A stretch of DNA of 63,389 nucleotides from Opitutales bacterium (lineage in GTDB: Bacteria; Verrucomicrobiota; Verrucomicrobiia; Opitutales; JABSRG01), in contig JANQKZ010000004.1 of the NCBI GenBank assembly GCA_028280845.1, forward strand, positions 1-63,389, in the 5' to 3' direction. Of the stretch, positions 1 through 63,389 are shown in pieces. The position numbers and the translations under genes were made by a program. The first letter of the stretch is position 1. Every line of letters starts with the position of its first letter. The notes below the pieces were generated by a model. That model saw only the letters and a list, made by a program, of their open reading frames with translations. It did no database searches and had not been told where the DNA came from.

Positions 1-15
1 GCTAAGGAACGATAA
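1..15 (+). CDS. 3' end of an upstream ribosomal gene, probably S17 (partial)
   Basis: The first bases read Ala-Lys-Glu-Arg-stop in frame 1, and the stop lies 26 bases before the L14 start. In bacterial spc-type operons rpsQ (S17) normally precedes rplN, so these codons are probably the S17 C-terminus. Only four residues are visible, so identity rests on gene order alone. Confidence 0.4.
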   Translation, partial: AKER

Positions 16-41
16 CCTATTTGAATTAAGGAGATTGACTA

Positions 42-407
42 ATGATCCAGATGAACAGCCGTCTTGAAGTGGCCGATAACACTGGCGCAAAAACAGCCAT
101 GATGATCCGCCGCCTGGGCCAGCCCCGACGCCACGCCAGCGTGGGGGATATCATCGTATGCAATATCCGGGACAGTGCCACCGGCGCAACGGTGAAGAAA
201 GGCGAGGTGGTTAAGGCTGTAATTGTCCGGACCAAGTCGCCCATCCATCGCAAGGATGGCAGCTCCCTACGCTTTGACGAAAACGCCGTTGTCATCCTTG
301 GCAATGATGCCAAAAACCCGCGTGGCACACGTATATTCGGGCCGGTTGCCCGTGAGCTCCGCGCCAAGTTCATGAAAATTATTTCCCTAGCCCCGGAGGT
401 TCTCTAA
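42..407 (+). CDS. rplN: 50S ribosomal protein L14
   Basis: This 121-residue protein matches the family length and begins with the L14 signature [18 protein letters not shown]14 binds 23S rRNA at the subunit interface, beside L19 and the intersubunit bridges. An AAGGAG Shine-Dalgarno sequence at 28-33 sits 8 bases before the ATG. It is the first complete gene of the ribosomal run, and its TAA stop is followed directly by the ATG of L24. Nothing is unusual in the coding sequence. Identification is from sequence recognition and synteny. Confidence 0.97.
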
Positions 408-671
408 ATGGCCAGCAAATTTAAACAAGGAGACGAAGTCGTTGTGATCGCCGGCGCCCACAAGGGCAAGCGCGGCCGGATCATGAGTATTATCACCAAA
501 AAGGATCGTGTAATCGTCGAAGGCGTGAACATGATCAAGAAACACGAACGTAAAACGCAGGAAAACCCCGAGGGATCGATCAGCGAACGCGAGGGATCCA
601 TTCATCGCTCCAATGTGATGCTGGCTTCCCGTTACGATGCGAAGGCGGAGAAGGCCGCCGCCAGTGCCTAA
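408..671 (+). CDS. rplX: 50S ribosomal protein L24
   Basis: At 87 residues this is somewhat shorter than the E. coli protein of just over 100. The N-terminus carries the KOW motif ([18 protein letters not shown], residues 8-25) that defines L24, an early assembly protein contacting 23S rRNA near the exit tunnel. The ATG follows the L14 stop with no gap. Its ribosome-binding site GGAGG (395-399) lies inside the L14 gene, so translation is probably coupled. The protein ends in a short Ala-rich tail, a mild form of the low-complexity tails on L5, S11, L15 and L17. Confidence 0.96.
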
Positions 672-690
672 GGCACTGGAGTTTTAATCC

Positions 691-1290
691 ATGGAAACAC
701 CGTTTTTAAAGAAAGTCTATAAAGAGCAGGTTATTCCCACTCTCATGAAGGACCGTGGGTATAAGAATATCCACCAGGTGCCCGGCGTCGAGAAGGTCAG
801 CATCAACACCGGTTTTGGTGTGGCGGACAAGGGAGCGATCGAAGATATCACGGACCAGTTGACAGCGATCGCGGGACAAAAACCCATCATCACGAAAGCG
901 CGTATTTCCGTGTCCAACTTTAAGTTGCGTGCGGGAATGCCGATCGGTGCAAAGGTAACCTTGCGCGGGAACCAGATGTGGGAATTCCTCTATCGCATGA
1001 TCAACATTGCGCTCCCGGCGATCCGTGACTTCCGCGGCGTGCCGGCCAAAATGGACGGGCGGGGGAACTATACACTCGGTATCTCTGACGTCACGATTTT
1101 CCCTGAAATTAATACGGATAGTCAAAAGAACGCTATCGGTATGGATATCACCATCGTAACTACCACTCAAACCGACGAGGAAAGCTATGAGCTGCTCAAA
1201 GCTCTGGGTATGCCTTTCCGCAAGTCTCAAGCAAAGTCTCAATCCGAAGGCGAAGAAGCACCGGCTGAAGAAGCAGCTGCTACGGCCTGA
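691..1290 (+). CDS. rplE: 50S ribosomal protein L5 with acidic C-terminal tail
   Basis: L5 organises 5S rRNA in the central protuberance and contacts P-site tRNA. The first ~180 residues are a full-length L5, including the conserved NFKLR and KMDGRGNYTLGI segments. The last ~20 residues form an added tail rich in Glu and Ala (SEGEEAPAEEAAATA) that typical bacterial L5 lacks. The gene lies 19 bp after rplX and 16 bp before rpsN in the standard spc order. The tail is seen in sequence; any function for it is unknown. Confidence 0.96.
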   Translation: METPFLKKVYKEQVIPTLMKDRGYKNIHQVPGVEKVSINTGFGVADKGAIEDITDQLTAIAGQKPIITKARISVSNFKLRAGMPIGAKVTLRGNQMWEFLYRMINIALPAIRDFRGVPAKMDGRGNYTLGISDVTIFPEINTDSQKNAIGMDITIVTTTQTDEESYELLKALGMPFRKSQAKSQSEGEEAPAEEAAATA

Positions 1291-1306
1291 TTAACCCTAT
1301 TTCGAT

Positions 1307-1612
1307 ATGGCAAAGAAATCTGCTATCGCACGAAACAAGAAACGTGAACGCCTCGTTGAAAAACACGCGGCCAAGCGGGCTGAGCTGAAGGCTATCCTCA
1401 GGAATCCCGAAACAACGGATGAGGACTTTTACGCAGCCCAGAAGAAGTTGACCAAATTACCTCGTAATTCCAGCGCCGTCCGCCTGCGCAATCGCTGTAG
1501 CGTGACCGGTCGTCCCCGGGCTTACATCCGTAAGTTTGGTCTCTCTCGTATCACTTTCCGCGAACTGGCCAGCAAGGGACAAATTCCCGGCGTGACGCGC
1601 TCCAGCTGGTAA
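1307..1612 (+). CDS. rpsN: 30S ribosomal protein S14, zinc-free form
   Basis: S14 binds the 3' domain of 16S rRNA in the 30S head. At 101 residues this matches the long zinc-free form seen in E. coli; the short form carries two CxxC pairs, and here there is a single cysteine and none of those pairs. The C-terminal block [21 protein letters not shown] is diagnostic. It sits between L5 and S8 as expected. There is no sign of a second S14 paralogue in the window. Confidence 0.96.
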
Positions 1613-1669
1613 GCTCATTAACGCAAAATCCTTTTTGGATACTCCATTAGAATAAAACCATTCCTATCC

Positions 1670-2065
1670 ATGGCAGTCCACGACACAATTGGTGACTTTT
1701 TAACCATTATCCGCAACGGTTCTTCAGCGAAGAAGGAACTGGTCAGTGCACCTTATTCCAAAGCGCGCGAGAGCCTTTGCCAGATCTTCAAAGATGAAGG
1801 CTACATCAAAGACTTTCACGTAGAAGCCGAAGGCGTCAAAAAGAGCGTCATCGTCGAGCTGAAATACGTGGAAGAAGTGCCGGCCATCACCGGTCTGGAG
1901 CGCCGCAGCAAGCCCGGCCGCCGCGAATACTACGGGTATCGTGAAATTCCCCGTGTGCTCGGTGGACTCGGGATTGCGATCCTGACCACCTCCAAGGGCG
2001 TGATGCGTGCACGTGAAGCCCGCAAAGCCAAGGTCGGCGGCGAACTGCTGTGCAATATCTGGTAA
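1670..2065 (+). CDS. rpsH: 30S ribosomal protein S8
   Basis: S8 binds helix 21 of 16S rRNA directly and, in E. coli, represses the spc operon. The 131 residues match the family. They begin with the typical MAVHDTIGDFLTIIRNG start and end with the signature STSKGVMRAREAR-type block (here TTSKGVMRAREAR) followed by GGELLCNIW. A spacer of 57 bp separates it from rpsN and 99 bp from rplF, longer than elsewhere in this cluster. No repressor-binding mimic of the S8 rRNA site was identified by eye. Confidence 0.96.
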   Translation: MAVHDTIGDFLTIIRNGSSAKKELVSAPYSKARESLCQIFKDEGYIKDFHVEAEGVKKSVIVELKYVEEVPAITGLERRSKPGRREYYGYREIPRVLGGLGIAILTTSKGVMRAREARKAKVGGELLCNIW

Positions 2066-2164
2066 TTTTTTTTTAATCCCACAACCCAACCCACAACGAA
2101 TGCAGGATCGGGCCAATTGACGCGCAGCTAAGCCTGGCCGCCCGAGTCCATAATTCCAAAGACA

Positions 2165-2701
2165 ATGAGTAGAATTGGTAAACTTCCGGTGAGCATCCCG
2201 GATAAAGTGAAAGTCTCCGTAGATGGTAACACGGTGAGCGTAGAAGGTCCCAAAGGTAAACTGACCAAGGACTTCGACCGCTCCGTATCCATTGCTATGG
2301 AGGATAACCAAATCCAGGTAGCTCCTGCGAATAACAGCCGACTGGCCAAGGCCATGTATGGCACCGCCCGTTCCATCATCAATAACATGGTGCTGGGCTG
2401 CGAAAAAGGTTACGAGAAGAACCTTGAAATTCACGGCGTCGGGTTCCGGGCCGCCCTGCAAGGCAATCTGCTGGACCTCGCTCTCGGTTATTCTCACCCG
2501 ATAAAATACAAGGTTCCGGAAGGAATTAACATCACCATCGCTGAAAACACCAAGATCAAGGTCGAAGGCGCGGACAAACAAATGGTCGGGCAGGTTGCTG
2601 CCTCCATTAAGTCCTACTACCCGGTTGAACCTTACAAGGGTAAGGGTGTCCGTATCGTGGGTGAGTTCGTCCGTCGTAAGGAAGGTAAGAAGACTGCCTA
2701 A
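2165..2701 (+). CDS. rplF: 50S ribosomal protein L6
   Basis: L6 lies at the base of the L7/L12 stalk beside the sarcin-ricin loop. The 178-residue length and the tandem two-domain layout are typical. The N-terminus MSRIGKLPVSIPD is characteristic, and the C-terminal EPYKGKGVRIVGEFVRRKEGKK matches the family signature. It is preceded by a 99-bp spacer containing only a T-run at 2066-2075 and no recognisable gene, and is followed by rplR. Confidence 0.97.
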   Translation: MSRIGKLPVSIPDKVKVSVDGNTVSVEGPKGKLTKDFDRSVSIAMEDNQIQVAPANNSRLAKAMYGTARSIINNMVLGCEKGYEKNLEIHGVGFRAALQGNLLDLALGYSHPIKYKVPEGINITIAENTKIKVEGADKQMVGQVAASIKSYYPVEPYKGKGVRIVGEFVRRKEGKKTA

Positions 2702-2731
2702 CGGCAGCAACCCTACAAGGAAGCGATCAAT

Positions 2732-3094
2732 ATGAAACTGGAAAAGAAAAAAGAACTTTTGCAAAAGCGCCGGTGGCGGATCCGGAAGAAAGTCGTCGGC
2801 TCTGCCGAGCGTCCTCGCCTTACGGTCCATTTCAGCAACAAGCACATTTATGCACAATGCATTGATGACGCCTCCGGCAAGACCCTGGTTTACCTGTCCA
2901 CTAACGGGAAGGACCTGATAGATCAGAAATTACGCCCCAATATCGCCGGTGCGACCAAGCTCGGTAAAGTGGTTGGTGAAAAGGCCAAGGGCGCTGGTAT
3001 TGAAACTGTCGTATTCGACCGCGGAGGTCGTCTTTACCATGGCTGTGTGAAGGCATTTGCCGATGCGGCACGCGAAGCCGGCCTCAAATTCTAA
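2732..3094 (+). CDS. rplR: 50S ribosomal protein L18
   Basis: L18 binds 5S rRNA together with L5 in the central protuberance. The 120-residue protein has the basic N-terminus and the conserved [16 protein letters not shown] and [25 protein letters not shown] segments. A purine-rich ribosome-binding site (AAGGAAG) precedes the ATG. The gene is followed 12 bp later by rpsE, whose AAGGAG site starts at the rplR stop codon. Confidence 0.96.
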
Positions 3095-3106
3095 GGAGAT
3101 TTATTC

Positions 3107-3733
3107 ATGGAAAATCGTTCGAACAATCCCCGCGGCAATAATCAAAATCGCGGCAATAATCAAAATCGCGGTAACAATCAGAATCGAGGAAATAACAATC
3201 GTTCCAACCCGCAAAACGCGCCCGTCGAAGAAGAAGGTCCGCAGTATACCGACAAGGTGGTTTTCATAAACCGTTGCGCCAAGGTCGTGAAGGGTGGACG
3301 CCGTTTCAGCTTTTCTGCCCTCGTCGTTTCCGGTGACCAGCAAGGTCGGGTCGGAGTGGGCTATGGGAAGGCCAAGGAAGTGCCGGAAGCTATCCGCAAG
3401 GGGACCGAGCAGGCCCAGAAGCATCTCATCGACATCCAGTTGAAGGGGGACACTATCCCACACCCTGTGACCGGGGAGTTTGATGGAGGTAAGGTCGTCC
3501 TTCGTCCCGCCTCTGAAGGTACTGGAATTATTGCTGGTGGGGGCGTCCGCGCGGTCCTGGAGGCCGTCGGAGTGAAAAATATCCTCTCCAAGTCCCTGGG
3601 GTCCAACAATCACCTCGCCATGGTAAATGCGACCATCGCGGGGCTGAAGCAACTCCGCACGATGGAGACCGTCCGCAACCTGCGTCGTTCTTCTGAAGAA
3701 GAAACCGTTGAGGCCGCCGCAGCCGCTGAATAA
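3107..3733 (+). CDS. rpsE: 30S ribosomal protein S5 with Arg-Gly-Asn repeat N-terminus
   Basis: S5 works in decoding fidelity at the mRNA entry side of the 30S subunit. The core from about residue 45 onward is a normal S5: the RNA-binding segment [22 protein letters not shown] is followed by the [21 protein letters not shown] region. At 208 residues it is ~40 longer than E. coli S5. The excess is mainly an N-terminal low-complexity domain with repeats of RGNNQN (residues 8-32) encoded by an 18-bp DNA tandem repeat. A short Glu/Ala tail ends the protein. No rpmD (L30) follows: only 33 bp separate rpsE from rplO. Confidence 0.96.
3131..3199 (+). repeat. 18-bp tandem repeat inside rpsE
   Basis: The unit CGCGGCAATAATCAAAAT occurs twice exactly (3131-3148, 3149-3166), then once with three substitutions (3167-3184), then as a more degenerate copy. 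It encodes Arg-Gly-Asn-Asn-Gln-Asn repeats. Near-identity at the DNA level suggests recent slippage or expansion. Confidence 0.9.
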
Positions 3734-3766
3734 TTCTCAATCTATATTTTAACCGATTTACTCGTC

Positions 3767-4264
3767 ATGAGACTGAACAACATCCCCAGTTCCAAAGGCA
3801 CCAGGACCCGCAAGCGCGTGGGTAAAGGGGAAGGCAACGGCTTAGGTAAAACCTGCGGCCGTGGTCACAAGGGACAGAAGAGCCGCTCTGGCTTCAGCCA
3901 GCGCCCTGGCTTTGAGTCCGGCCACGTCCCTTTGTATCGCCGTCTGCCCCGCCGTGGATTTAACAACAAGAACTTTCGTACGAGCTACGCCATCGTCAAT
4001 TTGAGTGACCTTGAACGTATTGAAGGCGAAGAAGCAAACCCCGCAATTTTTGAAAGCACCGGCCTCGTCCGCAAGGACAGCCCACTGGTGAAAGTATTAG
4101 GTGAAGGCGAAATTGCAAAGGCCATGACCGTAAGCGCTCACAAGTTCTCCGCCTCCGCGGTGGAGAAAATTGAGAAGGCTGGCGGAAAAGTCATCGTGCT
4201 GCTCCAGCCGGAAGTGGTCGAAGACGCGGACGCCGCAGATACTGCGGGCGAATCGAGCGAGTAA
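3767..4264 (+). CDS. rplO: 50S ribosomal protein L15
   Basis: L15 is a late assembly protein of the 50S subunit. Its Gly/Arg-rich N-terminal extension (GKGEGNGLGKTCGRGHKGQKSRSG) is the family hallmark and penetrates the rRNA core. The globular domain ends around residue 148. The remaining residues (VVEDADAADTAGESSE) are an acidic tail, taking the length to 165 against 144 in E. coli. It is followed by secY after 42 bp. Confidence 0.95.
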   Translation: MRLNNIPSSKGTRTRKRVGKGEGNGLGKTCGRGHKGQKSRSGFSQRPGFESGHVPLYRRLPRRGFNNKNFRTSYAIVNLSDLERIEGEEANPAIFESTGLVRKDSPLVKVLGEGEIAKAMTVSAHKFSASAVEKIEKAGGKVIVLLQPEVVEDADAADTAGESSE

Positions 4265-4306
4265 GCGAGCCCTTCAATCCTTTCACCCTAGCGCACCTAG
4301 AATTAA

Positions 4307-5812
4307 ATGTTATCAGCATTTACCAACTGTTTAAAAATTCCTGAACTGCGGCAGCGGATCATCTTTACGATATCCATGCTGTTCATTGCCCGGGTAGGTG
4401 CGAACATCCCGCTTCCGGGCATTGACCCGGAACCCATCCAGACCTTCTTCGCGGAGCAAGCCGCTACGGGGGCCAATCTTCTGGGCATGTATAACATGTT
4501 CACGGGGGGTGCCCTCCTCAACGGGGCCCTTTTTGCCCTGGGGATCATGCCCTATATCAGTGCATCCATCATTATGCAGCTGATGGGTGCGGTTTTTCCC
4601 ACCATTACCCGCTTGCAGCAGGAAGGGGATGTTGGTCGGCAAAAGATCAACCAGTATACCCGCTATTTAACGATATTGATTTGCCTGGTGCAGGGGACCT
4701 TGCTGATCACGGCCCTGACCCGGAATCCGGGAGCCTTGATCCAGGGCTTTAGTATCCAGGAGTATGGGCAAATCGTCGTGATCAATCCCGCGGTCTTCAT
4801 GGTGACCTCCATCATCCTGTTGACTGCAGGGGGCATGATTCTCATGTGGCTGGGTGACCAGATTACCCAACGTGGAGTGGGGCAAGGGATTTCCCTGCTG
4901 ATCACAATCAGCATCATTTCAGACTTGCCGGGAGCCGTGGCCACCCTGATGACCATGTTCAACACGCCGGTTGGCGCCGAAACTGAACCGCTAGGAGCTC
5001 CCCAGGGTATCCTCATGGCTATTCTGTTCTTCACCGTGACCGCCTCGCTGGTCGCGGTGACACAGGCCCAGCGCAAGATCCCGGTACAGTACGCCAAGCG
5101 CGTGGTGGGCCGCAAGGTCTATGGCGGACAAAGCTCGTTCCTTCCCCTGAAGGTGAACTACTCAGGCGTGATGCCGGTTATCTTTGCCAGCGCCATCCTC
5201 ATGTTCCCGAACCAGATTTTCACCTGGTTAGGCGCCGCTACGGGGGTTCGCTTTTTCTCGCAGATCGCCGAATTTATCGCCTGGGGCACCTGGGGCTATT
5301 ATCTGACCTTTGGCTCTCTCATCTTCATCTTCAGTTATTTCTGGGTATCGATGATGTTCAAGCCGATCCAGATCGCGGATGACCTGAAGAAATATGGTGG
5401 ATACATTCCCGGAGTCCGTCCTGGCGAGCCGACTGCTCGCTTCCTCGATTTCACCATGACCCGGCTGACTTTTGCCGGCGCCAGTTTCCTGACGATCATC
5501 GCGATCTTTCCTGATTTTCTCCTGAACGTGTATAACGTTCCCTATCGTGTTGCCCTCTTCTTTGGCGGCACCGGCATGCTGATTACGGTAGGGGTGATCC
5601 TGGATACTATGCGCCAGGTTGAAACCTATCTGCTCCAGCGCCACTACGACGGGTTCCTGAAGAAGGGCCGGATTCGCGGACGCTCCTCCCGGGCGAAGCA
5701 GACCCTGGCCGACCAGTCCTGGAAAGAGAACTTTGCTCTCTGGCGTCCCTTTATTGTGATCGCCGGGGGTCTCTTGTCTCTTGGACTGCTCCTTTCTTTC
5801 TTTAATTCCTAA
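4307..5812 (+). CDS. secY: Protein translocase subunit SecY
   Basis: SecY forms the inner-membrane channel through which unfolded preproteins pass, with SecE and SecG and driven by SecA. The 501-residue protein has about ten hydrophobic helices. The N-terminal motif IPELRQRIIFTISMLFIARVGANIPLPGID is diagnostic, as is the cytoplasmic loop containing AQRKIPVQYAKRVVGR. It is longer than E. coli SecY (443), with extra residues in the periplasmic loops. It directly follows rplO in the spc operon and is followed by map; adk, often found between them, is absent. Confidence 0.96.
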   Translation: MLSAFTNCLKIPELRQRIIFTISMLFIARVGANIPLPGIDPEPIQTFFAEQAATGANLLGMYNMFTGGALLNGALFALGIMPYISASIIMQLMGAVFPTITRLQQEGDVGRQKINQYTRYLTILICLVQGTLLITALTRNPGALIQGFSIQEYGQIVVINPAVFMVTSIILLTAGGMILMWLGDQITQRGVGQGISLLITISIISDLPGAVATLMTMFNTPVGAETEPLGAPQGILMAILFFTVTASLVAVTQAQRKIPVQYAKRVVGRKVYGGQSSFLPLKVNYSGVMPVIFASAILMFPNQIFTWLGAATGVRFFSQIAEFIAWGTWGYYLTFGSLIFIFSYFWVSMMFKPIQIADDLKKYGGYIPGVRPGEPTARFLDFTMTRLTFAGASFLTIIAIFPDFLLNVYNVPYRVALFFGGTGMLITVGVILDTMRQVETYLLQRHYDGFLKKGRIRGRSSRAKQTLADQSWKENFALWRPFIVIAGGLLSLGLLLSFFNS

Positions 5813-5871
5813 GCAGGAAATCCGATTCCCTTAACGTTCTTTGTTATAACCGTTTCGCTGAAACTTGCCTG

Positions 5872-6651
5872 ATGCTCCATCGATCTACACCCATTCCCGT
5901 AAAAAAACGGGATGAAATCGAAAGTATGCGGAAGGCCTGCAAGGTTGCGGCCACGATTCTCCGCCGTCTTGAAGCCATGGTGGAGCCCGGTGTAACGACC
6001 TACGACCTGGACCAGGCGTCCAAGTCGATGATGGATGAGTATGGTGCTGTCAGTGCCTGCTTCAATTACCGCGTCGGTTCTCGAGTCTACCCGGCTTACA
6101 GCTGCATCTCCGTAAACGAGGAGGTGGTTCACGGAATTGGGAATATGTCCAAGTTGCTCAAAGACGGAGACATTGTTACCCTTGACGTGAATATCGTGTT
6201 GGATGGTTGGGTAGGAGACAACGCCCGCACGGTGGCTGTCGGCTCGCTCAAACCCGAAGTGCAGACCCTGGTAGAAACCACGGAAAGCGCCCTCATGGTC
6301 GGCATCAAGCAGGCCACGCCCGGAAATCGGGTAGGGGATGTTTCAGCGTCCATTCAACGGTTTGTCGAAAAAGCCGGTTATAATGTGGTGCGCGACTTCG
6401 TCGGACACGGCGTAGGGCGCTCCATGCATGAAGAACCGCAGATTCCGAATTTTGGCCGTCGCGGCACCGGACCCAAGCTCGGCGTCGGGATGACGTTGGC
6501 GATTGAGCCCATGGTTAATATGGGTAGCCCCGAGGTCGATATTCTCAGCGATGGATGGACAGCGGTCTCCCGGGACCGACTGCCCACAGCCCACTTTGAA
6601 CACACGGTACTTCTGGTTCCCGGAGGCGCCGAAATTTTAACAACACCTTAA
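5872..6651 (+). CDS. map: Methionine aminopeptidase, type I
   Basis: This enzyme removes the initiator methionine from nascent proteins. All five metal ligands of the pita-bread fold are visible: D105 and D116 (VTLDVNIVLDGWVGDNA), H179 (GHGVGRSMHEEP), E212 (IEPMVN) and E243 (HFEHTV). The 259-residue length fits the type Ia enzyme without an N-terminal zinc extension. The gene lies in the secY-rpsM interval, a common position. The 80 bp before rpsM is too short to hold infA and contains no rpmJ. Confidence 0.96.
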   Translation: MLHRSTPIPVKKRDEIESMRKACKVAATILRRLEAMVEPGVTTYDLDQASKSMMDEYGAVSACFNYRVGSRVYPAYSCISVNEEVVHGIGNMSKLLKDGDIVTLDVNIVLDGWVGDNARTVAVGSLKPEVQTLVETTESALMVGIKQATPGNRVGDVSASIQRFVEKAGYNVVRDFVGHGVGRSMHEEPQIPNFGRRGTGPKLGVGMTLAIEPMVNMGSPEVDILSDGWTAVSRDRLPTAHFEHTVLLVPGGAEILTTP

Positions 6652-6731
6652 TTATTAGCTTTCCAAACGTGAAATAATCATTACTTTTTACTGTTTCGCG
6701 TTTTTCCAAGTCCCACCAACACCCATTTACC

Positions 6732-7106
6732 ATGCCACGTATTCTTGGAGTTGATATCCCCGGAAACAAGAAGATCCCCTACGCCCTTAGATACATCTAC
6801 GGGATTGGTCCGACGCGTGCTGATTCTATCGTTAATGAAGCCGGAATTGACCCTGACATCCGCGCCAGTGAGTTAGACGAAGAGCAGCTGAACAAGATTA
6901 CCCACGTCATCACAGACCGCCGTTACGTGATTGAAGGAGATCTTCGTCGTGAAATCACCGGTAACCTGAAGCGCCTGATGGCGATCCGCGCCTATCGTGG
7001 GATCCGTCACCAGCGTGGCTTGCCTGTTCGCGGGCAGCGCACCAACACCAATGCACGCACACGCAAGGGAGCAAAGAAGACTGTGGGTGTGGTTCGCAAG
7101 AAATAA
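6732..7106 (+). CDS. rpsM: 30S ribosomal protein S13
   Basis: S13 sits in the 30S head, contacts P-site tRNA and forms bridges with L5. The 124 residues include the helix-two-turn-helix start ([26 protein letters not shown]), and the basic C-terminal tail [19 protein letters not shown] is the family signature. It opens the alpha-operon-like segment S13-S11-S4-RpoA-L17. Confidence 0.97.
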
Positions 7107-7127
7107 CCTTAGAGCCTTTCCGTAAGT

Positions 7128-7676
7128 ATGAGCGAAGAGAAACCAGCACCCGAAGAGAAGAAGGAAGCAGTCGCAGCACCCCCAGCCCCTGAGGCCGCTG
7201 CGCCGAAGAACGAAGCTGCCCAGGGCGAAGATGAAGCTCCCAAGGAGGAGAAGAAAGAAGAAACTGCCGCGGATCTGCTGAAGAGCGATCTGGGCGACAT
7301 GAAGATCCGCCGCGCCAAAGGGAGTAAGAACGTCCACTCCGGCGTGGTCAGCATCCTTGCCACTTTCAATAACACCAAGGTCACCTTTTCCGATGAAAAG
7401 GGGAACGTCATCTCCTGGTCCAGCGCTGGAAAGTGTAACTTCCGCGGTTCTCGTAAGTCGACCGCTTACGCTGCTCAGGTTGTGACCCAGGACGCCGGTC
7501 GCGTTGCCATGTCCCACGGTATGCGCGATGTCGTAGTTAAAGTCAAAGGCCCTGGCATGGGCCGCGACTCTGCTATCCGTGCGATCCAGGCCCTCGGCCT
7601 GAATGTTACTGCTATCATCGACGTGACCCCCGTTCCCCACAACGGCTGTCGCCCACCCAAGCGCCGGCGCGTCTAA
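7128..7676 (+). CDS. rpsK: 30S ribosomal protein S11 with long acidic N-terminal extension
   Basis: S11 lines the mRNA exit side of the 30S platform. Residues ~57-182 are a complete S11, including [23 protein letters not shown]-type (here [14 protein letters not shown]) and the C-terminal [17 protein letters not shown]. The first ~55 residues are added: a Pro/Ala/Glu/Lys-rich, probably disordered segment. This gives 182 residues against 129 in E. coli. An internal start at Met 58 ([10 protein letters not shown]) would give a near-normal S11, but the extension is an uninterrupted reading frame with the composition of the other tails here. The 21-bp gap to rpsM supports the upstream start. Confidence 0.93.
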
Positions 7677-7708
7677 TCGTAATCCCACCTTAAGCATTTT
7701 AGAACTAA

Positions 7709-8317
7709 ATGGCTCGTTACACAGGTCCTACCACCCGCATTAATAGACGTTTCGGACAAGCGATTTTTCCGCCCAACAAGTCCTTTGAGCGCCGTCCGCA
7801 CCCTCCCGGGCAGCACGGTCCTCGCCTTCGCCGGAAGCTGAGCGAGTATGCGCTTGGCCTTAATGAAAAGCAAAAACTCCGTTACATGTATGGGTTGACG
7901 GAGAAGCAATTTCGCCTAACCTTCGAGCGCGCCAAGCGCAAGCGCGGGGTGACCGGTGAAATTTTCCTGCAGATGCTGGAAAGCCGCCTCGACAATGTCG
8001 TTTACCTGTTGGGCATGGCCAAATCCCGCTCAGCCGCCCGCCAGTTCGTCAATCATGGGCATATTGCCGTAAACGGCCAGAAGGTAGATATTCCCAGTTT
8101 TCAAGTCAGTCCCGGTGATGAAATCGCCGTGCGCGGCCGCAGCAGTAGCCGCCAGTTGGCCACCCGCAATTTGGAAGATAACCAATATCGTACGCCTCCC
8201 TCCTGGTTGACCCTCGATGTGGACCAGCTCAAAGGCGGTATCGCTCGTCTGCCGGAAGGTGATGAGCTCGAGTCCGGCGTAAATGTTCAGCTGATTGTTG
8301 AATTCTACAGCCGCTAA
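7709..8317 (+). CDS. rpsD: 30S ribosomal protein S4
   Basis: S4 nucleates 30S assembly by binding the five-way junction of 16S rRNA and is also the alpha-operon repressor in E. coli. The 202 residues contain the ribosomal S4 N-domain and the S4 RNA-binding domain (MLESRLDNVVYLLGMAKSRSAARQFVNHGHIAVNGQKV, about residues 90-130). There are no cysteines, so this is a zinc-free form. It lies between rpsK and rpoA as usual. Confidence 0.97.
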   Translation: MARYTGPTTRINRRFGQAIFPPNKSFERRPHPPGQHGPRLRRKLSEYALGLNEKQKLRYMYGLTEKQFRLTFERAKRKRGVTGEIFLQMLESRLDNVVYLLGMAKSRSAARQFVNHGHIAVNGQKVDIPSFQVSPGDEIAVRGRSSSRQLATRNLEDNQYRTPPSWLTLDVDQLKGGIARLPEGDELESGVNVQLIVEFYSR

Positions 8318-8369
8318 TCTTTCTCCTTTTTCATCTCAATTCCAAAACCCACGAGCAGAGAGCCGAACC

Positions 8370-9368
8370 ATGCCAAAGCGCCTAGGTAAATTTGAACTTC
8401 CCAACCGTCTTATCAAAGAGGAGGAAACGGCCACCGAAACTTACGCCAAATTTGTGGCTGAGCCTTTTGAGACCGGATATGGTCACACCTTAGGGAACTC
8501 CCTTCGCCGCGTTCTCCTCAGTTCCATTGAGGGAGCAGCCATCTCCTCCATCAAAATCGACGGGGTAGACCACGAGTTTCAAAGTGTTGACGGTATCGTT
8601 GAAGATGTCACTGACATCGTCCTGAATCTGAAAAAGGTCCTTCTCATCTCCCATAAACGCGAGCCCGTCAAGTTGATGATTGACGTGGAGAAGGAAGGGG
8701 AAGTCTTTGCGTCTGACATCATGGAAGACGCCAATGTCGAAGTGGTGAACCCGGAGCAAATCATTTGCACCCTGGATCGCCCGATGCGCTTCCTGGCTGA
8801 GCTCGAAGTTTCCGTAGGTCGCGGATACTGCCCCAGTGAAGAAAATAAGAAGGAGGAGCAGGCAATCGGTGTGATTGCGATCGATTCCCTCTATAGCCCC
8901 GTCAAGTTGGTCAAGTACTACGTGGAGAATACCCGCGTGGGCCAAATGACAGACTACGACAAGCTGATCCTGGAAGTGTGGACCGATGGACGTATTTCCC
9001 CTGATGACGCATTAAAGCAATCCGGAGCTATTTTAAAGCACCACCTGGATGTATTCGAACAAGTATCCGACGACGATGTGGAGTTCGAAAGTGAGTCCAA
9101 GGAGATCAGCGAAGAGCAGAATCGTCTGCGTAAACTGCTCAACATGAGTGTGAATGAAATCGAGCTCTCCGTGCGCGCGGCCAATTGCTTGAACAACGCG
9201 AACATCACGACCGTGGGTGAGCTCGCGATGAAGAGTGAGCAGGAAATGCTCAAATATCGTAACTTTGGTAAGAAGTCCTTGAACGAAATTAAAGCCAAGC
9301 TGGAGCAACTCGGGTTGTCCCTGGGCATGAAGATCGACGAGCGCCTCCTCGAAAAGACCACTGACTAA
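8370..9368 (+). CDS. rpoA: DNA-directed RNA polymerase subunit alpha
   Basis: Alpha dimerises to scaffold the polymerase core, and its C-terminal domain contacts UP elements and activators. At 332 residues it matches the family (E. coli 329). The N-terminal domain includes GYGHTLGNSLRRVLLSS. The C-terminal domain (about residues 255-320) has the helix-hairpin-helix ELSVRAANCLNNANITTVGEL and YRNFGKKSLNEI. The start MPKRLGKFELPNRL at 8370 is chosen because the protein then has the usual N-terminus; an in-frame ATG at 8295 would overlap rpsD and add 25 unrelated residues. Confidence 0.96.
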   Translation: MPKRLGKFELPNRLIKEEETATETYAKFVAEPFETGYGHTLGNSLRRVLLSSIEGAAISSIKIDGVDHEFQSVDGIVEDVTDIVLNLKKVLLISHKREPVKLMIDVEKEGEVFASDIMEDANVEVVNPEQIICTLDRPMRFLAELEVSVGRGYCPSEENKKEEQAIGVIAIDSLYSPVKLVKYYVENTRVGQMTDYDKLILEVWTDGRISPDDALKQSGAILKHHLDVFEQVSDDDVEFESESKEISEEQNRLRKLLNMSVNEIELSVRAANCLNNANITTVGELAMKSEQEMLKYRNFGKKSLNEIKAKLEQLGLSLGMKIDERLLEKTTD

Positions 9369-9393
9369 TCAACCATTAGCCCTGCTTTTTTAA

Positions 9394-10014
9394 ATGCGTC
9401 ACGCAAAACATAGACACCAGCTTGGTGTAAAGACCGCCCACCGCGCGGCCTTGATGTCCAATATGGCAGCCTCTCTCCTGATCCATGGGCGGATCAAAAC
9501 GACCCTGCCCAAGGCCAAGGCCCTTCGTCCTTTCGTAGAAAAGGTGATTACCCTGGCCAAGAAGGCTGCTGCCGCCGACGACAAGTCCAAGGCTCTTCAC
9601 TTCCGCCGACAGGCCCTGCAAAAGGTCCGTGATCCCAACGCTTTGAGCATGCTTTTCAACGAGCGAGTCGATGAGTTTACCAATCGCGATGGCGGATATA
9701 CCCGAATTTATAAGCTCGTTCCCCGCTTGGGAGATGCCGCTGATATGGCCCTGATCGAACTAATCTCGGCTGATGACGAAGGCTATACCAAGCGGAAAAA
9801 GCCTTCCAAAAAGAAAAAGGCTGCCGTTCAGACGAATGAGGCTGCGGCTGCAGAAGAAGCTGACGAAGTCGTGACTGAAGAAGCGGCTGCGGAAGCTGTG
9901 GCTGAGGCTGAGGCTGAATCTGAAGTCGAGGTTGCTGAAGAAATCACCGAAGAAAAAGCTGAAGCTACCGATGAAGCCGCAGCTGAAGAGGACGACGTGA
10001 AGAAGGCGGAATAA
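9394..10014 (+). CDS. rplQ: 50S ribosomal protein L17 with long acidic C-terminal tail
   Basis: L17 lies near the tunnel exit of the 50S subunit. Residues 1-~125 are a normal L17 (MRHAKHRHQLG; RTS-like repeat region; DGGYTRIYKLVPRLGDAADMALIEL). The following ~80 residues are first a Lys-rich linker (KRKKPSKKKKA), then an almost pure Ala/Glu/Val/Asp stretch, making 206 residues against 127 in E. coli. It is the last gene of the ribosomal run, followed by a strong terminator. Confidence 0.95.
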   Translation: MRHAKHRHQLGVKTAHRAALMSNMAASLLIHGRIKTTLPKAKALRPFVEKVITLAKKAAAADDKSKALHFRRQALQKVRDPNALSMLFNERVDEFTNRDGGYTRIYKLVPRLGDAADMALIELISADDEGYTKRKKPSKKKKAAVQTNEAAAAEEADEVVTEEAAAEAVAEAEAESEVEVAEEITEEKAEATDEAAAEEDDVKKAE

Positions 10015-10042
10015 GGTTTTATTCACTCACCTTACTTTTACG

Positions 10043-10073
10043 AAAAGCACCCCAGACCCGGGGTGCTTTTTTT
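10043..10073 (+). terminator. Intrinsic terminator of the ribosomal operon
   Basis: An 11-bp perfect stem AAAAGCACCCC / GGGGTGCTTTT (10043-10053 with 10060-10070) encloses a 6-base loop and continues into a run of seven T (10067-10073). It begins 29 bp after the rplQ stop. Confidence 0.93.
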
Positions 10074-10153
10074 GTAAGGGAGGCGCCCCGAGGACCTGCC
10101 TCTGCCAAGGCTTCAATGGGCAGGCCTTCGCTCCTACCTGTATTCAAATTCCT

Positions 10154-10184
10154 GGTAGGGCCACTTGCTTGCAAGTTGGCCGGT
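10154..10184 (+). repeat. REP-like palindrome, GTAGGGC family, copy 1
   Basis: GGTAGGG is followed by the stem GGCCACTTGC / GCAAGTTGGCC with one bulged T. The layout (GTAGGGC leading into a short palindrome with a CTTGC-type centre) recurs at 10204-10227, 36966-36985 and 42727-42749 in inverted orientation. Confidence 0.55.
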
Positions 10185-10203
10185 ACAACTGGGCATATAG
10201 CCA

Positions 10204-10227
10204 CGCGGCAAGCAGCGGGCCCTACGG
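10204..10227 (-). repeat. REP-like palindrome, GTAGGGC family, copy 2
   Basis: Read on the minus strand this is CGTAGGGCCCGCTGCTTGCCGCG, with an imperfect stem around GCTTGC. It lies 20 bp from copy 1 in the opposite orientation, so the two form a head-to-head pair. Confidence 0.45.
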
Positions 10228-10367
10228 ATGAGAAATCCATGGGTAGGTTGGACCTCTGGGCCAGCCGGGTTCGATTACGATTTTGATTCGGATTGGGATT
10301 TGGAGATTGAGGGGGAAGAAATTTTCGACTTACCAAACCTATTCTCTTTCCTCTATTCTCTCTCCTC

Positions 10368-10601
10368 ATGATCTATGTGGATCTTATGGTGCTCGTTACG
10401 ATTTACATCACCTGCGGGTTGATGTTGATCTTCTTGCTCTGGTTGTACTACGACCGGCGCGACCGGAACCAATATGAGAAAATGCGTTCGCCGACAGTGT
10501 TTGTCTGTGTGAAGTGTGAGCAAATCTACTCGAAGGACAAAGGTGAGAAGAAGAGCGCCTGTCCGAGTTGTGGGCAGGTCAATATTCCGTTGCGGTTTTG
10601 A
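10368..10601 (+). CDS. Small membrane-anchored zinc-ribbon protein
   Basis: This 77-residue protein has one transmembrane helix (about residues 5-27), followed by a positively charged patch (DRRDRNQYEK) and a zinc ribbon with two CxxC knuckles (C47/C50 and C65/C68). The topology is probably N-out with the ribbon in the cytoplasm, by the positive-inside rule. The ATG at 10368 is the only start that includes the helix. I do not recognise a named family. The ribbon could bind nucleic acid or mediate protein contacts. It stands alone upstream of guaA, separated from it by a repeat element. Confidence 0.75.
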   Translation: MIYVDLMVLVTIYITCGLMLIFLLWLYYDRRDRNQYEKMRSPTVFVCVKCEQIYSKDKGEKKSACPSCGQVNIPLRF

Positions 10602-10607
10602 TAGTGA

Positions 10608-10690
10608 TTGGTGTCTGGTGTCTGATGTCTAGTGAGATGCATGGAATTAAATCTCCCCCCTAGACACTCGTCCTTAGACACCAGGCACTT
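10608..10690. repeat. Dispersed inverted repeat, GTGTCT family, copy 1
   Basis: The left side contains GTGTCTGGTGTCTGATGTCTAGTG and the right side CTAGACACTCGTCCTTAGACACCAGGCAC; these are approximate reverse complements. The same plan with different detail recurs at 27843-27910. Confidence 0.65.
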
Positions 10691-10740
10691 CCCATTCACT
10701 TTTTTGCTGACATCCTGTTGCTTCTCCTTGTCTTTGGGGG

Positions 10741-12288
10741 ATGCATCAATCGGTAGCGGTTCTTGATTTTGGATCACAATATACTCAGGTCATTGCGCGG
10801 CGGATACGGGAGTGCAATGTCTATTCAAAAATCTACCCGTATGACATCAAAGCATCGATTTTGAAGGAGGATGGGGTCCAAGGGATCATCTGCTCGGGTG
10901 GCCCTTCCAGTGTGTTGTCGAAGGGGGCGCCCATGCCGGATAAGAAGATTTACGAGCTGGGTATTCCCATTCTGGGAATTTGTTATGGGCTCCAATTGAT
11001 GGGGCATCTGCTTGGAGGCAAGGTTGAGAAGAGCTCTCATCGAGAGTACGGCCTGGGCCAGTTGACCCTGAAGAAAAAGGGAAAGCTGTTTGGCGGACTG
11101 CCCAAATCGCTACGGGTGTGGAATAGCCATGGGGATCGCATGTCCAAATTGCCAAAGGGATTCGAACCAATCGGAACGACGGAGAACAGTGAATTTGCCG
11201 CGATTCAGGACGCGGACCGCCAATTTTACGCGATTCAGTTTCATCCCGAGGTGCATCACTCGGAGCAGGGAATCGTCGTGATTCAAAATTTCCTGCACAA
11301 GATTTGCGGATGCAAAGGGGATTGGTCGATGGCCGATTTTATTGATGAATCTGTGGCTCGGATTCGAGAGACCGTAGGCGATGAGCGAGTAATTCTTGGC
11401 TTATCCGGGGGAGTAGATAGTTCCGTGACGGCGGCTCTGCTGCACAAGGCCATCGGTAAACAGCTGACCTGTATTTTTGTGGATAACGGACTGCTCCGGC
11501 TGAATGAGCGAGAGCAGGTCAAAAACCTCTACAAAGATCACTTTCATCTGGATGTGCGAGTGGTGAATGCGACGAAGCTGTTCCTCGACCGGCTGAAAGG
11601 GGTGACCGACCCAGAGCGTAAGCGGAAAATTATAGGAAAGGCATTTATTGAGGTTTTTGAGACCGAGGTCATCAAACTGAAGGCTCGCGGTAACTATACC
11701 TGGTTGGCTCAAGGAACCTTGTACCCTGATATCATAGAGAGTGTTCCAATCGGTGGGAATCCGGCAGCGCTGATTAAAAGCCATCATAACGTGGGTGGAC
11801 TCCCGAAGCGGATGAAGCTGAAGATTCTGGAGCCGGTGAATGAGCTCTTCAAAGATGAAGTCCGAAAGGTCGGTGAGGCGCTTGGACTACCGAAGGAAGT
11901 GATCTGGCGGCAACCTTTCCCCGGGCCGGGCCTGGGAGTTCGGGTGGTGGGTCCGATCACTCGCCGTGTGTTGGATATCCTGCGGAAAGCAGATGCTATT
12001 TTGCATGAAGAAATGATGGCTGGAGGCTATTACTACAAAGTTTGGCAGTCCTTTTGTGTCTTTCTCCCCGTTAAAACTGTTGGGGTTATGGGGGATGAGC
12101 GAACCTATGATAATGTGATCGCCTTGCGTATCGTGGAAAGCGTGGATGCCATGACGGCGGACTGGGCCCGGCTTCCTCACGATTTCCTGGGGCGGATCAG
12201 CAATCGGATCATTAATGAAGTGGCCGGCGTGAACCGGGTTGTCCTCGATATCAGCTCAAAGCCTCCCGGAACAATTGAGTGGGAGTAG
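10741..12288 (+). CDS. guaA: GMP synthase (glutamine-hydrolysing)
   Basis: GuaA converts XMP to GMP using ATP and glutamine-derived ammonia, the last step of guanine nucleotide synthesis. The N-terminal class I amidotransferase domain shows the triad C81 (GICYGLQ), H168 and E170 (FHPEV). The ATP-pyrophosphatase domain has the P-loop LSGGVDSS (221-228). The C-terminal dimerisation domain ends in the family signature KPPGTIEWE. The 515-residue length is typical. No purine riboswitch was seen in the 139 bp upstream, which is occupied by the GTGTCT repeat. Confidence 0.97.
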
Positions 12289-12409
12289 GGGATCGGAAGT
12301 CTGAGGTCTATGGTTGAGGGCGGGAACTTCGCTGTCTTTCTGCTTGTTTTAAACCGTGGGTCCGTCCCATATTGCTGATGCTTCTCTATCTCGAGATTCC
12401 CGTATTGCG

Positions 12410-13159
12410 ATGAATTGTTTCAGACAAACCTTTAAAAATTGTATTCCCATTGCCATAGGAATTGTGGCGGTCGGTTCGCTTGCTTTTGGCGAAATGAATA
12501 AGGATCAATTGATCCGGTATGCCCGCCAAACGGTAGGAAGCGAGGAGGCCTTAAACGGAGTTGTGACATTGACCTATGTCGGAAAAATCGAGGAAATGGC
12601 AGATGGAAGAAAGGGAACCATCCGGATGGTCTTGAAAAAGCCGATGAAGCAGCGCCTGGAGGTGGTTATAGATGGGGTTAAAGAAGTAACCGCGGTTAAT
12701 GGCTCGGAAGGGTGGCTTGTGCGATATGATGAAGCCTCGGGAGAGTCCGACCTCAAGATTATGGACTACCTGAATGTGGAGCGGATGCTGATCAATACCT
12801 GGGAAAACCTGAATTTCTTTTCCGAACCCAAGGATCGATTCGCGAAAACCAAGTATATTGGGGAAGTGGAGCATCGTGGGCGACCGGCATACCAGATGGA
12901 GACCCATTACCTGGGGGGTACCCGCTACATTCGCTACTTCGATAAAGAGACCAAGGAGCTCATTTCCAGCCTGACGGAACGTGGCCTCGAGACGGTAGAA
13001 TCCGGGATGATTGAGTCGGGGGGATTGAAGTTTCCTCGAAAAATTGATGCCTTTCGCGAGGGGAAGCGGGTCCATACGGTCCGATTTGATGAAATCATCG
13101 TGAACGATCCGGTTTCTGATGTGGTGTTTGATTTTCCCATAAAAGGGTTTAAGCCATAA
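12410..13159 (+). CDS. Periplasmic LolA-like lipoprotein-sorting-family protein
   Basis: The protein starts with a signal peptide (CIPIAIGIVAVGSLAFG, cleavage near residue 26). The rest is a beta-rich protein resembling the outer-membrane lipoprotein-sorting fold (LolA/LolB-like), with typical phrases such as VNGSEGWL, GRPAYQMETHYL and TRYIRYFDKETKELIS. The likely role is in the periplasm, possibly binding lipids or lipoproteins. The ATG at 12410 is preferred because a GTG at 12356 would place 18 polar residues before the signal peptide. The gene lies 49 bp upstream of hisD, but no link to histidine synthesis is evident. Confidence 0.7.
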   Translation: MNCFRQTFKNCIPIAIGIVAVGSLAFGEMNKDQLIRYARQTVGSEEALNGVVTLTYVGKIEEMADGRKGTIRMVLKKPMKQRLEVVIDGVKEVTAVNGSEGWLVRYDEASGESDLKIMDYLNVERMLINTWENLNFFSEPKDRFAKTKYIGEVEHRGRPAYQMETHYLGGTRYIRYFDKETKELISSLTERGLETVESGMIESGGLKFPRKIDAFREGKRVHTVRFDEIIVNDPVSDVVFDFPIKGFKP

Positions 13160-13174
13160 AGGCTAGTTTTTTGC

Positions 13175-13190
13175 GGCCAAATCTTTGGCC
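13175..13190 (+). other. Stem-loop before hisD
   Basis: GGCCAAATCTTTGGCC forms a 7-bp perfect stem with a 2-base loop (or 6 bp with a 4-base loop), 18 bp before the hisD start. No T-run follows on either side, so it does not look like an intrinsic terminator. Confidence 0.45.
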
Positions 13191-13208
13191 TTAACCTCAA
13201 TATCCGGT

Positions 13209-14516
13209 ATGAAACTATTCCGTAGCTCAGATAAGGGTTTCCGTCAGCGCTTTCTTCGCACTCTGAATAAGGCCAATAGCCTGGCTGACGTATCCCATGT
13301 GGTGGAGACGGTGCTGGCCGATGTGAAAGCCCGGGGAAATGCAGCGGTCATTGAATATACTAAGCGATTCGATGGTGTGGCACTAAAGCCATCTCAGATC
13401 CGTGTGCCGGAAGCTGCCTTGGCCGAGGCAGTGAAATCCCTCACGAGCAAAGAGAAACAGGCCATCCGAAATGCGCGAAGGGCCGTGATTGATTTCCATA
13501 AACCCACCTTACCCAAGCGCTGGCGGCAGAAAAACCTCCACGGGGCCGAGGTGGGAGAAGACTATTTCCCCATCCATCGGGTTGGGATCTATATCCCGGG
13601 AGGTGCGGTTCCCCTCGTGTCGAGTGTGATCATGAATACGGTCCCGGCCACCATGGCCGGGGTGAAGGAGATTGCGGTGTTTACTCCTCCGAGTAAGGAC
13701 ACACCGAACCAATTGCCGGCGGCTTCGCTCCTGGGAGCCCTTCACATGTGTGGGATCCGGGAGGTTTATCGACTTGGAGGGATCCAGGCCATTGGTGCCG
13801 CTGCCTTCGGCACCCAAACGATTCCCTCCGTGGAAAAGGTTTTTGGACCTGGCAATGCCTACACCAACGAGGCTAAGCGCCAGGTATTTGGCCTCGTCGG
13901 TGTGGATCTGCAGCCCGGACCGAGTGAAGTTATGGTGATTGCCGATGACGGGGCGAACCCGGCCTATGTGGCAGCGGATTTGTTGGCCCAGGCCGAGCAT
14001 GGAACCGGAAAAGAGAAAGTGTTTCTGGTTACCTTCAGCGAGGACATGGCGACCCGGGTGCAATCAGCGATTGCCGACCAATTGCCAAACCTGACCCACC
14101 GCGAGGCCATTAGGGCGGTCCTTAAAAGACACGCCTATGCCGTGGTGGTCGATTCGCTCGATGCTGCGGTGGAGGTTGCCAATGTCGTAGCTCCTGAGCA
14201 TTTGGAGCTCCAGGTCAAAGCCGCTGACCTGAACAAACTCACCCGGGGGATCACGACCGCCGGAGCGATCCTTCAAGGCTATTTCACGCCCACCGTGTTG
14301 GGGGATTTTGCGGCCGGACCCTCGCATACCTTACCCACCGGGCGCTCCTCCCGCTTTTTCAGCGGATTACGGGCTGTGGATTTTATGCGACGGACGAGCG
14401 TGATTCGTTATAATAGGACTCAGCTAAAGAGAGCCCAGGAGACGGTCTCGCAGTTCAGTAAGATGGAGCAGTTGGATGCCCACGGCCTATCCCTCGACCT
14501 CCGATTGGAGGAATAG
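13209..14516 (+). CDS. hisD: Histidinol dehydrogenase
   Basis: HisD oxidises histidinol to histidine in two NAD-dependent steps. The zinc ligands and catalytic pair are all recognisable: Gln and His in LAQAEHGTG, Glu-His in VVAPEHLEL, Asp in LGDFAAGPSHTLPTG and His in the C-terminal DAHGLSL. Length is 435 residues, normal for the family. The ATG at 13209 (MKLFRSSDK) gives the usual N-terminus; the in-frame TTG at 13185 adds eight residues without support. It heads a partial histidine cluster (hisD, hisC, GT4, hisB, hisH). Confidence 0.96.
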   Translation: MKLFRSSDKGFRQRFLRTLNKANSLADVSHVVETVLADVKARGNAAVIEYTKRFDGVALKPSQIRVPEAALAEAVKSLTSKEKQAIRNARRAVIDFHKPTLPKRWRQKNLHGAEVGEDYFPIHRVGIYIPGGAVPLVSSVIMNTVPATMAGVKEIAVFTPPSKDTPNQLPAASLLGALHMCGIREVYRLGGIQAIGAAAFGTQTIPSVEKVFGPGNAYTNEAKRQVFGLVGVDLQPGPSEVMVIADDGANPAYVAADLLAQAEHGTGKEKVFLVTFSEDMATRVQSAIADQLPNLTHREAIRAVLKRHAYAVVVDSLDAAVEVANVVAPEHLELQVKAADLNKLTRGITTAGAILQGYFTPTVLGDFAAGPSHTLPTGRSSRFFSGLRAVDFMRRTSVIRYNRTQLKRAQETVSQFSKMEQLDAHGLSLDLRLEE

Positions 14517-14602
14517 TTTTTTCGGCTGACGTTATCCATGGTAATGACGATAAATGGCAGGTTATCGAAGCCATCAAATTTATCGTAAGTTCATCCCCCT
14601 TC

Positions 14603-15685
14603 ATGACTGACCCTAAGGACAGATTTGCTCTTCCCCATATTCAAGAGGCCAAGGCTTATGTGCCGGGTGAGCAGCCCGAGGATTCTGGTTGGGTTAAACT
14701 CAATACAAATGAGAATCCGTTTCCTCCGAGCCCCAAGGTAGAATCTGCCATCAAGGCTGCCCTGGAGGGTTTACGACTTTATCCAAGCCCTACTGCTTCA
14801 GGATTGCGGAAGCAGGTGGCAGCGGTGCACGGATTAGATTCTGAATGGGTCCTGGCCGGTAATGGTTCTGATGATGTATTGAATCTATTGATACGAGCCT
14901 ACGGAGATTCAACCCATAAAGTCGGGGCTATGGATCCGAGCTACTCCTTGTATGCCATCCTTTGTGGGATTCAGGGCGCGGTATTTGAAGCTGTCCCCTT
15001 TGAGGGCGAAATGTCCATCCCGGTGAACACCGTGGCATCAGGTGGGTTTAATTTATTCTTCCTGACGTCGCCGAATGCCCCCACTGGGGTGGGATTCTCC
15101 AATGAGGAGGTGTCGTCTCTGGCTGTGGCCCTGAATGGGATTCTGGTTGTGGATGAAGCTTATGGGGCATTTGCGAACGAGAGTGCGGATGAACTGGTGA
15201 AAGGGCATTCCAATCTGCTCATTACCCGGACGTTTTCTAAAAGTCACAGCCTGGCCGGGCTGCGGGTGGGTTACCTCCTCGGGAACCCTGACATCATTCA
15301 CACCCTGGATAAGGTGCGAGATTCCTACAATCTGGATGGCTTGGCCCAGGCGGGCGCGATTGCCGCCCTGGAAGATCCCGGTTATTACCGGGCTATAATT
15401 GGGAAGATCTGCCGGATTCGGGATTACTATCTGCAGAGTTTTATGCAACGGGGATGGGTAACGTTTCCCTCTCAGGCGAACTTTATCTGCACTCAACCCC
15501 AGCGGGCTACCGGAGAAACCGGAGTCGATGTGGCTAAATCCTGTTTTGAGTTCCTCAAGGACCGGAAAATCCTGGTGCGGTTCTTCCCGAAGAACCGATG
15601 GGTAAATTCATATTTGCGGATCAGTGTGGGGACTGAGGAGGACATGGACACCTTGAGTGAAGCCCTAGACTCCTGGATGTTTTAG
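14603..15685 (+). CDS. hisC: Histidinol-phosphate aminotransferase
   Basis: HisC is a PLP enzyme that transaminates imidazole-acetol phosphate with glutamate. The fold-type I landmarks are present: LNTNENPF (33-40), GNGSDDVL (87-93), D184/Y187 (VVDEAYGAF), Schiff-base K213 (TFSKSHSLAGLRVGY) and a C-terminal LRISVGTEEDM. The 360-residue length is typical. It lies 86 bp after hisD, and the spacer shows no histidine-rich leader. Confidence 0.95.
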   Translation: MTDPKDRFALPHIQEAKAYVPGEQPEDSGWVKLNTNENPFPPSPKVESAIKAALEGLRLYPSPTASGLRKQVAAVHGLDSEWVLAGNGSDDVLNLLIRAYGDSTHKVGAMDPSYSLYAILCGIQGAVFEAVPFEGEMSIPVNTVASGGFNLFFLTSPNAPTGVGFSNEEVSSLAVALNGILVVDEAYGAFANESADELVKGHSNLLITRTFSKSHSLAGLRVGYLLGNPDIIHTLDKVRDSYNLDGLAQAGAIAALEDPGYYRAIIGKICRIRDYYLQSFMQRGWVTFPSQANFICTQPQRATGETGVDVAKSCFEFLKDRKILVRFFPKNRWVNSYLRISVGTEEDMDTLSEALDSWMF

Positions 15686-15705
15686 TCGGCCCATCCAAAT
15701 CAATC

Positions 15706-16806
15706 ATGGCGAAAAAAGTAATTCTATTTGGCACCGGTGGGGGATCGGGAGTTACTACCGTGATTGTGGAACTAGCATGTGCCCACCAGCAGTCAGGAGA
15801 TTATGAGCCGTTTCTCATTTTCCGGAAAAAGAAGAAACCGCTTGGGGCCCAGTTTTTAAAAGCCCTGGACCAGGCCGGAGTGAAATGGGCCGAGGTGCCG
15901 GCTTCTCCCAAATGGTCAACCGTGTCCGCCCTGAGGCGGTTGATTCGCGATTTTAATCCGGATGCCTTCGTTGCCCATGGGACGAGTGAACATATCTGGG
16001 GTAGGATGGCCGCCGCAAAGGAACGCGTTCCGGTGATTGCCTGGGTGGAGCAGAATATGGAACGGTACAAGTTCTACGAAACCTGGTTGTCCAAGCGACT
16101 GGTTTACGCTACCGACGTTATAATCGGGGTGGGCCGTGGGGTGGCGGACAATGTGGAAGGACTTGGTTATCCTGCGGACAAGATCCATGTCATTCATAAT
16201 GGAACTGACCTGTCTCACTTTCGTCAGGCGGAATTGACTCCCTTTAAGACCCGGGAGACGGCAGTGCTGATGTCTGGACGCTTTGCGAGCCAGAAAGATC
16301 ATGCCACCTTGATTCGGGCAGCCGGACTACTGAAAGCTCGGGGGATGGCTATGCCGGTGCGATTGGCCGGCGGCGGGAGTGCGCGGCACCGGAAAAAGGC
16401 GGAGCAGCTCATTGAGGAACTGAGCCTGCAAGATGTGGTTGAAATCCTGGGGCAGCGCTCCGATATCCCCGTCCTGTTGAATCAACACCGAGTGTTTGTG
16501 CTGTCTACGCGTTTTGAGGGGCTTCCCCTTTCTATTACCGAAGCCATGGCGGCCGGTTGTGCGGTCGTGGCGACGGATGTGGTCGGTCCCCAGGAAATGA
16601 TCACCCCGGGGGAGACGGGGTGGCTGACCCGCCCGGGGGACGCGGAGTCGTTGGCCGATGCAATCGTGGAGGCGGTGCAGGGGGGGGCGGCGGAAGTGGC
16701 CGAGGCGGGAAGGCAAGCGGCGCTGGACCGCTTTTCCATCGAGGGAATTATGAAACAGTATGAAGCTCTGCTGGACAGGCTGGGAGCCAAGGGGGGAATC
16801 GGATAG
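15706..16806 (+). CDS. GT4-family glycosyltransferase
   Basis: This is a 366-residue GT-B glycosyltransferase. The N-terminal acceptor domain starts with MAKKVILFGTGGGSGVTTVIVELACAHQ. The C-terminal Glycos_transf_1 domain shows VLMSGRFASQKDHATLIRA, a glycine-rich donor site and the EX7E-like FEGLPLSITEAMAAGCAVVATDVVGPQEMI. It probably transfers a sugar from a nucleotide sugar to a lipid or polysaccharide at the inner membrane; the substrate cannot be read from sequence. It is oddly placed: 20 bp after hisC and 57 bp before hisB, inside the histidine cluster. Confidence 0.88.
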   Translation: MAKKVILFGTGGGSGVTTVIVELACAHQQSGDYEPFLIFRKKKKPLGAQFLKALDQAGVKWAEVPASPKWSTVSALRRLIRDFNPDAFVAHGTSEHIWGRMAAAKERVPVIAWVEQNMERYKFYETWLSKRLVYATDVIIGVGRGVADNVEGLGYPADKIHVIHNGTDLSHFRQAELTPFKTRETAVLMSGRFASQKDHATLIRAAGLLKARGMAMPVRLAGGGSARHRKKAEQLIEELSLQDVVEILGQRSDIPVLLNQHRVFVLSTRFEGLPLSITEAMAAGCAVVATDVVGPQEMITPGETGWLTRPGDAESLADAIVEAVQGGAAEVAEAGRQAALDRFSIEGIMKQYEALLDRLGAKGGIG

Positions 16807-16863
16807 GGTTCTTGTCAACGAAAGGTTGCAAAAGCGAAAAGCTCGCTAATGGTATAAATCGTT

Positions 16864-17466
16864 ATGGTTGAAGCGCGAAAGGCATCCATTACTCGGAATA
16901 CGAAGGAGACCCAAATCCAGCTGTCCTTGAGTCTGGACGGAAGTGGGGAGGCCTCTATTGATACGGGGATCCCCTTCTTTGATCATATGCTTACCCTTTT
17001 CAGCCGTCATGGCTTGTTCGATCTGACGATTTCGGCTAAGGGCGATATCGATGTAGATTACCACCATACGGTTGAAGACGTCGGTATTGTGCTGGGGCAG
17101 GCTCTGAAAGCGGCTCTTGGCGAAAAACGTGGGATCCGGCGTTATGGGTTTTTTCTTGCCCCTATGGATGAAGCCTTGGCCCGGGTGGTTCTGGATTTGA
17201 GCAGCCGGGTGTTCCTTGTCTACCAGATTGATCCTGCCTTGGAGACCCCCATGGTGCGTGATTTTAATGTTCACTTGATGAAGGAGTTTTTCCAGGGGTT
17301 TGCCATGGAGGCAGGGGCCAATCTGCACTGCCGGGTGGAATACGGAGATGAGCCTCACCATGTAGCCGAAGGGCTGATCAAGGCCTTTGCCCGTGCCTTA
17401 GATATGGCCACCGCGGTGGATCCTCGCCTCGGGGACAGCCTGCCGACGACAAAGGGCATGATCTGA
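16864..17466 (+). CDS. hisB: Imidazoleglycerol-phosphate dehydratase
   Basis: HisB dehydrates imidazole glycerol phosphate using two manganese ions. The metal-binding motifs are clear: FFDHML and [11 protein letters not shown] in the first half, and [21 protein letters not shown] in the second. At 200 residues it is the monofunctional dehydratase, without the N-terminal phosphatase of enterobacterial HisB. A separate histidinol phosphatase is therefore needed; the inositol-phosphatase-family gene at 26342-27115 is a candidate. hisH follows after 3 bp. Confidence 0.96.
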
Positions 17467-17469
17467 ACG

Positions 17470-18141
17470 ATGAAAGGTATCGGCACGTTTGAGTCACCCC
17501 CCCGGGTGGCAATCCTTGACTACGGTATGGGCAACCTGCGTAGCGTAGAAAATGCCTTCCGCAAAGCAGGGGCAAGGCCCAACCTGGTGGCGGATCCGGT
17601 CCGGGTGGCAGATTATGAAGCCCTGATCTTTCCTGGCCAGGGAGGAATCCCTGACTGTATGAAGCGGCTCACCGAGACCGGATTTGATGCGGTGATCCGT
17701 GACTGGATCTCGAGGGATAAACCCTTTTTTGGCATCTGTCTCGGTCTGCAGGCCCTTTTTGACTTTTCGGAAGAAGGGGACACGCCGGGTCTGGGTGTTT
17801 TCCCAGGGAAAGTCAAACGGTTCCAGCTTCCCGCAGAATATAAAATTCCCCAAATGGGGTGGAATCAGACCTACTTTCGCGAAACTTCACCTTTTCTCCA
17901 AAACGTTAGACTTTCCGGGGACTTCTTTTATTATGTTCATTCCTACTACGTAGAGCCTGATGACTCGGCTTTGATCTGGTGTGAGTCGGACTATGGCGGA
18001 ACCTTTTGCGCTGGGGTTCGCAAGGGGAACTGCCTGGCGACCCAGTATCACCCGGAAAAAAGCCAAAACAAGGGCATACAGCTTTACCATAATTTCCTTA
18101 AACACGTGGTTCATCTGCGTGAATCCTTTATCCCGAATTAA
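17470..18141 (+). CDS. hisH: Imidazole glycerol phosphate synthase subunit HisH
   Basis: HisH is the glutaminase partner of HisF and feeds ammonia into imidazole glycerol phosphate formation. Class I amidotransferase residues are visible: nucleophile C90 (FGICLGLQ), H194 and E196 (QYHPEKSQ). The oxyanion-strand PGQGG (55-59) is also typical. Length is 223 residues. The ATG lies 3 bp after the hisB stop, so the two are co-transcribed and likely co-translated. HisF, hisA, hisG and hisI are not in the window. Confidence 0.95.
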
Positions 18142-18158
18142 ACATCCAGCATATAATC

Positions 18159-19448
18159 ATGTCCGAGGAAGCAAAACTCACCATAGGAGACAATTCCTGG
18201 TCTTTTCCCATTATCGAAGGAACCGAAGGGGAAAAAGCCATCGATACCCGAAGGCTTAGGAATGAGACCGGGTACATTACCTACGATGATGGATATGGAA
18301 ATACCGGCTCTTGCCAGAGTAGCATCTCTTTTATTGATGGTGAAAAGGGGATTCTTCGCCACCGGGGATACGGGATCGAGGACTTGGCGGCAAATGCCCG
18401 CTTTCTGGAGACGGCCTACCTGATCATTTACGGTGAACTACCCAGCCAGGATGAATACGCGGCGTTTCGAGGCCTGGTGCATGACAACACGCAGATTCAT
18501 GTCGGCATGGAAAACCACTTTGATGGGTTTCCCTTGGATTCCCATCCTATGGCAATTTTGGCGGCTCTGTTAAATTCATTGGGTTGCTATTATCCCGACC
18601 TGGCGACGAACGACCGCGATCAGGATCTGGAAAATTTTGATACGGCGGCGCCCCTGGCGATCTCAAAAGTTCGCACCCTGGCTGCCATGACTTACCGGAT
18701 GAAAATGGGGATGCCTTTTATTTATCCGGATCCCAAGCTGCTCTACTCCCAGAACTTCCTCCATATGATGTTCTCCACCCCGTATGAGAAGTTTGAAGCA
18801 AGCGATACCGTAGCGCATGCCCTGGACCTCTTCCTCCTGCTCCATGCCGACCATGAGCAAAATTGTTCGACCTCCACTGTTCGGATGGTGGCCTCCGGTG
18901 GAGCCAATCTATTTGCATCGGTTTCGGCTGGGGTCAGTGCGCTGTGGGGTCCACTTCACGGCGGGGCCAACATGGCGGTGATCCGGATGTTGGAATCGAT
19001 ACACAAGGATGGAGATGACGGTTCCCGGTTTATTGAGGCCGCCAAGCGAAAAGAAGCGCGCCTCATGGGATTTGGGCACCGGGTCTATAAAAACTTCGAT
19101 CCACGTGCCAAAATTCTTGGTGAGGCCTGCACTCGGGTGCTGGATGAACTGGGCATGAATGACCCGCTCCTGGACATCGCCCACCGGTTGGAGCAAGCCG
19201 CGCTCGAAGACCGCTACTTTATTGAACGACGGCTCTACCCGAATGTGGATTTCTATAGTGGAATCCTGCTTAAGGCGATTGGCATACCGGTTGAAATGTA
19301 CACGGTATTGTTTGCGATTGGCCGTCTTCCCGGTTGGTTGGCCAATTGGCGTGAAGTTGCCAGCGTCGGTGATGGTCGGATTCACCGTCCCCGCCAGATT
19401 TACACGGGCTCGACTAAGCGGGATTATGTCGCTCTAGAGGAGCGCTAA
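18159..19448 (+). CDS. gltA: Citrate synthase
   Basis: This enzyme condenses oxaloacetate with acetyl-CoA at the entry to the TCA cycle. The 429-residue protein is of the hexameric Gram-negative type. It has the N-terminal beta segment seen in E. coli GltA, H232 ([11 protein letters not shown]), H267 (GPLHGGAN), the signature [14 protein letters not shown] with H307 and D314, and VDFYSG. It lies 17 bp after hisH, so it may share its transcript, although the functions are unrelated. Confidence 0.96.
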
Positions 19449-19517
19449 ACTACGGGGGCCATAAGCGTCCGGCAATTCTTCCGGCATACCCCAGAAAACC
19501 CCATACTCCAATCAATT

Positions 19518-19871
19518 GTGCTTCTCATCGTCAAATATCTGGTGACGGCCGCCATTGTGGTGGTGGTTTCTGAGGTTGCGCGACGAATGGAACGGTGGGG
19601 TGCTCTGCTTGGAGCCATTCCAATCGTGAGCCTGATGGTAATAATCTGGCTCCAAATTGAGACCCGAGACACAGCTAAAATCGCTGATTACGCGAAGTAT
19701 ACCTTCTGGTTTGTCTTACCAACCTTGCCCATGTTCCTCATCCTGCCCGTCCTGTTGAACAAAGGGGTCAACTTCTGGATTACCTTGGGGATTTCTATCT
19801 GCATCACTGCTGCCTTCTTTCTGCTGAGTGCGTGGGGGGCGAAATGGTTCGGGGTAAGCCTGTTTGGCTAG
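19518..19871 (+). CDS. Small four-helix membrane protein (DUF3147-like)
   Basis: This 117-residue protein is almost entirely hydrophobic, with about four transmembrane segments and the phrase SEVARRMERWGALLGAIPIVSLM, which I associate with the DUF3147 family. Function is unknown. The start appears to be GTG at 19518 (a TTG at 19516 is out of frame). It follows gltA by 69 bp on the same strand and converges with the next gene. Confidence 0.7.
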   Translation: MLLIVKYLVTAAIVVVVSEVARRMERWGALLGAIPIVSLMVIIWLQIETRDTAKIADYAKYTFWFVLPTLPMFLILPVLLNKGVNFWITLGISICITAAFFLLSAWGAKWFGVSLFG

Positions 19872-19877
19872 CGTGAA

Positions 19878-20645
19878 TCAGGTTGGTCTCGCTTCTTTTT
19901 CTTCCGATTTTGCACCGACAATAAAATCTTCCCAGTCGAGGCCGGTGAGGCGTTTGATTCCCTTGAACAGACGTATCATGGCAAAGATCATCACAGCCAT
20001 GCAGGGGACGAGAATAACGATGTAGCTCAGTCCCTGCATTCGGGCGAGTTCCGCATTGAAAGCTTCTGTGCCACTGGGGCTTTTTACAATTATTTTGGCT
20101 ACAACGAAATTGAGGATGGCGCTGAGGAAGAGGGATCCGGCGACCAACCAGGTGGACGATTTTAACAAGGCGTCGAATTGGGATACCTGATTTTTCTCCT
20201 CAAGCCGTTGGTGAATTAAATCCCTTTCGACGACTTCCGGATTCATGAGAAAGACTTTAACGAGGGGGTACTTCGTGCCGGCAGAAATCAATACGGCGAG
20301 TCCCAATGCAAGGGGAATGGCTGCCTCTTTGATGGCGATCCATTCGCTGGGTAATTTGAGGAGACCGATACCGCCGGTCAGTAACACGCTGACAAAACCC
20401 AGCAGGGAAACGAAATTAAACTTTTTCCGTGTGAAGAAATCATAGACTCCATACCCGAGTGGGAAGGCGAGGGAGATGATCAGGTTGAGTGAGGGAGATA
20501 AGCCAAACCAATCACTGCCTTTGCTCAAGAGGACAATGGGAATGACCAGGTTAAACCCCAGATTGTAGAATGGATTTTCTTTCTCGGCTTTTGGCATGCG
20601 ACGGAAATATCGTTCGGGGTGGCGTGGAAACGCAAGCCAAACCAT
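19878..20645 (-). CDS. VC0807-like integral membrane protein
   Basis: This 255-residue protein has about six transmembrane helices and the N-terminal ENPFYNLGFNLVIPIVLLSKGS block, which resembles the VC0807 family of uncharacterised membrane proteins. The start at 20645 is supported by an AGGAGG ribosome-binding site 9 bases upstream; a later ATG at 20597 (MPKAEKENPF) lacks one. The C-terminus is charged and probably cytoplasmic. Function is unknown, and no neighbour suggests one. Confidence 0.72.
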   Translation of the reverse strand: MVWLAFPRHPERYFRRMPKAEKENPFYNLGFNLVIPIVLLSKGSDWFGLSPSLNLIISLAFPLGYGVYDFFTRKKFNFVSLLGFVSVLLTGGIGLLKLPSEWIAIKEAAIPLALGLAVLISAGTKYPLVKVFLMNPEVVERDLIHQRLEEKNQVSQFDALLKSSTWLVAGSLFLSAILNFVVAKIIVKSPSGTEAFNAELARMQGLSYIVILVPCMAVMIFAMIRLFKGIKRLTGLDWEDFIVGAKSEEKEARPT

Positions 20646-20667
20646 AATTTCAACCCTCCTCTAAGCC

Positions 20668-20808
20668 CTCCGATGGACACAGATTCTCACAGATGATGAG
20701 GCTTGTTTTCGTTGGGGATGTTTCTCTCTCTTCGATATTTGAAAAATAGATAAACCAAGGGCTTTAATCTTACTCGAAAAATCTGTGTGCATCTGTAGGG
20801 ATCCGTGA
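20668..20808. repeat. Inverted repeat with CACAGAT / ATCTGTG arms
   Basis: The left arm contains GATGGACACAGATTCTCACAGATG and the right arm ATCTGTGTGCATCTGTAGGGATCC, imperfect reverse complements separated by about 80 bp of AT-richer DNA. The element fills the divergent spacer between the VC0807-like gene and the histidine kinase. Confidence 0.55.
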
Positions 20809-20826
20809 GTAAAACCGAAGATACTT

Positions 20827-22014
20827 ATGAAAAAGCGGACCAGTGCCTTAGATAAAATCCTGGGTCGGTTAGATGATTTAGACTCTGTCAATTTAACCAA
20901 TCTGGTGCAACGCCTGGCCCGTGAACGAAGGCTCCTGGAAACTGTGTTTGATACGATCCAGGATGGTATCCTGGTTTTGGATCAAAGTGGAATTATTCAA
21001 TACTCCAATTTTACGGCAAATCGCCTGCTGGGCATCCGGGACCATCAAATCGGGAGCCTGACGTTATGGAAACTGATTCCTGACCTTATTCAGGCGTTGG
21101 ATATATATTACACGGACCGTATGCCGGATCAGCAGGACCGGGTAATTTCCCAGGAGCTCGAACTGACTTATCCGGAAAAGCGATTTGTGCGGCTCTACAT
21201 GGTCCCTCTGGATGAAACGTTTTCCTCCGGGAGCGAGGGTGGGTTTGCCATGGTGCTTTCGGATATAACAGAGGAGAAAGTGTCTACCCAGGAAATGATC
21301 GAAAATGAACGCGTGTCCTCGATCATGAATTTATCTGCCGGGGTAGCACATGAACTGGGAAATCCCTTGAACTCTTTAAATATTCACCTCCAGCTGATGG
21401 AGCGTCAGTTGCAAAAGATGAAGCCCAGCCCCGACCGGGACAAGCTCGCGGCCCAAGTGAGTATTTGCAAAGGAGAGGTGGATCGCCTGGACCATATTAT
21501 CGAGCACTTCCTCGATGCGGTTCGGCCTCAGCCTCCTGATCTGGGGGGCGAGCTCGACATTCACGAGGCCCTGGCCGAGGTGCTGAAGGTGCTTGAAGGG
21601 GAGCTCCAGAATCGCGGAATTGAAATCGACGTGGAGGTGACTCCAAACCTGCCCTCGATCATTGCGGACCGGAATCAAATCAAGCAGGTCCTGTTCAATA
21701 TCATCAAAAATGCAATGGAGGCTACCCCCAAAGGAGGGAGACTGGAAATGCGGACGACCCATGACGAAGAGTATGTCCAAATGATTGTGGCTGATAACGG
21801 GCAGGGCATATCTCAGGACGATATGTCGAAAGTGTTCACTCCCTATTTTACGACCAAAAGCGATGGGCACGGATTGGGCATGATGATTGTCCAACGGATC
21901 ATGCGAGACCATGGCGGACAGATCCGTATAGATAGCCGGGAAGGGACCGGGACCACGGTGTCTTTGCGTTTTCCGCGGAAGGATCGACGAGCGCGATTGC
22001 TCGAAACAGATTAA
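20827..22014 (+). CDS. PAS-domain sensor histidine kinase
   Basis: A soluble 395-residue kinase without membrane segments, so it probably senses a cytoplasmic signal or a partner protein. A PAS domain spans about residues 35-150 (ETVFDTIQDGILVLDQSGIIQYSN). HisKA has phospho-acceptor H175 (AGVAHELGNPLNSL). The ATPase domain shows the N box NIIKNAMEA, DNGQGI and GHGLGMMI. This layout is common in NtrB-like kinases that pair with sigma-54 activators, and the next gene is one. The 184-bp gap to that gene suggests the regulator may also have its own promoter. Confidence 0.9.
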   Translation: MKKRTSALDKILGRLDDLDSVNLTNLVQRLARERRLLETVFDTIQDGILVLDQSGIIQYSNFTANRLLGIRDHQIGSLTLWKLIPDLIQALDIYYTDRMPDQQDRVISQELELTYPEKRFVRLYMVPLDETFSSGSEGGFAMVLSDITEEKVSTQEMIENERVSSIMNLSAGVAHELGNPLNSLNIHLQLMERQLQKMKPSPDRDKLAAQVSICKGEVDRLDHIIEHFLDAVRPQPPDLGGELDIHEALAEVLKVLEGELQNRGIEIDVEVTPNLPSIIADRNQIKQVLFNIIKNAMEATPKGGRLEMRTTHDEEYVQMIVADNGQGISQDDMSKVFTPYFTTKSDGHGLGMMIVQRIMRDHGGQIRIDSREGTGTTVSLRFPRKDRRARLLETD

Positions 22015-22198
22015 TTTTATCTCTCGCTAAGCCACGAAGGTTGCAAAGATAGGTGACAGGGGATTTTTTCCTTTCTCGGTAGCTGAGTGCTTTCGTGAGA
22101 GATGGCTAAATGCGTGTCAAAAAGACTCACTTTCGCTTGATTCTGGATGGAATAGGGGGTAGAGTATCGATCTCTAACGTGTAGAACTGACACACATT

Positions 22199-23566
22199 AT
22201 GCCTGCGAGTTTGTTAATTGTGGATGATGAAAAGCATACCCGAGAGGGTTTGCAAATGGCGCTGGAGGACCAGTACGACGTCTACCTGGCTGCGAATGCG
22301 GATGAGGCGTTCAATCTCATGGAGTCGGAAAAGTTTGATATTGTTCTGACCGATCTGCGTATGTCCGGGAAGAGCGGGATGACTGTAATTGATAAGGCGT
22401 TAAGCTTAGCGCAACAGCCGATCTGTATCATGATGACGGCCTATGGCAGCGTGGATACGGCGGTGCAGGCCATGAAACGGGGTGCATACGATTTCCTGAC
22501 TAAACCGCTCAATCTTGAAAAGCTAGAGATTCTCCTGGCCCGAGCCCAGGAATCGGAAACGTTGAAGCAGGAAAACACGGCATTACATGAGCGCCTGGAT
22601 AAGAAGTATAACTTTGAGAAAATCATAGGAAATTCTGCTTCATTGAATCAGGTGTTGGATCGGGTAAAGTTGGTGGCCCCCTCAAAGGCGACAGTGCTGC
22701 TCCAGGGAGAAACGGGTACGGGAAAGGAGCTGGTTGCCCAGGCAATTCATCAGAATAGCCAGCGGTCCCGCGGCCCTTTCCTGACGGTGCATTGCGCGGC
22801 GCTTGCCCCAACCTTACTCGAAAGTGAATTATTTGGCCATGAAAAGGGTGCCTTTACCGGGGCTACGGAGAAACGCATCGGCCGGTTCGAAGCTGCAGAT
22901 GGAGGGACCCTGTTTCTGGACGAGATCGGGGAGATCGATGCCTCCACTCAAATTAAACTGCTGCGCTTCCTTGAGAACCGAACTTTTGAGCGGCTTGGTA
23001 GTACAAAGCAGGTTAAAGTCGATGTCAGGCTGATCTTTGCTACCAACCGGGACTTGGAACAGATGGTGAAAGCGGGGGCCTTTCGTGAGGATTTGTATTA
23101 TCGTTTGAATGTGGTTCCAATCGTGTTGCCTCCCCTGCGGGATCGAAAGGACGACATTATCCTGCTAATGGATCACTTCATCCATGAGTTCAGCGAGGAA
23201 AATGGATTACCTCCCGTGGCCTTCTCGGAAGGGGCAAAACATGTGCTGAAGCAATATGCCTGGCCGGGTAACATACGCGAGCTGCGTAATTTCTGTGAAA
23301 ACATTGTGGTGCTCAAACAGGGGGGTTCAGTCACGGAGTATGACCTGGAACCCAAATTCCACTCCACAGGTAGAGGGGAAACGGAAGCGATGGGGTCTGC
23401 CGCCCCCCTCACCTTATCCAAGGAGGAGAATGAGAAACGGCTCCTCAGGAACGCGTTGATTCAGGCGAAGGGCAATCGGACACGCGCAGCTGAGATGATG
23501 GGGATCAGTCGACGGACCCTGCATCGGAAATTGTCCCAGTGGCCTGAGTTAGATACCCTGGAGTGA
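22199..23566 (+). CDS. NtrC-family sigma-54-dependent response regulator
   Basis: This 455-residue activator has three domains. The receiver has D52 as phospho-acceptor, with acidic D9/D10 and K102. The AAA+ domain has Walker A GETGTGKE (170-177), the sigma-54 contact loop GAFTGA (217-222) and [13 protein letters not shown]. The C-terminal Fis-type helix-turn-helix is [17 protein letters not shown] (about 430-446). It would use ATP to open sigma-54 promoters when phosphorylated, presumably by the adjacent kinase. Target genes cannot be read from sequence; the binding-protein gene directly downstream is one candidate. Confidence 0.94.
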
Positions 23567-23691
23567 TTGGGAGCGCCACGGGTAAACGAGGGCATAGCTG
23601 GGTTGCGCTTGCCATACCCTTGCACAAAATTTTCAGATTGAGATTCAAGGAGGATCTCCACAGCTTTGGCCGAAGCTAAAGCTCTTCTTCC

Positions 23692-24558
23692 ATGATGCGC
23701 ATTTCTTCAGTTTGTCAGTTATTGCTCCTCGGTGTAACCTTTGCCGGGGGAGCCCGAATCCAAGCGCAGGACTCAGTGGTCATTGCGGGGTCAGATTTTC
23801 TGCAAGCTCCCTTAGCCTCGGTTTTAGGGGATTCTTTTGCACTGGATATGAGAGGGAGTTACCCGGGACTTATTCAGCTCGAGAAGGGGGAAGCAGATAT
23901 TGGGCTGTTCCTCCGCGGCCCGGATTACCCGCCGACTGCTGATGGCTATACGGAATTGGCCTATGGGTATTTGGGAATCGCGGTCGTGGCGAATAGGAGC
24001 AACCCGCTCAATGAAATCAGCCTGGATCGGTTGGCCGGGATATTCGGGTCCGGGGAGGAGTTTGATTTCCTGCAGTGGGGGGACCTCGGTCTGAACCAAT
24101 GGGCTGATCGTGGAATCAGAGGAGCAATTATCGAAAGTTCCAACAACCTCATCACCGAAATTTATAAGAATCTGGGCCTGCAGAGTGGGTCCCTGAAGTC
24201 AAACATTTCTCGGGTTTCCTCATCGAGGCAGATGACAGACCTTATTCGCAACGAAGAGGGGTCCATCGGGCTGATGGGGCGGGTGCCCCCCGGGGCACCA
24301 GTGAAGCAACTTGCATTGTCAAGAGAGCGGTCGGATACGCCGTTGGTCGCCAACGAGGAAAATCTCCATTTTACAAATTATCCACTGAAACTGGATCTGG
24401 TCCTTATCTATCGCGAGGAAGACCGTGAGGAATTAAAGGAGGCGCTGGTTGCACTGTTTTCTGAGGAAGCGACTCAAGCCCTGGTGGAATCCGGGATCTT
24501 CCCTCTCCCTGAACCGGTAAGAGCACGGACTATCCTCGAAATTCGGATGGCCGAATAA
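23692..24558 (+). CDS. PstS-like periplasmic substrate-binding protein
   Basis: A signal peptide (residues 1-26) precedes a type II periplasmic binding-protein fold. Phrases such as VIAGSDFLQAPL, GEADIGLFLRGP, YGYLGIAVVANRSNPLNEISLDRLAGIFG and the late SIGLMGR resemble the PstS phosphate-binding family, but at 288 residues it is short and the ligand pocket cannot be assigned by eye. No ABC permease or ATPase is adjacent, so it is more likely a sensor or scavenging protein than part of a local transporter. It follows the two-component pair by 125 bp on the same strand. Confidence 0.72.
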   Translation: MMRISSVCQLLLLGVTFAGGARIQAQDSVVIAGSDFLQAPLASVLGDSFALDMRGSYPGLIQLEKGEADIGLFLRGPDYPPTADGYTELAYGYLGIAVVANRSNPLNEISLDRLAGIFGSGEEFDFLQWGDLGLNQWADRGIRGAIIESSNNLITEIYKNLGLQSGSLKSNISRVSSSRQMTDLIRNEEGSIGLMGRVPPGAPVKQLALSRERSDTPLVANEENLHFTNYPLKLDLVLIYREEDREELKEALVALFSEEATQALVESGIFPLPEPVRARTILEIRMAE

Positions 24559-24565
24559 TTTACAT

Positions 24566-24592
24566 AAAAAAATCCCACTTGGGAGTGAGATT
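24566..24592 (-). terminator. Terminator of tRNA-Gly (possibly bidirectional)
   Basis: On the minus strand AATCTCACT / AGTGGGATT form a 9-bp stem (one G-T pair) around the loop CCCA, followed by a T-run (seven A at 24566-24572 on the plus strand). It sits between the tRNA and the converging binding-protein gene, which ends at 24558. Confidence 0.75.
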
Positions 24593-24604
24593 AATTTATA
24601 AAAG

Positions 24605-24680
24605 TGGAGCGGGCGATGAGGTTCGAACTCACGGCCTCGACCTTGGCAAGGTCGCGCTCTACCAACTGAGCTACGCCCGC
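24605..24680 (-). tRNA. tRNA-Gly (anticodon GCC)
   Basis: On the minus strand all arms fold: acceptor GCGGGCG/CGCCCGC, D arm GCTC/GAGC, anticodon stem CGACC/GGTCG with loop TTGCCAA (anticodon GCC), and T arm GTGAG-TTCGAAC-CTCAT. The discriminator base is U, and the 3' CCA is encoded in the genome. Total 76 nt. Confidence 0.97.
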
Positions 24681-24697
24681 GTAAAACGAAGGAGAGA

Positions 24698-24726
24698 AAA
24701 TCACTGAGAAAGGCGCTCATTGTCAA
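24698..24726 (-). promoter_or_regulatory. Candidate promoter of tRNA-Gly
   Basis: A consensus -35 TTGACA (plus-strand TGTCAA at 24721-24726) is 17 bp from a weak -10 TGATTT (24698-24703). This would start transcription about 10 bases before the mature tRNA 5' end. The -35 is perfect; the -10 is poor. Confidence 0.5.
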
Positions 24727-24814
24727 CCGCCTTTTTTGGAAAAACCAGGTGGAGCCCAAGCCCTGAATCAATTGCGAGTTGCGTCTCTTTGAGGCCTGTA
24801 ATGAACTCGTGCTT

Positions 24815-25507
24815 ATGAAGGCATCCGACCTCTTTGATCTCCCGGATTCGCTCTCCCGGTTTCACGCTTCGTTCTCGGCTGATACGGCTCCCTGGGAATG
24901 GGTGGCGTCGATCCGGTCTGCCTTATCCACTCTGGATTTTCCCAGCCTGGCGGATGGGCATACCCAGTACCCGGATGGGTTGGCGGTCAGTGGATCCGTG
25001 CATATCCATAAGACTTGTCAACTTCCAGCGTTCGGAACTATCGAAGGTCCCGTCTATATCGGGCCGGATTGCCAGTTGAGGCCGAGTGTTTATATCCGCG
25101 GAAATGTTATTGCCGGCCGTGGATGTGTATTGGGGAACTCCTGTGAATTTAAGAATAGTATCCTGCTCGATGGGGTGCAGGTGCCGCATTATTCCTACGT
25201 GGGTGATTCCGTCTTAGGCAACCGCTCTCATCTTGGAGCGGGAGCCATCCTGTCGAATTTGCGGTTTGATCAGCGGGCGATATCGGTAAAGACCCCCGAT
25301 GGTCATGCAGCTACAGGTATGCGCAAGCTGGGTGGATTGTTGGGCGACGACGCCGAAATGGGGTGCAACACAGTGTTACAACCCGGATCGATCCTGGGCA
25401 AGCGAGCGATTGTCGTGACCGGGTTGGTGTTTAATGGATATCTGGAGCCAAATACCCTGGCCTATACGCGGGAGGAAACCAAGCGGGTGACCCGGAGAGA
25501 TATGTAA
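24815..25507 (+). CDS. Left-handed beta-helix (hexapeptide-repeat) protein, GlmU/LpxA-like
   Basis: The middle of this 230-residue protein is a series of imperfect hexapeptide repeats (VSGSVHIHKTCQL, EGPVYIGPDCQLRPSVYIRGN, GNSCEFKNSIL, VGDSVLGNRSHLGAGA). These build a left-handed beta-helix like the acetyltransferase domain of GlmU. It ends with LAYTREETKRVTRRDM. The N-terminal ~45 residues are not a nucleotidyltransferase, so this is only the helix part; acetyl- or acyl-transferase activity on a nucleotide sugar is plausible but unproven. The ATG at 24815 is chosen over a TTG at 24779. Confidence 0.75.
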   Translation: MKASDLFDLPDSLSRFHASFSADTAPWEWVASIRSALSTLDFPSLADGHTQYPDGLAVSGSVHIHKTCQLPAFGTIEGPVYIGPDCQLRPSVYIRGNVIAGRGCVLGNSCEFKNSILLDGVQVPHYSYVGDSVLGNRSHLGAGAILSNLRFDQRAISVKTPDGHAATGMRKLGGLLGDDAEMGCNTVLQPGSILGKRAIVVTGLVFNGYLEPNTLAYTREETKRVTRRDM

Positions 25508-25558
25508 CTGTCTCCTCAAACGCTCACTTTTTTTAACCACGAATAGACACGCATTAAA

Positions 25559-26335
25559 CTAACCAAATTTATTGACGTCCATTCGTGTTTCCCAGCGGCT
25601 AACGAGGCGGGTGATTTCTTTGCCGGTTTTGGCATTGAAGAGTTGATGGTGGAAGACGGGATACGGGTTTTGGGGATCGGCGGGGATGGCTTTGGCAATG
25701 GCACCTTCGCCTAAGCCGACCATGCCTACAAATTGGATTTCTATTTCACGGCAGCGGTAATTCTGCAAGATGTCAACCGGTAGAGATTCCAGGGCCCAAC
25801 GAGGATAAACGGAATTATTGACGTGGTTGTTTAAGTCGAGGTCGTGCCAACGGACCGGAAAGGTGGCCTCGACGTTCGCCTCGCCGATTTTTGGCAGGGG
25901 AGGGAAATCATCTTCCACCCCACGTTCCGGTGCAGTGATGACATTTTTCAGCAGTGCATTCGGTTTGAGTGGCCGAAGTTCGGGATAGGAGAGCACCAAC
26001 CAGCCAGAAGTGGCGACGGCGACCACCTCGTTGGTCGCGTTTCTCACCTCGAAGTCGCGCACGGCATAAAGCCGGTGAATCCCGACGGGCCAGGTTTTTA
26101 TGCTTACCTCTTCGCCCTGGAGTACCGGTTTTAGATACTGGATATGATAGCGAGACAGCACCCAGGTCATTCCTCGGTCCATCAGGTTGCTGATGGACAA
26201 GGTCAGCCGGCTGGCATGCTCCCAGGCCATGTCCTGAAGGAGATCAATCAGGCCGACGACTTTCAGCTCATTAAACCGGTCGGACTCGTTAGGTCGGATA
26301 TGGTATGTTTTGGTATACTGCTTTGGGCCTGACAC
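25559..26335 (-). CDS. Acyl-ACP thioesterase (FatA/FatB family)
   Basis: This family hydrolyses fatty acyl-ACP to free fatty acid. The 258-residue protein has two tandem hot-dog domains: the first includes LLQDMAWEHASRL and MTWVLSRYHIQYLKPVL; the second contains the catalytic WHDLDLNNHVNNSVYPRWALESLP with the Asn and His of the D-x-N-x-H motif. Length fits bacterial homologues, which lack the plastid transit peptide. It ends 51 bp from the convergent hexapeptide gene and lies 6 bp downstream of the phosphatase gene's end region, so both minus-strand genes are probably co-transcribed. Confidence 0.88.
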   Translation of the reverse strand: MSGPKQYTKTYHIRPNESDRFNELKVVGLIDLLQDMAWEHASRLTLSISNLMDRGMTWVLSRYHIQYLKPVLQGEEVSIKTWPVGIHRLYAVRDFEVRNATNEVVAVATSGWLVLSYPELRPLKPNALLKNVITAPERGVEDDFPPLPKIGEANVEATFPVRWHDLDLNNHVNNSVYPRWALESLPVDILQNYRCREIEIQFVGMVGLGEGAIAKAIPADPQNPYPVFHHQLFNAKTGKEITRLVSRWETRMDVNKFG

Positions 26336-26341
26336 AGAAGC

Positions 26342-27115
26342 TTATTCCTTTCTTCCATGCAGGACAGCCATAACTTCGTCGTAGAGGTGGGCATTGGCGC
26401 AAATTACCGAGCTTGCCCCGACTGGATCATTCCCATCCCAATCCGACACGCGGGCGCCTGCTCCGCGCATGATGGGAACATGCCCAATAAAGTCCCACTC
26501 ATTCACAATGGGATCGACCATGATTTCTGCCCGGCCCACGGCAACCATGAGATAACCATAGGCGTCTCCCCAGGTGCGGAGGAGTCTGCATTTTTCGGCG
26601 AGGCGATCGAAATGGGTATGCGGCTGCAAGCGGGCCGGCCGCCGTGTGTCCGTGGTCAGCATGAGCGCCCGGTCGAGTGAACTGACATCTGAACAGGTTA
26701 CCGGATTGCCATTGAGGGTGGTCAGGGAGTCATCCCCAATGACGCATTCCTGCATAAAGGGTTGATTAATAGCCCCGAGAATGGGCTGCCCCTGATATTT
26801 CAGGCAGATCAAAGTGCCATACAGCGGAATCCCATAGGCAAACGAAAAAGTTCCATCCACTGGGTCGAGGACCCAGACAAAATCTGCATTGGTATTTTCC
26901 TCCCCATACTCTTCCCCGATGATACCGTGATCCGGATAGTGTTGATTAATGAGCTTGCGGATGACTGCTTCCGCTCCGCGGTCGGCTTGTGTGACAGGAG
27001 TATCATCCCCCTTTTCGATGACCTCCAGGTCGCTCTTGCGAAAAAGCGGAAGGATGACCTTTTCGCTTTCGTCGACTAAATGCTGGATAAATTTACGATA
27101 TTGCCCCGTGTCCAT
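26342..27115 (-). CDS. Inositol-monophosphatase-family phosphatase, possible histidinol phosphatase (HisN type)
   Basis: Metal-dependent phosphatase of the FIG/IMPase fold: E68/E69 in GIIGEEYG, D84-P-V-D87-G-T (WVLDPVDGT) and D208 in EWDFIGHVPIM form the metal site. The phrases WVLDPVDGTFSFAYGIPLYGTLI and ILGAINQPFMQECVIG resemble HisN-type histidinol phosphatases more than suhB. Monofunctional HisB elsewhere in the window means such an enzyme is required. Start MDTGQYRKF at 27115 is preferred; an upstream in-frame ATG at 27175 would overlap the divergent exonuclease gene. Substrate assignment is inference. Confidence 0.8.
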   Translation of the reverse strand: MDTGQYRKFIQHLVDESEKVILPLFRKSDLEVIEKGDDTPVTQADRGAEAVIRKLINQHYPDHGIIGEEYGEENTNADFVWVLDPVDGTFSFAYGIPLYGTLICLKYQGQPILGAINQPFMQECVIGDDSLTTLNGNPVTCSDVSSLDRALMLTTDTRRPARLQPHTHFDRLAEKCRLLRTWGDAYGYLMVAVGRAEIMVDPIVNEWDFIGHVPIMRGAGARVSDWDGNDPVGASSVICANAHLYDEVMAVLHGRKE

Positions 27116-27173
27116 TCTTGAAATTTGATCAACGAGGTATGGGCCTGTCAGGGAAAAAATCAGCACGAATGCC

Positions 27174-27845
27174 ATGAACTGGAATCACAGGCCAATCCAT
27201 ATCATTGATTTCGAAGGTTGCCGACGAACCGGCATCCTGGAATACGGGGTGGTCGTAATGATGGAGGGCCAGATTATGGAGACGGCTACCCGCTTATGTG
27301 GGCCGAGTGCATCCATTGATCCGCGAGACAGCCAACTCCACGGGATTCGGGATGCGGATGTGACCGGGAAGGATCCATTCGAAGTCGATTGGATATTATT
27401 TTCCGGTTATCGGCGCACGGGGCCTTTGTGCGCGCATCATGCCCAGGTGGAAGATCAATTGCTTCGCCAGGTCTGGCCATTTCCGGGGAATGTGCCTGAT
27501 TTTTTAAATGGTGATGGAGCCCAGGCGCAGGAGTGGGGCCCCTGGATGGACACCCGCCGCCTCTACGAACATCTCTTTCCTGAACTGGAGTCCTACCAGC
27601 TCATGGAGTTGATCCGGATCTTCCACTTAAGCAACAATTTAGAGGAACTCGCTGCCCGGTATTGCCCGGAGACCCGACGGCGTCCGCATTGTGCCCTGTT
27701 CGATGCCCTGGCCTCGGCCCTCCTGCTGAAGCAGATCCCGGAATTCCCCGGGTATGAGCAGATCGACCTGTGGTGGTTCCTCTATAACAGCGCGCCCAGC
27801 CGACAAGCTCGTGCCGACTGGGCGCAGGGAGAGTTATTTGAGTAG
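27174..27845 (+). CDS. DnaQ-like DEDDh 3'-5' exonuclease
   Basis: The exonuclease motifs are recognisable in this 223-residue protein: ExoI D12-x-E14 (HIIDFEG), ExoII around D94 (AHHAQVED) and ExoIII H172-x4-D177 (HCALFDALA). These four acids and the histidine bind two metals and cleave 3' ends of DNA or RNA. It is a stand-alone nuclease domain, not a polymerase epsilon subunit with known C-terminus, so its role (proofreading, RNA trimming or repair) is open. A GTGTCT-family repeat begins at its stop codon. Confidence 0.82.
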   Translation: MNWNHRPIHIIDFEGCRRTGILEYGVVVMMEGQIMETATRLCGPSASIDPRDSQLHGIRDADVTGKDPFEVDWILFSGYRRTGPLCAHHAQVEDQLLRQVWPFPGNVPDFLNGDGAQAQEWGPWMDTRRLYEHLFPELESYQLMELIRIFHLSNNLEELAARYCPETRRRPHCALFDALASALLLKQIPEFPGYEQIDLWWFLYNSAPSRQARADWAQGELFE

Positions 27846-27910
27846 TGTCTAATGTCGAGTGTCTAGTGCAAAGCATTCCTTAGACACCCGTCACCCGACA
27901 CTTGGCACTA
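27843..27910. repeat. Dispersed inverted repeat, GTGTCT family, copy 2
   Basis: GTGTCTAATGTCGAGTGTC-type sequence on the left faces TTAGACACCCGTCACCCGACAC on the right, around a centre containing GCATTCC. Shared features with copy 1 (10608-10690) are GTCTAGTG, a central GCAT, TAGACAC, CGTC and a terminal GGCACT. Confidence 0.65.
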
Positions 27911-27919
27911 TCCGAGGGG

Positions 27920-30346
27920 CTACGCTTCCTCTGAATCGACCTCGACGATTTTCGATACGCCGACGACTTTATCTTCGTGGGCAAGGTTGATGCAGCGGAC
28001 GCCCTGGGTGGTGCGGCCGATGACACGGATGTCTTTGACGGGGGAGCGCACAGCCTGGCCTTTTTCAGTGACCATGATGACTTCATCACTTTCGGCAACC
28101 GAAAGGGCAGCCGCAACGCCCTCGGTTTTGATGGCGATGACTCCAGATCCGCCCCGGCTCTGCTTGCGGTATTCCTCGAAGTTGGTGCGCTTGCCCTGGC
28201 CATTCTGGCCAATGATGAGCAGCGTTTCGTTGGGGTCAACGACCTCCATCGTTTTCACCTCATCATTTGATTTCTTGAGGGTAACTCCCTTGACGCCACG
28301 AGTGGCCCGGCCTTGGTCACGCAGGTCATTCTCATGAAAGCGAATCGACATACCCGCCTGGGTAACGAGAACAAGCTCATTGTCGCCGGTGGTGAGGATG
28401 ACTTTCTGGACTTCATCACCTTCGTCGACATTGATGCCGATGATCCCTCCACGGCGGGGATTGGAGTACTCTTTCAGGTTGGTTTTCTTCACCACCCCGT
28501 TGCGGGTGCACTTCACGATGTGCATGGATTCGTCGAAGTCTTTCACGCAAATCATAGAAGCCACACGTTCCTCTTTTTGCATTTCCAGGATGTTGGCGAT
28601 CATGCGTCCCTTGGATACGCGGGTCCCTTCTGGAATATCATAGACCTTTTCCACATAGACGCGGCCATTGTTCATGAAGAACATGATATAATCGTGTGTG
28701 CTGGCGGTGAAGAGATGTTCGACGAAGTCTTCATCATGGGATCCCGTACCAATCACGCCCTTGCCGCCGCGTTTTTGAGAGCGGTAGGCACTCACACCGG
28801 TGCGTTTGATAAATCCGTTGTGGGTTACAGTGATGATACAACCTTCATTGGCAATGACGTCTTCCATGCGAAACTCGCCTTCCTCCGGAATGAGTTGGGT
28901 GCGGCGCGGATCCGTGTATTTGTCCCGAAGCCCGCCGAGTTCGGTTTTGATCACATCGAGGAGTTTGCGTTCGCTGCCAAGAATGGAGCGGAGTTCTTCG
29001 ATTCGGATCATCAACTCCCGGTATTCTTCTTCGATCTTCTCGCGCTCCATGCCGGTCAATTGATACAGGCGGAGTTCCAGGATGGCATTGGCTTGCCGTT
29101 CGCTGAGGGGGTATTTCGCCATGAGGCGCGTTCGGGCTTCCTCCCGGTTTTTACTCGACCGGATGATCTTCACGAAATCATCCAGATTCATGAGGGCGAT
29201 TTTATACCCCTCGAGGATGTGTGCCCGATCCTCGGCTTTCCGCAGCTGAAACTGAGTCCGCCGGATGGTGACATCGCGCCGGTGATCGATGTAGCAGCCC
29301 AACATTTCCTTGATGTTCATCTGCTTGGGTCGGCGGTTATCCAAGGCTAGAAGGATGACACCAAAGGAGCTTTCCAAGGCAGTGTGCTTGTAGAGTTTAT
29401 TGATTGTGACCCGGGGAACTTCCCCCCGTTTCAACTCGATGACGATGCGGGTGTTTTCGTCAGATTCGTCGCGCAAGTCACTGACGCCAGTGAGTTTCTT
29501 GTCTGAAATGAGTTCCGCGATTTTGGTTACCAGGCTGGCCCGGTTCACATTGAAGGGAATCTCAGTAATGACGATTTGCTCCTTGCCGCCTTTGAGCTGT
29601 TCCAGGTGGGCCGTTCCCTTGATCCGGACGATACCCTTACCAGTCCGCATGTAGCTATCGATCCCCTTGCGTCCGGCGATGGACCCCCCGCTGGGGAAGT
29701 CCGGTCCTGGAATAATCTCCATGATATCATCGATGGATATATTGGGGTTATCGATCATCGCGTGGATGGCATTGACTAATTCTCCAAGATTATGTGGGGG
29801 GATATTGGTAGTCATGCCAACCGCAATCCCGGTAGACCCGTTCATGAGGAGCTGGGGCAAGGCGGCTGGCAAGACGGAGGGCTCCGTTGTCGACTCCTTG
29901 TAGTTCGGAACAAAGTCGACCGTGTCCTCATCGATGCTGCGGAGCATTTCTTCCGCAATCTGGGTCATGCGGGCCTCGGTGTAACGATAAGCGGCGGGCG
30001 GGTCTCCATCGACAGAGCCGAAATTCCCCTGTGGCTGAATCAACGGGTAGCGCATGACCCAGTCCTGGGCCATGCGGACCAGGGTATCATATACGGAGCC
30101 ATCGCCATGGGGGTGGTAGTTCTTCAGCACTTCTCCTACGACGCCGGCACATTTATCAAAGGCGCGATTGTGGAGAAGGCCTTCCCGCAACATCGCGTAG
30201 AGGATACGGCGTTGCACGGGTTTGAACCCGTCTCTGGCATCAGGAAGCGCGCGGCTGACAATGACCGACATCGAGTAGTCGATGTAGGCGCTCTCCATGA
30301 TCTCGGAGATGTTGGTAGGAATCAGTTTTTCGTTTTCGGTATACAT
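27920..30346 (-). CDS. gyrA: DNA gyrase subunit A
   Basis: GyrA cuts and rejoins DNA for ATP-driven negative supercoiling. The 808-residue protein has the winged-helix breakage domain with catalytic Y122 (YRYTEARMT) and the C-terminal six-blade wrapping domain with a GyrA box (SQKRGGKG; Lys replaces the usual Arg). In the quinolone-resistance region the sequence reads HPHGDGSVYDT, giving Gly at E. coli position 83 instead of Ser. The gene follows gyrB after 101 bp on the same strand, so they probably form an operon. Confidence 0.97.
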   Translation of the reverse strand: MYTENEKLIPTNISEIMESAYIDYSMSVIVSRALPDARDGFKPVQRRILYAMLREGLLHNRAFDKCAGVVGEVLKNYHPHGDGSVYDTLVRMAQDWVMRYPLIQPQGNFGSVDGDPPAAYRYTEARMTQIAEEMLRSIDEDTVDFVPNYKESTTEPSVLPAALPQLLMNGSTGIAVGMTTNIPPHNLGELVNAIHAMIDNPNISIDDIMEIIPGPDFPSGGSIAGRKGIDSYMRTGKGIVRIKGTAHLEQLKGGKEQIVITEIPFNVNRASLVTKIAELISDKKLTGVSDLRDESDENTRIVIELKRGEVPRVTINKLYKHTALESSFGVILLALDNRRPKQMNIKEMLGCYIDHRRDVTIRRTQFQLRKAEDRAHILEGYKIALMNLDDFVKIIRSSKNREEARTRLMAKYPLSERQANAILELRLYQLTGMEREKIEEEYRELMIRIEELRSILGSERKLLDVIKTELGGLRDKYTDPRRTQLIPEEGEFRMEDVIANEGCIITVTHNGFIKRTGVSAYRSQKRGGKGVIGTGSHDEDFVEHLFTASTHDYIMFFMNNGRVYVEKVYDIPEGTRVSKGRMIANILEMQKEERVASMICVKDFDESMHIVKCTRNGVVKKTNLKEYSNPRRGGIIGINVDEGDEVQKVILTTGDNELVLVTQAGMSIRFHENDLRDQGRATRGVKGVTLKKSNDEVKTMEVVDPNETLLIIGQNGQGKRTNFEEYRKQSRGGSGVIAIKTEGVAAALSVAESDEVIMVTEKGQAVRSPVKDIRVIGRTTQGVRCINLAHEDKVVGVSKIVEVDSEEA

Positions 30347-30447
30347 TCAGCGTAAATTTAAGATTCGAGATACATGATCCGGGATTCGAGGGAATCAAAG
30401 GGGTTCCAGTTGTTGGAAAAAACCCGTTTGCCGAATATCGTGACTCA

Positions 30448-32979
<2,532 letters not shown>

Positions 32980-33019
32980 TTATAAAAAAAAGCGGCTTCA
33001 AAAGCGACACTAAATGTTG

Positions 33020-33061
33020 CCGGAAAGGCCTTTTTTTAGAGGTTTTTCGGCCTGTTTCCGG
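33020..33061. promoter_or_regulatory. Inverted repeat in the gyrB / Rrf2 divergent spacer
   Basis: CCGGAAAGGCC (33020-33030) faces GGCCTGTTTCCGG (33049-33061): 11 paired bases with a 2-base bulge, around an 18-base loop. The right arm overlaps the predicted -35 region of the Rrf2 gene, so it may be an operator; it could also fold as RNA. Confidence 0.45.
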
Positions 33062-33084
33062 TTGAATTTTAGGGTTTCTATACT
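33055..33084 (+). promoter_or_regulatory. Candidate promoter of the Rrf2-family gene
   Basis: A good -10 TATACT (33079-33084) is preceded at 18 bp by a weak -35 TTTCCG (33055-33060). Transcription would begin roughly 8-9 bases before the GTG start, giving a nearly leaderless mRNA. Confidence 0.35.
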
Positions 33085-33099
33085 TACTTTGGAAATGTA

Positions 33100-33513
33100 G
33101 TGAAAATATCTCTGAAAACGGAGTATGCCTGCCGGGTTTTGGCCCAGTTGGGTAAGGTATATGACCGCCAAGAACTCTCGCACATTGAAGCTCTGGCTGA
33201 AGCGGAAGAGATTCCTGCAAACTACCTCGTTCAGATCCTGAATGATCTCCGCAATGCGGGTTTAATTATCTCCAGGAGGGGGAAACAGGGAGGATATCTG
33301 CTGGCGAAGGCCCCTGGGGAAATCACCCTGCTCCATATCATCCGGGCGGTGGATGGAGACGTGCTTGAAATGTCGGCCAAACCGGCTGGCCAGAGTGGAA
33401 AAAAGGTGGCTGCGGTCTGGCAGGATGTTGCCGAAATGTTGGAATCTAAGACTCATTCCGTCTCGCTGGAAGCGATGATTCCTGATGAGACGCGTGAGAT
33501 GTATTATATTTAG
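33100..33513 (+). CDS. Rrf2-family transcriptional regulator without iron-sulfur cysteines
   Basis: The N-terminal winged helix shows the family pattern KTEYACRVLAQLG, IPANYLVQILNDLRNAGLIISRRGKQGGYLLAK and ITLLHIIRAVDG. Unlike IscR or NsrR, the region after residue 85 has no cysteines; the only Cys is residue 11. It therefore probably does not carry a [Fe-S] cluster and may sense something else, as CymR does through a partner protein. The GTG start at 33100 gives the normal N-terminus. It is transcribed divergently from gyrB. Confidence 0.85.
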   Translation: MKISLKTEYACRVLAQLGKVYDRQELSHIEALAEAEEIPANYLVQILNDLRNAGLIISRRGKQGGYLLAKAPGEITLLHIIRAVDGDVLEMSAKPAGQSGKKVAAVWQDVAEMLESKTHSVSLEAMIPDETREMYYI

Positions 33514-33643
33514 GGGATTTCTGTCCAGCTCTACCCGGGCTTAAGGGTCTAGGCTGACTTCAGATATCTGGCTTCGGATCTCCGGTTTCCGGGATATAAC
33601 TGTGAACTTGATTGCCTGGCCCGGAGCGGTTAGAATCTAATTC

Positions 33644-34126
33644 ATGGAATCAGTTCTCCTTATTGCCCGTTACCTCATTTTTGCGGTTGTTTCCGGTTTG
33701 ATCGGGACTGGCGTGATGACGCTGTTCATGACCGGTTTGACGAAAAGCGGGGCGACGAACGCGAGAATGGTGTATGCCGTCGGGGCGCTGCTGACCCGCT
33801 CGGGGGACCGGGCTGTGTTGGTGGGGAGCATCGTGCATTTGCTTTCCGGCGTGACCTTTGGGCTGATCTATACCCTGATTTTGATGGGGGTGGCGGCAGC
33901 CGGATCGCCGGGACTCGGCCATATGGTGTTCACCGGCCTGCTGGTTGGACTGGTTCATGGGGTGATGGTCAGCTTTTTCCTGGTCGCCTCAGTGGCGGAC
34001 CAGCACCCCTTGGATGAATTCAAAGAAGCCGGGATGGCGGTGGCTCTGGCGCATGCGGCGGGACACGTCCTGTATGGCCTGACCATCGGTGTGTTGATCA
34101 ACTTTTCGGGTCTGACTGCTTTTTGA
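33644..34126 (+). CDS. Unknown integral membrane protein
   Basis: This 160-residue protein has about four to five hydrophobic helices (roughly residues 7-30, 56-82, 90-115 and 130-155). I do not recognise a family. Short polar loops contain THA-type residues (DQHPLDEFKEAGMAVALAHAAGHVLYG) with several His that could lie in the membrane. It follows the Rrf2 gene by 130 bp on the same strand and converges with the SLC13 transporter gene. Confidence 0.65.
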   Translation: MESVLLIARYLIFAVVSGLIGTGVMTLFMTGLTKSGATNARMVYAVGALLTRSGDRAVLVGSIVHLLSGVTFGLIYTLILMGVAAAGSPGLGHMVFTGLLVGLVHGVMVSFFLVASVADQHPLDEFKEAGMAVALAHAAGHVLYGLTIGVLINFSGLTAF

Positions 34127-34307
34127 GATCGGAGGTCGGACGCCTTTCAGCGATTCAGTTTTTATGGCTGGTCGGGTCGTCCAGTCCTACCTGAGGGGCG
34201 TGATCACTCGCGGGTGCCGGGCTTTGATACCAGCCTTCTGGTGATTGGTTACTCTAACCACATCAGAGATTTAGAGTAAGGAGAAGGCGATGAAGAGGGA
34301 GAAGGGA

Positions 34308-36104
34308 TTAGAAGCTCCAGATGCGGGGGACGAGGAGGACGGTGAAGAGGAAATAGGTGAGGTTGAGGCCGATGCCGATTTTGGCGAAATCGGTAAAGCG
34401 GTAGCCGCCGACCCCGTAGACATAAGTATTGGTCTGGTAGCCGATGGGGGTGGAGAAGCTGGCACTGGAGGCGATGCAGCAAGTGATGATGAAGGGTCTG
34501 GGGTCGACGCCGAGCTGGGTCCCCAACTGTAAAGCTATGGGGGCCATGAGGACAATGGTGGCATTGTTGGAGAGGGTCTCCGTCAGGATCATGGTGACCA
34601 GGTAGAGCAGGGCGAGGATGAGGATGGGGTTGCCGGACAGGGTCTGCAGGAGAGTGGCCAGCCATTCAGTAGCCCCTGAACTCTCCATCCCTTTACCGAG
34701 AGCCAGCATGCCGAAAATCAGCATGAGAATCGACCAATCGATGGCGGCATACCCCTCCTTGGGTTTCAGGCAGCCGGTGAGGAAAAGAAACCCTACACCG
34801 ATGAAAACAGAGATTTCGATAGGCAGGATATTAAAAGCATTGAGTCCGACGATGCCCACGACAGCAGCAATCACGAGGGGCATTTTTTTGCGGAAACTCG
34901 TAGCTTGGAGGCGGGGCTGATCCAAGAGAAGAATATCGTCGCTGCGGCGGAGGTTTTCGATAGCCTTATCCGTCCCCATCATGAGCAGGGTATCGCCAAA
35001 TTCCAGGGGCAGGGTATGGAGCTGGTCCCGCACGTTTTTTCCCTCACGGTGAATGGCTACGATGATCATGCGGAAACGCTGACGGAAGTTGATCTCTCTG
35101 ATTGTCTTTCCGGCGATGGTCGACTTGGGCCCAATGACCCCCTCGACAATTGAACCTTCTTGGGCTGCGATCTGTTCGAGGCCTTCGCCAATTTCTCCAA
35201 CAAAGTCGACCCCTTCCAGTGAGCCGGCATCGACGATACCATGGGGTCGGCAGGCGAGGACGAGGCGGTCTCCCTCTTTGAGGTGAATCTCCATTGGATC
35301 TCCCGCGGTGGCGACCCCATCGCGAATGACTTCCATGACCCGGATCCCCCGGGTTTTCTTCAGGCCTCCTTCGACGAGAGATTTACCCACCATAGGAGAG
35401 TGGGCCCGGACGTAGGCTTCTGTGATAAACTCACGCCGTTCCTCGGGGGAGAGGATCTGAGTGAGGGTTTCCCGGACCGGGAGCAGGCGGTAACCGAACA
35501 GGGCGAGGTAGAGGGTTCCACAGGCTGCCAGAGGTAGGCCGACCATCCCCAGTTCAAACATGCTGAGCGGGGGTTCCCCCGACCTGGAAATGATACCGCT
35601 GGCCAGAATGTTGGTACTGGTGCCCAGGAGGGTGCAGGTTCCGCCCATGATGGACGCATAGGATAGCGGGATCAGCAACTTGGAGGCGGGCAGGCCCATA
35701 TCCCGCGCCAGGGCAAGGATAGCGGGCAGGAGCACAACGACCACGGGGGTATTATTGATAAACGCGCTGACAAAGCCGACAAAGAGCACCATGACCACGA
35801 TGAGAGCCGGGTAGGGCAGATTGCGTCCCTGTTTAAAAACAGCGGCGAGGTAGTCGATCGCTCCGCATTTATCAAGGGCCGCACTGACAATAAACATCGC
35901 GGCGACGGTAATAGGGGCGGGGTTCGAGAAAACATCGAAGAGCGATTCGACACCCGGCAAATTCTTTGAACCGGACAGATAACTCACCCCAATCAACATG
36001 ACGAAGACAAGGATTGCCGTGATATCAGTGGAAATTTTTTCCAGCGAAAAGCTCACCAGGGCAAAAACGAGTAGCCCGATAATAAATAGGATTTCCCAGG
36101 TCAT
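34308..36104 (-). CDS. SLC13/DASS-type permease with two TrkA-C (RCK-C) domains
   Basis: The 598-residue protein has a membrane half (TM helices over residues ~1-200), two cytoplasmic TrkA-C domains (about 205-375: REFITEAYVRAHSPMVGKSL and GVIGPKSTIAGKTIREINFRQRF) and a second membrane half with the ETLSNNATIVLMAPIALQLG signature. This matches the citrate/sulfate/arsenite-type permease family; the transported ion cannot be told. It lies 29 bp downstream of ctaG at the end of the cytochrome oxidase operon, so it may be co-expressed with it. Confidence 0.88.
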   Translation of the reverse strand: MTWEILFIIGLLVFALVSFSLEKISTDITAILVFVMLIGVSYLSGSKNLPGVESLFDVFSNPAPITVAAMFIVSAALDKCGAIDYLAAVFKQGRNLPYPALIVVMVLFVGFVSAFINNTPVVVVLLPAILALARDMGLPASKLLIPLSYASIMGGTCTLLGTSTNILASGIISRSGEPPLSMFELGMVGLPLAACGTLYLALFGYRLLPVRETLTQILSPEERREFITEAYVRAHSPMVGKSLVEGGLKKTRGIRVMEVIRDGVATAGDPMEIHLKEGDRLVLACRPHGIVDAGSLEGVDFVGEIGEGLEQIAAQEGSIVEGVIGPKSTIAGKTIREINFRQRFRMIIVAIHREGKNVRDQLHTLPLEFGDTLLMMGTDKAIENLRRSDDILLLDQPRLQATSFRKKMPLVIAAVVGIVGLNAFNILPIEISVFIGVGFLFLTGCLKPKEGYAAIDWSILMLIFGMLALGKGMESSGATEWLATLLQTLSGNPILILALLYLVTMILTETLSNNATIVLMAPIALQLGTQLGVDPRPFIITCCIASSASFSTPIGYQTNTYVYGVGGYRFTDFAKIGIGLNLTYFLFTVLLVPRIWSF

Positions 36105-36133
36105 GAATAGGGGGGGAGGATGTGTGGCCCAAT

Positions 36134-36946
36134 CTATTTCTGGTAAACGTAGACCTCATGAGCAGCAGTCTCAATAGAATCCTTGCGTGCCCATAAATAA
36201 AAACTCGTCCCGAAAATGGCCATCGACACAATCATGTTAGAAATTTTCATGACGACGCCGCCCAGGATTTGATCGGCTAAGGGGCTCATGTCTTCAATGA
36301 TTCGAGGGGCCCATTCATAAGTGGGATAGTGAACGGTTTCTGAAAAAGTCAGAAAGGCAAATACGGGTAGCTGGGCGATCATAAGGAGAAAGATAATCAA
36401 CATCCGCATGGGATAAGAGGCGGCAGGAATCGTTTTGGACGGGGTGACGAAGCACCACATCATCATCATGGCAGTAACAAAAATCGTAATGTGTTCAAAA
36501 ATGTGAATGGCTTTATTCTGGAGGGCCGCTTCATAAGCGCCGGGGATGTGCCAAAGGGTATAGACGATGCTTAGCGACAGGCCCCCTGTAGCCGGGTGCA
36601 TGAGCCCTTTCATGGACTTTCTGAAGACCGGATTTTCCATCGGTCTGTCCAATAACCAGGCGGGGATGCCGGCGTAGAGCAGAAACGGAAGGGCATAGAT
36701 GAGTAACATGTGCTGCACCATGTGCGCGCTGAAGAGGAATTGCTCGCCAATCTGGTCGAGGGGGGATCCTACTGTGAGATAGGCTAACAGAATCCCGCCA
36801 TGAAAACAGATCGGTTTCCAGATGGGGAGCGGCGTGTCGGCCCCAAACCACTGTTCACGCAAAGGCCCTGTCGCAATAGCATAAGCCCATGCGAAAAAAA
36901 GAAGGCTGAGGAGCAGGAAGGGCTCCGTATGCCAGTGTAATTCCAT
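36134..36946 (-). CDS. ctaG: Cytochrome c oxidase assembly factor CtaG (caa3 type)
   Basis: CtaG of the caa3_CtaG family is a multi-helix membrane protein needed for copper insertion into caa3 oxidases in Bacillus. The 270-residue protein has about seven helices and the signature HMVQHMLLIYALPFLLYAGIPAWLL, with further His/Met pairs such as HIFEHITIFVTAMMMMWCFVTP. It follows subunit IV by 34 bp in the oxidase operon. Confidence 0.87.
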   Translation of the reverse strand: MELHWHTEPFLLLSLLFFAWAYAIATGPLREQWFGADTPLPIWKPICFHGGILLAYLTVGSPLDQIGEQFLFSAHMVQHMLLIYALPFLLYAGIPAWLLDRPMENPVFRKSMKGLMHPATGGLSLSIVYTLWHIPGAYEAALQNKAIHIFEHITIFVTAMMMMWCFVTPSKTIPAASYPMRMLIIFLLMIAQLPVFAFLTFSETVHYPTYEWAPRIIEDMSPLADQILGGVVMKISNMIVSMAIFGTSFYLWARKDSIETAAHEVYVYQK

Positions 36947-36965
36947 AGGTGCACGCTCCCCAACA

Positions 36966-36985
36966 GCACCGAGGCGGTGCCTACA
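36966..36985 (-). repeat. REP-like palindrome, GTAGGC family, copy 3, overlapping a stop codon
   Basis: Minus strand TGTAG-GCACCG-CCT-CGGTGC. The TAG within GTAGG is the stop codon of the cytochrome oxidase subunit IV gene (36981-36983), so the element has become the end of that gene. Confidence 0.5.
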
Positions 36986-37361
36986 AGGCCAGGAGGGGCC
37001 TCAGGGTAAGGACACCTAACTCCAGTATTTCGACCGCTTCAACATCCACATCATCAAAGCTGAAAAGCAGCATGAGCGCGGTAACCGTGCCGGTAGCAAG
37101 GATCATCCCTGTCATAAATATAAGCGTTAACAGGAGCTTATCGTAGACCAGATGCATGAACCAGGTGATGACGCAGACAAATTTGATAATGGAAAGGATG
37201 GCCAGGACCCAGAAGATGAGCCATGGATTCCAAGGGAAAAAGATCACGACGATTTCAATTCCGGTAAGGACAGCAAGGAAGAGTCCAAGGTTAATGAAGG
37301 CGTGATACTTCTTGTTCTCGGACTTAATGTTCTCTGGAAGGAGGGCGGAAACTTCGCTCAT
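36981..37361 (-). CDS. Cytochrome c oxidase subunit IV-type protein
   Basis: A 126-residue protein with three transmembrane helices (about residues 22-45, 48-72 and 78-100), including ITWFMHLVYDKLLLTLIFMTGMILA. This is the layout of the prokaryotic subunit IV (CoxD/COX4_pro) that stabilises the oxidase core. It starts 12 bp after the subunit III stop. Its C-terminal tail (VLTLRPLLAL) runs into a REP-like element that provides the stop codon, so the native C-terminus may have been altered. Confidence 0.85.
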   Translation of the reverse strand: MSEVSALLPENIKSENKKYHAFINLGLFLAVLTGIEIVVIFFPWNPWLIFWVLAILSIIKFVCVITWFMHLVYDKLLLTLIFMTGMILATGTVTALMLLFSFDDVDVEAVEILELGVLTLRPLLAL

Positions 37362-37373
37362 TGTTATTCCAAG

Positions 37374-38066
37374 CTATGTAAAGTTAATGAATTCGACGAG
37401 GTAAATGGCCGTGAAAATCACAATCCAGACGATATCGACAAAGTGCCAATATAATCCCGCCACCTCTACATCCATGGCCGAGCCGTGGATGTCGTGTTCC
37501 ATGCGGCCGGTGAAGGAGTAAAAATACAGACCGATGAGCCAGAGGACGCCGATGGCGACGTGAGTGCCGTGGGTGCCCGTTAAGACAAAGAAGGTTGATC
37601 CAAATGTGCCGGTTGAAAGCGTGAAGCCTTCCCAGACCAGGTTGCCGTCCGCGTCATGCTTGCCGTAGACAAATTCGGTGAATTCAAAGACCTGGCAAGT
37701 CAGGAAGATAATCCCGAAAAAGACCACCCCGAGCACATTGTTGCGAAAGCTCTTAAGCTCACCCTTGTGCATGGCTGATACCGCGAGGGCCATGAGGAAG
37801 GAGCTCATGAGCAGGATGAAGGTGGAGAAGGAGGTCAGCGGGATATTGAACACTACAGTCGGATCGACTGGGCCGTCCGGATAGACCTTACGATAAATCA
37901 GATGGGTGGAGATCAGGGTTCCGAAAAACATACAATCGGAAGCCAGAAACAACCACATGATTAGTTTCTTGTTCTCGATACCCGTCGACGTGGCGGTGTG
38001 GTCGATATGACCGTGGCCATGCCCGTGATCATCGTGGGAGTTGGAAAGTGCAGCAGCGTCGCTCAT
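37374..38066 (-). CDS. coxC: Cytochrome c oxidase subunit III
   Basis: Subunit III of heme-copper oxidases stabilises the core and proton uptake. The 230-residue, five-helix protein has MWLFLASDCMFFGTLIS, GSTFFVLTGTHGTHVAIGV and VEVAGLYWHFVDIVWIVIF, all typical. The N-terminus is unusually His-rich (HDDHGHGHGHIDHTATSTG), which could bind metal or simply be a variable tail. It sits 12 bp downstream of coxA. Confidence 0.94.
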   Translation of the reverse strand: MSDAAALSNSHDDHGHGHGHIDHTATSTGIENKKLIMWLFLASDCMFFGTLISTHLIYRKVYPDGPVDPTVVFNIPLTSFSTFILLMSSFLMALAVSAMHKGELKSFRNNVLGVVFFGIIFLTCQVFEFTEFVYGKHDADGNLVWEGFTLSTGTFGSTFFVLTGTHGTHVAIGVLWLIGLYFYSFTGRMEHDIHGSAMDVEVAGLYWHFVDIVWIVIFTAIYLVEFINFT

Positions 38067-38078
38067 GAAGAAAGGAAA

Positions 38079-40118
38079 TTAGCGGTGGACCTCTTCTGAA
38101 ACCGGGGCGCCGGAGCCTGTCGGTGCGGGCTTGGAATCTTCGCCATCCTCCTCCTCGGGGTGAAGGTGGTAGCCGCCGGGGCCTTCCAGGGACCACATGA
38201 TGATGCCGAAAACGAGGATGGTCAGGCCGAGAATGGCCAGCCAGCCCATGTAGGGGACACCGGCGTGCTTGATGGGGAAGGCAATGCCCAGGATGAGGAA
38301 GCCGCAGGAGGCGAAGAGTGGCCACCAGGATTGGCTGGGCATGTGGATGCCGTGATCTTCCTTCTGCCATCCGATTTTTTGTTTGGCAGACCCGTATTTG
38401 TGGGCAAACCAGCAATCCCGGGCAGGGATTTTAGGCACCGCAGCAAAGTTATAATGTTTAGGAGGCGAGCTGATGGCCCATTCGAGGGTTCGGCCATCCC
38501 ATGGATCGTTCCCAGCGGGTTTTCCCTTCGTTACACAGAGATATATATCGATGAGGAACAGGAGGATTCCCATTGCGAGGATGAATGCGCCAATGGTGCA
38601 GACCATGTTCATTGCTCCCCACTCGTTGACGGCAAGATAGGTATGGGTGCGGCGGGGCATCCCAAGAAGCCCGAGGAAGTGCATAGGGAAGAATGTGATG
38701 TTAAGCCCGACGACGATCGTGCCGGCGACCCAGTTGCTGAGAGCTCCCGTCCACATCTTGCCATAGACTTTGGGCAACCAGAAATAAATGCCACCGATCA
38801 GTGCGAGGACGGAGCCCCCGATCAACACGTAGTGGAAGTGGGCTACAACGAAGTAGCTGTCCTGTTGCTGGGCATCTGCAGGGGCGGAGGAGTGCATGAT
38901 GCCGGAGAATCCGCCCATCATAAACATCCAGACAAACCCCAATGCAAAAATCATAGGAGCGGTCAGTTTAATCCGACCTCCCCAGAGGGTGCCGATCCAG
39001 TTAAAAATCTTAACTCCGGTAGGTACCGCAATAGCCATCGTGAGGAGGGAAAACGCGGCGGTGGCGATTTTCCCCAAACCGGTGGTAAACATATGATGGC
39101 TCCAGACGGCAAAGCCAAGGAACCCGATGACCGCCCCGGAGAAGATGACGATGGGATAGCCGAAGAGAGGCTTCCGGGAAAAAGTGGGGAGGATTTCGGA
39201 AACGATCCCCATGGCGGGCAGGATGAGGATGTAGACCTCGGGGTGTCCAAAGACCCAGAACAGGTGTTGCCAGAGGATGGGTTGGCCACCTTGGGAGACG
39301 CGGAAGAAATTGGTGCCAAAGTTCCGGTCGAACATCAATTCCGCCAGCGCGATGGTGATGGCGGGAAAAGCCAGGATGATGAGGAAGGCAGTCACCAGGG
39401 TCATCCAGGTAAAGACCGGCATGCGCATCATTTTCATCCCAGGAGCGCGCATGTTGATGATGGTGACAATAAAGTTTAACGAAGCGGCGATCGAAGCGAC
39501 CCCCAGAATTTGCAGGCTGATGATCCAGAAATCTCCTCCGATGCCGGAGTAGAGCTCCGAGCTGAGCGGGGCGTATCCAAACCAGCCGACGGCTGGTACA
39601 ATATCGGTGAGGGTGACGGTGCCGGATTTCAGATTGAATGCCTCAGACCCCATATATTGCATAACCTGGAAAAACCAGCTGGCGTTGAGCACAATGGCCC
39701 CGGCCATAAAGGTCCAGAGACTGAAGGAATTCAGTCGGGGAAAGGCAACGTCTCGAGCCCCAATCTGGAGAGGGACCAGGTAATTGAAGAAGGCGGCACT
39801 CAGAGGCATGACCGCGAGGAAGATCATGGTCGTGCCGTGCATGGTGAAGAGCTGGTTATACAGCTGAGCGGAAATCAGATCATTTTCAGGGACAGCCAAC
39901 TGAGCCCGAATGATGAGAGCTTCGATCCCGCCGACGACAAAAAAGAAGAGGGCGGCAGCTCCATACATGATGCCGATTTTCTTGTGGTCGACCGTAGTCA
40001 ACCAATCTACCCAGAAGGATTTACTATGATCCGGGCGGGTCAGGCCTAGCGCGCTCTTTTCCGCAACAAGGCCGTGGTCGGGGGAGTGAGGAAGGGTGTC
40101 CGTGGTAGCTGTGCTCAT
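38079..40118 (-). CDS. coxA: Cytochrome c oxidase subunit I (caa3 / A1 type)
   Basis: This is the catalytic subunit carrying heme a, heme a3 and CuB. The low-spin heme His is in LFTMHGTTMIF. FGHPEVYILILP holds the CuB His, the cross-linked Tyr and the D-channel Glu that marks A1 oxidases. SHHMFTTGLG supplies the CuB His pair, and HFHYVLIGG the heme a3/a ligands. At 679 residues it is longer than classical subunit I; two extra helices near the C-terminus (SWWPLFASCGFLILGIAF; MGWLAILGLTILVFGII) match the subunit I-III fusions of caa3 oxidases. It lies 15 bp after coxB. Confidence 0.96.
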   Translation of the reverse strand: MSTATTDTLPHSPDHGLVAEKSALGLTRPDHSKSFWVDWLTTVDHKKIGIMYGAAALFFFVVGGIEALIIRAQLAVPENDLISAQLYNQLFTMHGTTMIFLAVMPLSAAFFNYLVPLQIGARDVAFPRLNSFSLWTFMAGAIVLNASWFFQVMQYMGSEAFNLKSGTVTLTDIVPAVGWFGYAPLSSELYSGIGGDFWIISLQILGVASIAASLNFIVTIINMRAPGMKMMRMPVFTWMTLVTAFLIILAFPAITIALAELMFDRNFGTNFFRVSQGGQPILWQHLFWVFGHPEVYILILPAMGIVSEILPTFSRKPLFGYPIVIFSGAVIGFLGFAVWSHHMFTTGLGKIATAAFSLLTMAIAVPTGVKIFNWIGTLWGGRIKLTAPMIFALGFVWMFMMGGFSGIMHSSAPADAQQQDSYFVVAHFHYVLIGGSVLALIGGIYFWLPKVYGKMWTGALSNWVAGTIVVGLNITFFPMHFLGLLGMPRRTHTYLAVNEWGAMNMVCTIGAFILAMGILLFLIDIYLCVTKGKPAGNDPWDGRTLEWAISSPPKHYNFAAVPKIPARDCWFAHKYGSAKQKIGWQKEDHGIHMPSQSWWPLFASCGFLILGIAFPIKHAGVPYMGWLAILGLTILVFGIIMWSLEGPGGYHLHPEEEDGEDSKPAPTGSGAPVSEEVHR

Positions 40119-40133
40119 GGCCGGGAGTGAAAC

Positions 40134-41465
40134 TTATTGGAGGGTTTGCAACCAGGTTGCGATTTTCGCTACCTCCTCGCGGGTGAGCGGGTTGGCATCG
40201 GGATCTTCGGGATTGATGATGTGCTGGAGTGCATTGTCTCCGTAATACATCAGATTGCCGGGCTTGATGTCCTGCGAGGCATAAATCCAATCCACAAGGT
40301 TTTCATACTGCTTGCCGGCATTGATTCCTCCGTCGGCGGACATATGATCCATCCAGCCGGCGGCCAGTGAGGTCCGGCTGCCGACTTTTGTGAGGTCCGG
40401 GCCCAACACGCCGTTGGAGGATGGGCTGCCCTCTACCTTATGACACTGGATGCAGGTTCCTTTTGTGTGATAGAGGTAGGCGCCTTCCTGAATGGGGTCC
40501 CCTGCCAGGCTGGAGGGATCGCCGAGGGCTCTGGCAAACCAAGCTCCCCAGTCGCCTCCGCCATCGGGCGCGGGGGCGGGTTGTTTCTGCTCGGCGACCC
40601 AGGCTTCAAATTCTTCAGGAGATACTACCTTGGTGCGGAAGAGCATGTAGGCGTGGGAATCGCCGCAGAACTCCGCACATTGGCCGTAATACATATCGTA
40701 GACCTCTGCTTCGAGATAGTTCTCGTATTCAGCCCGGTGGCCTTCCTGCATCGGCGGGAGGCCCTGGTCAAGGAGCCATTCATTATAGGAATTGCCGGCC
40801 TGGATCCACATCCAGTTGTTGCGACCGGGTATCAGGTCGACCTTTCCGGCTATTTTGGGAAGCCAGAAGGAGTGGATGACGTCTTTGCTGCGCAGCTCGA
40901 GCCTGACTACCTTACCAGCGGGGATGACAAATTCATTGCCTGTGGTCAGGCCCAATTGGGGATACTCGAAGGCCCACCACCATTGGTAGCCTTCGGCACG
41001 AATGGTAAGGACTTCTTCTTCCTCCCCAGGGGATAGGAATTCCCCTCCATAGTAGGCTCCCAGGTGGCTGTCGGGCCGGTCGGGCATATCGTGGGTGATC
41101 CAGATGGCCTGGACCGTTGGCACGGCGATGATGACCAACATGAACACCGAACTGGCAATCAAGCCGATTTCGATGAGGGGGTTGCCGTGAGAGTTTTGGG
41201 GAATGGGGGTCTCGGGCTGTCCCGGGCGCTCACGGTATTTCCAGACCACATACAGAAAGGCCCCCCCGACTACGACAAAGAGGAACACGCAGACATAGAC
41301 TGTGATCATAAACAGATCGAATTGAATCTGTGCGATCGGTCCCTTAGGGTCCAGGGTAGAGGTGCGCCCGGTCCATGCGCATCCGGTGAAAAGGAGAGGA
41401 AGGGCCAGGGTGAAAAGAGCAAAAAACTTTGAAACTATCCTGAGGGAATTCTGTCCAGGAAACAT
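40134..41465 (-). CDS. coxB: Cytochrome c oxidase subunit II fused to cytochrome c
   Basis: The protein begins with a lipoprotein signal (LFTGC, lipid Cys C29) and two transmembrane helices. A CuA cupredoxin domain (H in VIHSFWLPK; YGQCAEFCGDSHAYMLF with C, E, C, H, M) leads to a C-terminal cytochrome c domain with CIQCH heme attachment and a Met ligand in PGNLMYYG. This fusion defines a caa3-type oxidase, which accepts electrons through its own cytochrome c. The 443-residue length fits. It is the first gene of the minus-strand oxidase operon, divergent from azurin. Confidence 0.95.
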   Translation of the reverse strand: MFPGQNSLRIVSKFFALFTLALPLLFTGCAWTGRTSTLDPKGPIAQIQFDLFMITVYVCVFLFVVVGGAFLYVVWKYRERPGQPETPIPQNSHGNPLIEIGLIASSVFMLVIIAVPTVQAIWITHDMPDRPDSHLGAYYGGEFLSPGEEEEVLTIRAEGYQWWWAFEYPQLGLTTGNEFVIPAGKVVRLELRSKDVIHSFWLPKIAGKVDLIPGRNNWMWIQAGNSYNEWLLDQGLPPMQEGHRAEYENYLEAEVYDMYYGQCAEFCGDSHAYMLFRTKVVSPEEFEAWVAEQKQPAPAPDGGGDWGAWFARALGDPSSLAGDPIQEGAYLYHTKGTCIQCHKVEGSPSSNGVLGPDLTKVGSRTSLAAGWMDHMSADGGINAGKQYENLVDWIYASQDIKPGNLMYYGDNALQHIINPEDPDANPLTREEVAKIATWLQTLQ

Positions 41466-41665
41466 ACGTAAAAACCTTATAAGGAGTGCATTCCGAATGC
41501 GTGCAATCGAGTAGTTTGAAACTGCTTAAGTGAAAAACTGATAGCAAGCATAAGCAAAGAAAAAGGCCAGAGAAAAAGCAGGTGAAATGCAGGCTATTAG
41601 CATATTTATGTAAGCTCCCCGAGGATGGCTTGCCATAAGGTAGATTACTGGAAATCCTTGACTCT

Positions 41666-42208
41666 ATGCTATTTGGAAAAATTCGTCACTTCCCTCTCCC
41701 CGTTATGTTGCTGTTCACCCTCATTTTAACGGCGTGTAAACCAGTCAATAGGGAGGGAGGTGGAAGATCTGCCGCTTCTGAAATCGCTCCGGTTGCGGTG
41801 AGCCCGGGGGTCTACACGCTGGACATGCCAGTGAGCGACCTGATGCAGTTTCCACTTAAGCGATTCTCTCTCCCGGCTGGATCCACCCTGACACTCACTT
41901 TGCGGCACACGGGTGGAATGAGCTTGGAGCTGATGGGCCACAACTGGGTGCTGCTGGATAAGGAGACGCCGGTAGAGTCCTTTGTGGGGGAAGCCTCCGG
42001 GGCGGTAGATTCGGATTATGTTCCGACCACCGGGTGGGACGGGGCCGTGTTGGCCAAAACGAGGATGTTAGGGGGTGGGCAATCCGATACCATCACCTTT
42101 GAAGTTCCGGCCGAGCCGGGGGACTATCCGTATGTCTGCACCTTCCCCGGACACTTCTTCGCGGGGATGAAGGGAGTATTGGAAGTGAGGGGAGAGAGCA
42201 AAGAGTAG
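41666..42208 (+). CDS. Azurin-like cupredoxin lipoprotein
   Basis: A signal peptide with lipobox LTAC (lipid Cys C24) predicts membrane anchoring. The rest is a type 1 copper protein of the azurin family with ligands H92 (MGHNWVLL), C158, H163 and M168 (YVCTFPGHFFAGMKG). Such proteins shuttle single electrons in the periplasm. The ATG at 41666 is needed to include the positively charged start of the signal. Its position between the divergent coxB and the heme-synthesis genes suggests that it feeds the caa3 oxidase, which is inference. Confidence 0.93.
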   Translation: MLFGKIRHFPLPVMLLFTLILTACKPVNREGGGRSAASEIAPVAVSPGVYTLDMPVSDLMQFPLKRFSLPAGSTLTLTLRHTGGMSLELMGHNWVLLDKETPVESFVGEASGAVDSDYVPTTGWDGAVLAKTRMLGGGQSDTITFEVPAEPGDYPYVCTFPGHFFAGMKGVLEVRGESKE

Positions 42209-42242
42209 AGGGATTCCAAGCCTTCTCAGTTTAGTCTTTCCC

Positions 42243-42686
42243 CTATACAAACCAGTGATAGAGGAAGAAATAAACGAGCACTCCGGTGATAGACACATAG
42301 TACCATAGAGGAAAGGTCCAGCGGGCCCATGCTTTGTGTTTTTCTTCCCGTCCCTGGATAGCGAGGTAGAGGGTGCGGAGGATGAGGGGGACGATGACCA
42401 TGGCCAGGATGACGTGAGAGATCAACATGATATAATAGATCGCCTGCCACATGCCCTCCCCCTGGAAGGTCGTGTTGATCTCACCCCCGGTCATCCCCCG
42501 TAAGGTCTTGTGACCCACGTAAAAAATGAGGAATAAGACCGACAGGGAAAAGGCACTGATCATCATGTTACGGTGAGCTTCTTTTTTTCCGGATTTGATA
42601 AAAATGAAGCCGAGGGTCAGGCATACGGTAGCCAGCCCGTTGAGAGAGGCATTGATCGAGGGGAGGACTTGTATCCAGAATTCCAT
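42243..42686 (-). CDS. DUF420 membrane protein, cytochrome oxidase-associated
   Basis: The 147-residue protein has four helices and the family landmarks LPSINASLNGLATVCLTLGFIFIKSGKKEAHRNMM and YYIMLISHVILAMVIVPLILRTLY, with conserved His near the membrane surface. DUF420 genes are usually linked to heme A and oxidase assembly genes, as here downstream of ctaB. The exact function is not established. Confidence 0.88.
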   Translation of the reverse strand: MEFWIQVLPSINASLNGLATVCLTLGFIFIKSGKKEAHRNMMISAFSLSVLFLIFYVGHKTLRGMTGGEINTTFQGEGMWQAIYYIMLISHVILAMVIVPLILRTLYLAIQGREEKHKAWARWTFPLWYYVSITGVLVYFFLYHWFV

Positions 42687-42726
42687 GATTTTCTAAAATG
42701 CTTGAGATAATCAACTGAACGGGACA

Positions 42727-42749
42727 GCGCAGCAAGTCTGCGCCCTACA
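42727..42749 (-). repeat. REP-like palindrome, GTAGGGC family, copy 4
   Basis: Minus strand TGTAGG-GCGCAG-ACTTG-CTGCGC: a perfect 6-bp stem around a 5-base loop, preceded by TGTAGG. It lies in the 137-bp spacer between ctaB and the DUF420 gene, which contains no gene. Confidence 0.55.
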
Positions 42750-42823
42750 GTTTATGTTCAATAATCCGACCTGCCGGGGGGCTCCATTTGAGGGGATAGG
42801 CGGCACCAGGCCAGACCATGCGG

Positions 42824-43774
42824 TTACCCGACGAGCAGAATATCCAGCACAAGGCTGGCGAGTAAAAGCGGGAGGTAGAGAATGGAAGCCATGAACAGTT
42901 TTTTGGCCGCCCGGTTCTTTTTCTGCTCTCCCCCCATAAAAAGAACTGCCCGGTGCAGGATGTAAGCCCCGCATCCCAGGGCAACCGCTCCATAGGCCAG
43001 GGAGGCATATCCAAGGACAACCGGAGCCAGCGAACTGATGATCAGCAGGCCGGTAAATCCGAGGCTTTCCCAGGCGATGCGTTTGCCCTCCGGGTCCACT
43101 ACCGGTAGCATGCGATAGCCCGCTTGGGCGTAGTCATCCCGGTAGGTCCAGGCAATGGCATAAAAGTGGGGCATTTGCCAGGTGAAGAGGATGGCAAAAA
43201 GGATCCATCCAAAAGAACCGATTTCGCCGGTTGCGGCGGACCACCCGATTAGTGGAGGGACTGCACCGGGAACGGCACCCACAATGGTGTTTGTCACGCT
43301 GACCTTTTTGAGGGGGGTATAGACCAGAATGTAAGAAAAAATGGTGAAGGCGGCCAGAGCCGCGCTGAGGGGGTGTGTCCCCAGGTACAAGAGGCCGATC
43401 CCGAGGGCGCTGATGACCAGACCAAAGGTAAGGGCGTGACTGGGTTGAATGGCGCCGGAGGGAATGGGGCGTTTCTGGGTGCGCGCCATCTTTGCGTCTG
43501 TCTGATGCTCCCACCACTGGTTGAGCACGGCTGCTCCGCCGGCCGCCAGGGAAGTGCCGATGATGAGAAAGCCCAAGGTGGATAAATCCCGCGCTGCATC
43601 GGCGACCAGGTAACCTACGATGGCGGTGACAATGGAAAGGAAACTCAGCCGTGGCTTGGTCAGTTCCAGGTAATCTGAAAAACCAGCCCGAGCTGCTACG
43701 GAGCTCCCCACTAATGAACGGGTCGAGCCAGGGGCGCCGTTGCTGAGCGCATCTTCTGAGGGCTGGGATGACAT
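42824..43774 (-). CDS. ctaB: Protoheme IX farnesyltransferase (heme O synthase)
   Basis: CtaB attaches a farnesyl group to protoheme to make heme O. The 316-residue UbiA-family protein has about seven to nine helices. The prenyl-binding motifs are AVLNQWWEHQTDAKMARTQKRPIPSG (N-x3-D-x3-D) and the YRDDYAQAGYRMLPVVDPEG loop. It starts 9 bp after ctaA, so heme O and heme A synthases are co-transcribed. Confidence 0.95.
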   Translation of the reverse strand: MSSQPSEDALSNGAPGSTRSLVGSSVAARAGFSDYLELTKPRLSFLSIVTAIVGYLVADAARDLSTLGFLIIGTSLAAGGAAVLNQWWEHQTDAKMARTQKRPIPSGAIQPSHALTFGLVISALGIGLLYLGTHPLSAALAAFTIFSYILVYTPLKKVSVTNTIVGAVPGAVPPLIGWSAATGEIGSFGWILFAILFTWQMPHFYAIAWTYRDDYAQAGYRMLPVVDPEGKRIAWESLGFTGLLIISSLAPVVLGYASLAYGAVALGCGAYILHRAVLFMGGEQKKNRAAKKLFMASILYLPLLLASLVLDILLVG

Positions 43775-43783
43775 AAAAACAGG

Positions 43784-44800
43784 TTATTGAGCTTCGACCT
43801 TGGAAGGGGTGGCTTTAAGTGGAGCCGCCTTCGTTTGGTGAGTCGATTTCGAGGAAAGGCGAAACGTAAGAAATGTCAAAGCATACGTTTGTGCCATGAG
43901 AAAAGCACCCACTAACATGTGGTAGGTAGCGGCGTGCGGGTTTTTCATGGTCCAAATCGTGAGGGCCCCCAGATAGATCTGTAGCGTAAGGGTGAGGGTG
44001 ACCGTGATGGCCAGCCAGCCAAAGGCCTGGCGGGTCTGGGCATAAGACCAGAGTTTGGAAAGAAAGACCAGGAGGATACCGGTTACGAGGATGGCGCCGA
44101 CGCGGTGGATGAAATGGACGCCGATACCGAAATTCCAGAAGGTTGGAATAAGCCCGCCTTCCGGGACAAAAGGAAAGGTGGGAATGGCCAGGCCGGCTCC
44201 GGCGTGCCGCATGACAGCTCCGGCCAAAATCTGCAAAAAGATGCCCACGCAGGCAATGATGCCCCAGTGTTGAATCGTGTGGGGAACCGGTCGGGACAGC
44301 CCGGCGCTGCGATTGATCCATGGTTTGGAGCAGACGATGCTCAGCGAGACCAGCAGGCAAATCACGATTTGTGCGCCGCAGGCATGCAGGACGGCAAAGG
44401 TCTGGGCGATGAGGTTGTGCTGAGCCTCGATATTCTGGATGTCGAGGAGCACGCGAAGGCCGCCAAGGAGCCCCTGGAAAATGATCATAGCGAGGAGCGC
44501 CCAGGCCAGGCGACGCACTCCAACCCGACTTTCACGAAGTTGAGTCCAGATCACGAGGCCAATTGATAGAAGGCCCAGCTTCATGCCGAGGAGGCGGTGG
44601 CTGTGCTCGGCGAGCTGGTCCTGATCCTGCATCCAGCCTTCCGGGTTGAGCGATCCATTGGATAGGGGCCAATCGAGAAACGCCATGCCCGCCTGGATGC
44701 TCGTTGTGAACCCGCCGGCGTAGAGCAAAAAAGTAGACCAGACTAAGGCAAAAAAGCAGAACCAGGCTAACCCTGGCTTATATGAATCTGTACGCTGCAT
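43784..44800 (-). CDS. ctaA: Heme A synthase
   Basis: CtaA oxidises heme O to heme A, the cofactor of the caa3 oxidase encoded next door. The 338-residue protein has eight helices in two pseudo-repeats, with the heme-ligand histidines in LAEHSRLLGMKLGL-type (AEHSHRLLGMKLG), EAQHNLIAQTFAVLHACGAQ, FGIGVHFIHRVGAI and ATYHMLVGAFLM. The N-terminal FTTSIQAGMAFLDWPL is also typical. It is the promoter-proximal gene of the ctaA-ctaB unit, divergent from the SCO gene. Confidence 0.94.
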   Translation of the reverse strand: MQRTDSYKPGLAWFCFFALVWSTFLLYAGGFTTSIQAGMAFLDWPLSNGSLNPEGWMQDQDQLAEHSHRLLGMKLGLLSIGLVIWTQLRESRVGVRRLAWALLAMIIFQGLLGGLRVLLDIQNIEAQHNLIAQTFAVLHACGAQIVICLLVSLSIVCSKPWINRSAGLSRPVPHTIQHWGIIACVGIFLQILAGAVMRHAGAGLAIPTFPFVPEGGLIPTFWNFGIGVHFIHRVGAILVTGILLVFLSKLWSYAQTRQAFGWLAITVTLTLTLQIYLGALTIWTMKNPHAATYHMLVGAFLMAQTYALTFLTFRLSSKSTHQTKAAPLKATPSKVEAQ

Positions 44801-45027
44801 TAAAAGCTGTCAAAGCATGGGACATTCAACCCCAAGATCAAGCCTTCCCGTATTTGGATTAATCCGGCTAATTATGAGTATTAATGACTCGCCTGGATGC
44901 GGACAGACGGAGCCTGCTCTTGATTCAGTTTTTTTGGACAGCGAGGGAATCGGGGGTAGGGAGGAACAAATTTAGCCCTTCATTGACCTACTGCTTCGTC
45001 ACCCCTATGGTGAATCTTTTACTCACT

Positions 45028-45879
45028 ATGAATCTTCGAAAGGCAGTTGGTTTCGCTCTTTGGTTTTTTGTGATCCCTGGGTCAGCGATCTTCGCGGAAA
45101 CGCTCATCCATACGAAGGTGTCCGCTGTAGATGCGGAGGCTCGGACCCTATCTCTTGAGGCTAACCCGGAAGGTGGCCTTGATGCCGGGGTCGTTGCAAG
45201 GGTGAACCCGGGAGATGTGGCGATCGGGTATGCCGGCCGGCCAGTCCAAGGTCGTTTGTTGGAGTCTGGAGGTGCTTGGCGTTTGGAGACCATATGGCCG
45301 GAAGATCCCGTCCTGGTGCAGACCATGAACGATGTGAATACGCAGCTCCGTCGGGATACGGCTACCCGAGGCCGGCGGATGGTCCGGGTACAAGGCGACC
45401 AGATGCCCCAGTTTGCCCTCTGGGATGAGCAAGGCAACTTGCGGCAGGGCCGGGATTTCCGGGGTAAGTTTATCATCTTAAATTTTATATTTTCCCGGTG
45501 TCCCGTACCGACCATGTGTCCGGCCAACACGACACGGATGGCCAGGCTCCAGCGTGAAATGGAAGAGAGGGGGTGGTCCGATCAGGTAGAGCTGGTGTCC
45601 ATCACATTGGACCCGGAATATGACACGCCCGGGGTGTTGAATTATTATGGGTCATCCCGTGGGATCGATCTGGGCAACTTCACCTTCCTGACCGGACCCA
45701 AACCCGTGGTGGATGATTTGTTAAAACAGTTTGGCATCCTCACCATCGAAAAAGACGGAACCATCGATCACACCATGGCGACGCTTATTATTGACGCCAA
45801 CGGTAAGATCCAGCATCGGAAAGATGGCTCCCGTTGGAGTGTCGAAGATTTTCTATCCCGGCTGGAAGCCATGCTTTAA
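45028..45879 (+). CDS. SCO1/SenC-family copper chaperone with extra N-terminal domain
   Basis: A signal peptide (MNLRKAVGFALWFFVIPGSAIFAE) is followed by ~90 residues of a beta-rich domain (LIHTKVSAVDAEARTLSLE...VARVNPGDVAIGYAG) and then a thioredoxin-fold SCO domain. Its copper site is C158-P-V-P-T-M-C164 plus His in DGTIDHTMATLIID. Classical SCO proteins have CxxxC; here the spacing is CX5C, as in some other homologues I recall. SCO delivers copper to CuA of subunit II. The start may also be the ATG at 45007 or 44884; 45028 gives the cleanest signal peptide. Confidence 0.88.
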   Translation: MNLRKAVGFALWFFVIPGSAIFAETLIHTKVSAVDAEARTLSLEANPEGGLDAGVVARVNPGDVAIGYAGRPVQGRLLESGGAWRLETIWPEDPVLVQTMNDVNTQLRRDTATRGRRMVRVQGDQMPQFALWDEQGNLRQGRDFRGKFIILNFIFSRCPVPTMCPANTTRMARLQREMEERGWSDQVELVSITLDPEYDTPGVLNYYGSSRGIDLGNFTFLTGPKPVVDDLLKQFGILTIEKDGTIDHTMATLIIDANGKIQHRKDGSRWSVEDFLSRLEAML

Positions 45880-45884
45880 CCACC

Positions 45885-46820
45885 ATGTCCAACGCTTTTC
45901 AACAGCAGTCCGGCAAGCAAGGGGTCAGCACCTGGCTCCAGGTTGCGGGCATCACGGTCCTGTTCGGTGGCCTGTATGTGGGGCTGCGGAATCTCCCCAA
46001 TGCCCAGTGTGATTTTCTACACTACGAGGTGGTGGAGGTATTGGCCGATGGCACTGAGGTGTGTGCGGCCACCAACCACGCGAAGTTTATTGATCTGGAC
46101 GTGGTTTCCTACCCGGTGGAGATGGTGCTGAGCGACCCGGAGGTTGAACCAGATGGGACTCACCAGTTCACGGTGAAATTTCTGGGCAAAGACAACCGTC
46201 CGCTGCTGCCGCACGAATTGGCCATCACCCACACGGAGCGCATTCACCTCATGGTGGTGGATCGCGAGTTGGAGGATTATCATCATCTGCACCCTGAGCC
46301 GATGGGAGCCTCGGGGAGTTATTCGTTCTCCATCCGGCCGAATCGGAGTAGTTCCTACCGGTTTTTCGCCGAGCTCGTTCCCGTGCAGACCAAACGCCAG
46401 GTCGTGACGGACAGTTATTTCGAATTTTCGACCCATGCAGCGGATGCCGGGTTGGAATATGAGCACCTGAGCCCATTGGTCAGCCTGGTCGGGGATTACC
46501 GGTTTGAATTGGAATTGGCTAAAGGGGATGTGCGCCGAAAACGAGACAATGAGATCAATCTCACGATCTCGCATGTAAACGGCGACCCGGTGGTGCTCCA
46601 GGAAATTATGGGGGATTATGCCCACATGGTCGCCTTTGATTCCAGCAAAAGCGGTTTTGCCCATATGCATCCGCTCTTTACCGATATCGATTCCGAAAAT
46701 GGTGTCCCGGAAGCGGGGTTTCTTTTTTACTCACCCAAAACGGGTCACCATCGCATATGGGCTCAGGTCAAGCTGGAAGGGCAGGAGGTCTTTGCGCCCT
46801 TTGATTTGATGGTGCAGTGA
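45885..46820 (+). CDS. Membrane-anchored His-rich protein linked to SCO
   Basis: One helix near residues 17-33 anchors a ~275-residue periplasmic domain. It contains two related His-rich motifs, H116-x4-H121...HH-x-HP (133-137) and YAHMVAFD...FAHMHP (246-263), each ending H-x-H-P or H-M-H-P. The repetition suggests two similar beta-sandwich lobes, each able to bind a metal. I do not recognise a named family. It starts 6 bp after the SCO stop and is therefore likely part of copper delivery to the oxidase. The in-frame ATG at 45834 would overlap SCO and is rejected. Confidence 0.78.
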   Translation: MSNAFQQQSGKQGVSTWLQVAGITVLFGGLYVGLRNLPNAQCDFLHYEVVEVLADGTEVCAATNHAKFIDLDVVSYPVEMVLSDPEVEPDGTHQFTVKFLGKDNRPLLPHELAITHTERIHLMVVDRELEDYHHLHPEPMGASGSYSFSIRPNRSSSYRFFAELVPVQTKRQVVTDSYFEFSTHAADAGLEYEHLSPLVSLVGDYRFELELAKGDVRRKRDNEINLTISHVNGDPVVLQEIMGDYAHMVAFDSSKSGFAHMHPLFTDIDSENGVPEAGFLFYSPKTGHHRIWAQVKLEGQEVFAPFDLMVQ

Positions 46821-46893
46821 GGTTTTGGCAGAGTTGAGAGCTGAGATCCTGGAGGACAATAACTTCTTTATCCTTCGGTTGGCCTGTTGTCTT

Positions 46894-49329
46894 TTACTTC
46901 TGCTCCAGCATGGCGGCCATGTAGGCCCAGACGACAATGGGGCGGGCCATGGTTTGCCAGGGGGTGTATTCGTTCTGGGAGCCGTAATTCCACATGTCGA
47001 TGTAGGACTCAAAGACTGGCCATTCAAGCATGTCAGGATCCATCTTTTCATCGATGTTGAAAAAGCCGGACCACATCATCAGGTAGGGGATGTCCGGGAC
47101 ATAGTCGGCGCGATGGTCGAAGGGGCCGCAGACGATCGTCCCAGGCGGGGCCTGGCGATTGGTTTTCATGGAGTCCTCGTGGAGCACCCACTGAACCGGA
47201 TTGGATCCAGCCCCCACGATATAACAGAAGTTATCAGGATTCGCGCCGAGGCCGAACTGGGAGGCAGCAAACATCGGCTCGAGGTATTTGGAGTCTCCGG
47301 TGAGATGGTGAGCCCGGACCAGGTGAATGGCTTCTACCGGTGCTGATAGCATGCCGAAGAATATTTGAGTTGTCCGATTTTGTCCCGCTATGGAGTAGGC
47401 GTTGTTTTCGACATAGGTGAGGGTGCTATCCCCACTGGCGATGACCCATTCCCTTGCCTCCTGCTTCCGGGACGGATTCCCCAGCCCTTCCGCCAAACGG
47501 GCGTAGGCGAATTCAATTTCGGCTTCGTGCCAGTGAGCCAGGGTTCCGCGGTCAAAGGGGACTTTGGATGCTTCGAGAAACAGCTCATGCCATTGCTCGT
47601 CTCCCGTCAGGGCGTAGAGATTTAAGGCGGCCAGTTGGCGCATAGCGACAGCATCTGGATAGTCGGGGTAGGACATACCTTCAGCCTGCATGCGGGCATA
47701 TTCCTTCTCCGCCCATCGCAAACCTTTGAGAGCCGCTACGGTATAGCGGGTCGTCAGATCCGGGCGAAGATCCTGTAGCGCCAGAGCGGCTTGTGCGGCC
47801 GTGGCGACGAGGGTGTGCGTGGACCAGAAGTCATAGCCATAGGCATAGACCGGCAAAATCTCGTTCCAGCTCACGTCCCCTGGGGCTGGATGTTCCGCAG
47901 ACTCTACGCCGCCGCTGCCTGCTCCGTCCTCGCGTTGCATGCGGACGAAGAAATCGAGGACCCAGAGGGCTTCATCCACCAGGTCCGGGAGGTCGTTGCC
48001 GGACTCTGGGATGTTCATGTCGATCTCGAAGGCGTAGGTGGGTTGCATCTGATAAAATTCCATCAACCACCGGGTCACGATCATGTGTTGGGCGCGGCGA
48101 TCCCAATCGCCGGCATCCATCATCCCCCCCCAGGCGTAGGGAAGCGTCTCATCTGTCACATCCTCGGTCAGGGCGGTAAAGGAGCTACGGGTGCCCCCCA
48201 TCATTCCCATGGTGGTTTCGAGCAGGGTGGCTTGGGACTGGTATACCCTCACCCCATCATCCGGGTGGTGGGGGCGGGGACGGAGCCAATCTGTATACGG
48301 TTCTTCCAGGGCAATCCCACTCCGATGATGATAGATTCCTCTGAGCGCAAGCCTAGCCATGTCCTTCCAAACTCCGGATTTAATCTCAAACGGATAGCTG
48401 CGGCCTACTCCTTCTACCTGAACATAGTACTGCCCCGGTTGGGTTACTTCGGGGAAATCGAGCCGATAGACATCCGCTTCGGTGTAGTTATCAGTTCGGT
48501 ACATGAGATCGGGTGTGTCCGCTTCCCAATGGATCGGGGCAGTGCCGGAAAACATCCGCTTTCCGCTGATTGTATCGATGACGTGATAGGTGAGTGCCTC
48601 TCCGAAATCGTAACCACCGCTTTCTCCCATCCAAAGGGAAACATAAGCCCGCTTAACGGGATCTTTAGGATCAAACCCGACCTGGTTCACATGGATAGCT
48701 TCGCTGCGCTGGGTTTGTGGATCAAAGGAGTAAAGTATGGAGGCGCGGTCGAGACCGAGGAGGGCAAGATCCAGGGAATAGGTATGTCCTTCTTGTAAGG
48801 GGTCGGGAAGGTGCAGATAAACGGTGTGAATTAAGCCCAAGGCTTGCTGGGAACGTCCAAACTGGTTGGGCTTTGACTTTCGATCTATTTTTACCGGTGA
48901 TCGCGCCACTCTATAATTGGGGTCGGTGTCGGATTGGAGGCTGTAAGATTTGGGGGAGTCGGTGATTTCCAGGATGAGCGGGTCGCCCCGATAGTGGTCC
49001 AAGGTGACATAGACCTGCTGCTCATTGCCGCTCATGTAGCCGATGAGCTCTCCATCCCGGTATAGCTCCCGCGTCGTGATAAAATCGGCATTCTTGGCGA
49101 CGATGTAGTCGTGAGTGAGTTCGACTATCTCATCCCCGTGTTGAGCTGTATAGGGGAGCAGCTGACTACGCGTCACCTCTCCTTCCTGGATGTACAGAGC
49201 CAGGACTTCGGGGGCTATGGGATTCACCGAAACGAGGCGGGGCGGGGTGGCCACCAGAGAACAGAAGCAGGCGGATAATCCGGCAAAGATGAGCGTGAAG
49301 ATTCGTTTTAGGGGCTGGCCATAGGGCAT
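46894..49329 (-). CDS. Secreted glycoside hydrolase family 9 enzyme with CelD N-terminal domain
   Basis: The 811-residue protein has a signal peptide (residues 1-27) and an N-terminal ~180-residue region of unknown type. A CelD_N Ig-like domain follows (about 212-317: HVNQVGFDPKDPVKRAYVS). The GH9 (alpha/alpha)6 catalytic domain has catalytic acids D405 and D408 in GGMMDAGDWD and a C-terminal general acid E787 (SQNEYTPW). GH9 enzymes act on cellulose, other beta-glucans or glucosamine oligomers; the substrate is not evident. The ATG at 49329 is preferred over the upstream 49368, which adds 13 residues before the signal. Confidence 0.9.
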   Translation of the reverse strand: MPYGQPLKRIFTLIFAGLSACFCSLVATPPRLVSVNPIAPEVLALYIQEGEVTRSQLLPYTAQHGDEIVELTHDYIVAKNADFITTRELYRDGELIGYMSGNEQQVYVTLDHYRGDPLILEITDSPKSYSLQSDTDPNYRVARSPVKIDRKSKPNQFGRSQQALGLIHTVYLHLPDPLQEGHTYSLDLALLGLDRASILYSFDPQTQRSEAIHVNQVGFDPKDPVKRAYVSLWMGESGGYDFGEALTYHVIDTISGKRMFSGTAPIHWEADTPDLMYRTDNYTEADVYRLDFPEVTQPGQYYVQVEGVGRSYPFEIKSGVWKDMARLALRGIYHHRSGIALEEPYTDWLRPRPHHPDDGVRVYQSQATLLETTMGMMGGTRSSFTALTEDVTDETLPYAWGGMMDAGDWDRRAQHMIVTRWLMEFYQMQPTYAFEIDMNIPESGNDLPDLVDEALWVLDFFVRMQREDGAGSGGVESAEHPAPGDVSWNEILPVYAYGYDFWSTHTLVATAAQAALALQDLRPDLTTRYTVAALKGLRWAEKEYARMQAEGMSYPDYPDAVAMRQLAALNLYALTGDEQWHELFLEASKVPFDRGTLAHWHEAEIEFAYARLAEGLGNPSRKQEAREWVIASGDSTLTYVENNAYSIAGQNRTTQIFFGMLSAPVEAIHLVRAHHLTGDSKYLEPMFAASQFGLGANPDNFCYIVGAGSNPVQWVLHEDSMKTNRQAPPGTIVCGPFDHRADYVPDIPYLMMWSGFFNIDEKMDPDMLEWPVFESYIDMWNYGSQNEYTPWQTMARPIVVWAYMAAMLEQK

Positions 49330-49472
49330 GATGGATCCTATTGAAGGGTCGGTTACTCGGATTACCACGACAGGCTCACTTGATGTTGGGAAAAGGGAGA
49401 TGCAAGGGGAGGGGTGATCGTGTTTTAGCCACGACAGGGAATGCGCCCTGCTTCACGACGGTATGTGGACTG

Positions 49473-49500
49473 ATCGGGCTGGACTGCCGCGCCAGCCGAT
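49473..49500. repeat. Small palindrome upstream of the GH9 gene
   Basis: ATCGG-G-CTGG ... CCAG-CCGAT forms a 9-bp stem with one bulged G around a 9-base loop. The core GGCTGGACTGCCGCGCCAGCC resembles GGTTGGACCTCTGGGCCAGCC near 10245, so it may be another dispersed repeat family. Confidence 0.45.
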
Positions 49501-49503
49501 TTC

Positions 49504-49851
49504 TCACCCGAAGGTCTTATTATTCCATCCAAAATGGGACCGAGGGACGATAGGGAAATTCAGATAAACGCGCTCCGGGGCGATATTGAGTTTCCCGGAG
49601 AGGAAGGTGCATAGCAGAGGTGTAATCTGGGCGGGCGCTTCTTCCGGTAACCCCAGGGAGATCAATTCCACAAAGGCGGCTGGATCATCGGATCCCCCAA
49701 AGATTAACTTGGACTGCGCTTCGAGACGAACCATGACATAAGCTTCCGACTTACCCAAGGCCTTCGCGACTAACGCGGAAGCCTCTTTCATGAGGCCTGC
49801 AGTATCGAACCCCTCGAGGTGAATGTTGGTGTGTATGGTGAGGGAAGGCAT
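49504..49851 (-). CDS. MIF-like tautomerase-superfamily protein
   Basis: This 115-residue protein matches the macrophage migration inhibitory factor fold: MPSLTIHTN with Pro2 as the catalytic base after Met removal, a central KSEAYVMVRLEAQSKLIFGGSDDPAAFVELISLG and a C-terminal RVYLNFPIVPRSHFGWNNKTFG. Bacterial members may tautomerise phenylpyruvate-like keto acids; the natural substrate is unknown. There is no signal peptide. Confidence 0.88.
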   Translation of the reverse strand: MPSLTIHTNIHLEGFDTAGLMKEASALVAKALGKSEAYVMVRLEAQSKLIFGGSDDPAAFVELISLGLPEEAPAQITPLLCTFLSGKLNIAPERVYLNFPIVPRSHFGWNNKTFG

Positions 49852-49930
49852 GTTTTGGGAAGGTGAAAATCAAAAATCGAAATGTGGTAGGCAGGAGTAA
49901 ACCCGGTCTGGGATCTGGTGTCTGCCCTCT

Positions 49931-50398
49931 TTATTTTTTTTCCTTTTTGCCGAAATCGGTGACTTTGATTTCACCGTGGGCATTGAAGGCGGACTCCCCC
50001 GCCTCGACCCAAGCGGTAAAGCCACCGTCCAGGCTGGTGACGTTTTCATAGCCGATGGATTCCAGGGCGAGGGCAGAAAGGGCTGCCCGACCTCCGGTAC
50101 GGCAGTAGACCATAATTTTTTGTTTCGGATCGGTGGTGTGTTTTTGAATGTCGAATTCCAGGCGGCCCCTTGGGATCCAGAGGGCTCCCTCGATGTGGCC
50201 GGCCATAAATTCTTCCTTGGTGCGGACATCGATGATGAGGGGTGCATCCTCCGACTTCATGGTCTCCTTAAAATCAGCCATGGTCATGTGGTTCACCTTG
50301 GATTTGGCCTCTGCGGCGATGGCTTTGGGGGCTTTGATTTGAGCCGAAGCCAGTAGGGGATAGATCAACGTGATGCAGAAAATAAATAGCCGTTTCAT
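49931..50398 (-). CDS. Periplasmic rhodanese-domain protein
   Basis: A signal peptide (MKRLFIFCITLIYPLLASAQ) is followed by a single rhodanese domain with the catalytic loop CRTGGRAALSA, whose Cys accepts sulfane sulfur, and with IIDVRTKEEFMAGHIEGALWIP. The protein ends in a basic KKEKK tail. Single-domain secreted rhodaneses handle thiosulfate, sulfane sulfur or redox stress; no direct partner is seen nearby. An ATG at 50407 would add three residues. Confidence 0.88.
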   Translation of the reverse strand: MKRLFIFCITLIYPLLASAQIKAPKAIAAEAKSKVNHMTMADFKETMKSEDAPLIIDVRTKEEFMAGHIEGALWIPRGRLEFDIQKHTTDPKQKIMVYCRTGGRAALSALALESIGYENVTSLDGGFTAWVEAGESAFNAHGEIKVTDFGKKEKK

Positions 50399-50419
50399 GG
50401 AGTTCATTATGAATTCTGG

Positions 50420-51538
50420 ATGCCCTCGGGAGCAACCCCGGAGGTGTTAAATTTTGATATCCCGATGATATCCCCAGTCAACTCCAGGGCCCTTCCAGAA
50501 GTTCATGATGTGCTGGCCAGCCTCTATGCGCTCAAGGGTCGTCGAACCCTTTCAGCCCAGCACGATTACCTGACCAGTGATACCCGATACAATGATGCGG
50601 TAGAAGTGATGTGTGGGGCACGCCCGGCGTTGTTCGGTGGCGACTTCAGCTTCGTGTATCACGGGGCCGACCCGGCTTCGGTCCAGCATTGTGGGCCAGC
50701 TAATATCACGGAGCCTGGTCATGGAATTGAAGCCTGGGATTACGCCCCGGAAAAGGTATTTTGCCCTGAAGGTGAGGCCGAGATCCTGGATATCAATCTT
50801 CATGCATCCCGGATGGCGCTCGTGGAGCGATGTATTCAACGGCATCGTCAGGGACAGCTCATCACCCTCATGTGGCATGGACCTACGCCGGATTGCGGAG
50901 ACGTCAGCAAAGATGGAGACCTCTGGGCTCATGGCGGTTTTTCCGCAGCATCCTGGCAAGCGGTTCTCACTCCGGGGACGGTTATGCACGGTTACTGGCT
51001 AGTCCAGGTCGATCGCATCGCCAGCTATTTAAAGCTGCTCGAAGAAGCCCGGATTCCGGTGCTTTGGCGACCTTATCATGAAATGAACGGGGGCTGGTTC
51101 TGGTGGGGCCGCCGGGGCAAGGGAGCTTTCGGCTTTCCGCGCTTATGGAATCAACTCTATGAGCGATTCACGGAGCATCACCAGCTGCACAACCTGATAT
51201 GGGTCTGGAATCCGAATGCTCCCCGCGACACTCCGGGTGATGAAGCGGAAACTTATGCGGAGTCTTTCCCGGGGCACGACACGGTAGATATCTTGGCGAG
51301 TGATATTTACCATAACGATTACCGCGATAGCCATTACACGGATTTACTCGCCCTGGCCGAGGGGAAATTGATCGCCCTTGGAGAAGTGGGGCATCTGCCC
51401 GATCCGGAGTGGTTAGCGGCCCACCCCGAGTGGTCATGGATCATGCCATGGGGCGGGCTCCTCTTTCGATTTAATTCACCTGAACGGATTCGCGAGCTGT
51501 ATTCGGGGTTGCAGCATGCCCCGTTTGCAGGAAATTGA
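50420..51538 (+). CDS. Glycoside hydrolase family 26 (beta-mannanase-like), apparently cytoplasmic
   Basis: The (beta/alpha)8 GH26 landmarks are clear: acid/base E221 in WRPYHEMNGGWFWWG, WVWNPN and nucleophile E322 in ALGEVGHLP. GH26 enzymes mainly cut beta-1,4-mannans. The 372-residue protein starts MPSGATPEVLNFDIP with no signal peptide or lipobox, so it may act inside the cell on imported oligosaccharides. It is divergent from the rhodanese gene (21 bp between starts). Confidence 0.9.
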   Translation: MPSGATPEVLNFDIPMISPVNSRALPEVHDVLASLYALKGRRTLSAQHDYLTSDTRYNDAVEVMCGARPALFGGDFSFVYHGADPASVQHCGPANITEPGHGIEAWDYAPEKVFCPEGEAEILDINLHASRMALVERCIQRHRQGQLITLMWHGPTPDCGDVSKDGDLWAHGGFSAASWQAVLTPGTVMHGYWLVQVDRIASYLKLLEEARIPVLWRPYHEMNGGWFWWGRRGKGAFGFPRLWNQLYERFTEHHQLHNLIWVWNPNAPRDTPGDEAETYAESFPGHDTVDILASDIYHNDYRDSHYTDLLALAEGKLIALGEVGHLPDPEWLAAHPEWSWIMPWGGLLFRFNSPERIRELYSGLQHAPFAGN

Positions 51539-51552
51539 AGAAGAAACCAGCC

Positions 51553-53385
51553 CTAGGTTGCTTCCGGTAAAGAGCGAGCCTGAATGCGTTCCTGGGTGTC
51601 GCTGAGGAAGTCTTCCACGGTTTTCGTACCCTCCAGGGATTTGCCAACCCTGGAGCGGACATTGACCAGGCGAGCCTCGGCTTCCTTCTCACCAAGGACG
51701 AGCATGAGGGGGACTTTTTCCATCTCGGCGCGACGGATTTTAGCTCCCAGTTTTTCGTCGTGCTGGTCCAGGGTCACACGGAGACCGGCCGCTTTGACCG
51801 TTTCGTAAACCTCTTCGGCGTAGTCGGCTACTTTTTCCGAGATAGGCAGAATGCGAATCTGTTCCGGGGCCAACCAAATGGGGAAGCTTCCCGCAAAGTG
51901 TTCGATGAGGACCCCACAGAACCGCTCTATAGAACCAAAAGGAGCCCGGTGCACCATGACGGGCCGGTGGGGTTTATTGTCTGCCCCGACGTAGGACAGG
52001 TCGAAGCGCTCGGGGAGTACATAGTCTATCTGGACGGTACCCAGCTGCCATTCGCGGCCGAGGACGTCTTTGATCACAAAATCGATTTTAGGGCCATAAA
52101 ACGCAGCTTCTCCAGGCTCTTCGGTGAAGGGAACATCGAGGGATTTAGCGGCCTTGCGGCAGGCATCTTCCGCGAGATCCCAATTCTCGGGATCCCCGGT
52201 AAACTTGGAAGAGTCCGGATCACGGAGCCCGACGCGAACGCGGTAGTCTTCCATACCGAGGGTCGCGAAGACGACTTTTACCAGGTGAAGGCAGCCCTGG
52301 ACTTCATCGGCGAGTTGTTCCTGGGTGCAAAAAAGGTGGGCATCATCCTGGGTGAAGCCGCGGACACGCGTCATGCCATTGAGTTCGCCGCTCTGTTCCC
52401 ACCGATAGACCGTGCCAAATTCGGCCAGGCGAAAGGGAAGATCCCGGTAGGATCGTGGTTCAGAATCAAAAATCTTGATGTGGAAGGGGCAATTCATGGG
52501 CTTGAGCATGTAGCCCTCGATTTCACCCTCGCTCATTTTGTTGGACAACTCAGTGCAGGAACAACCCTCATGGGCCAGTTCACTGAGGAATTCCCGGTCG
52601 ACGATCGGTGGATACTGGGAATCCTGATAATAGGGAAAGTGACCGCTGGTGCGAAAGAGATCCAGTTTTCCGATATGTGGCGTAAACACCTGGTGGTAGC
52701 CCTGTTTGCGCAGTTCTTCGGAGATGAAGGTCTGGAGCTCTTGGCGTATGATGGCCCCATTCGGTTTCCAGAGCACCAGGCCCTGGCCGACAGCCTCATC
52801 GATGTGGAACAGCTTTAGATCCTTGCCGACTTTGCGGTGATCCCGCTTTTTGGCTTCTTCCAAGGCGTTGAGGTAGGCCTGGAGTTCGTCCTTGGTGGGG
52901 AAGGCCGTGCCATAAATGCGCTGGAGCTGCTTGTTCTTTTCATCTCCACGATGATAGGCCCCGGCCACACTCAGCAGTTTATACGCCTTAATTTTCTTGG
53001 TATAATTGACATGGGTTCCGGCGCACAGATCGGTGAATTCCCCATTCCGATAAAAGGAGATGGCGTCTCCTTCCGGGATGTCGTCGAGGCGTCCCAGCTT
53101 GTAGCGCTCTTGTCCCATCTCTTTGATGATCTTCACGGCTTCCTCGCGGCTGGTTTCGAAGCGTTCAAACCGTTGGTTTTCCTTGATGACCTTTTTCATT
53201 TCAGCCTCAATAGCTTCCAGGTCCTCCCCGGTAAATTTGTGATCCAGGTCAAAGTCGTAGTAAAAACCGCTCTCGGTGGGAGGGCCGATGTCGAGCTGGG
53301 CGTCAGGAAAAAGACGCAAGACCGCGGTTGCCAGCACATGGGCAGAGGAGTGCCGGAGTTCTTCGAGGGGAGACATGGATTTCAT
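51553..53385 (-). CDS. thrS: Threonyl-tRNA synthetase lacking the TGS domain
   Basis: ThrRS charges tRNA-Thr and edits mischarged Ser-tRNA. The editing domain has its metal-binding set H12, H16 (HSSAH) and C121, H125 (CAGTH), exactly 61 residues before the E. coli numbering (H73, H77, C182, H186). The class II core shows MNCPFHIKIF, the motif 2 region FRLAEFGTVYRWEQSG and the anticodon-binding C-terminal domain. Thus only the N-terminal TGS domain (~61 residues) is absent. The upstream DNA holds an attenuator, so no TGS was missed. The gene is preceded by a Thr-rich leader peptide and terminator (see below). Confidence 0.96.
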   Translation of the reverse strand: MKSMSPLEELRHSSAHVLATAVLRLFPDAQLDIGPPTESGFYYDFDLDHKFTGEDLEAIEAEMKKVIKENQRFERFETSREEAVKIIKEMGQERYKLGRLDDIPEGDAISFYRNGEFTDLCAGTHVNYTKKIKAYKLLSVAGAYHRGDEKNKQLQRIYGTAFPTKDELQAYLNALEEAKKRDHRKVGKDLKLFHIDEAVGQGLVLWKPNGAIIRQELQTFISEELRKQGYHQVFTPHIGKLDLFRTSGHFPYYQDSQYPPIVDREFLSELAHEGCSCTELSNKMSEGEIEGYMLKPMNCPFHIKIFDSEPRSYRDLPFRLAEFGTVYRWEQSGELNGMTRVRGFTQDDAHLFCTQEQLADEVQGCLHLVKVVFATLGMEDYRVRVGLRDPDSSKFTGDPENWDLAEDACRKAAKSLDVPFTEEPGEAAFYGPKIDFVIKDVLGREWQLGTVQIDYVLPERFDLSYVGADNKPHRPVMVHRAPFGSIERFCGVLIEHFAGSFPIWLAPEQIRILPISEKVADYAEEVYETVKAAGLRVTLDQHDEKLGAKIRRAEMEKVPLMLVLGEKEAEARLVNVRSRVGKSLEGTKTVEDFLSDTQERIQARSLPEAT

Positions 53386-53442
53386 GGAAAGTGGGAAACG
53401 GTGGATGGTGAATGTGAGATGGGATAGCTGGATGCTGGCAAT

Positions 53443-53471
53443 AAAAAAGCCCGGTCTGGATCACCGGGCTT
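53443..53471 (-). terminator. Attenuator terminator upstream of thrS
   Basis: On the minus strand AAGCCCGG / CCGGGCTT form an 8-bp stem (53464-53471 with 53447-53454) around a 9-base loop, running into six T (A at 53443-53448 on the plus strand). It starts 25 bp after the leader peptide stop and ends 58 bp before the thrS ATG, so it would stop transcription before thrS. Confidence 0.88.
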
Positions 53472-53495
53472 CAGGAAAAAGGTTAATAGCAAACC

Positions 53496-53555
53496 TTACC
53501 GCCCAGGTGGGAGGATCGTAGCAGTCGTCGTGGTGGTAGTGATTCGGTTTTGCAT
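53496..53555 (-). CDS. thrS leader peptide (Thr-rich, 19 residues)
   Basis: The minus-strand frame from ATG at 53553-53555 to TAA at 53496-53498 encodes MQNRITTTTTTATILPPGR. Codons 6-11 are ACT ACC ACC ACG ACG ACT, and a seventh Thr codon follows at 13; two Ile codons are also present. The peptide resembles the E. coli thrL type in concept, not in detail. No strong Shine-Dalgarno sequence precedes it; instead an AATTTTCAGG/CCTTGAAAATT inverted repeat directly abuts the ATG. Confidence 0.82.
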   Translation of the reverse strand: MQNRITTTTTTATILPPGR

Positions 53556-53590
53556 AATTTTCAAGGTTGTATGCTGAAATCCTGAAAATT
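53556..53590 (-). promoter_or_regulatory. Inverted repeat abutting the leader-peptide start
   Basis: On the minus strand AATTTTCAGG (53581-53590) faces CCTTGAAAATT (53556-53566): ten pairs with one bulge around a 14-base loop ending at the leader ATG. It could be an operator or an RNA hairpin limiting leader translation. Confidence 0.4.
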
Positions 53591-53672
53591 GGAAGGGGAA
53601 AGTGCTGGTTGTGGGTCGGCGATTGAAGGTGGCAGAATATTGCGCTTCCTGCTCTGTGTTTTGACTTCCGGT

Positions 53673-55067
53673 TTACAGGGGTTCCAGATCGAAGCCGTCT
53701 TTGCGGTCGAGGACTTTCCATCCTTTACCTTGGATTTCGTCGCGAAGTGCATCGGCTATCTGGAAGTCGCGATTACGTTTGGCCTCCCAGCGGGCTTGGG
53801 CAAGGGAATGAATCTCTTCAGGGATAGCAACTCCATCCGTGCTTTCCGGTTGAATCTTAATTCCCAGGGCGAAGAGGACAGTGGCAAGGCCATTCAGGTC
53901 TGCTTCCCGATCCGGATCGAATGCTTTAAGATTGGCGAAAAGGGAACCGAGCGTGGCGGGGGTATTCAGGTCGGCGAGAAGCAATTTCCATGCGGCCTCA
54001 AAACGCCCTTTGTCCGGTCCAAAGGGAGGCCGGGGATCTGTGGTGTCCAAGACCCTGCCGAGCTTATCCAGAGCACTTTGCGCAGCGTCGAGAGTGTGGA
54101 AGGTGAAGTTCAACTGTTTGCGATAATGGCCACTGATGAGAGCATAGCGAACGGCCATCGGGTCATAACCTTTGGCCATAAGATCCCTCAAGGTGAAGAA
54201 ATTGCCCAGGCTTTTGCTCATCTTTTTTCCTTCCACGAGGAGGAAGACGACGTGCATCCAATGGTGCGCAAAGGTATGTCCTGTGCAGGCCTCACTTTGC
54301 GCGATCTCGTTTTCATGGTGGGGAAAAGTGAGGTCCTCCCCTCCTGTGTGCAAATCAAAGGTCTCCCCGAGATACTTCATACTCATGGCTGAACACTCGA
54401 GGTGCCAACCCGGACGGCCTTTGCCCCATGGGCTGTCCCAACCCACCTCTCCATCTTCGGGCTTATAGGCTTTCCATAAGGCGAAATCGGCGACTTGTTC
54501 CCGGTCGTACTCATCGGCGAGGTTGGCCGCTCCCGCGCTGTTGATGTCCTGAGTACGGAGTTCCTCCGGGTTGAAGTGGGAGAGTTTCCCATAATCCTCG
54601 AAGGTGCTGACCTTATAATAAATAGAACCATCGCCACCCTGGTAGGCGTGCCCCTTGTCCATCAACTGTTGAATGATATCCATCTGCTCCTGGATGTGCG
54701 CGGTGGCACGCGGTTCTACGTCGGGAGGGAGCATGTTCAGGGATTCACAATCTTCGTGAAATGCCTGAGTCCACTTGGTAGTGAAAGCTTCCAGGGAGCT
54801 GCCGTCGGCTTGCGAATCCCTAATGGTTTTATCGTCCACGTCTGTAATATTCCGGACGAAGAAGGGATTCATCCCTGCGGCGATGGCGGTGCGGTACAAG
54901 ACGTCGTTCAGGACAAAGGTCCGAAAATTTCCGATGTGCGCTGGTCCGTACACCGTAGGTCCGCAGCAATAGAACCGAAGGCGTTGACCATCGCTGGGCA
55001 CGAGCGGCCTTTCCGTTCGGGACAAGGTATCGAACAAGATGAGGGGGGCGGATCCTACACTTTCCAT
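53673..55067 (-). CDS. cysS: Cysteinyl-tRNA synthetase
   Basis: This class I synthetase charges tRNA-Cys. The signature HIGN (44-47 in GPTVYGPAHIGNFRTF) and KMSKS (VEGKKMSKSLGNFFTLRDL) are present. The zinc-site Cys near the start (YCCGPT) and the later CSAMSMKYLGETFDLHTGGEDLTFPHHENEIAQSEA block are typical. Length is 464 residues from the ATG at 55067. In-frame upstream codons (to 55196) enter the palindrome and are not part of the protein. The gene ends 117 bp before the thrS leader on the same strand. Confidence 0.96.
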   Translation of the reverse strand: MESVGSAPLILFDTLSRTERPLVPSDGQRLRFYCCGPTVYGPAHIGNFRTFVLNDVLYRTAIAAGMNPFFVRNITDVDDKTIRDSQADGSSLEAFTTKWTQAFHEDCESLNMLPPDVEPRATAHIQEQMDIIQQLMDKGHAYQGGDGSIYYKVSTFEDYGKLSHFNPEELRTQDINSAGAANLADEYDREQVADFALWKAYKPEDGEVGWDSPWGKGRPGWHLECSAMSMKYLGETFDLHTGGEDLTFPHHENEIAQSEACTGHTFAHHWMHVVFLLVEGKKMSKSLGNFFTLRDLMAKGYDPMAVRYALISGHYRKQLNFTFHTLDAAQSALDKLGRVLDTTDPRPPFGPDKGRFEAAWKLLLADLNTPATLGSLFANLKAFDPDREADLNGLATVLFALGIKIQPESTDGVAIPEEIHSLAQARWEAKRNRDFQIADALRDEIQGKGWKVLDRKDGFDLEPL

Positions 55068-55170
55068 CGTTGACAAGAGACTAACCAAAAGTGGTTCAGC
55101 TTTCGCTGGCAAGGGGCGAGTTGAGCAAAACCTCACGCTTCGGTCGGAGGTGCGCGGTTGCCGGGAGGAA

Positions 55171-55210
55171 GGTGTCAATACACAGTGTATATACACTGTG
55201 TATTGACACC
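55171..55210. promoter_or_regulatory. Perfect 40-bp palindrome upstream of cysS
   Basis: The left half is GGTGTCAATACACAGTGTAT, and the right half is its exact reverse complement. The centre consists of two abutting 13-bp palindromes, ATACACAGTGTAT (55178-55190) and ATACACTGTGTAT (55191-55203). It lies in the 246-bp spacer between the porin gene end and cysS, 104 bp before the cysS start. There is no adjacent T-run, so it is not an obvious terminator; an operator for two dimers or a mobile remnant is more likely. Confidence 0.6.
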
Positions 55211-55313
55211 CGCCTGGAGCCGGTTGCCCCTGCCCTGAAGGGGCGACTCTTATGGGGCATCCTCAGGGAAACGGTTTTACTGGCCCATATTGAAGGGGAA
55301 GGAATGGAGCGGG

Positions 55314-56579
55314 TTAGAGTTTGAAGGTGAGTTCGGAGACGATGAAGTGGCGGCCGTTCTGGAAGTCGGCGTCCTGTTCCTGGAAGCTGTATTGGACTTT
55401 GATCTGGCCGTGGCGAGCGTAGCGGAAGCCGAGGCCGAGGTCGACCCGGTAAAGGGGGTTGTCCCAGTCCTCCTCGGTGGCGGGGTTGGTCAGAATCTGG
55501 TTATAGGTTTCCTGGTTCCACCGCAGACTGGCCCACCATTTCTGAGCGAAACTCCAACGTCCCTCCAGATAGTAGGAGAGGATTTCCGCGTCGTCCCCGA
55601 CGTTGGGGATATCGAAGGTGTTGTAGAACAGTTCGCCCCAGACCTGGAATTTGCGATAGGCCCAGGCGATATCCAGGCTGTAGAAGGTCTGGCGGAAATT
55701 GGAGAGGGTGGTTCCGGGAGGGAGGACGGACTCCCGGTCGACTCGAAAATAGGGGCCGTTGTTGTAGTTGATGCCGATGGTGAGGTCGGGGCCGAATTTA
55801 CGTTCGAGGCGGAGAATCCAGCTCGGGTGGGTAAAGTCGATGTTGTTCCAGGCCAATCCACGCGATGAGGGGGCAGAGTTCATGAAGTTGATGGCGTAGC
55901 CCCAGCCTTCCCAGTTGCCGAAGGCGGTGGCTCCCATGGAGTAGAGGGGAGCCCAGACAATAGGGAGCCAAGTGAGTTTGCTGTCTGGCGTATTCCGGCG
56001 GGCAGCAAACTCGGCAGCGTTGGGAGCGGCGGCGAAATCGGACACGCTGGTGACCCCTTCGTAGAGGTGGGGGTAGGAAATGAGTCCCATGTCCCAGCTG
56101 TTTTGCCGACTTAAGAAGTTGCCGAAGATGGGAGTGTACTGACCAATTTGAAACGTGAAGAGCTCAGAACCCGAGTAGCGGATGAAGAGTTCATCGATCC
56201 GGGTCTGGGTCGAGTCCCCGTAAGCACGTCCGACTCCCGGGTGCACCCCGTCATCTAAGCGAAACTTGAAAAACCCATACAGGTTATCCCCGAGGAAGGC
56301 ATCTGCGGTCAGGGTGAACCGGGGGCTGACGGTCCAGGTGTCTCCATCCGGGGGAAACCAGAAACCGGGCGGGCCGCCTGCGGTGTCAGTATAGTAGAGC
56401 CAGAGGTCGGTTTGGATGCCGAGTTCGAGGTAGGCCGATTGATCTGCACTCTCCCATGCCAGTTGGTCTGCCCAGTCATCCAGGGTAGAGTCAAAGCGAT
56501 CCCAGACCCGTCCGAGAAGCGGGGACAGTAGCAGGAAAAGGAGGAGGAAGATCCCGAAAATTCGGCTCATTCGATTCAT
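55314..56579 (-). CDS. Porin-like outer-membrane beta-barrel protein
   Basis: The 421-residue protein starts with a signal peptide (MNRMSRIFGIFLLLFLLLSPLLGRV). It continues with alternating amphipathic strands and many Trp, Tyr and Phe (AYLELGIQTDLWLYYTD, FTLTADAFLGDNLYGFFKFRLDD, TFYSLDIAWAYRKFQVWGELFY), ending SELTFKL, as in barrels recognised by the Bam machinery. The motif TRIDELFIRYSGSELFTFQIGQYTPIFGNF resembles phosphate-selective porin-type families. Its ATG overlaps the stop of the cyclase gene (ATGA), so it is translationally coupled to it. Confidence 0.8.
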   Translation of the reverse strand: MNRMSRIFGIFLLLFLLLSPLLGRVWDRFDSTLDDWADQLAWESADQSAYLELGIQTDLWLYYTDTAGGPPGFWFPPDGDTWTVSPRFTLTADAFLGDNLYGFFKFRLDDGVHPGVGRAYGDSTQTRIDELFIRYSGSELFTFQIGQYTPIFGNFLSRQNSWDMGLISYPHLYEGVTSVSDFAAAPNAAEFAARRNTPDSKLTWLPIVWAPLYSMGATAFGNWEGWGYAINFMNSAPSSRGLAWNNIDFTHPSWILRLERKFGPDLTIGINYNNGPYFRVDRESVLPPGTTLSNFRQTFYSLDIAWAYRKFQVWGELFYNTFDIPNVGDDAEILSYYLEGRWSFAQKWWASLRWNQETYNQILTNPATEEDWDNPLYRVDLGLGFRYARHGQIKVQYSFQEQDADFQNGRHFIVSELTFKL

Positions 56580-58333
56580 GCTTGAGCTGAAACCGTGATC
56601 GGCTCGGTGGTGAAGACCGGGATGCGTGTGGTGAAGCCCTTGAGCTGAACCGGAAGGGATTGGATCACCTCAAAATCCTTAATTCGGCTGGCAGTGGCTT
56701 GATCGAAGAGAACCTGTCCAGCTACCGCCTGACTGCAGAGGCGGGCGGCGAGGTTGACCGCATTACCAATAACGGTGTAGTTGAGACGGTCTTCCGATCC
56801 CATGCAGCCGGCCACGACCTTGCCGGTGGCTATTCCGATACCAATTTGAATAGGGGTATCGGTTTCCTGATTGAGGCGGGCGCGGGTGGCGAGCATTTCC
56901 ATGGCGCACTTCAAGGCGCGTTCAGGATCATCGGCCCGGGCATGGGGGGCTCCGAACAAGACCATGATCTCGTCTCCGACAAATTTATCGACAACACCTT
57001 CATGCCGAATAACCGATTCGGTGAGGGCTGTCATGTGTTCATTCAGTAATTCGACAATATCCCGGGCCGTTTTGGAGCGGGTGAGTGGAGTGAACTGGCG
57101 AATATCGCAGAAGAGGACCGTGACGGTCCGCTCTTCACCGCCGAGTTCAATGGACCCGGAGGTCAGTTCCTCGGCCACGGTTTTATCAGTCACCTTGTCG
57201 AGGACCGCCCGGTACTTTTCTTTTAAACTCAAATCCTGCGACATATCATTAAAGGCATTGCCCAGAGTGGCGATTTCGTCCCCACCTCCGAGATTGACCC
57301 GATAGGTGAAGTCACCGCCTGCGATTTTCCGGGTGGCTTCGACGAGGGTGCCGATGCGGCGGGCCAGGCGTTGAGCCGCGGCGAGGCTCAAGGAGAGGCC
57401 CAAAATCAGGGCGAATGCGGTCACGCTGAAGAGAGCAGTTTCGATATCGCGAAGGATCTGGCGCTCCTCATTCATGGATATGACGGTGATGAGATGGGCT
57501 TCAGGGAAGTGAATGTCCTTTTGTATCAAGGTGGTGAATACTTTATATTCTTCATCTTCACTGGATAGGCGCAGGTCCTGGTTTCGGTTTCTTGACAGGT
57601 AGGTCTGCAGCTGCGGAAGGAGACGTTCATTGGTTTCTTTGCCAAGCCCGCCAAACAGCTTGTTGTCCAGGTAGAGGGCCGATTGCCCGGTCCATGCGAA
57701 TTGGTTAAGCGATTCCGGGGAAAAGGAGACCGCGAAGACCAGTTCACCCATGAGGTAGCCCATACCGTCGAAGAGGGGGATAACGGAGATCTCAAAAATA
57801 CCTTCACCGACTCGGGTGGGAAGCAGGCTGTAGCCGAACCGTGGTTCAGGGTCCTCGTATTCCGCAGAAGCGAACTGGGTAAAAATGGGGGCGAGGATGG
57901 ATTCTTCATTCGGGATGGCGAGCCCGATTTGTTGATTGAGGTCACCGGGGGGAGGCAGGTAGTGGCCTTCATAATCAATAAACCGGAAGAAGGGCGGGTA
58001 ATAGGATTCGGGGGTGTAGAAGCGTTGAATGATTTCTTCCAGTTCCTCGGCGAGGTCGTAATAAAACCGCTCATACCCGTCGCTTTGACCGATTTCGAAA
58101 GCCGCGGTGAGACGTGGGCTGATGGCGGAATCGGCCACGGTTTGGGCCAGCTCTTCCAGTTCCTGCTGTCGGATAGCGGTGACCGTGTTCGTCAACTCGG
58201 TGAACTGGTTGTTCAGCAGGGTTTCAAAATTCTGCTGCACTGCTTTGCGGGACAGCAGGAGGGAAGCCATGGCCACGACCAGAAGGAGGGCGACCATCGC
58301 AAGAACGACCTTAATTTTGTAACTGAGTTTCAA
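56576..58333 (-). CDS. Membrane class III adenylate/guanylate cyclase with periplasmic sensor and HAMP
   Basis: This 585-residue protein has a first helix (7-27), a ~270-residue periplasmic sensor region, a second helix (302-322), a HAMP domain (about 320-373) and a class III nucleotide cyclase domain (about 400-575). Metal acids are D410 (VLFCDIRQF) and D454 (VDKFVGDEIM). K450 is the usual purine-specifying lysine, and N527 and R531 (YTVIGNAVNLAARL) are the transition-state pair, so it should be active and likely makes cAMP. It overlaps the cupredoxin gene before it by 23 bp and the porin gene after it by 4 bp. Confidence 0.92.
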   Translation of the reverse strand: MKLSYKIKVVLAMVALLLVVAMASLLLSRKAVQQNFETLLNNQFTELTNTVTAIRQQELEELAQTVADSAISPRLTAAFEIGQSDGYERFYYDLAEELEEIIQRFYTPESYYPPFFRFIDYEGHYLPPPGDLNQQIGLAIPNEESILAPIFTQFASAEYEDPEPRFGYSLLPTRVGEGIFEISVIPLFDGMGYLMGELVFAVSFSPESLNQFAWTGQSALYLDNKLFGGLGKETNERLLPQLQTYLSRNRNQDLRLSSEDEEYKVFTTLIQKDIHFPEAHLITVISMNEERQILRDIETALFSVTAFALILGLSLSLAAAQRLARRIGTLVEATRKIAGGDFTYRVNLGGGDEIATLGNAFNDMSQDLSLKEKYRAVLDKVTDKTVAEELTSGSIELGGEERTVTVLFCDIRQFTPLTRSKTARDIVELLNEHMTALTESVIRHEGVVDKFVGDEIMVLFGAPHARADDPERALKCAMEMLATRARLNQETDTPIQIGIGIATGKVVAGCMGSEDRLNYTVIGNAVNLAARLCSQAVAGQVLFDQATASRIKDFEVIQSLPVQLKGFTTRIPVFTTEPITVSAQA

Positions 58334-59003
58334 CGATGGTGATGGATGCAGGGTTTGAGCTGACGGATAGGGTGAGATCGACTCCGTCCTCTATGGTAAT
58401 ATCCTTTTGTGCCTGGGTGCGTGGATTGATCCAAGCATGAAGGGTGTAGGTGCCGGGGGGAACATCGGTGAGGGTAAATTCGCCCTTGCTGTTGGTGGTT
58501 TCGAAGTAAGGCGAGTCGACCACCAGAATGGTTGCCCGCATATGGTCATGGACTTCGCAAAACACCTGGACTACGCCAGCCTGTTCAAAGGTGCGTGACG
58601 GTGGATTTTCTCCAGATTTATAGCGGCCCAAGTCGAAGGACTTGGCGGGCGAGTAGGAGAATACATTATGAAAGGTATCATCCATATTTGGGAAAAATAC
58701 CTCACTGCCAGTTTGTACCACCAGGACAGAGGGAAGGAATTGCAGGCCCTCCTGTTTCAGCTCTGCGGGCTTCGGGGGATGTTCGTCCAGGTTGATGGAA
58801 GGGCTGGTCAGATAGAGGACGGCCAGTTGTGGAGGCGTGGGGTCGGCTTTTTCGCTATTGGGGGTAGCATAACTCTGGGCACCCCGTCGCCGGCGCGACT
58901 TTGAGGTCAGATCCACGACCCCAGTCAGGGTAGCGGCGTAAATATCTACGGCAAGGAGCGGGCCTAAGCAAGCAAGGAGCGAGAGGAAGAGGGGCCGTTT
59001 CAT
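58311..59003 (-). CDS. Secreted cupredoxin with carboxypeptidase-regulatory-like domain
   Basis: A signal peptide (MKRPLFLSLLACLGPLLAVDIYA) is followed by a cupredoxin domain with copper ligands H112 (DDTFHNVFS), C149, H152 and M155 (QVFCEVHDHM). A carboxypeptidase-regulatory-like beta-sandwich follows (about 165-215: NSKGEFTLTDVPPGTYTLHAW). Such proteins are sometimes labelled methylamine-utilisation protein. It is the first gene of an operon with the cyclase, which it overlaps by 23 bp. The ATG at 59003 begins the signal peptide; upstream in-frame codons are not supported. Confidence 0.85.
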   Translation of the reverse strand: MKRPLFLSLLACLGPLLAVDIYAATLTGVVDLTSKSRRRRGAQSYATPNSEKADPTPPQLAVLYLTSPSINLDEHPPKPAELKQEGLQFLPSVLVVQTGSEVFFPNMDDTFHNVFSYSPAKSFDLGRYKSGENPPSRTFEQAGVVQVFCEVHDHMRATILVVDSPYFETTNSKGEFTLTDVPPGTYTLHAWINPRTQAQKDITIEDGVDLTLSVSSNPASITIVETQLQN

Positions 59004-59087
59004 GGATGGAAACCTAAAGATTACAGTGGGAAGTTCAAGTCCGGGGGTTTGCTTGATCTTCAAGATAAAGGCACTTAGATCTGCCAT

Positions 59088-60089
59088 ATGGAAAATCCCG
59101 GATTCCAATTTCCGCGTCGCCCTCGCCGGCTCCGACGTAGTCGGAGTATTCGTCGCCTGGTTCACGAAACCCTTGTGACCCCGGCTGACTTGATCCAACC
59201 GCTCTTTGTTCAGGATGGTGATGCTGCTCCAGAGCCGATTGATTCCATGCCCGGCCAATTTCGTTATGGGATTAAAGACCTGGTTGAACAATGCCGGCAT
59301 TTGTGTGAGTTGGATATCCCGGCGGTGGCTTTATTCCCCAAAATAGATAGTTCTTTGAAAACGGAAAAGGCGGATGAGGCCCTGAATCCGGAAACCCTGG
59401 TCTTACGGGCGGTTCGTGAGGTCAAAGCGACCTGTTCAGAGTTGGCGGTCATCACCGATGTGGCTCTGGATCCATATACCACGCATGGCCATGATGGTTT
59501 ACTGAATGCGGATGGTAGCGATGTCGACAACGACCGGACTGTGGATGTGCTTCAAGCCATGGCAGTATTACAAGCAGGGGCTGGAGTCGATTTTGTTGCA
59601 CCGAGCGATATGATGGACGGTCGTGTCGGGGCCATTCGTTCTGCTTTAGATCACACGGGCCATGCCGACACCGGGATTCTGGCCTACTCTGCCAAGTTCG
59701 CCAGTGCCTATTACGGTCCGTTTCGGGACGCCGTGGGGAGCGCCCAAGCTGCGGGGACCACGCTATTGGATAAGTCCACTTATCAATTAAACCCGGCCAA
59801 CCGTCGTGAAGCGTTGACCGAAGCTATGTTGGATGAGGAAGAGGCTGCAGATGTTCTCATGGTGAAGCCAGCCGGCCCTTATCTGGATATTATCCGTGAA
59901 ATCCGGGAGGAATCCGAGTTGCCTATCGCGGCTTACCAGGTTTCCGGGGAATATGCTCAGATCCATGCGGCCGCTGAGCGGGGATGGCTGGATTTAGAAC
60001 GATGCCGCGATGAATCTTTGCTGGCAATAAAACGGGCGGGGGCAGATATGATCCTGACTTATTTTGCCCGTGAGATGGTTGAGGGGTGA
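59088..60089 (+). CDS. hemB: Porphobilinogen synthase
   Basis: HemB condenses two 5-aminolevulinate molecules to porphobilinogen for heme synthesis. Schiff-base lysines K203 (YSAKFASAYYGPFRDA) and K260 (LMVKPAGPY) are present. The catalytic-zinc cysteine triad of E. coli is absent: the corresponding segment is DVALDPYTTHGHDG. The enzyme should therefore be of the zinc-independent, magnesium-responsive type. The 333-residue length is normal. It starts 84 bp from the divergent cupredoxin operon and supplies heme to the oxidase. Confidence 0.96.
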   Translation: MENPGFQFPRRPRRLRRSRSIRRLVHETLVTPADLIQPLFVQDGDAAPEPIDSMPGQFRYGIKDLVEQCRHLCELDIPAVALFPKIDSSLKTEKADEALNPETLVLRAVREVKATCSELAVITDVALDPYTTHGHDGLLNADGSDVDNDRTVDVLQAMAVLQAGAGVDFVAPSDMMDGRVGAIRSALDHTGHADTGILAYSAKFASAYYGPFRDAVGSAQAAGTTLLDKSTYQLNPANRREALTEAMLDEEEAADVLMVKPAGPYLDIIREIREESELPIAAYQVSGEYAQIHAAAERGWLDLERCRDESLLAIKRAGADMILTYFAREMVEG

Positions 60090-60139
60090 GGAGGGATTGC
60101 GGCGTTGCTTTGCTCCTGGCAAAGACATCTGTGGGGAGC

Positions 60140-60913
60140 TTAGATCAGGGATTGGTCCTCGCGGGGCTCTTCGTCCTCTGATTCTTCTTTTTCCTCAAAA
60201 TCGTCTTCTTCGTCTTCGTCCCAGCGCATGGTCTCGTCTTCCTCGATTTTTTCTTCAGATTCCTCGATGTCGGGGAAGTCATCATCTATATCTTCGCTGC
60301 TACTGGAGGCGCTGGAGCCCTCTTCATCCTGATCGAGTTCAAAGCCTTCGGGGACGTATTCCAGGATGGAAGATATTTCGGTGAAGAAGTGGACCGCCCG
60401 GCCTTCCATATAGGCCTGGTTTTGGTTTTCGCGGATTTCTTCCTCTAATTCTTCAATCGTGAGGCTCTGCTTAAAATCGATGAGGTCATTCAGCATTTTC
60501 ACCCGCAAGCGGGTGATGTGGTTGAGGAGGTCGGCGTAGGGCCCTTTATCCTCGTCCATGATGTCCGGGAGCGCGAAGACCATCTCCTCGGATTCGAGAA
60601 TGTTATCGCGAAAGCGGCTGAGGCGGATTCGGCCCTCTCCCAGGTCATTTTCAATGCCGAAGGCGAAGAAGGCATTTTCCAGGATATCGCGGTCAAATCC
60701 GTAGTCATTCAGGGGGTCACAGAGTTCAATCATGTGACTGAGTTGACGGGGGTCGATAATACCTAAGCCATCAACGTCCCACCGGACGTTATCACTAATT
60801 TCTTCAACCCACCAATTGCCATCCTCACCGAGGCGGACCACACACCAATCAAGCTTGGGAGATACCGATGCCATAAGGTTCTGTCTGTACGCTTTGTTAG
60901 AATTTTCTGTCAA
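60140..60913 (-). CDS. Acidic orphan protein with disordered C-terminus
   Basis: I do not recognise this 257-residue protein. The first ~175 residues look folded (WCVVRLGEDGNWWVEEISDNVRWDVDGLGIIDPRQLSHM; a helical segment RLRVKMLNDLIDFKQSLTIEELEEEIRENQNQAY). The last ~80 residues are Glu/Asp/Ser-rich and probably disordered. There is no signal peptide or membrane helix. An internal start at MASVSPKLD (60874) is possible. It converges with hemB and is divergent from pyrD; neither suggests a role. Confidence 0.65.
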   Translation of the reverse strand: MTENSNKAYRQNLMASVSPKLDWCVVRLGEDGNWWVEEISDNVRWDVDGLGIIDPRQLSHMIELCDPLNDYGFDRDILENAFFAFGIENDLGEGRIRLSRFRDNILESEEMVFALPDIMDEDKGPYADLLNHITRLRVKMLNDLIDFKQSLTIEELEEEIRENQNQAYMEGRAVHFFTEISSILEYVPEGFELDQDEEGSSASSSSEDIDDDFPDIEESEEKIEEDETMRWDEDEEDDFEEKEESEDEEPREDQSLI

Positions 60914-61075
60914 TAGAAGAAGGAGGAATAAAAGAATTAAACCAACCTTTTTCCGATGTGATGCCCATAGCTAGATAAAAAGTGATCTCCATTCCAAATC
61001 TTTTTTTCGAATTCCCTTTTATCTGCTTTGGCATGGGAGCCATAATGTAAGGAAATCTATTCGAGATCCTAAATC

Positions 61076-62125
61076 ATGGGACGCTTTTACCAAACTGCAA
61101 TTCGACCTATCCTTTTTAAAATGGATCCCGAGGTTGCGCATGAGCGCGCGATCGCGGCCCTGCGGCTGGCGGGCCAGATGGCTCCTGCTCGCGGGCTGAT
61201 TCAGGCACTCTTCGGGGCCCAGGCCAGGCACCCCACGGAGCTGTTTGGGTTGCGCTTTCCGAACCGGGTAGGGTTGGCCGCCGGCATGGATAAAAACGGG
61301 GAAGCGGTGCCTGCCCTCGCCGCGATGGGGTTTGGATTTCTTGAGGTGGGTACGGTGACACCCAAGGGGCAACCGGGAAACCCCAAACCTCGCATGTTCC
61401 GCTACCCGGCAGAGCACGCCCTGATCAATCGAATGGGGTTCAATAACAAAGGGGCTGACTTCATGGCCTGGAAATTGGGGAAAAGCTATCCGCGTGGCGG
61501 GCGAAAGGTTCCAATCGGGGTAAACATCGGGAAGGCAAAAGCCACTCCTCTTGAGGAGGCGGTTTTAGACTACCAGGCGTCGTTCCGTATACTTGCATCC
61601 CACGCTGATTTCTTTGTATTGAATGTCAGCAGTCCGAATACGCAGGGTTTACGGGACTTGCAGGAGAAAGAAAAGCTGGCGGAAATCTGCCGTCTGCTGA
61701 AGTTGGAGGCAGATGCTTATACCCGCAAGCATCCTGATCATGAATTGCCAGTCCTCCTGAAGATTGCACCGGATTGTTCTTGGGAACAGATCGAAGATAT
61801 ACTCGAGGTGTTGTTGGCAGTAAGGTTTTCCGGGATAATTGCGACCAATACGACGATTGCTCGACCCGGTGTTTTTTCCTCCGTTCACCAGGCGGGTGGT
61901 TTAAGTGGCGCGCCTCTTACGGATCGAGCTACAGACGTTATTCGGTTTATTCATGATGAAACCGGGGGAAAACTGCCAATCATCGGAGTGGGGGGTATCA
62001 TGGATATCGATAGCGCAAAGGCTAAACTGGATGCCGGGGCTTCGCTGATCCAGGTCTATACCGGTTTTGTTTACGGAGGACCCGGGTTTGCCAAATTCCT
62101 GGTACGCGGGCTGGACCGGAGTTAG
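61076..62125 (+). CDS. pyrD: Dihydroorotate dehydrogenase (quinone), class 2
   Basis: PyrD oxidises dihydroorotate to orotate and passes electrons to the quinone pool. The short N-terminal helical domain (residues 1-45) that marks membrane-associated class 2 enzymes is present. The FMN barrel has AAGMDKNGEAV, NVSSPNTQGLRD with catalytic S186, and GVGGIMDIDSAKAKLDAGASLIQVYTGF. The 349-residue length fits. A 162-bp spacer separates it from the acidic orphan. Confidence 0.96.
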   Translation: MGRFYQTAIRPILFKMDPEVAHERAIAALRLAGQMAPARGLIQALFGAQARHPTELFGLRFPNRVGLAAGMDKNGEAVPALAAMGFGFLEVGTVTPKGQPGNPKPRMFRYPAEHALINRMGFNNKGADFMAWKLGKSYPRGGRKVPIGVNIGKAKATPLEEAVLDYQASFRILASHADFFVLNVSSPNTQGLRDLQEKEKLAEICRLLKLEADAYTRKHPDHELPVLLKIAPDCSWEQIEDILEVLLAVRFSGIIATNTTIARPGVFSSVHQAGGLSGAPLTDRATDVIRFIHDETGGKLPIIGVGGIMDIDSAKAKLDAGASLIQVYTGFVYGGPGFAKFLVRGLDRS

Positions 62126-62137
62126 TCCCAACCCAGA

Positions 62138-63073
62138 CTAGCCTTTGATGGTCGTCCGGAAGGCGATCTTGAGTTTATCCCAGGTGGGGACGTAGGCCCG
62201 GGAGGCGAAGATATCATAATCCCGGGATTCGATAACATCCAGAATGCTGCCATAGATGCGAGCCATAAGGGTCGCGGTGAGGCGCGAGCCATCATTTTCC
62301 AGATACTGAAGTCCCTCGCAGCCGCGCTCGTAATAGTAGCGGGCTCGCTGAACCTGCATCTCCAGAAAAGGTCTCCACTTTTTCAAATCCGCGGGATTGG
62401 CAATGTCGGCCCTGTTTAAGCCGTAATCGGCCAATTCCCCGGCCGGAAGGTAGACTCGGCCCATATTATGGTCTTCGCGGACATCTCTCAAGATGTTGGT
62501 CAGCTGCATGGCGATCCCCATATCGACGGCGTAAGGCACCCCGATCGGCTCGCGTAGCCCAAAAATTTTGCTCATCATCAGCCCGACAACACTCGCGACA
62601 TAGTAGCAATATTCCTCGAGTTCAGCAAAAGTCTGAATTTCCACCGGTTCCCGGTCGCGGCAGCAGCCCTCGATCAGGTCGAAGTAAAGCTCGTTGGGGA
62701 TTCCGTATTGGCGATTCACCTCGGCGAAGGCGGGGGCAAAGTCGAGAGGGCTTTGTCCGCGCTCAATTTTCAGGACGGATTCTCTCAAAATTTCACTGGT
62801 GGGGGCCAGGCACTCGGTAGAGCCGGTTCCACAGTCGAGTGATTCGTCGATGATATCATCGATGTGGCGGCAGAATGCATAAATGGCGTAGGCGGCCATT
62901 TTCTTTTCCTCGGGAAGGGGGAAGGAGGAAAAATAAAAGCTTTTCGCATGGCGACGCGTGATCGCCTTGCAGGTGTTGAAGGAGCTACGCAGGTCTAATT
63001 GCCGGTGCCAACCGCTGCTCGGGTTCGCAGCGGTCCAGACTTGGGGGATCTTAGCAGCAAGGGTAGGCGTCAT
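62138..63073 (-). CDS. Squalene/phytoene synthase-family enzyme
   Basis: This family joins two isoprenyl diphosphates head to head. The two aspartate motifs are CRHIDDIIDE and QLTNILRDVREDHNMGRVYLP. The 311-residue length fits. Product identity (squalene, dehydrosqualene or phytoene) cannot be told from sequence, and no hopanoid or carotenoid partner gene is in the window. The start is ATG at 63073. A candidate promoter (TTGACA at 63114-63119 on the minus strand) lies upstream. Confidence 0.9.
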   Translation of the reverse strand: MTPTLAAKIPQVWTAANPSSGWHRQLDLRSSFNTCKAITRRHAKSFYFSSFPLPEEKKMAAYAIYAFCRHIDDIIDESLDCGTGSTECLAPTSEILRESVLKIERGQSPLDFAPAFAEVNRQYGIPNELYFDLIEGCCRDREPVEIQTFAELEEYCYYVASVVGLMMSKIFGLREPIGVPYAVDMGIAMQLTNILRDVREDHNMGRVYLPAGELADYGLNRADIANPADLKKWRPFLEMQVQRARYYYERGCEGLQYLENDGSRLTATLMARIYGSILDVIESRDYDIFASRAYVPTWDKLKIAFRTTIKG

Positions 63074-63091
63074 ATCAGCACTTGAGAGTCC

Positions 63092-63119
63092 AGCCTACCC
63101 AAGTTTTCAAAAATGTCAA
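63092..63119 (-). promoter_or_regulatory. Candidate promoter of the squalene/phytoene synthase gene
   Basis: Minus-strand TTGACA (63114-63119) is 16 bp from TAGGCT (63092-63097), a weak -10. The start codon is 18 bp further downstream. Confidence 0.35.
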
Positions 63120-63175
63120 AATTTCTGAAAATTGGAGGGGAGGATAGTAGGGGGGCTGATGGCGGGGAGTGGTTT

Positions 63176-63235
63176 GTGGTTCGTTTTTCGTTCTTGGTTC
63201 CTGGTTTCTCGTTTCTCGTTCTCGGTTCTTAGTAT
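63176..63235. repeat. Low-complexity GTTTCTCGTTTCTCG-type repeat
   Basis: Short degenerate units of GTTTCTCG / GGTTCTTGG type (TTTTTCGTTCTTGGTTCC, TTTCTCGTTTCTCGTTC) fill this part of the spacer upstream of the synthase gene. No reading frame is convincing here. Confidence 0.6.
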
Positions 63236-63275
63236 TTCGTGCGGGATGTGGAGTGTTGGTTGGGGAATGGGCGGA

Positions 63276-63389
63276 CTAGGCGGAGGGATTTGAGGAGGAG
63301 GAGAGGAGGGAGAGGAAGAAGAGGGCGCCGAGGAGGCCGGTGATGAGGCTGAGGGGGAGTTCCTGGCCGGCGAGGAGGAGACGGCTGAC
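63276..63389 (-). CDS. C-terminal end of a FecCD/BtuC-family ABC transporter permease (partial)
   Basis: The minus strand encodes 37 residues ending at TAG (63276-63278): SRLLLAGQELPLSLITGLLG followed by ALFFLSLLSSSSNPSA. The ELP-x-(S/G)-x-(I/V)-T-x-LLGA-x-FF pattern is the conserved C-terminus of iron-siderophore and cobalamin permeases. The rest of the gene lies beyond the window, so the substrate cannot be judged. Confidence 0.82.
   Translation of the reverse strand, partial: VSRLLLAGQELPLSLITGLLGALFFLSLLSSSSNPSA

Follow-up and report, generated by a model that had tools for sequence, protein, structure and literature searches.

In Firmicutes, thrS, the gene for threonyl-tRNA synthetase (ThrRS), is controlled by T-boxes, and E. 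coli offers the classical case of autoregulation, in which ThrRS binds the thrS mRNA. Leader-peptide attenuators are known for synthetase genes of other specificities. The E. coli pheST attenuator (pheM leader), which PMC1262725 cites for comparison, resembles the element reported here in acting on an aminoacyl-tRNA synthetase operon through cognate codons, and differs in being specific for Phe and gamma-proteobacterial. Ribosome-mediated attenuation through a short leader with cognate codons was likewise predicted for synthetase genes of Streptomyces (leuS and trpS attenuators, PMC1262725) and of Rhodobacterales (uORFC-8-2 motif located 5' of cysS, PMC8632094), in each case for other amino acids and in other phyla. 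Leaders of hisS are known in bacilli (PMC2965389).

For thrS itself, a leader peptide was proposed once, as the thrL candidate (MKRVRPFLETTPGFVPAR) 5' of thrS in Streptomyces lividans (PMC8079986). This candidate contains two Thr codons only, is leaderless and has one hairpin and no U-rich tract, whereas the elements in the order of the present genome combine 4-8 Thr codons with clear intrinsic terminators. The initial annotation was not aware of a description of a thrS attenuator in this lineage. For Verrucomicrobiota none was found in the literature searched; for thrS in general this is to be qualified by the S. lividans proposal with no clear terminator. A survey of attenuation in operons for amino acids and tRNA synthetases (Lopatovskaya et al. 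2010), represented here by its citation in PMC4833913, might hold further thrS cases. The principle is known and its use on thrS in Verrucomicrobiota appears undescribed.

A close match in layout is E. coli thrL, in which the leader stop codon lies 20 nt before a GC-rich terminator whose 5' arm pairs with the final codons of the leader. E. coli thrL controls thrABC biosynthesis and senses Ile too, whereas the present leader is enriched in Thr and located 5' of thrS; the comparison concerns design, and sequence relatedness is not claimed. The most fitting description of the element is an attenuator of thrL type located at thrS, a known kind of regulator on a little-described target. The reading that it is a ribosome-mediated transcription attenuator of thrS, sensing the charging of tRNA-Thr, is given a probability of about 0.87.

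The cysS-thrS interval and its leader frame

The window (the whole stretch of DNA that was analysed, 63,389 nt) belongs to a 4.79-Mb genome with a single copy of thrS. In named records, the closest relatives of its ThrRS were from Opitutales/Puniceicoccaceae (Verrucomicrobiota). The genes cysS and thrS are separated by a 287-nt gap on the minus strand (cysS end 53673; thrS start 53385), and the gene order cysS-thrS is present in other families too. Transcripts reading through from cysS are a possible source of transcription toward thrS; no sigma-70-like promoter was recognised within the gap. Shine-Dalgarno sequences were found neither 5' of the leader nor 5' of thrS, and were present at few long ORFs of the window. 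Just 5' of cysS lies a perfect 40-bp palindrome (55171-55210, core GTGTCAATACACAGTGTATATACACTGTGTATTGACAC) that looks like an operator; a search of the window and the fetched loci gave no second copy of the core. The features of the locus are listed in Table 1.

Table 1. Features of the cysS-thrS region (positions in the window)
Feature	Position	Strand	Basis
cysS, 5' of thrS, same strand	53673..55068	-	sequence features; start codon assumed
Leader ORF MQNRITTTTTTATILPPGR and stop, 19 codons	53496..53555	-	frame reading and translation
Six-codon Thr run ACT ACC ACC ACG ACG ACT	53523..53540	-	
Seventh Thr codon (ACG) of the leader	53519-53517	-	
Predicted 5' strand of the antiterminator (CACC-U-GGGCGG), formed by the final codons of the leader and hidden when a ribosome occupies the stop codon	53499..53509	-	nascent fold with and without ribosome mask
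Hairpin AAGGUU-UGCUAUU-AACCUU, beginning inside the stop codon; inner part of antiterminator	53479..53497	-	folding
Predicted antiterminator 3' strand, CC...GCCC GGUG; GCCCGGUG overlaps terminator 5' arm	53462..53475	-	nascent fold
Intrinsic terminator GAAGCCCGGTGATCCAGACCGGGCTTT and U-tract	53443..53472	-	folding; between leader and thrS
thrS, threonyl-tRNA synthetase, proposed regulated gene	51553..53385	-	named by similarity to ThrRS across relatives

Reading of the minus strand (53555-53496: ATG CAA AAC CGA ATC ACT ACC ACC ACG ACG ACT GCT ACG ATC CTC CCA CCT GGG CGG TAA) bore out the 19-codon Thr-rich frame claimed upstream of thrS, with cognate codons making up 7 of the 19 and six of them consecutive. 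Its stop codon is about 110 nt from the thrS ATG. Over both strands of the 4.79-Mb genome, runs of six ACN codons occur at only 4 separate sites, and none of 20,000 dinucleotide shuffles of the cysS-thrS gap contained such a run inside a short ORF.

Terminator, alternative pairing and proposed switch

As in attenuators of the trpL/thrL/hisL type, an intrinsic terminator lies between the leader and the gene. The terminator with U-tract that had been claimed after the leader (GAAGCCCGGTGATCCAGACCGGGCTTT followed by TTTATTG, 53472-53446) was found to have a stem of 10 pairs that takes in outer A-T/G-T pairs, with a folding energy of -17.2 kcal/mol, beginning 23 nt past the leader stop codon and finishing 60 nt before the thrS ATG. 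The claimed pairing of CACCTGGGC (53501-53509) with GCCCGGTG (53469-53462) was correct, with one bulged U, and the antiterminator segment CACCUGGGC is the proposed partner of GCCCGGUG.

The nascent fold was calculated for the RNA before the terminator 3' arm, with a ribosome mask placed at chosen leader codons. With the ribosome at the first, middle or last Thr codon, the antiterminator had -18.7, -18.7 and -15.5 kcal/mol, respectively, and with the ribosome at the stop codon -1.5 kcal/mol was left. The predicted structure with a stalled ribosome reads CACC-U-GGGCGG-U-AAGGUU-UGCUAUU-AACCUU-UUU-CC-UGAA-GCCC-GGUG, in which the terminator 5' arm pairs with sequence that lies under a stop-codon ribosome; the structures are mutually exclusive, as had been proposed. 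E. coli thrL, used as control in the same calculation, behaved alike, with a strong nascent antiterminator at the Thr codons (-23.3/-21.2/-13.6 kcal/mol) and 0.0 at the stop codon.

Compared with dinucleotide shuffles, the antiterminator had a p of about 0.07 in the window and 0.015 in E. coli thrL; across five elements, p was 0.07 (window), 0.03, 0.05, 0.09 and 0.12, the window's order holding too few sequences for covariation. The window antiterminator is thus only modestly better than the shuffles, a suggestive result at most. Thermodynamic exclusion of the terminator by stalling was rejected: the equilibrium ensemble favours the terminator in every state, so the switch in the window must be kinetic (a terminator probability of 0 for L017 in this calculation, due to an indexing artefact, was disregarded). 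This model was kept because the equilibrium ensemble of E. coli thrL also favours the terminator, even with a stalled ribosome.

From these elements we infer the following sequence of events. RNA polymerase would transcribe the leader, with a ribosome close behind translating MQNRITTTTTTATILPPGR. When Thr-tRNA is ample, the ribosome would arrive at the TAA and mask CACCUGGGCGG, and the terminator would form before thrS. When Thr-tRNA is scarce, the ribosome would stall on the Thr run, and CACC-U-GGGCGG and the AAGGUU/AACCUU hairpin would pair with CC...GCCCGGUG before the terminator 3' arm exists; with this antiterminator formed, the polymerase would read through into thrS. More ThrRS would be made when charged threonine-tRNA is short, giving thrS a predicted response to starvation. 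Comparative evidence, given below, supports the leader, terminator and alternative pairing as one putative functional unit.

Distribution across two orders of the class

The comparison covered 192 distinct upstream regions of thrS, mostly of the window's order, plus some other class members and outgroups. Leader and terminator occurred together in 5 of the 192: the window, three genomes of family f4 (G030, G046, G062) and one of family f7 (G110). These four relatives carry MIFIFQTTGTRTTATTFRAGFFGGD, MLKIIHKTTTRTATSGAEAFGCS, MSIITQTTTTRTATTMAGSCGCD and MPEIIITTTSSTRPPKPSACG, respectively, each with a terminator. When the search was made for all 20 amino acids, the result was 5 regions for Thr, 2 for Lys and none for the other 18, so that Thr alone stands out as enriched. 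The f1 and f4 peptides are alike around the Thr run (TTTTTTAT, TTTTRTAT, TTTRTAT). Nearly all close relatives, including the only other genome of the window's family, had no such device in the thrS upstream region. The expectation that it would be found at related thrS genes held in part: leader and terminator recur in three families, but the distribution is patchy and the device is not generally conserved.

The leader-bearing genomes are spread over separate families of the ThrRS tree, the one of f7 being nested among leaderless relatives. The tree follows the families and gave no support for gene transfer as the cause of the patchiness; the device may have arisen once in an ancestor or several times. 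Three loci (L024, L117, L120) have a terminator 5' of thrS but no Thr leader, a state suggestive of loss and decay of the attenuator. L120 has what looks like a deletion joining a TTGACT box to a terminator remnant. This box (TTGACT/TTGACA) recurs before thrS in f4, f7 and f10 (e.g. L016, L017, L131, L121, L132, L143), 37-41 nt 5' of the leader start where a leader exists, with poor -10 hexamers at 17 nt; the window has no obvious counterpart. One further candidate (L010, MTTTHKRSPQTGHCSAFGID, thrS of G032) was rejected as a Thr leader: it has the family-conserved TTGACT box at the end of its frame and no Thr leader in common with its relatives. No Thr leader was seen 5' of homoserine dehydrogenase in the five genomes examined for it, that of the window included.

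Sampling of the class revealed a Thr leader at thrS of a genome of a second order (G589), and a recurring element in thirty thrS loci of that order. Its leaders (e.g. MALGRNTTTTF and stop, many being NTTTT-[L/F/I] and stop) often end in up to four Thr codons plus one residue. The stop codon usually overlaps the 5' arm of a hairpin (hairpin 1, GCGTyC...GrACGC), which a terminator (ACGCCTCG...CGAGGCGTTTTT) directly adjoins. A covariance model of this element (R1) matched 122 of 293 second-order genomes, nearly always with one copy each. Among its best 30 loci, thrS was downstream in 28, i.e. in all 28 with a visible downstream gene (two end too early to tell), and 27 of these 28 had a leader with 2-6 Thr at the expected place. 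Pairing in hairpin 1 and the terminator was intact in 98.6% of cells, and double changes numbered 23 versus 8.4 in shuffles; both helices are supported by covariation, which concerns no antiterminator.

Outside the second order, R1 matched 2 of 388 genomes, neither match being before thrS and both resembling ordinary gene-end terminators. Over 87 loci of the window's order with thrS upstream regions, three sub-threshold matches were obtained (the window, L121 and L131), all leader-bearing, and the window gap alone gave 15.3 bits (E 5.6e-4); R1 rewards ACN codons and terminators, so that such a match indicates shared design and not necessarily common descent.

Fold calculations on the second-order element found no classical conserved antiterminator. 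Hairpin 1 can form alongside the terminator, whose predicted probability hardly changes with a ribosome mask. The outer arms are invariant, GCGT being common to segments 1 and 4 and ACGC to segments 2 and 3, and may matter for the switch. A wider reading, which we hold to be doubtful, is that the class carries an undescribed, widespread thrS attenuator, with a near-fixed form in one large order that would not need a classical antiterminator to switch, as hairpin 1 and the terminator can form together and have the GCGT/ACGC arms in common, and that the thrL-like form of the window either diverged from this form or converged to it.

In several second-order genomes, 1-7 kb of other DNA interrupts thrS at about residue 262-289 (G378:C12:92784-93602 and 87992-88957; likewise G634:C155, G619:C42, G636:C70 and G478:C17), and other genomes of that order have an in-frame thrS insert at the same place. 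The break is possibly an intein, an intron or a gene split.

Alternative explanations and significance

The hairpin could simply be the terminator of cysS, in which case thrS would have a promoter of its own within the following 60 nt and the Thr-rich frame would be accidental. Its place between two same-strand genes would suit this, as would the terminators at the equivalent place without a Thr leader in L024, L117 and L120. We regard it as very unlikely, given the rarity of the six-ACN run in the genome and in the shuffles, the recurrence of Thr leaders ahead of thrS terminators both in further families and in the second order, and the absence of a promoter-like site between the terminator and thrS; in f4 and f7 the TTGAC(T/A) box lies upstream of leader and terminator alike.

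Even less probable is a translated, threonine-sensing leader that works chiefly by a route other than switching this terminator, such as translational coupling or reinitiation at thrS, or Rho. Leader genes have been proposed to act by reinitiation (PMC4833913), and the compatible hairpins and mask-independent terminator of the second order indicate that another logic may exist there. The distance from leader stop to thrS start, occupied by a strong U-tract terminator, is unlike reinitiation distances, and the alternative pairing in the window fits the classical scheme. Least probable of all, and scarcely credible, is control by a T-box, another known RNA or ThrRS binding to its own mRNA, in spite of the precedents in Firmicutes and E. 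coli: searches with Rfam families, T-box included, gave no match in this region of the window or at nine related loci, among them thrS leaders, and ThrRS binding would leave the Thr-codon run and the terminator unexplained. Attenuation of thrS, the reading of the initial annotation, is supported by the presence of leader, terminator and exclusive pairing, by the comparative recurrence and by the thrL control.

The second-order form raises the mechanistic question of switching without a visible antiterminator and, if the wider reading is true, would add a new variant to the known attenuation logics. The origin and loss of attenuators can be studied on more than a hundred naturally occurring variants, and the element could serve at once as a conserved reporter of Thr-tRNA charging. 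Verrucomicrobiota would join the groups in which a tRNA-synthetase gene is under ribosome-mediated attenuation, and such an attenuator would imply tight coupling of transcription and translation there.
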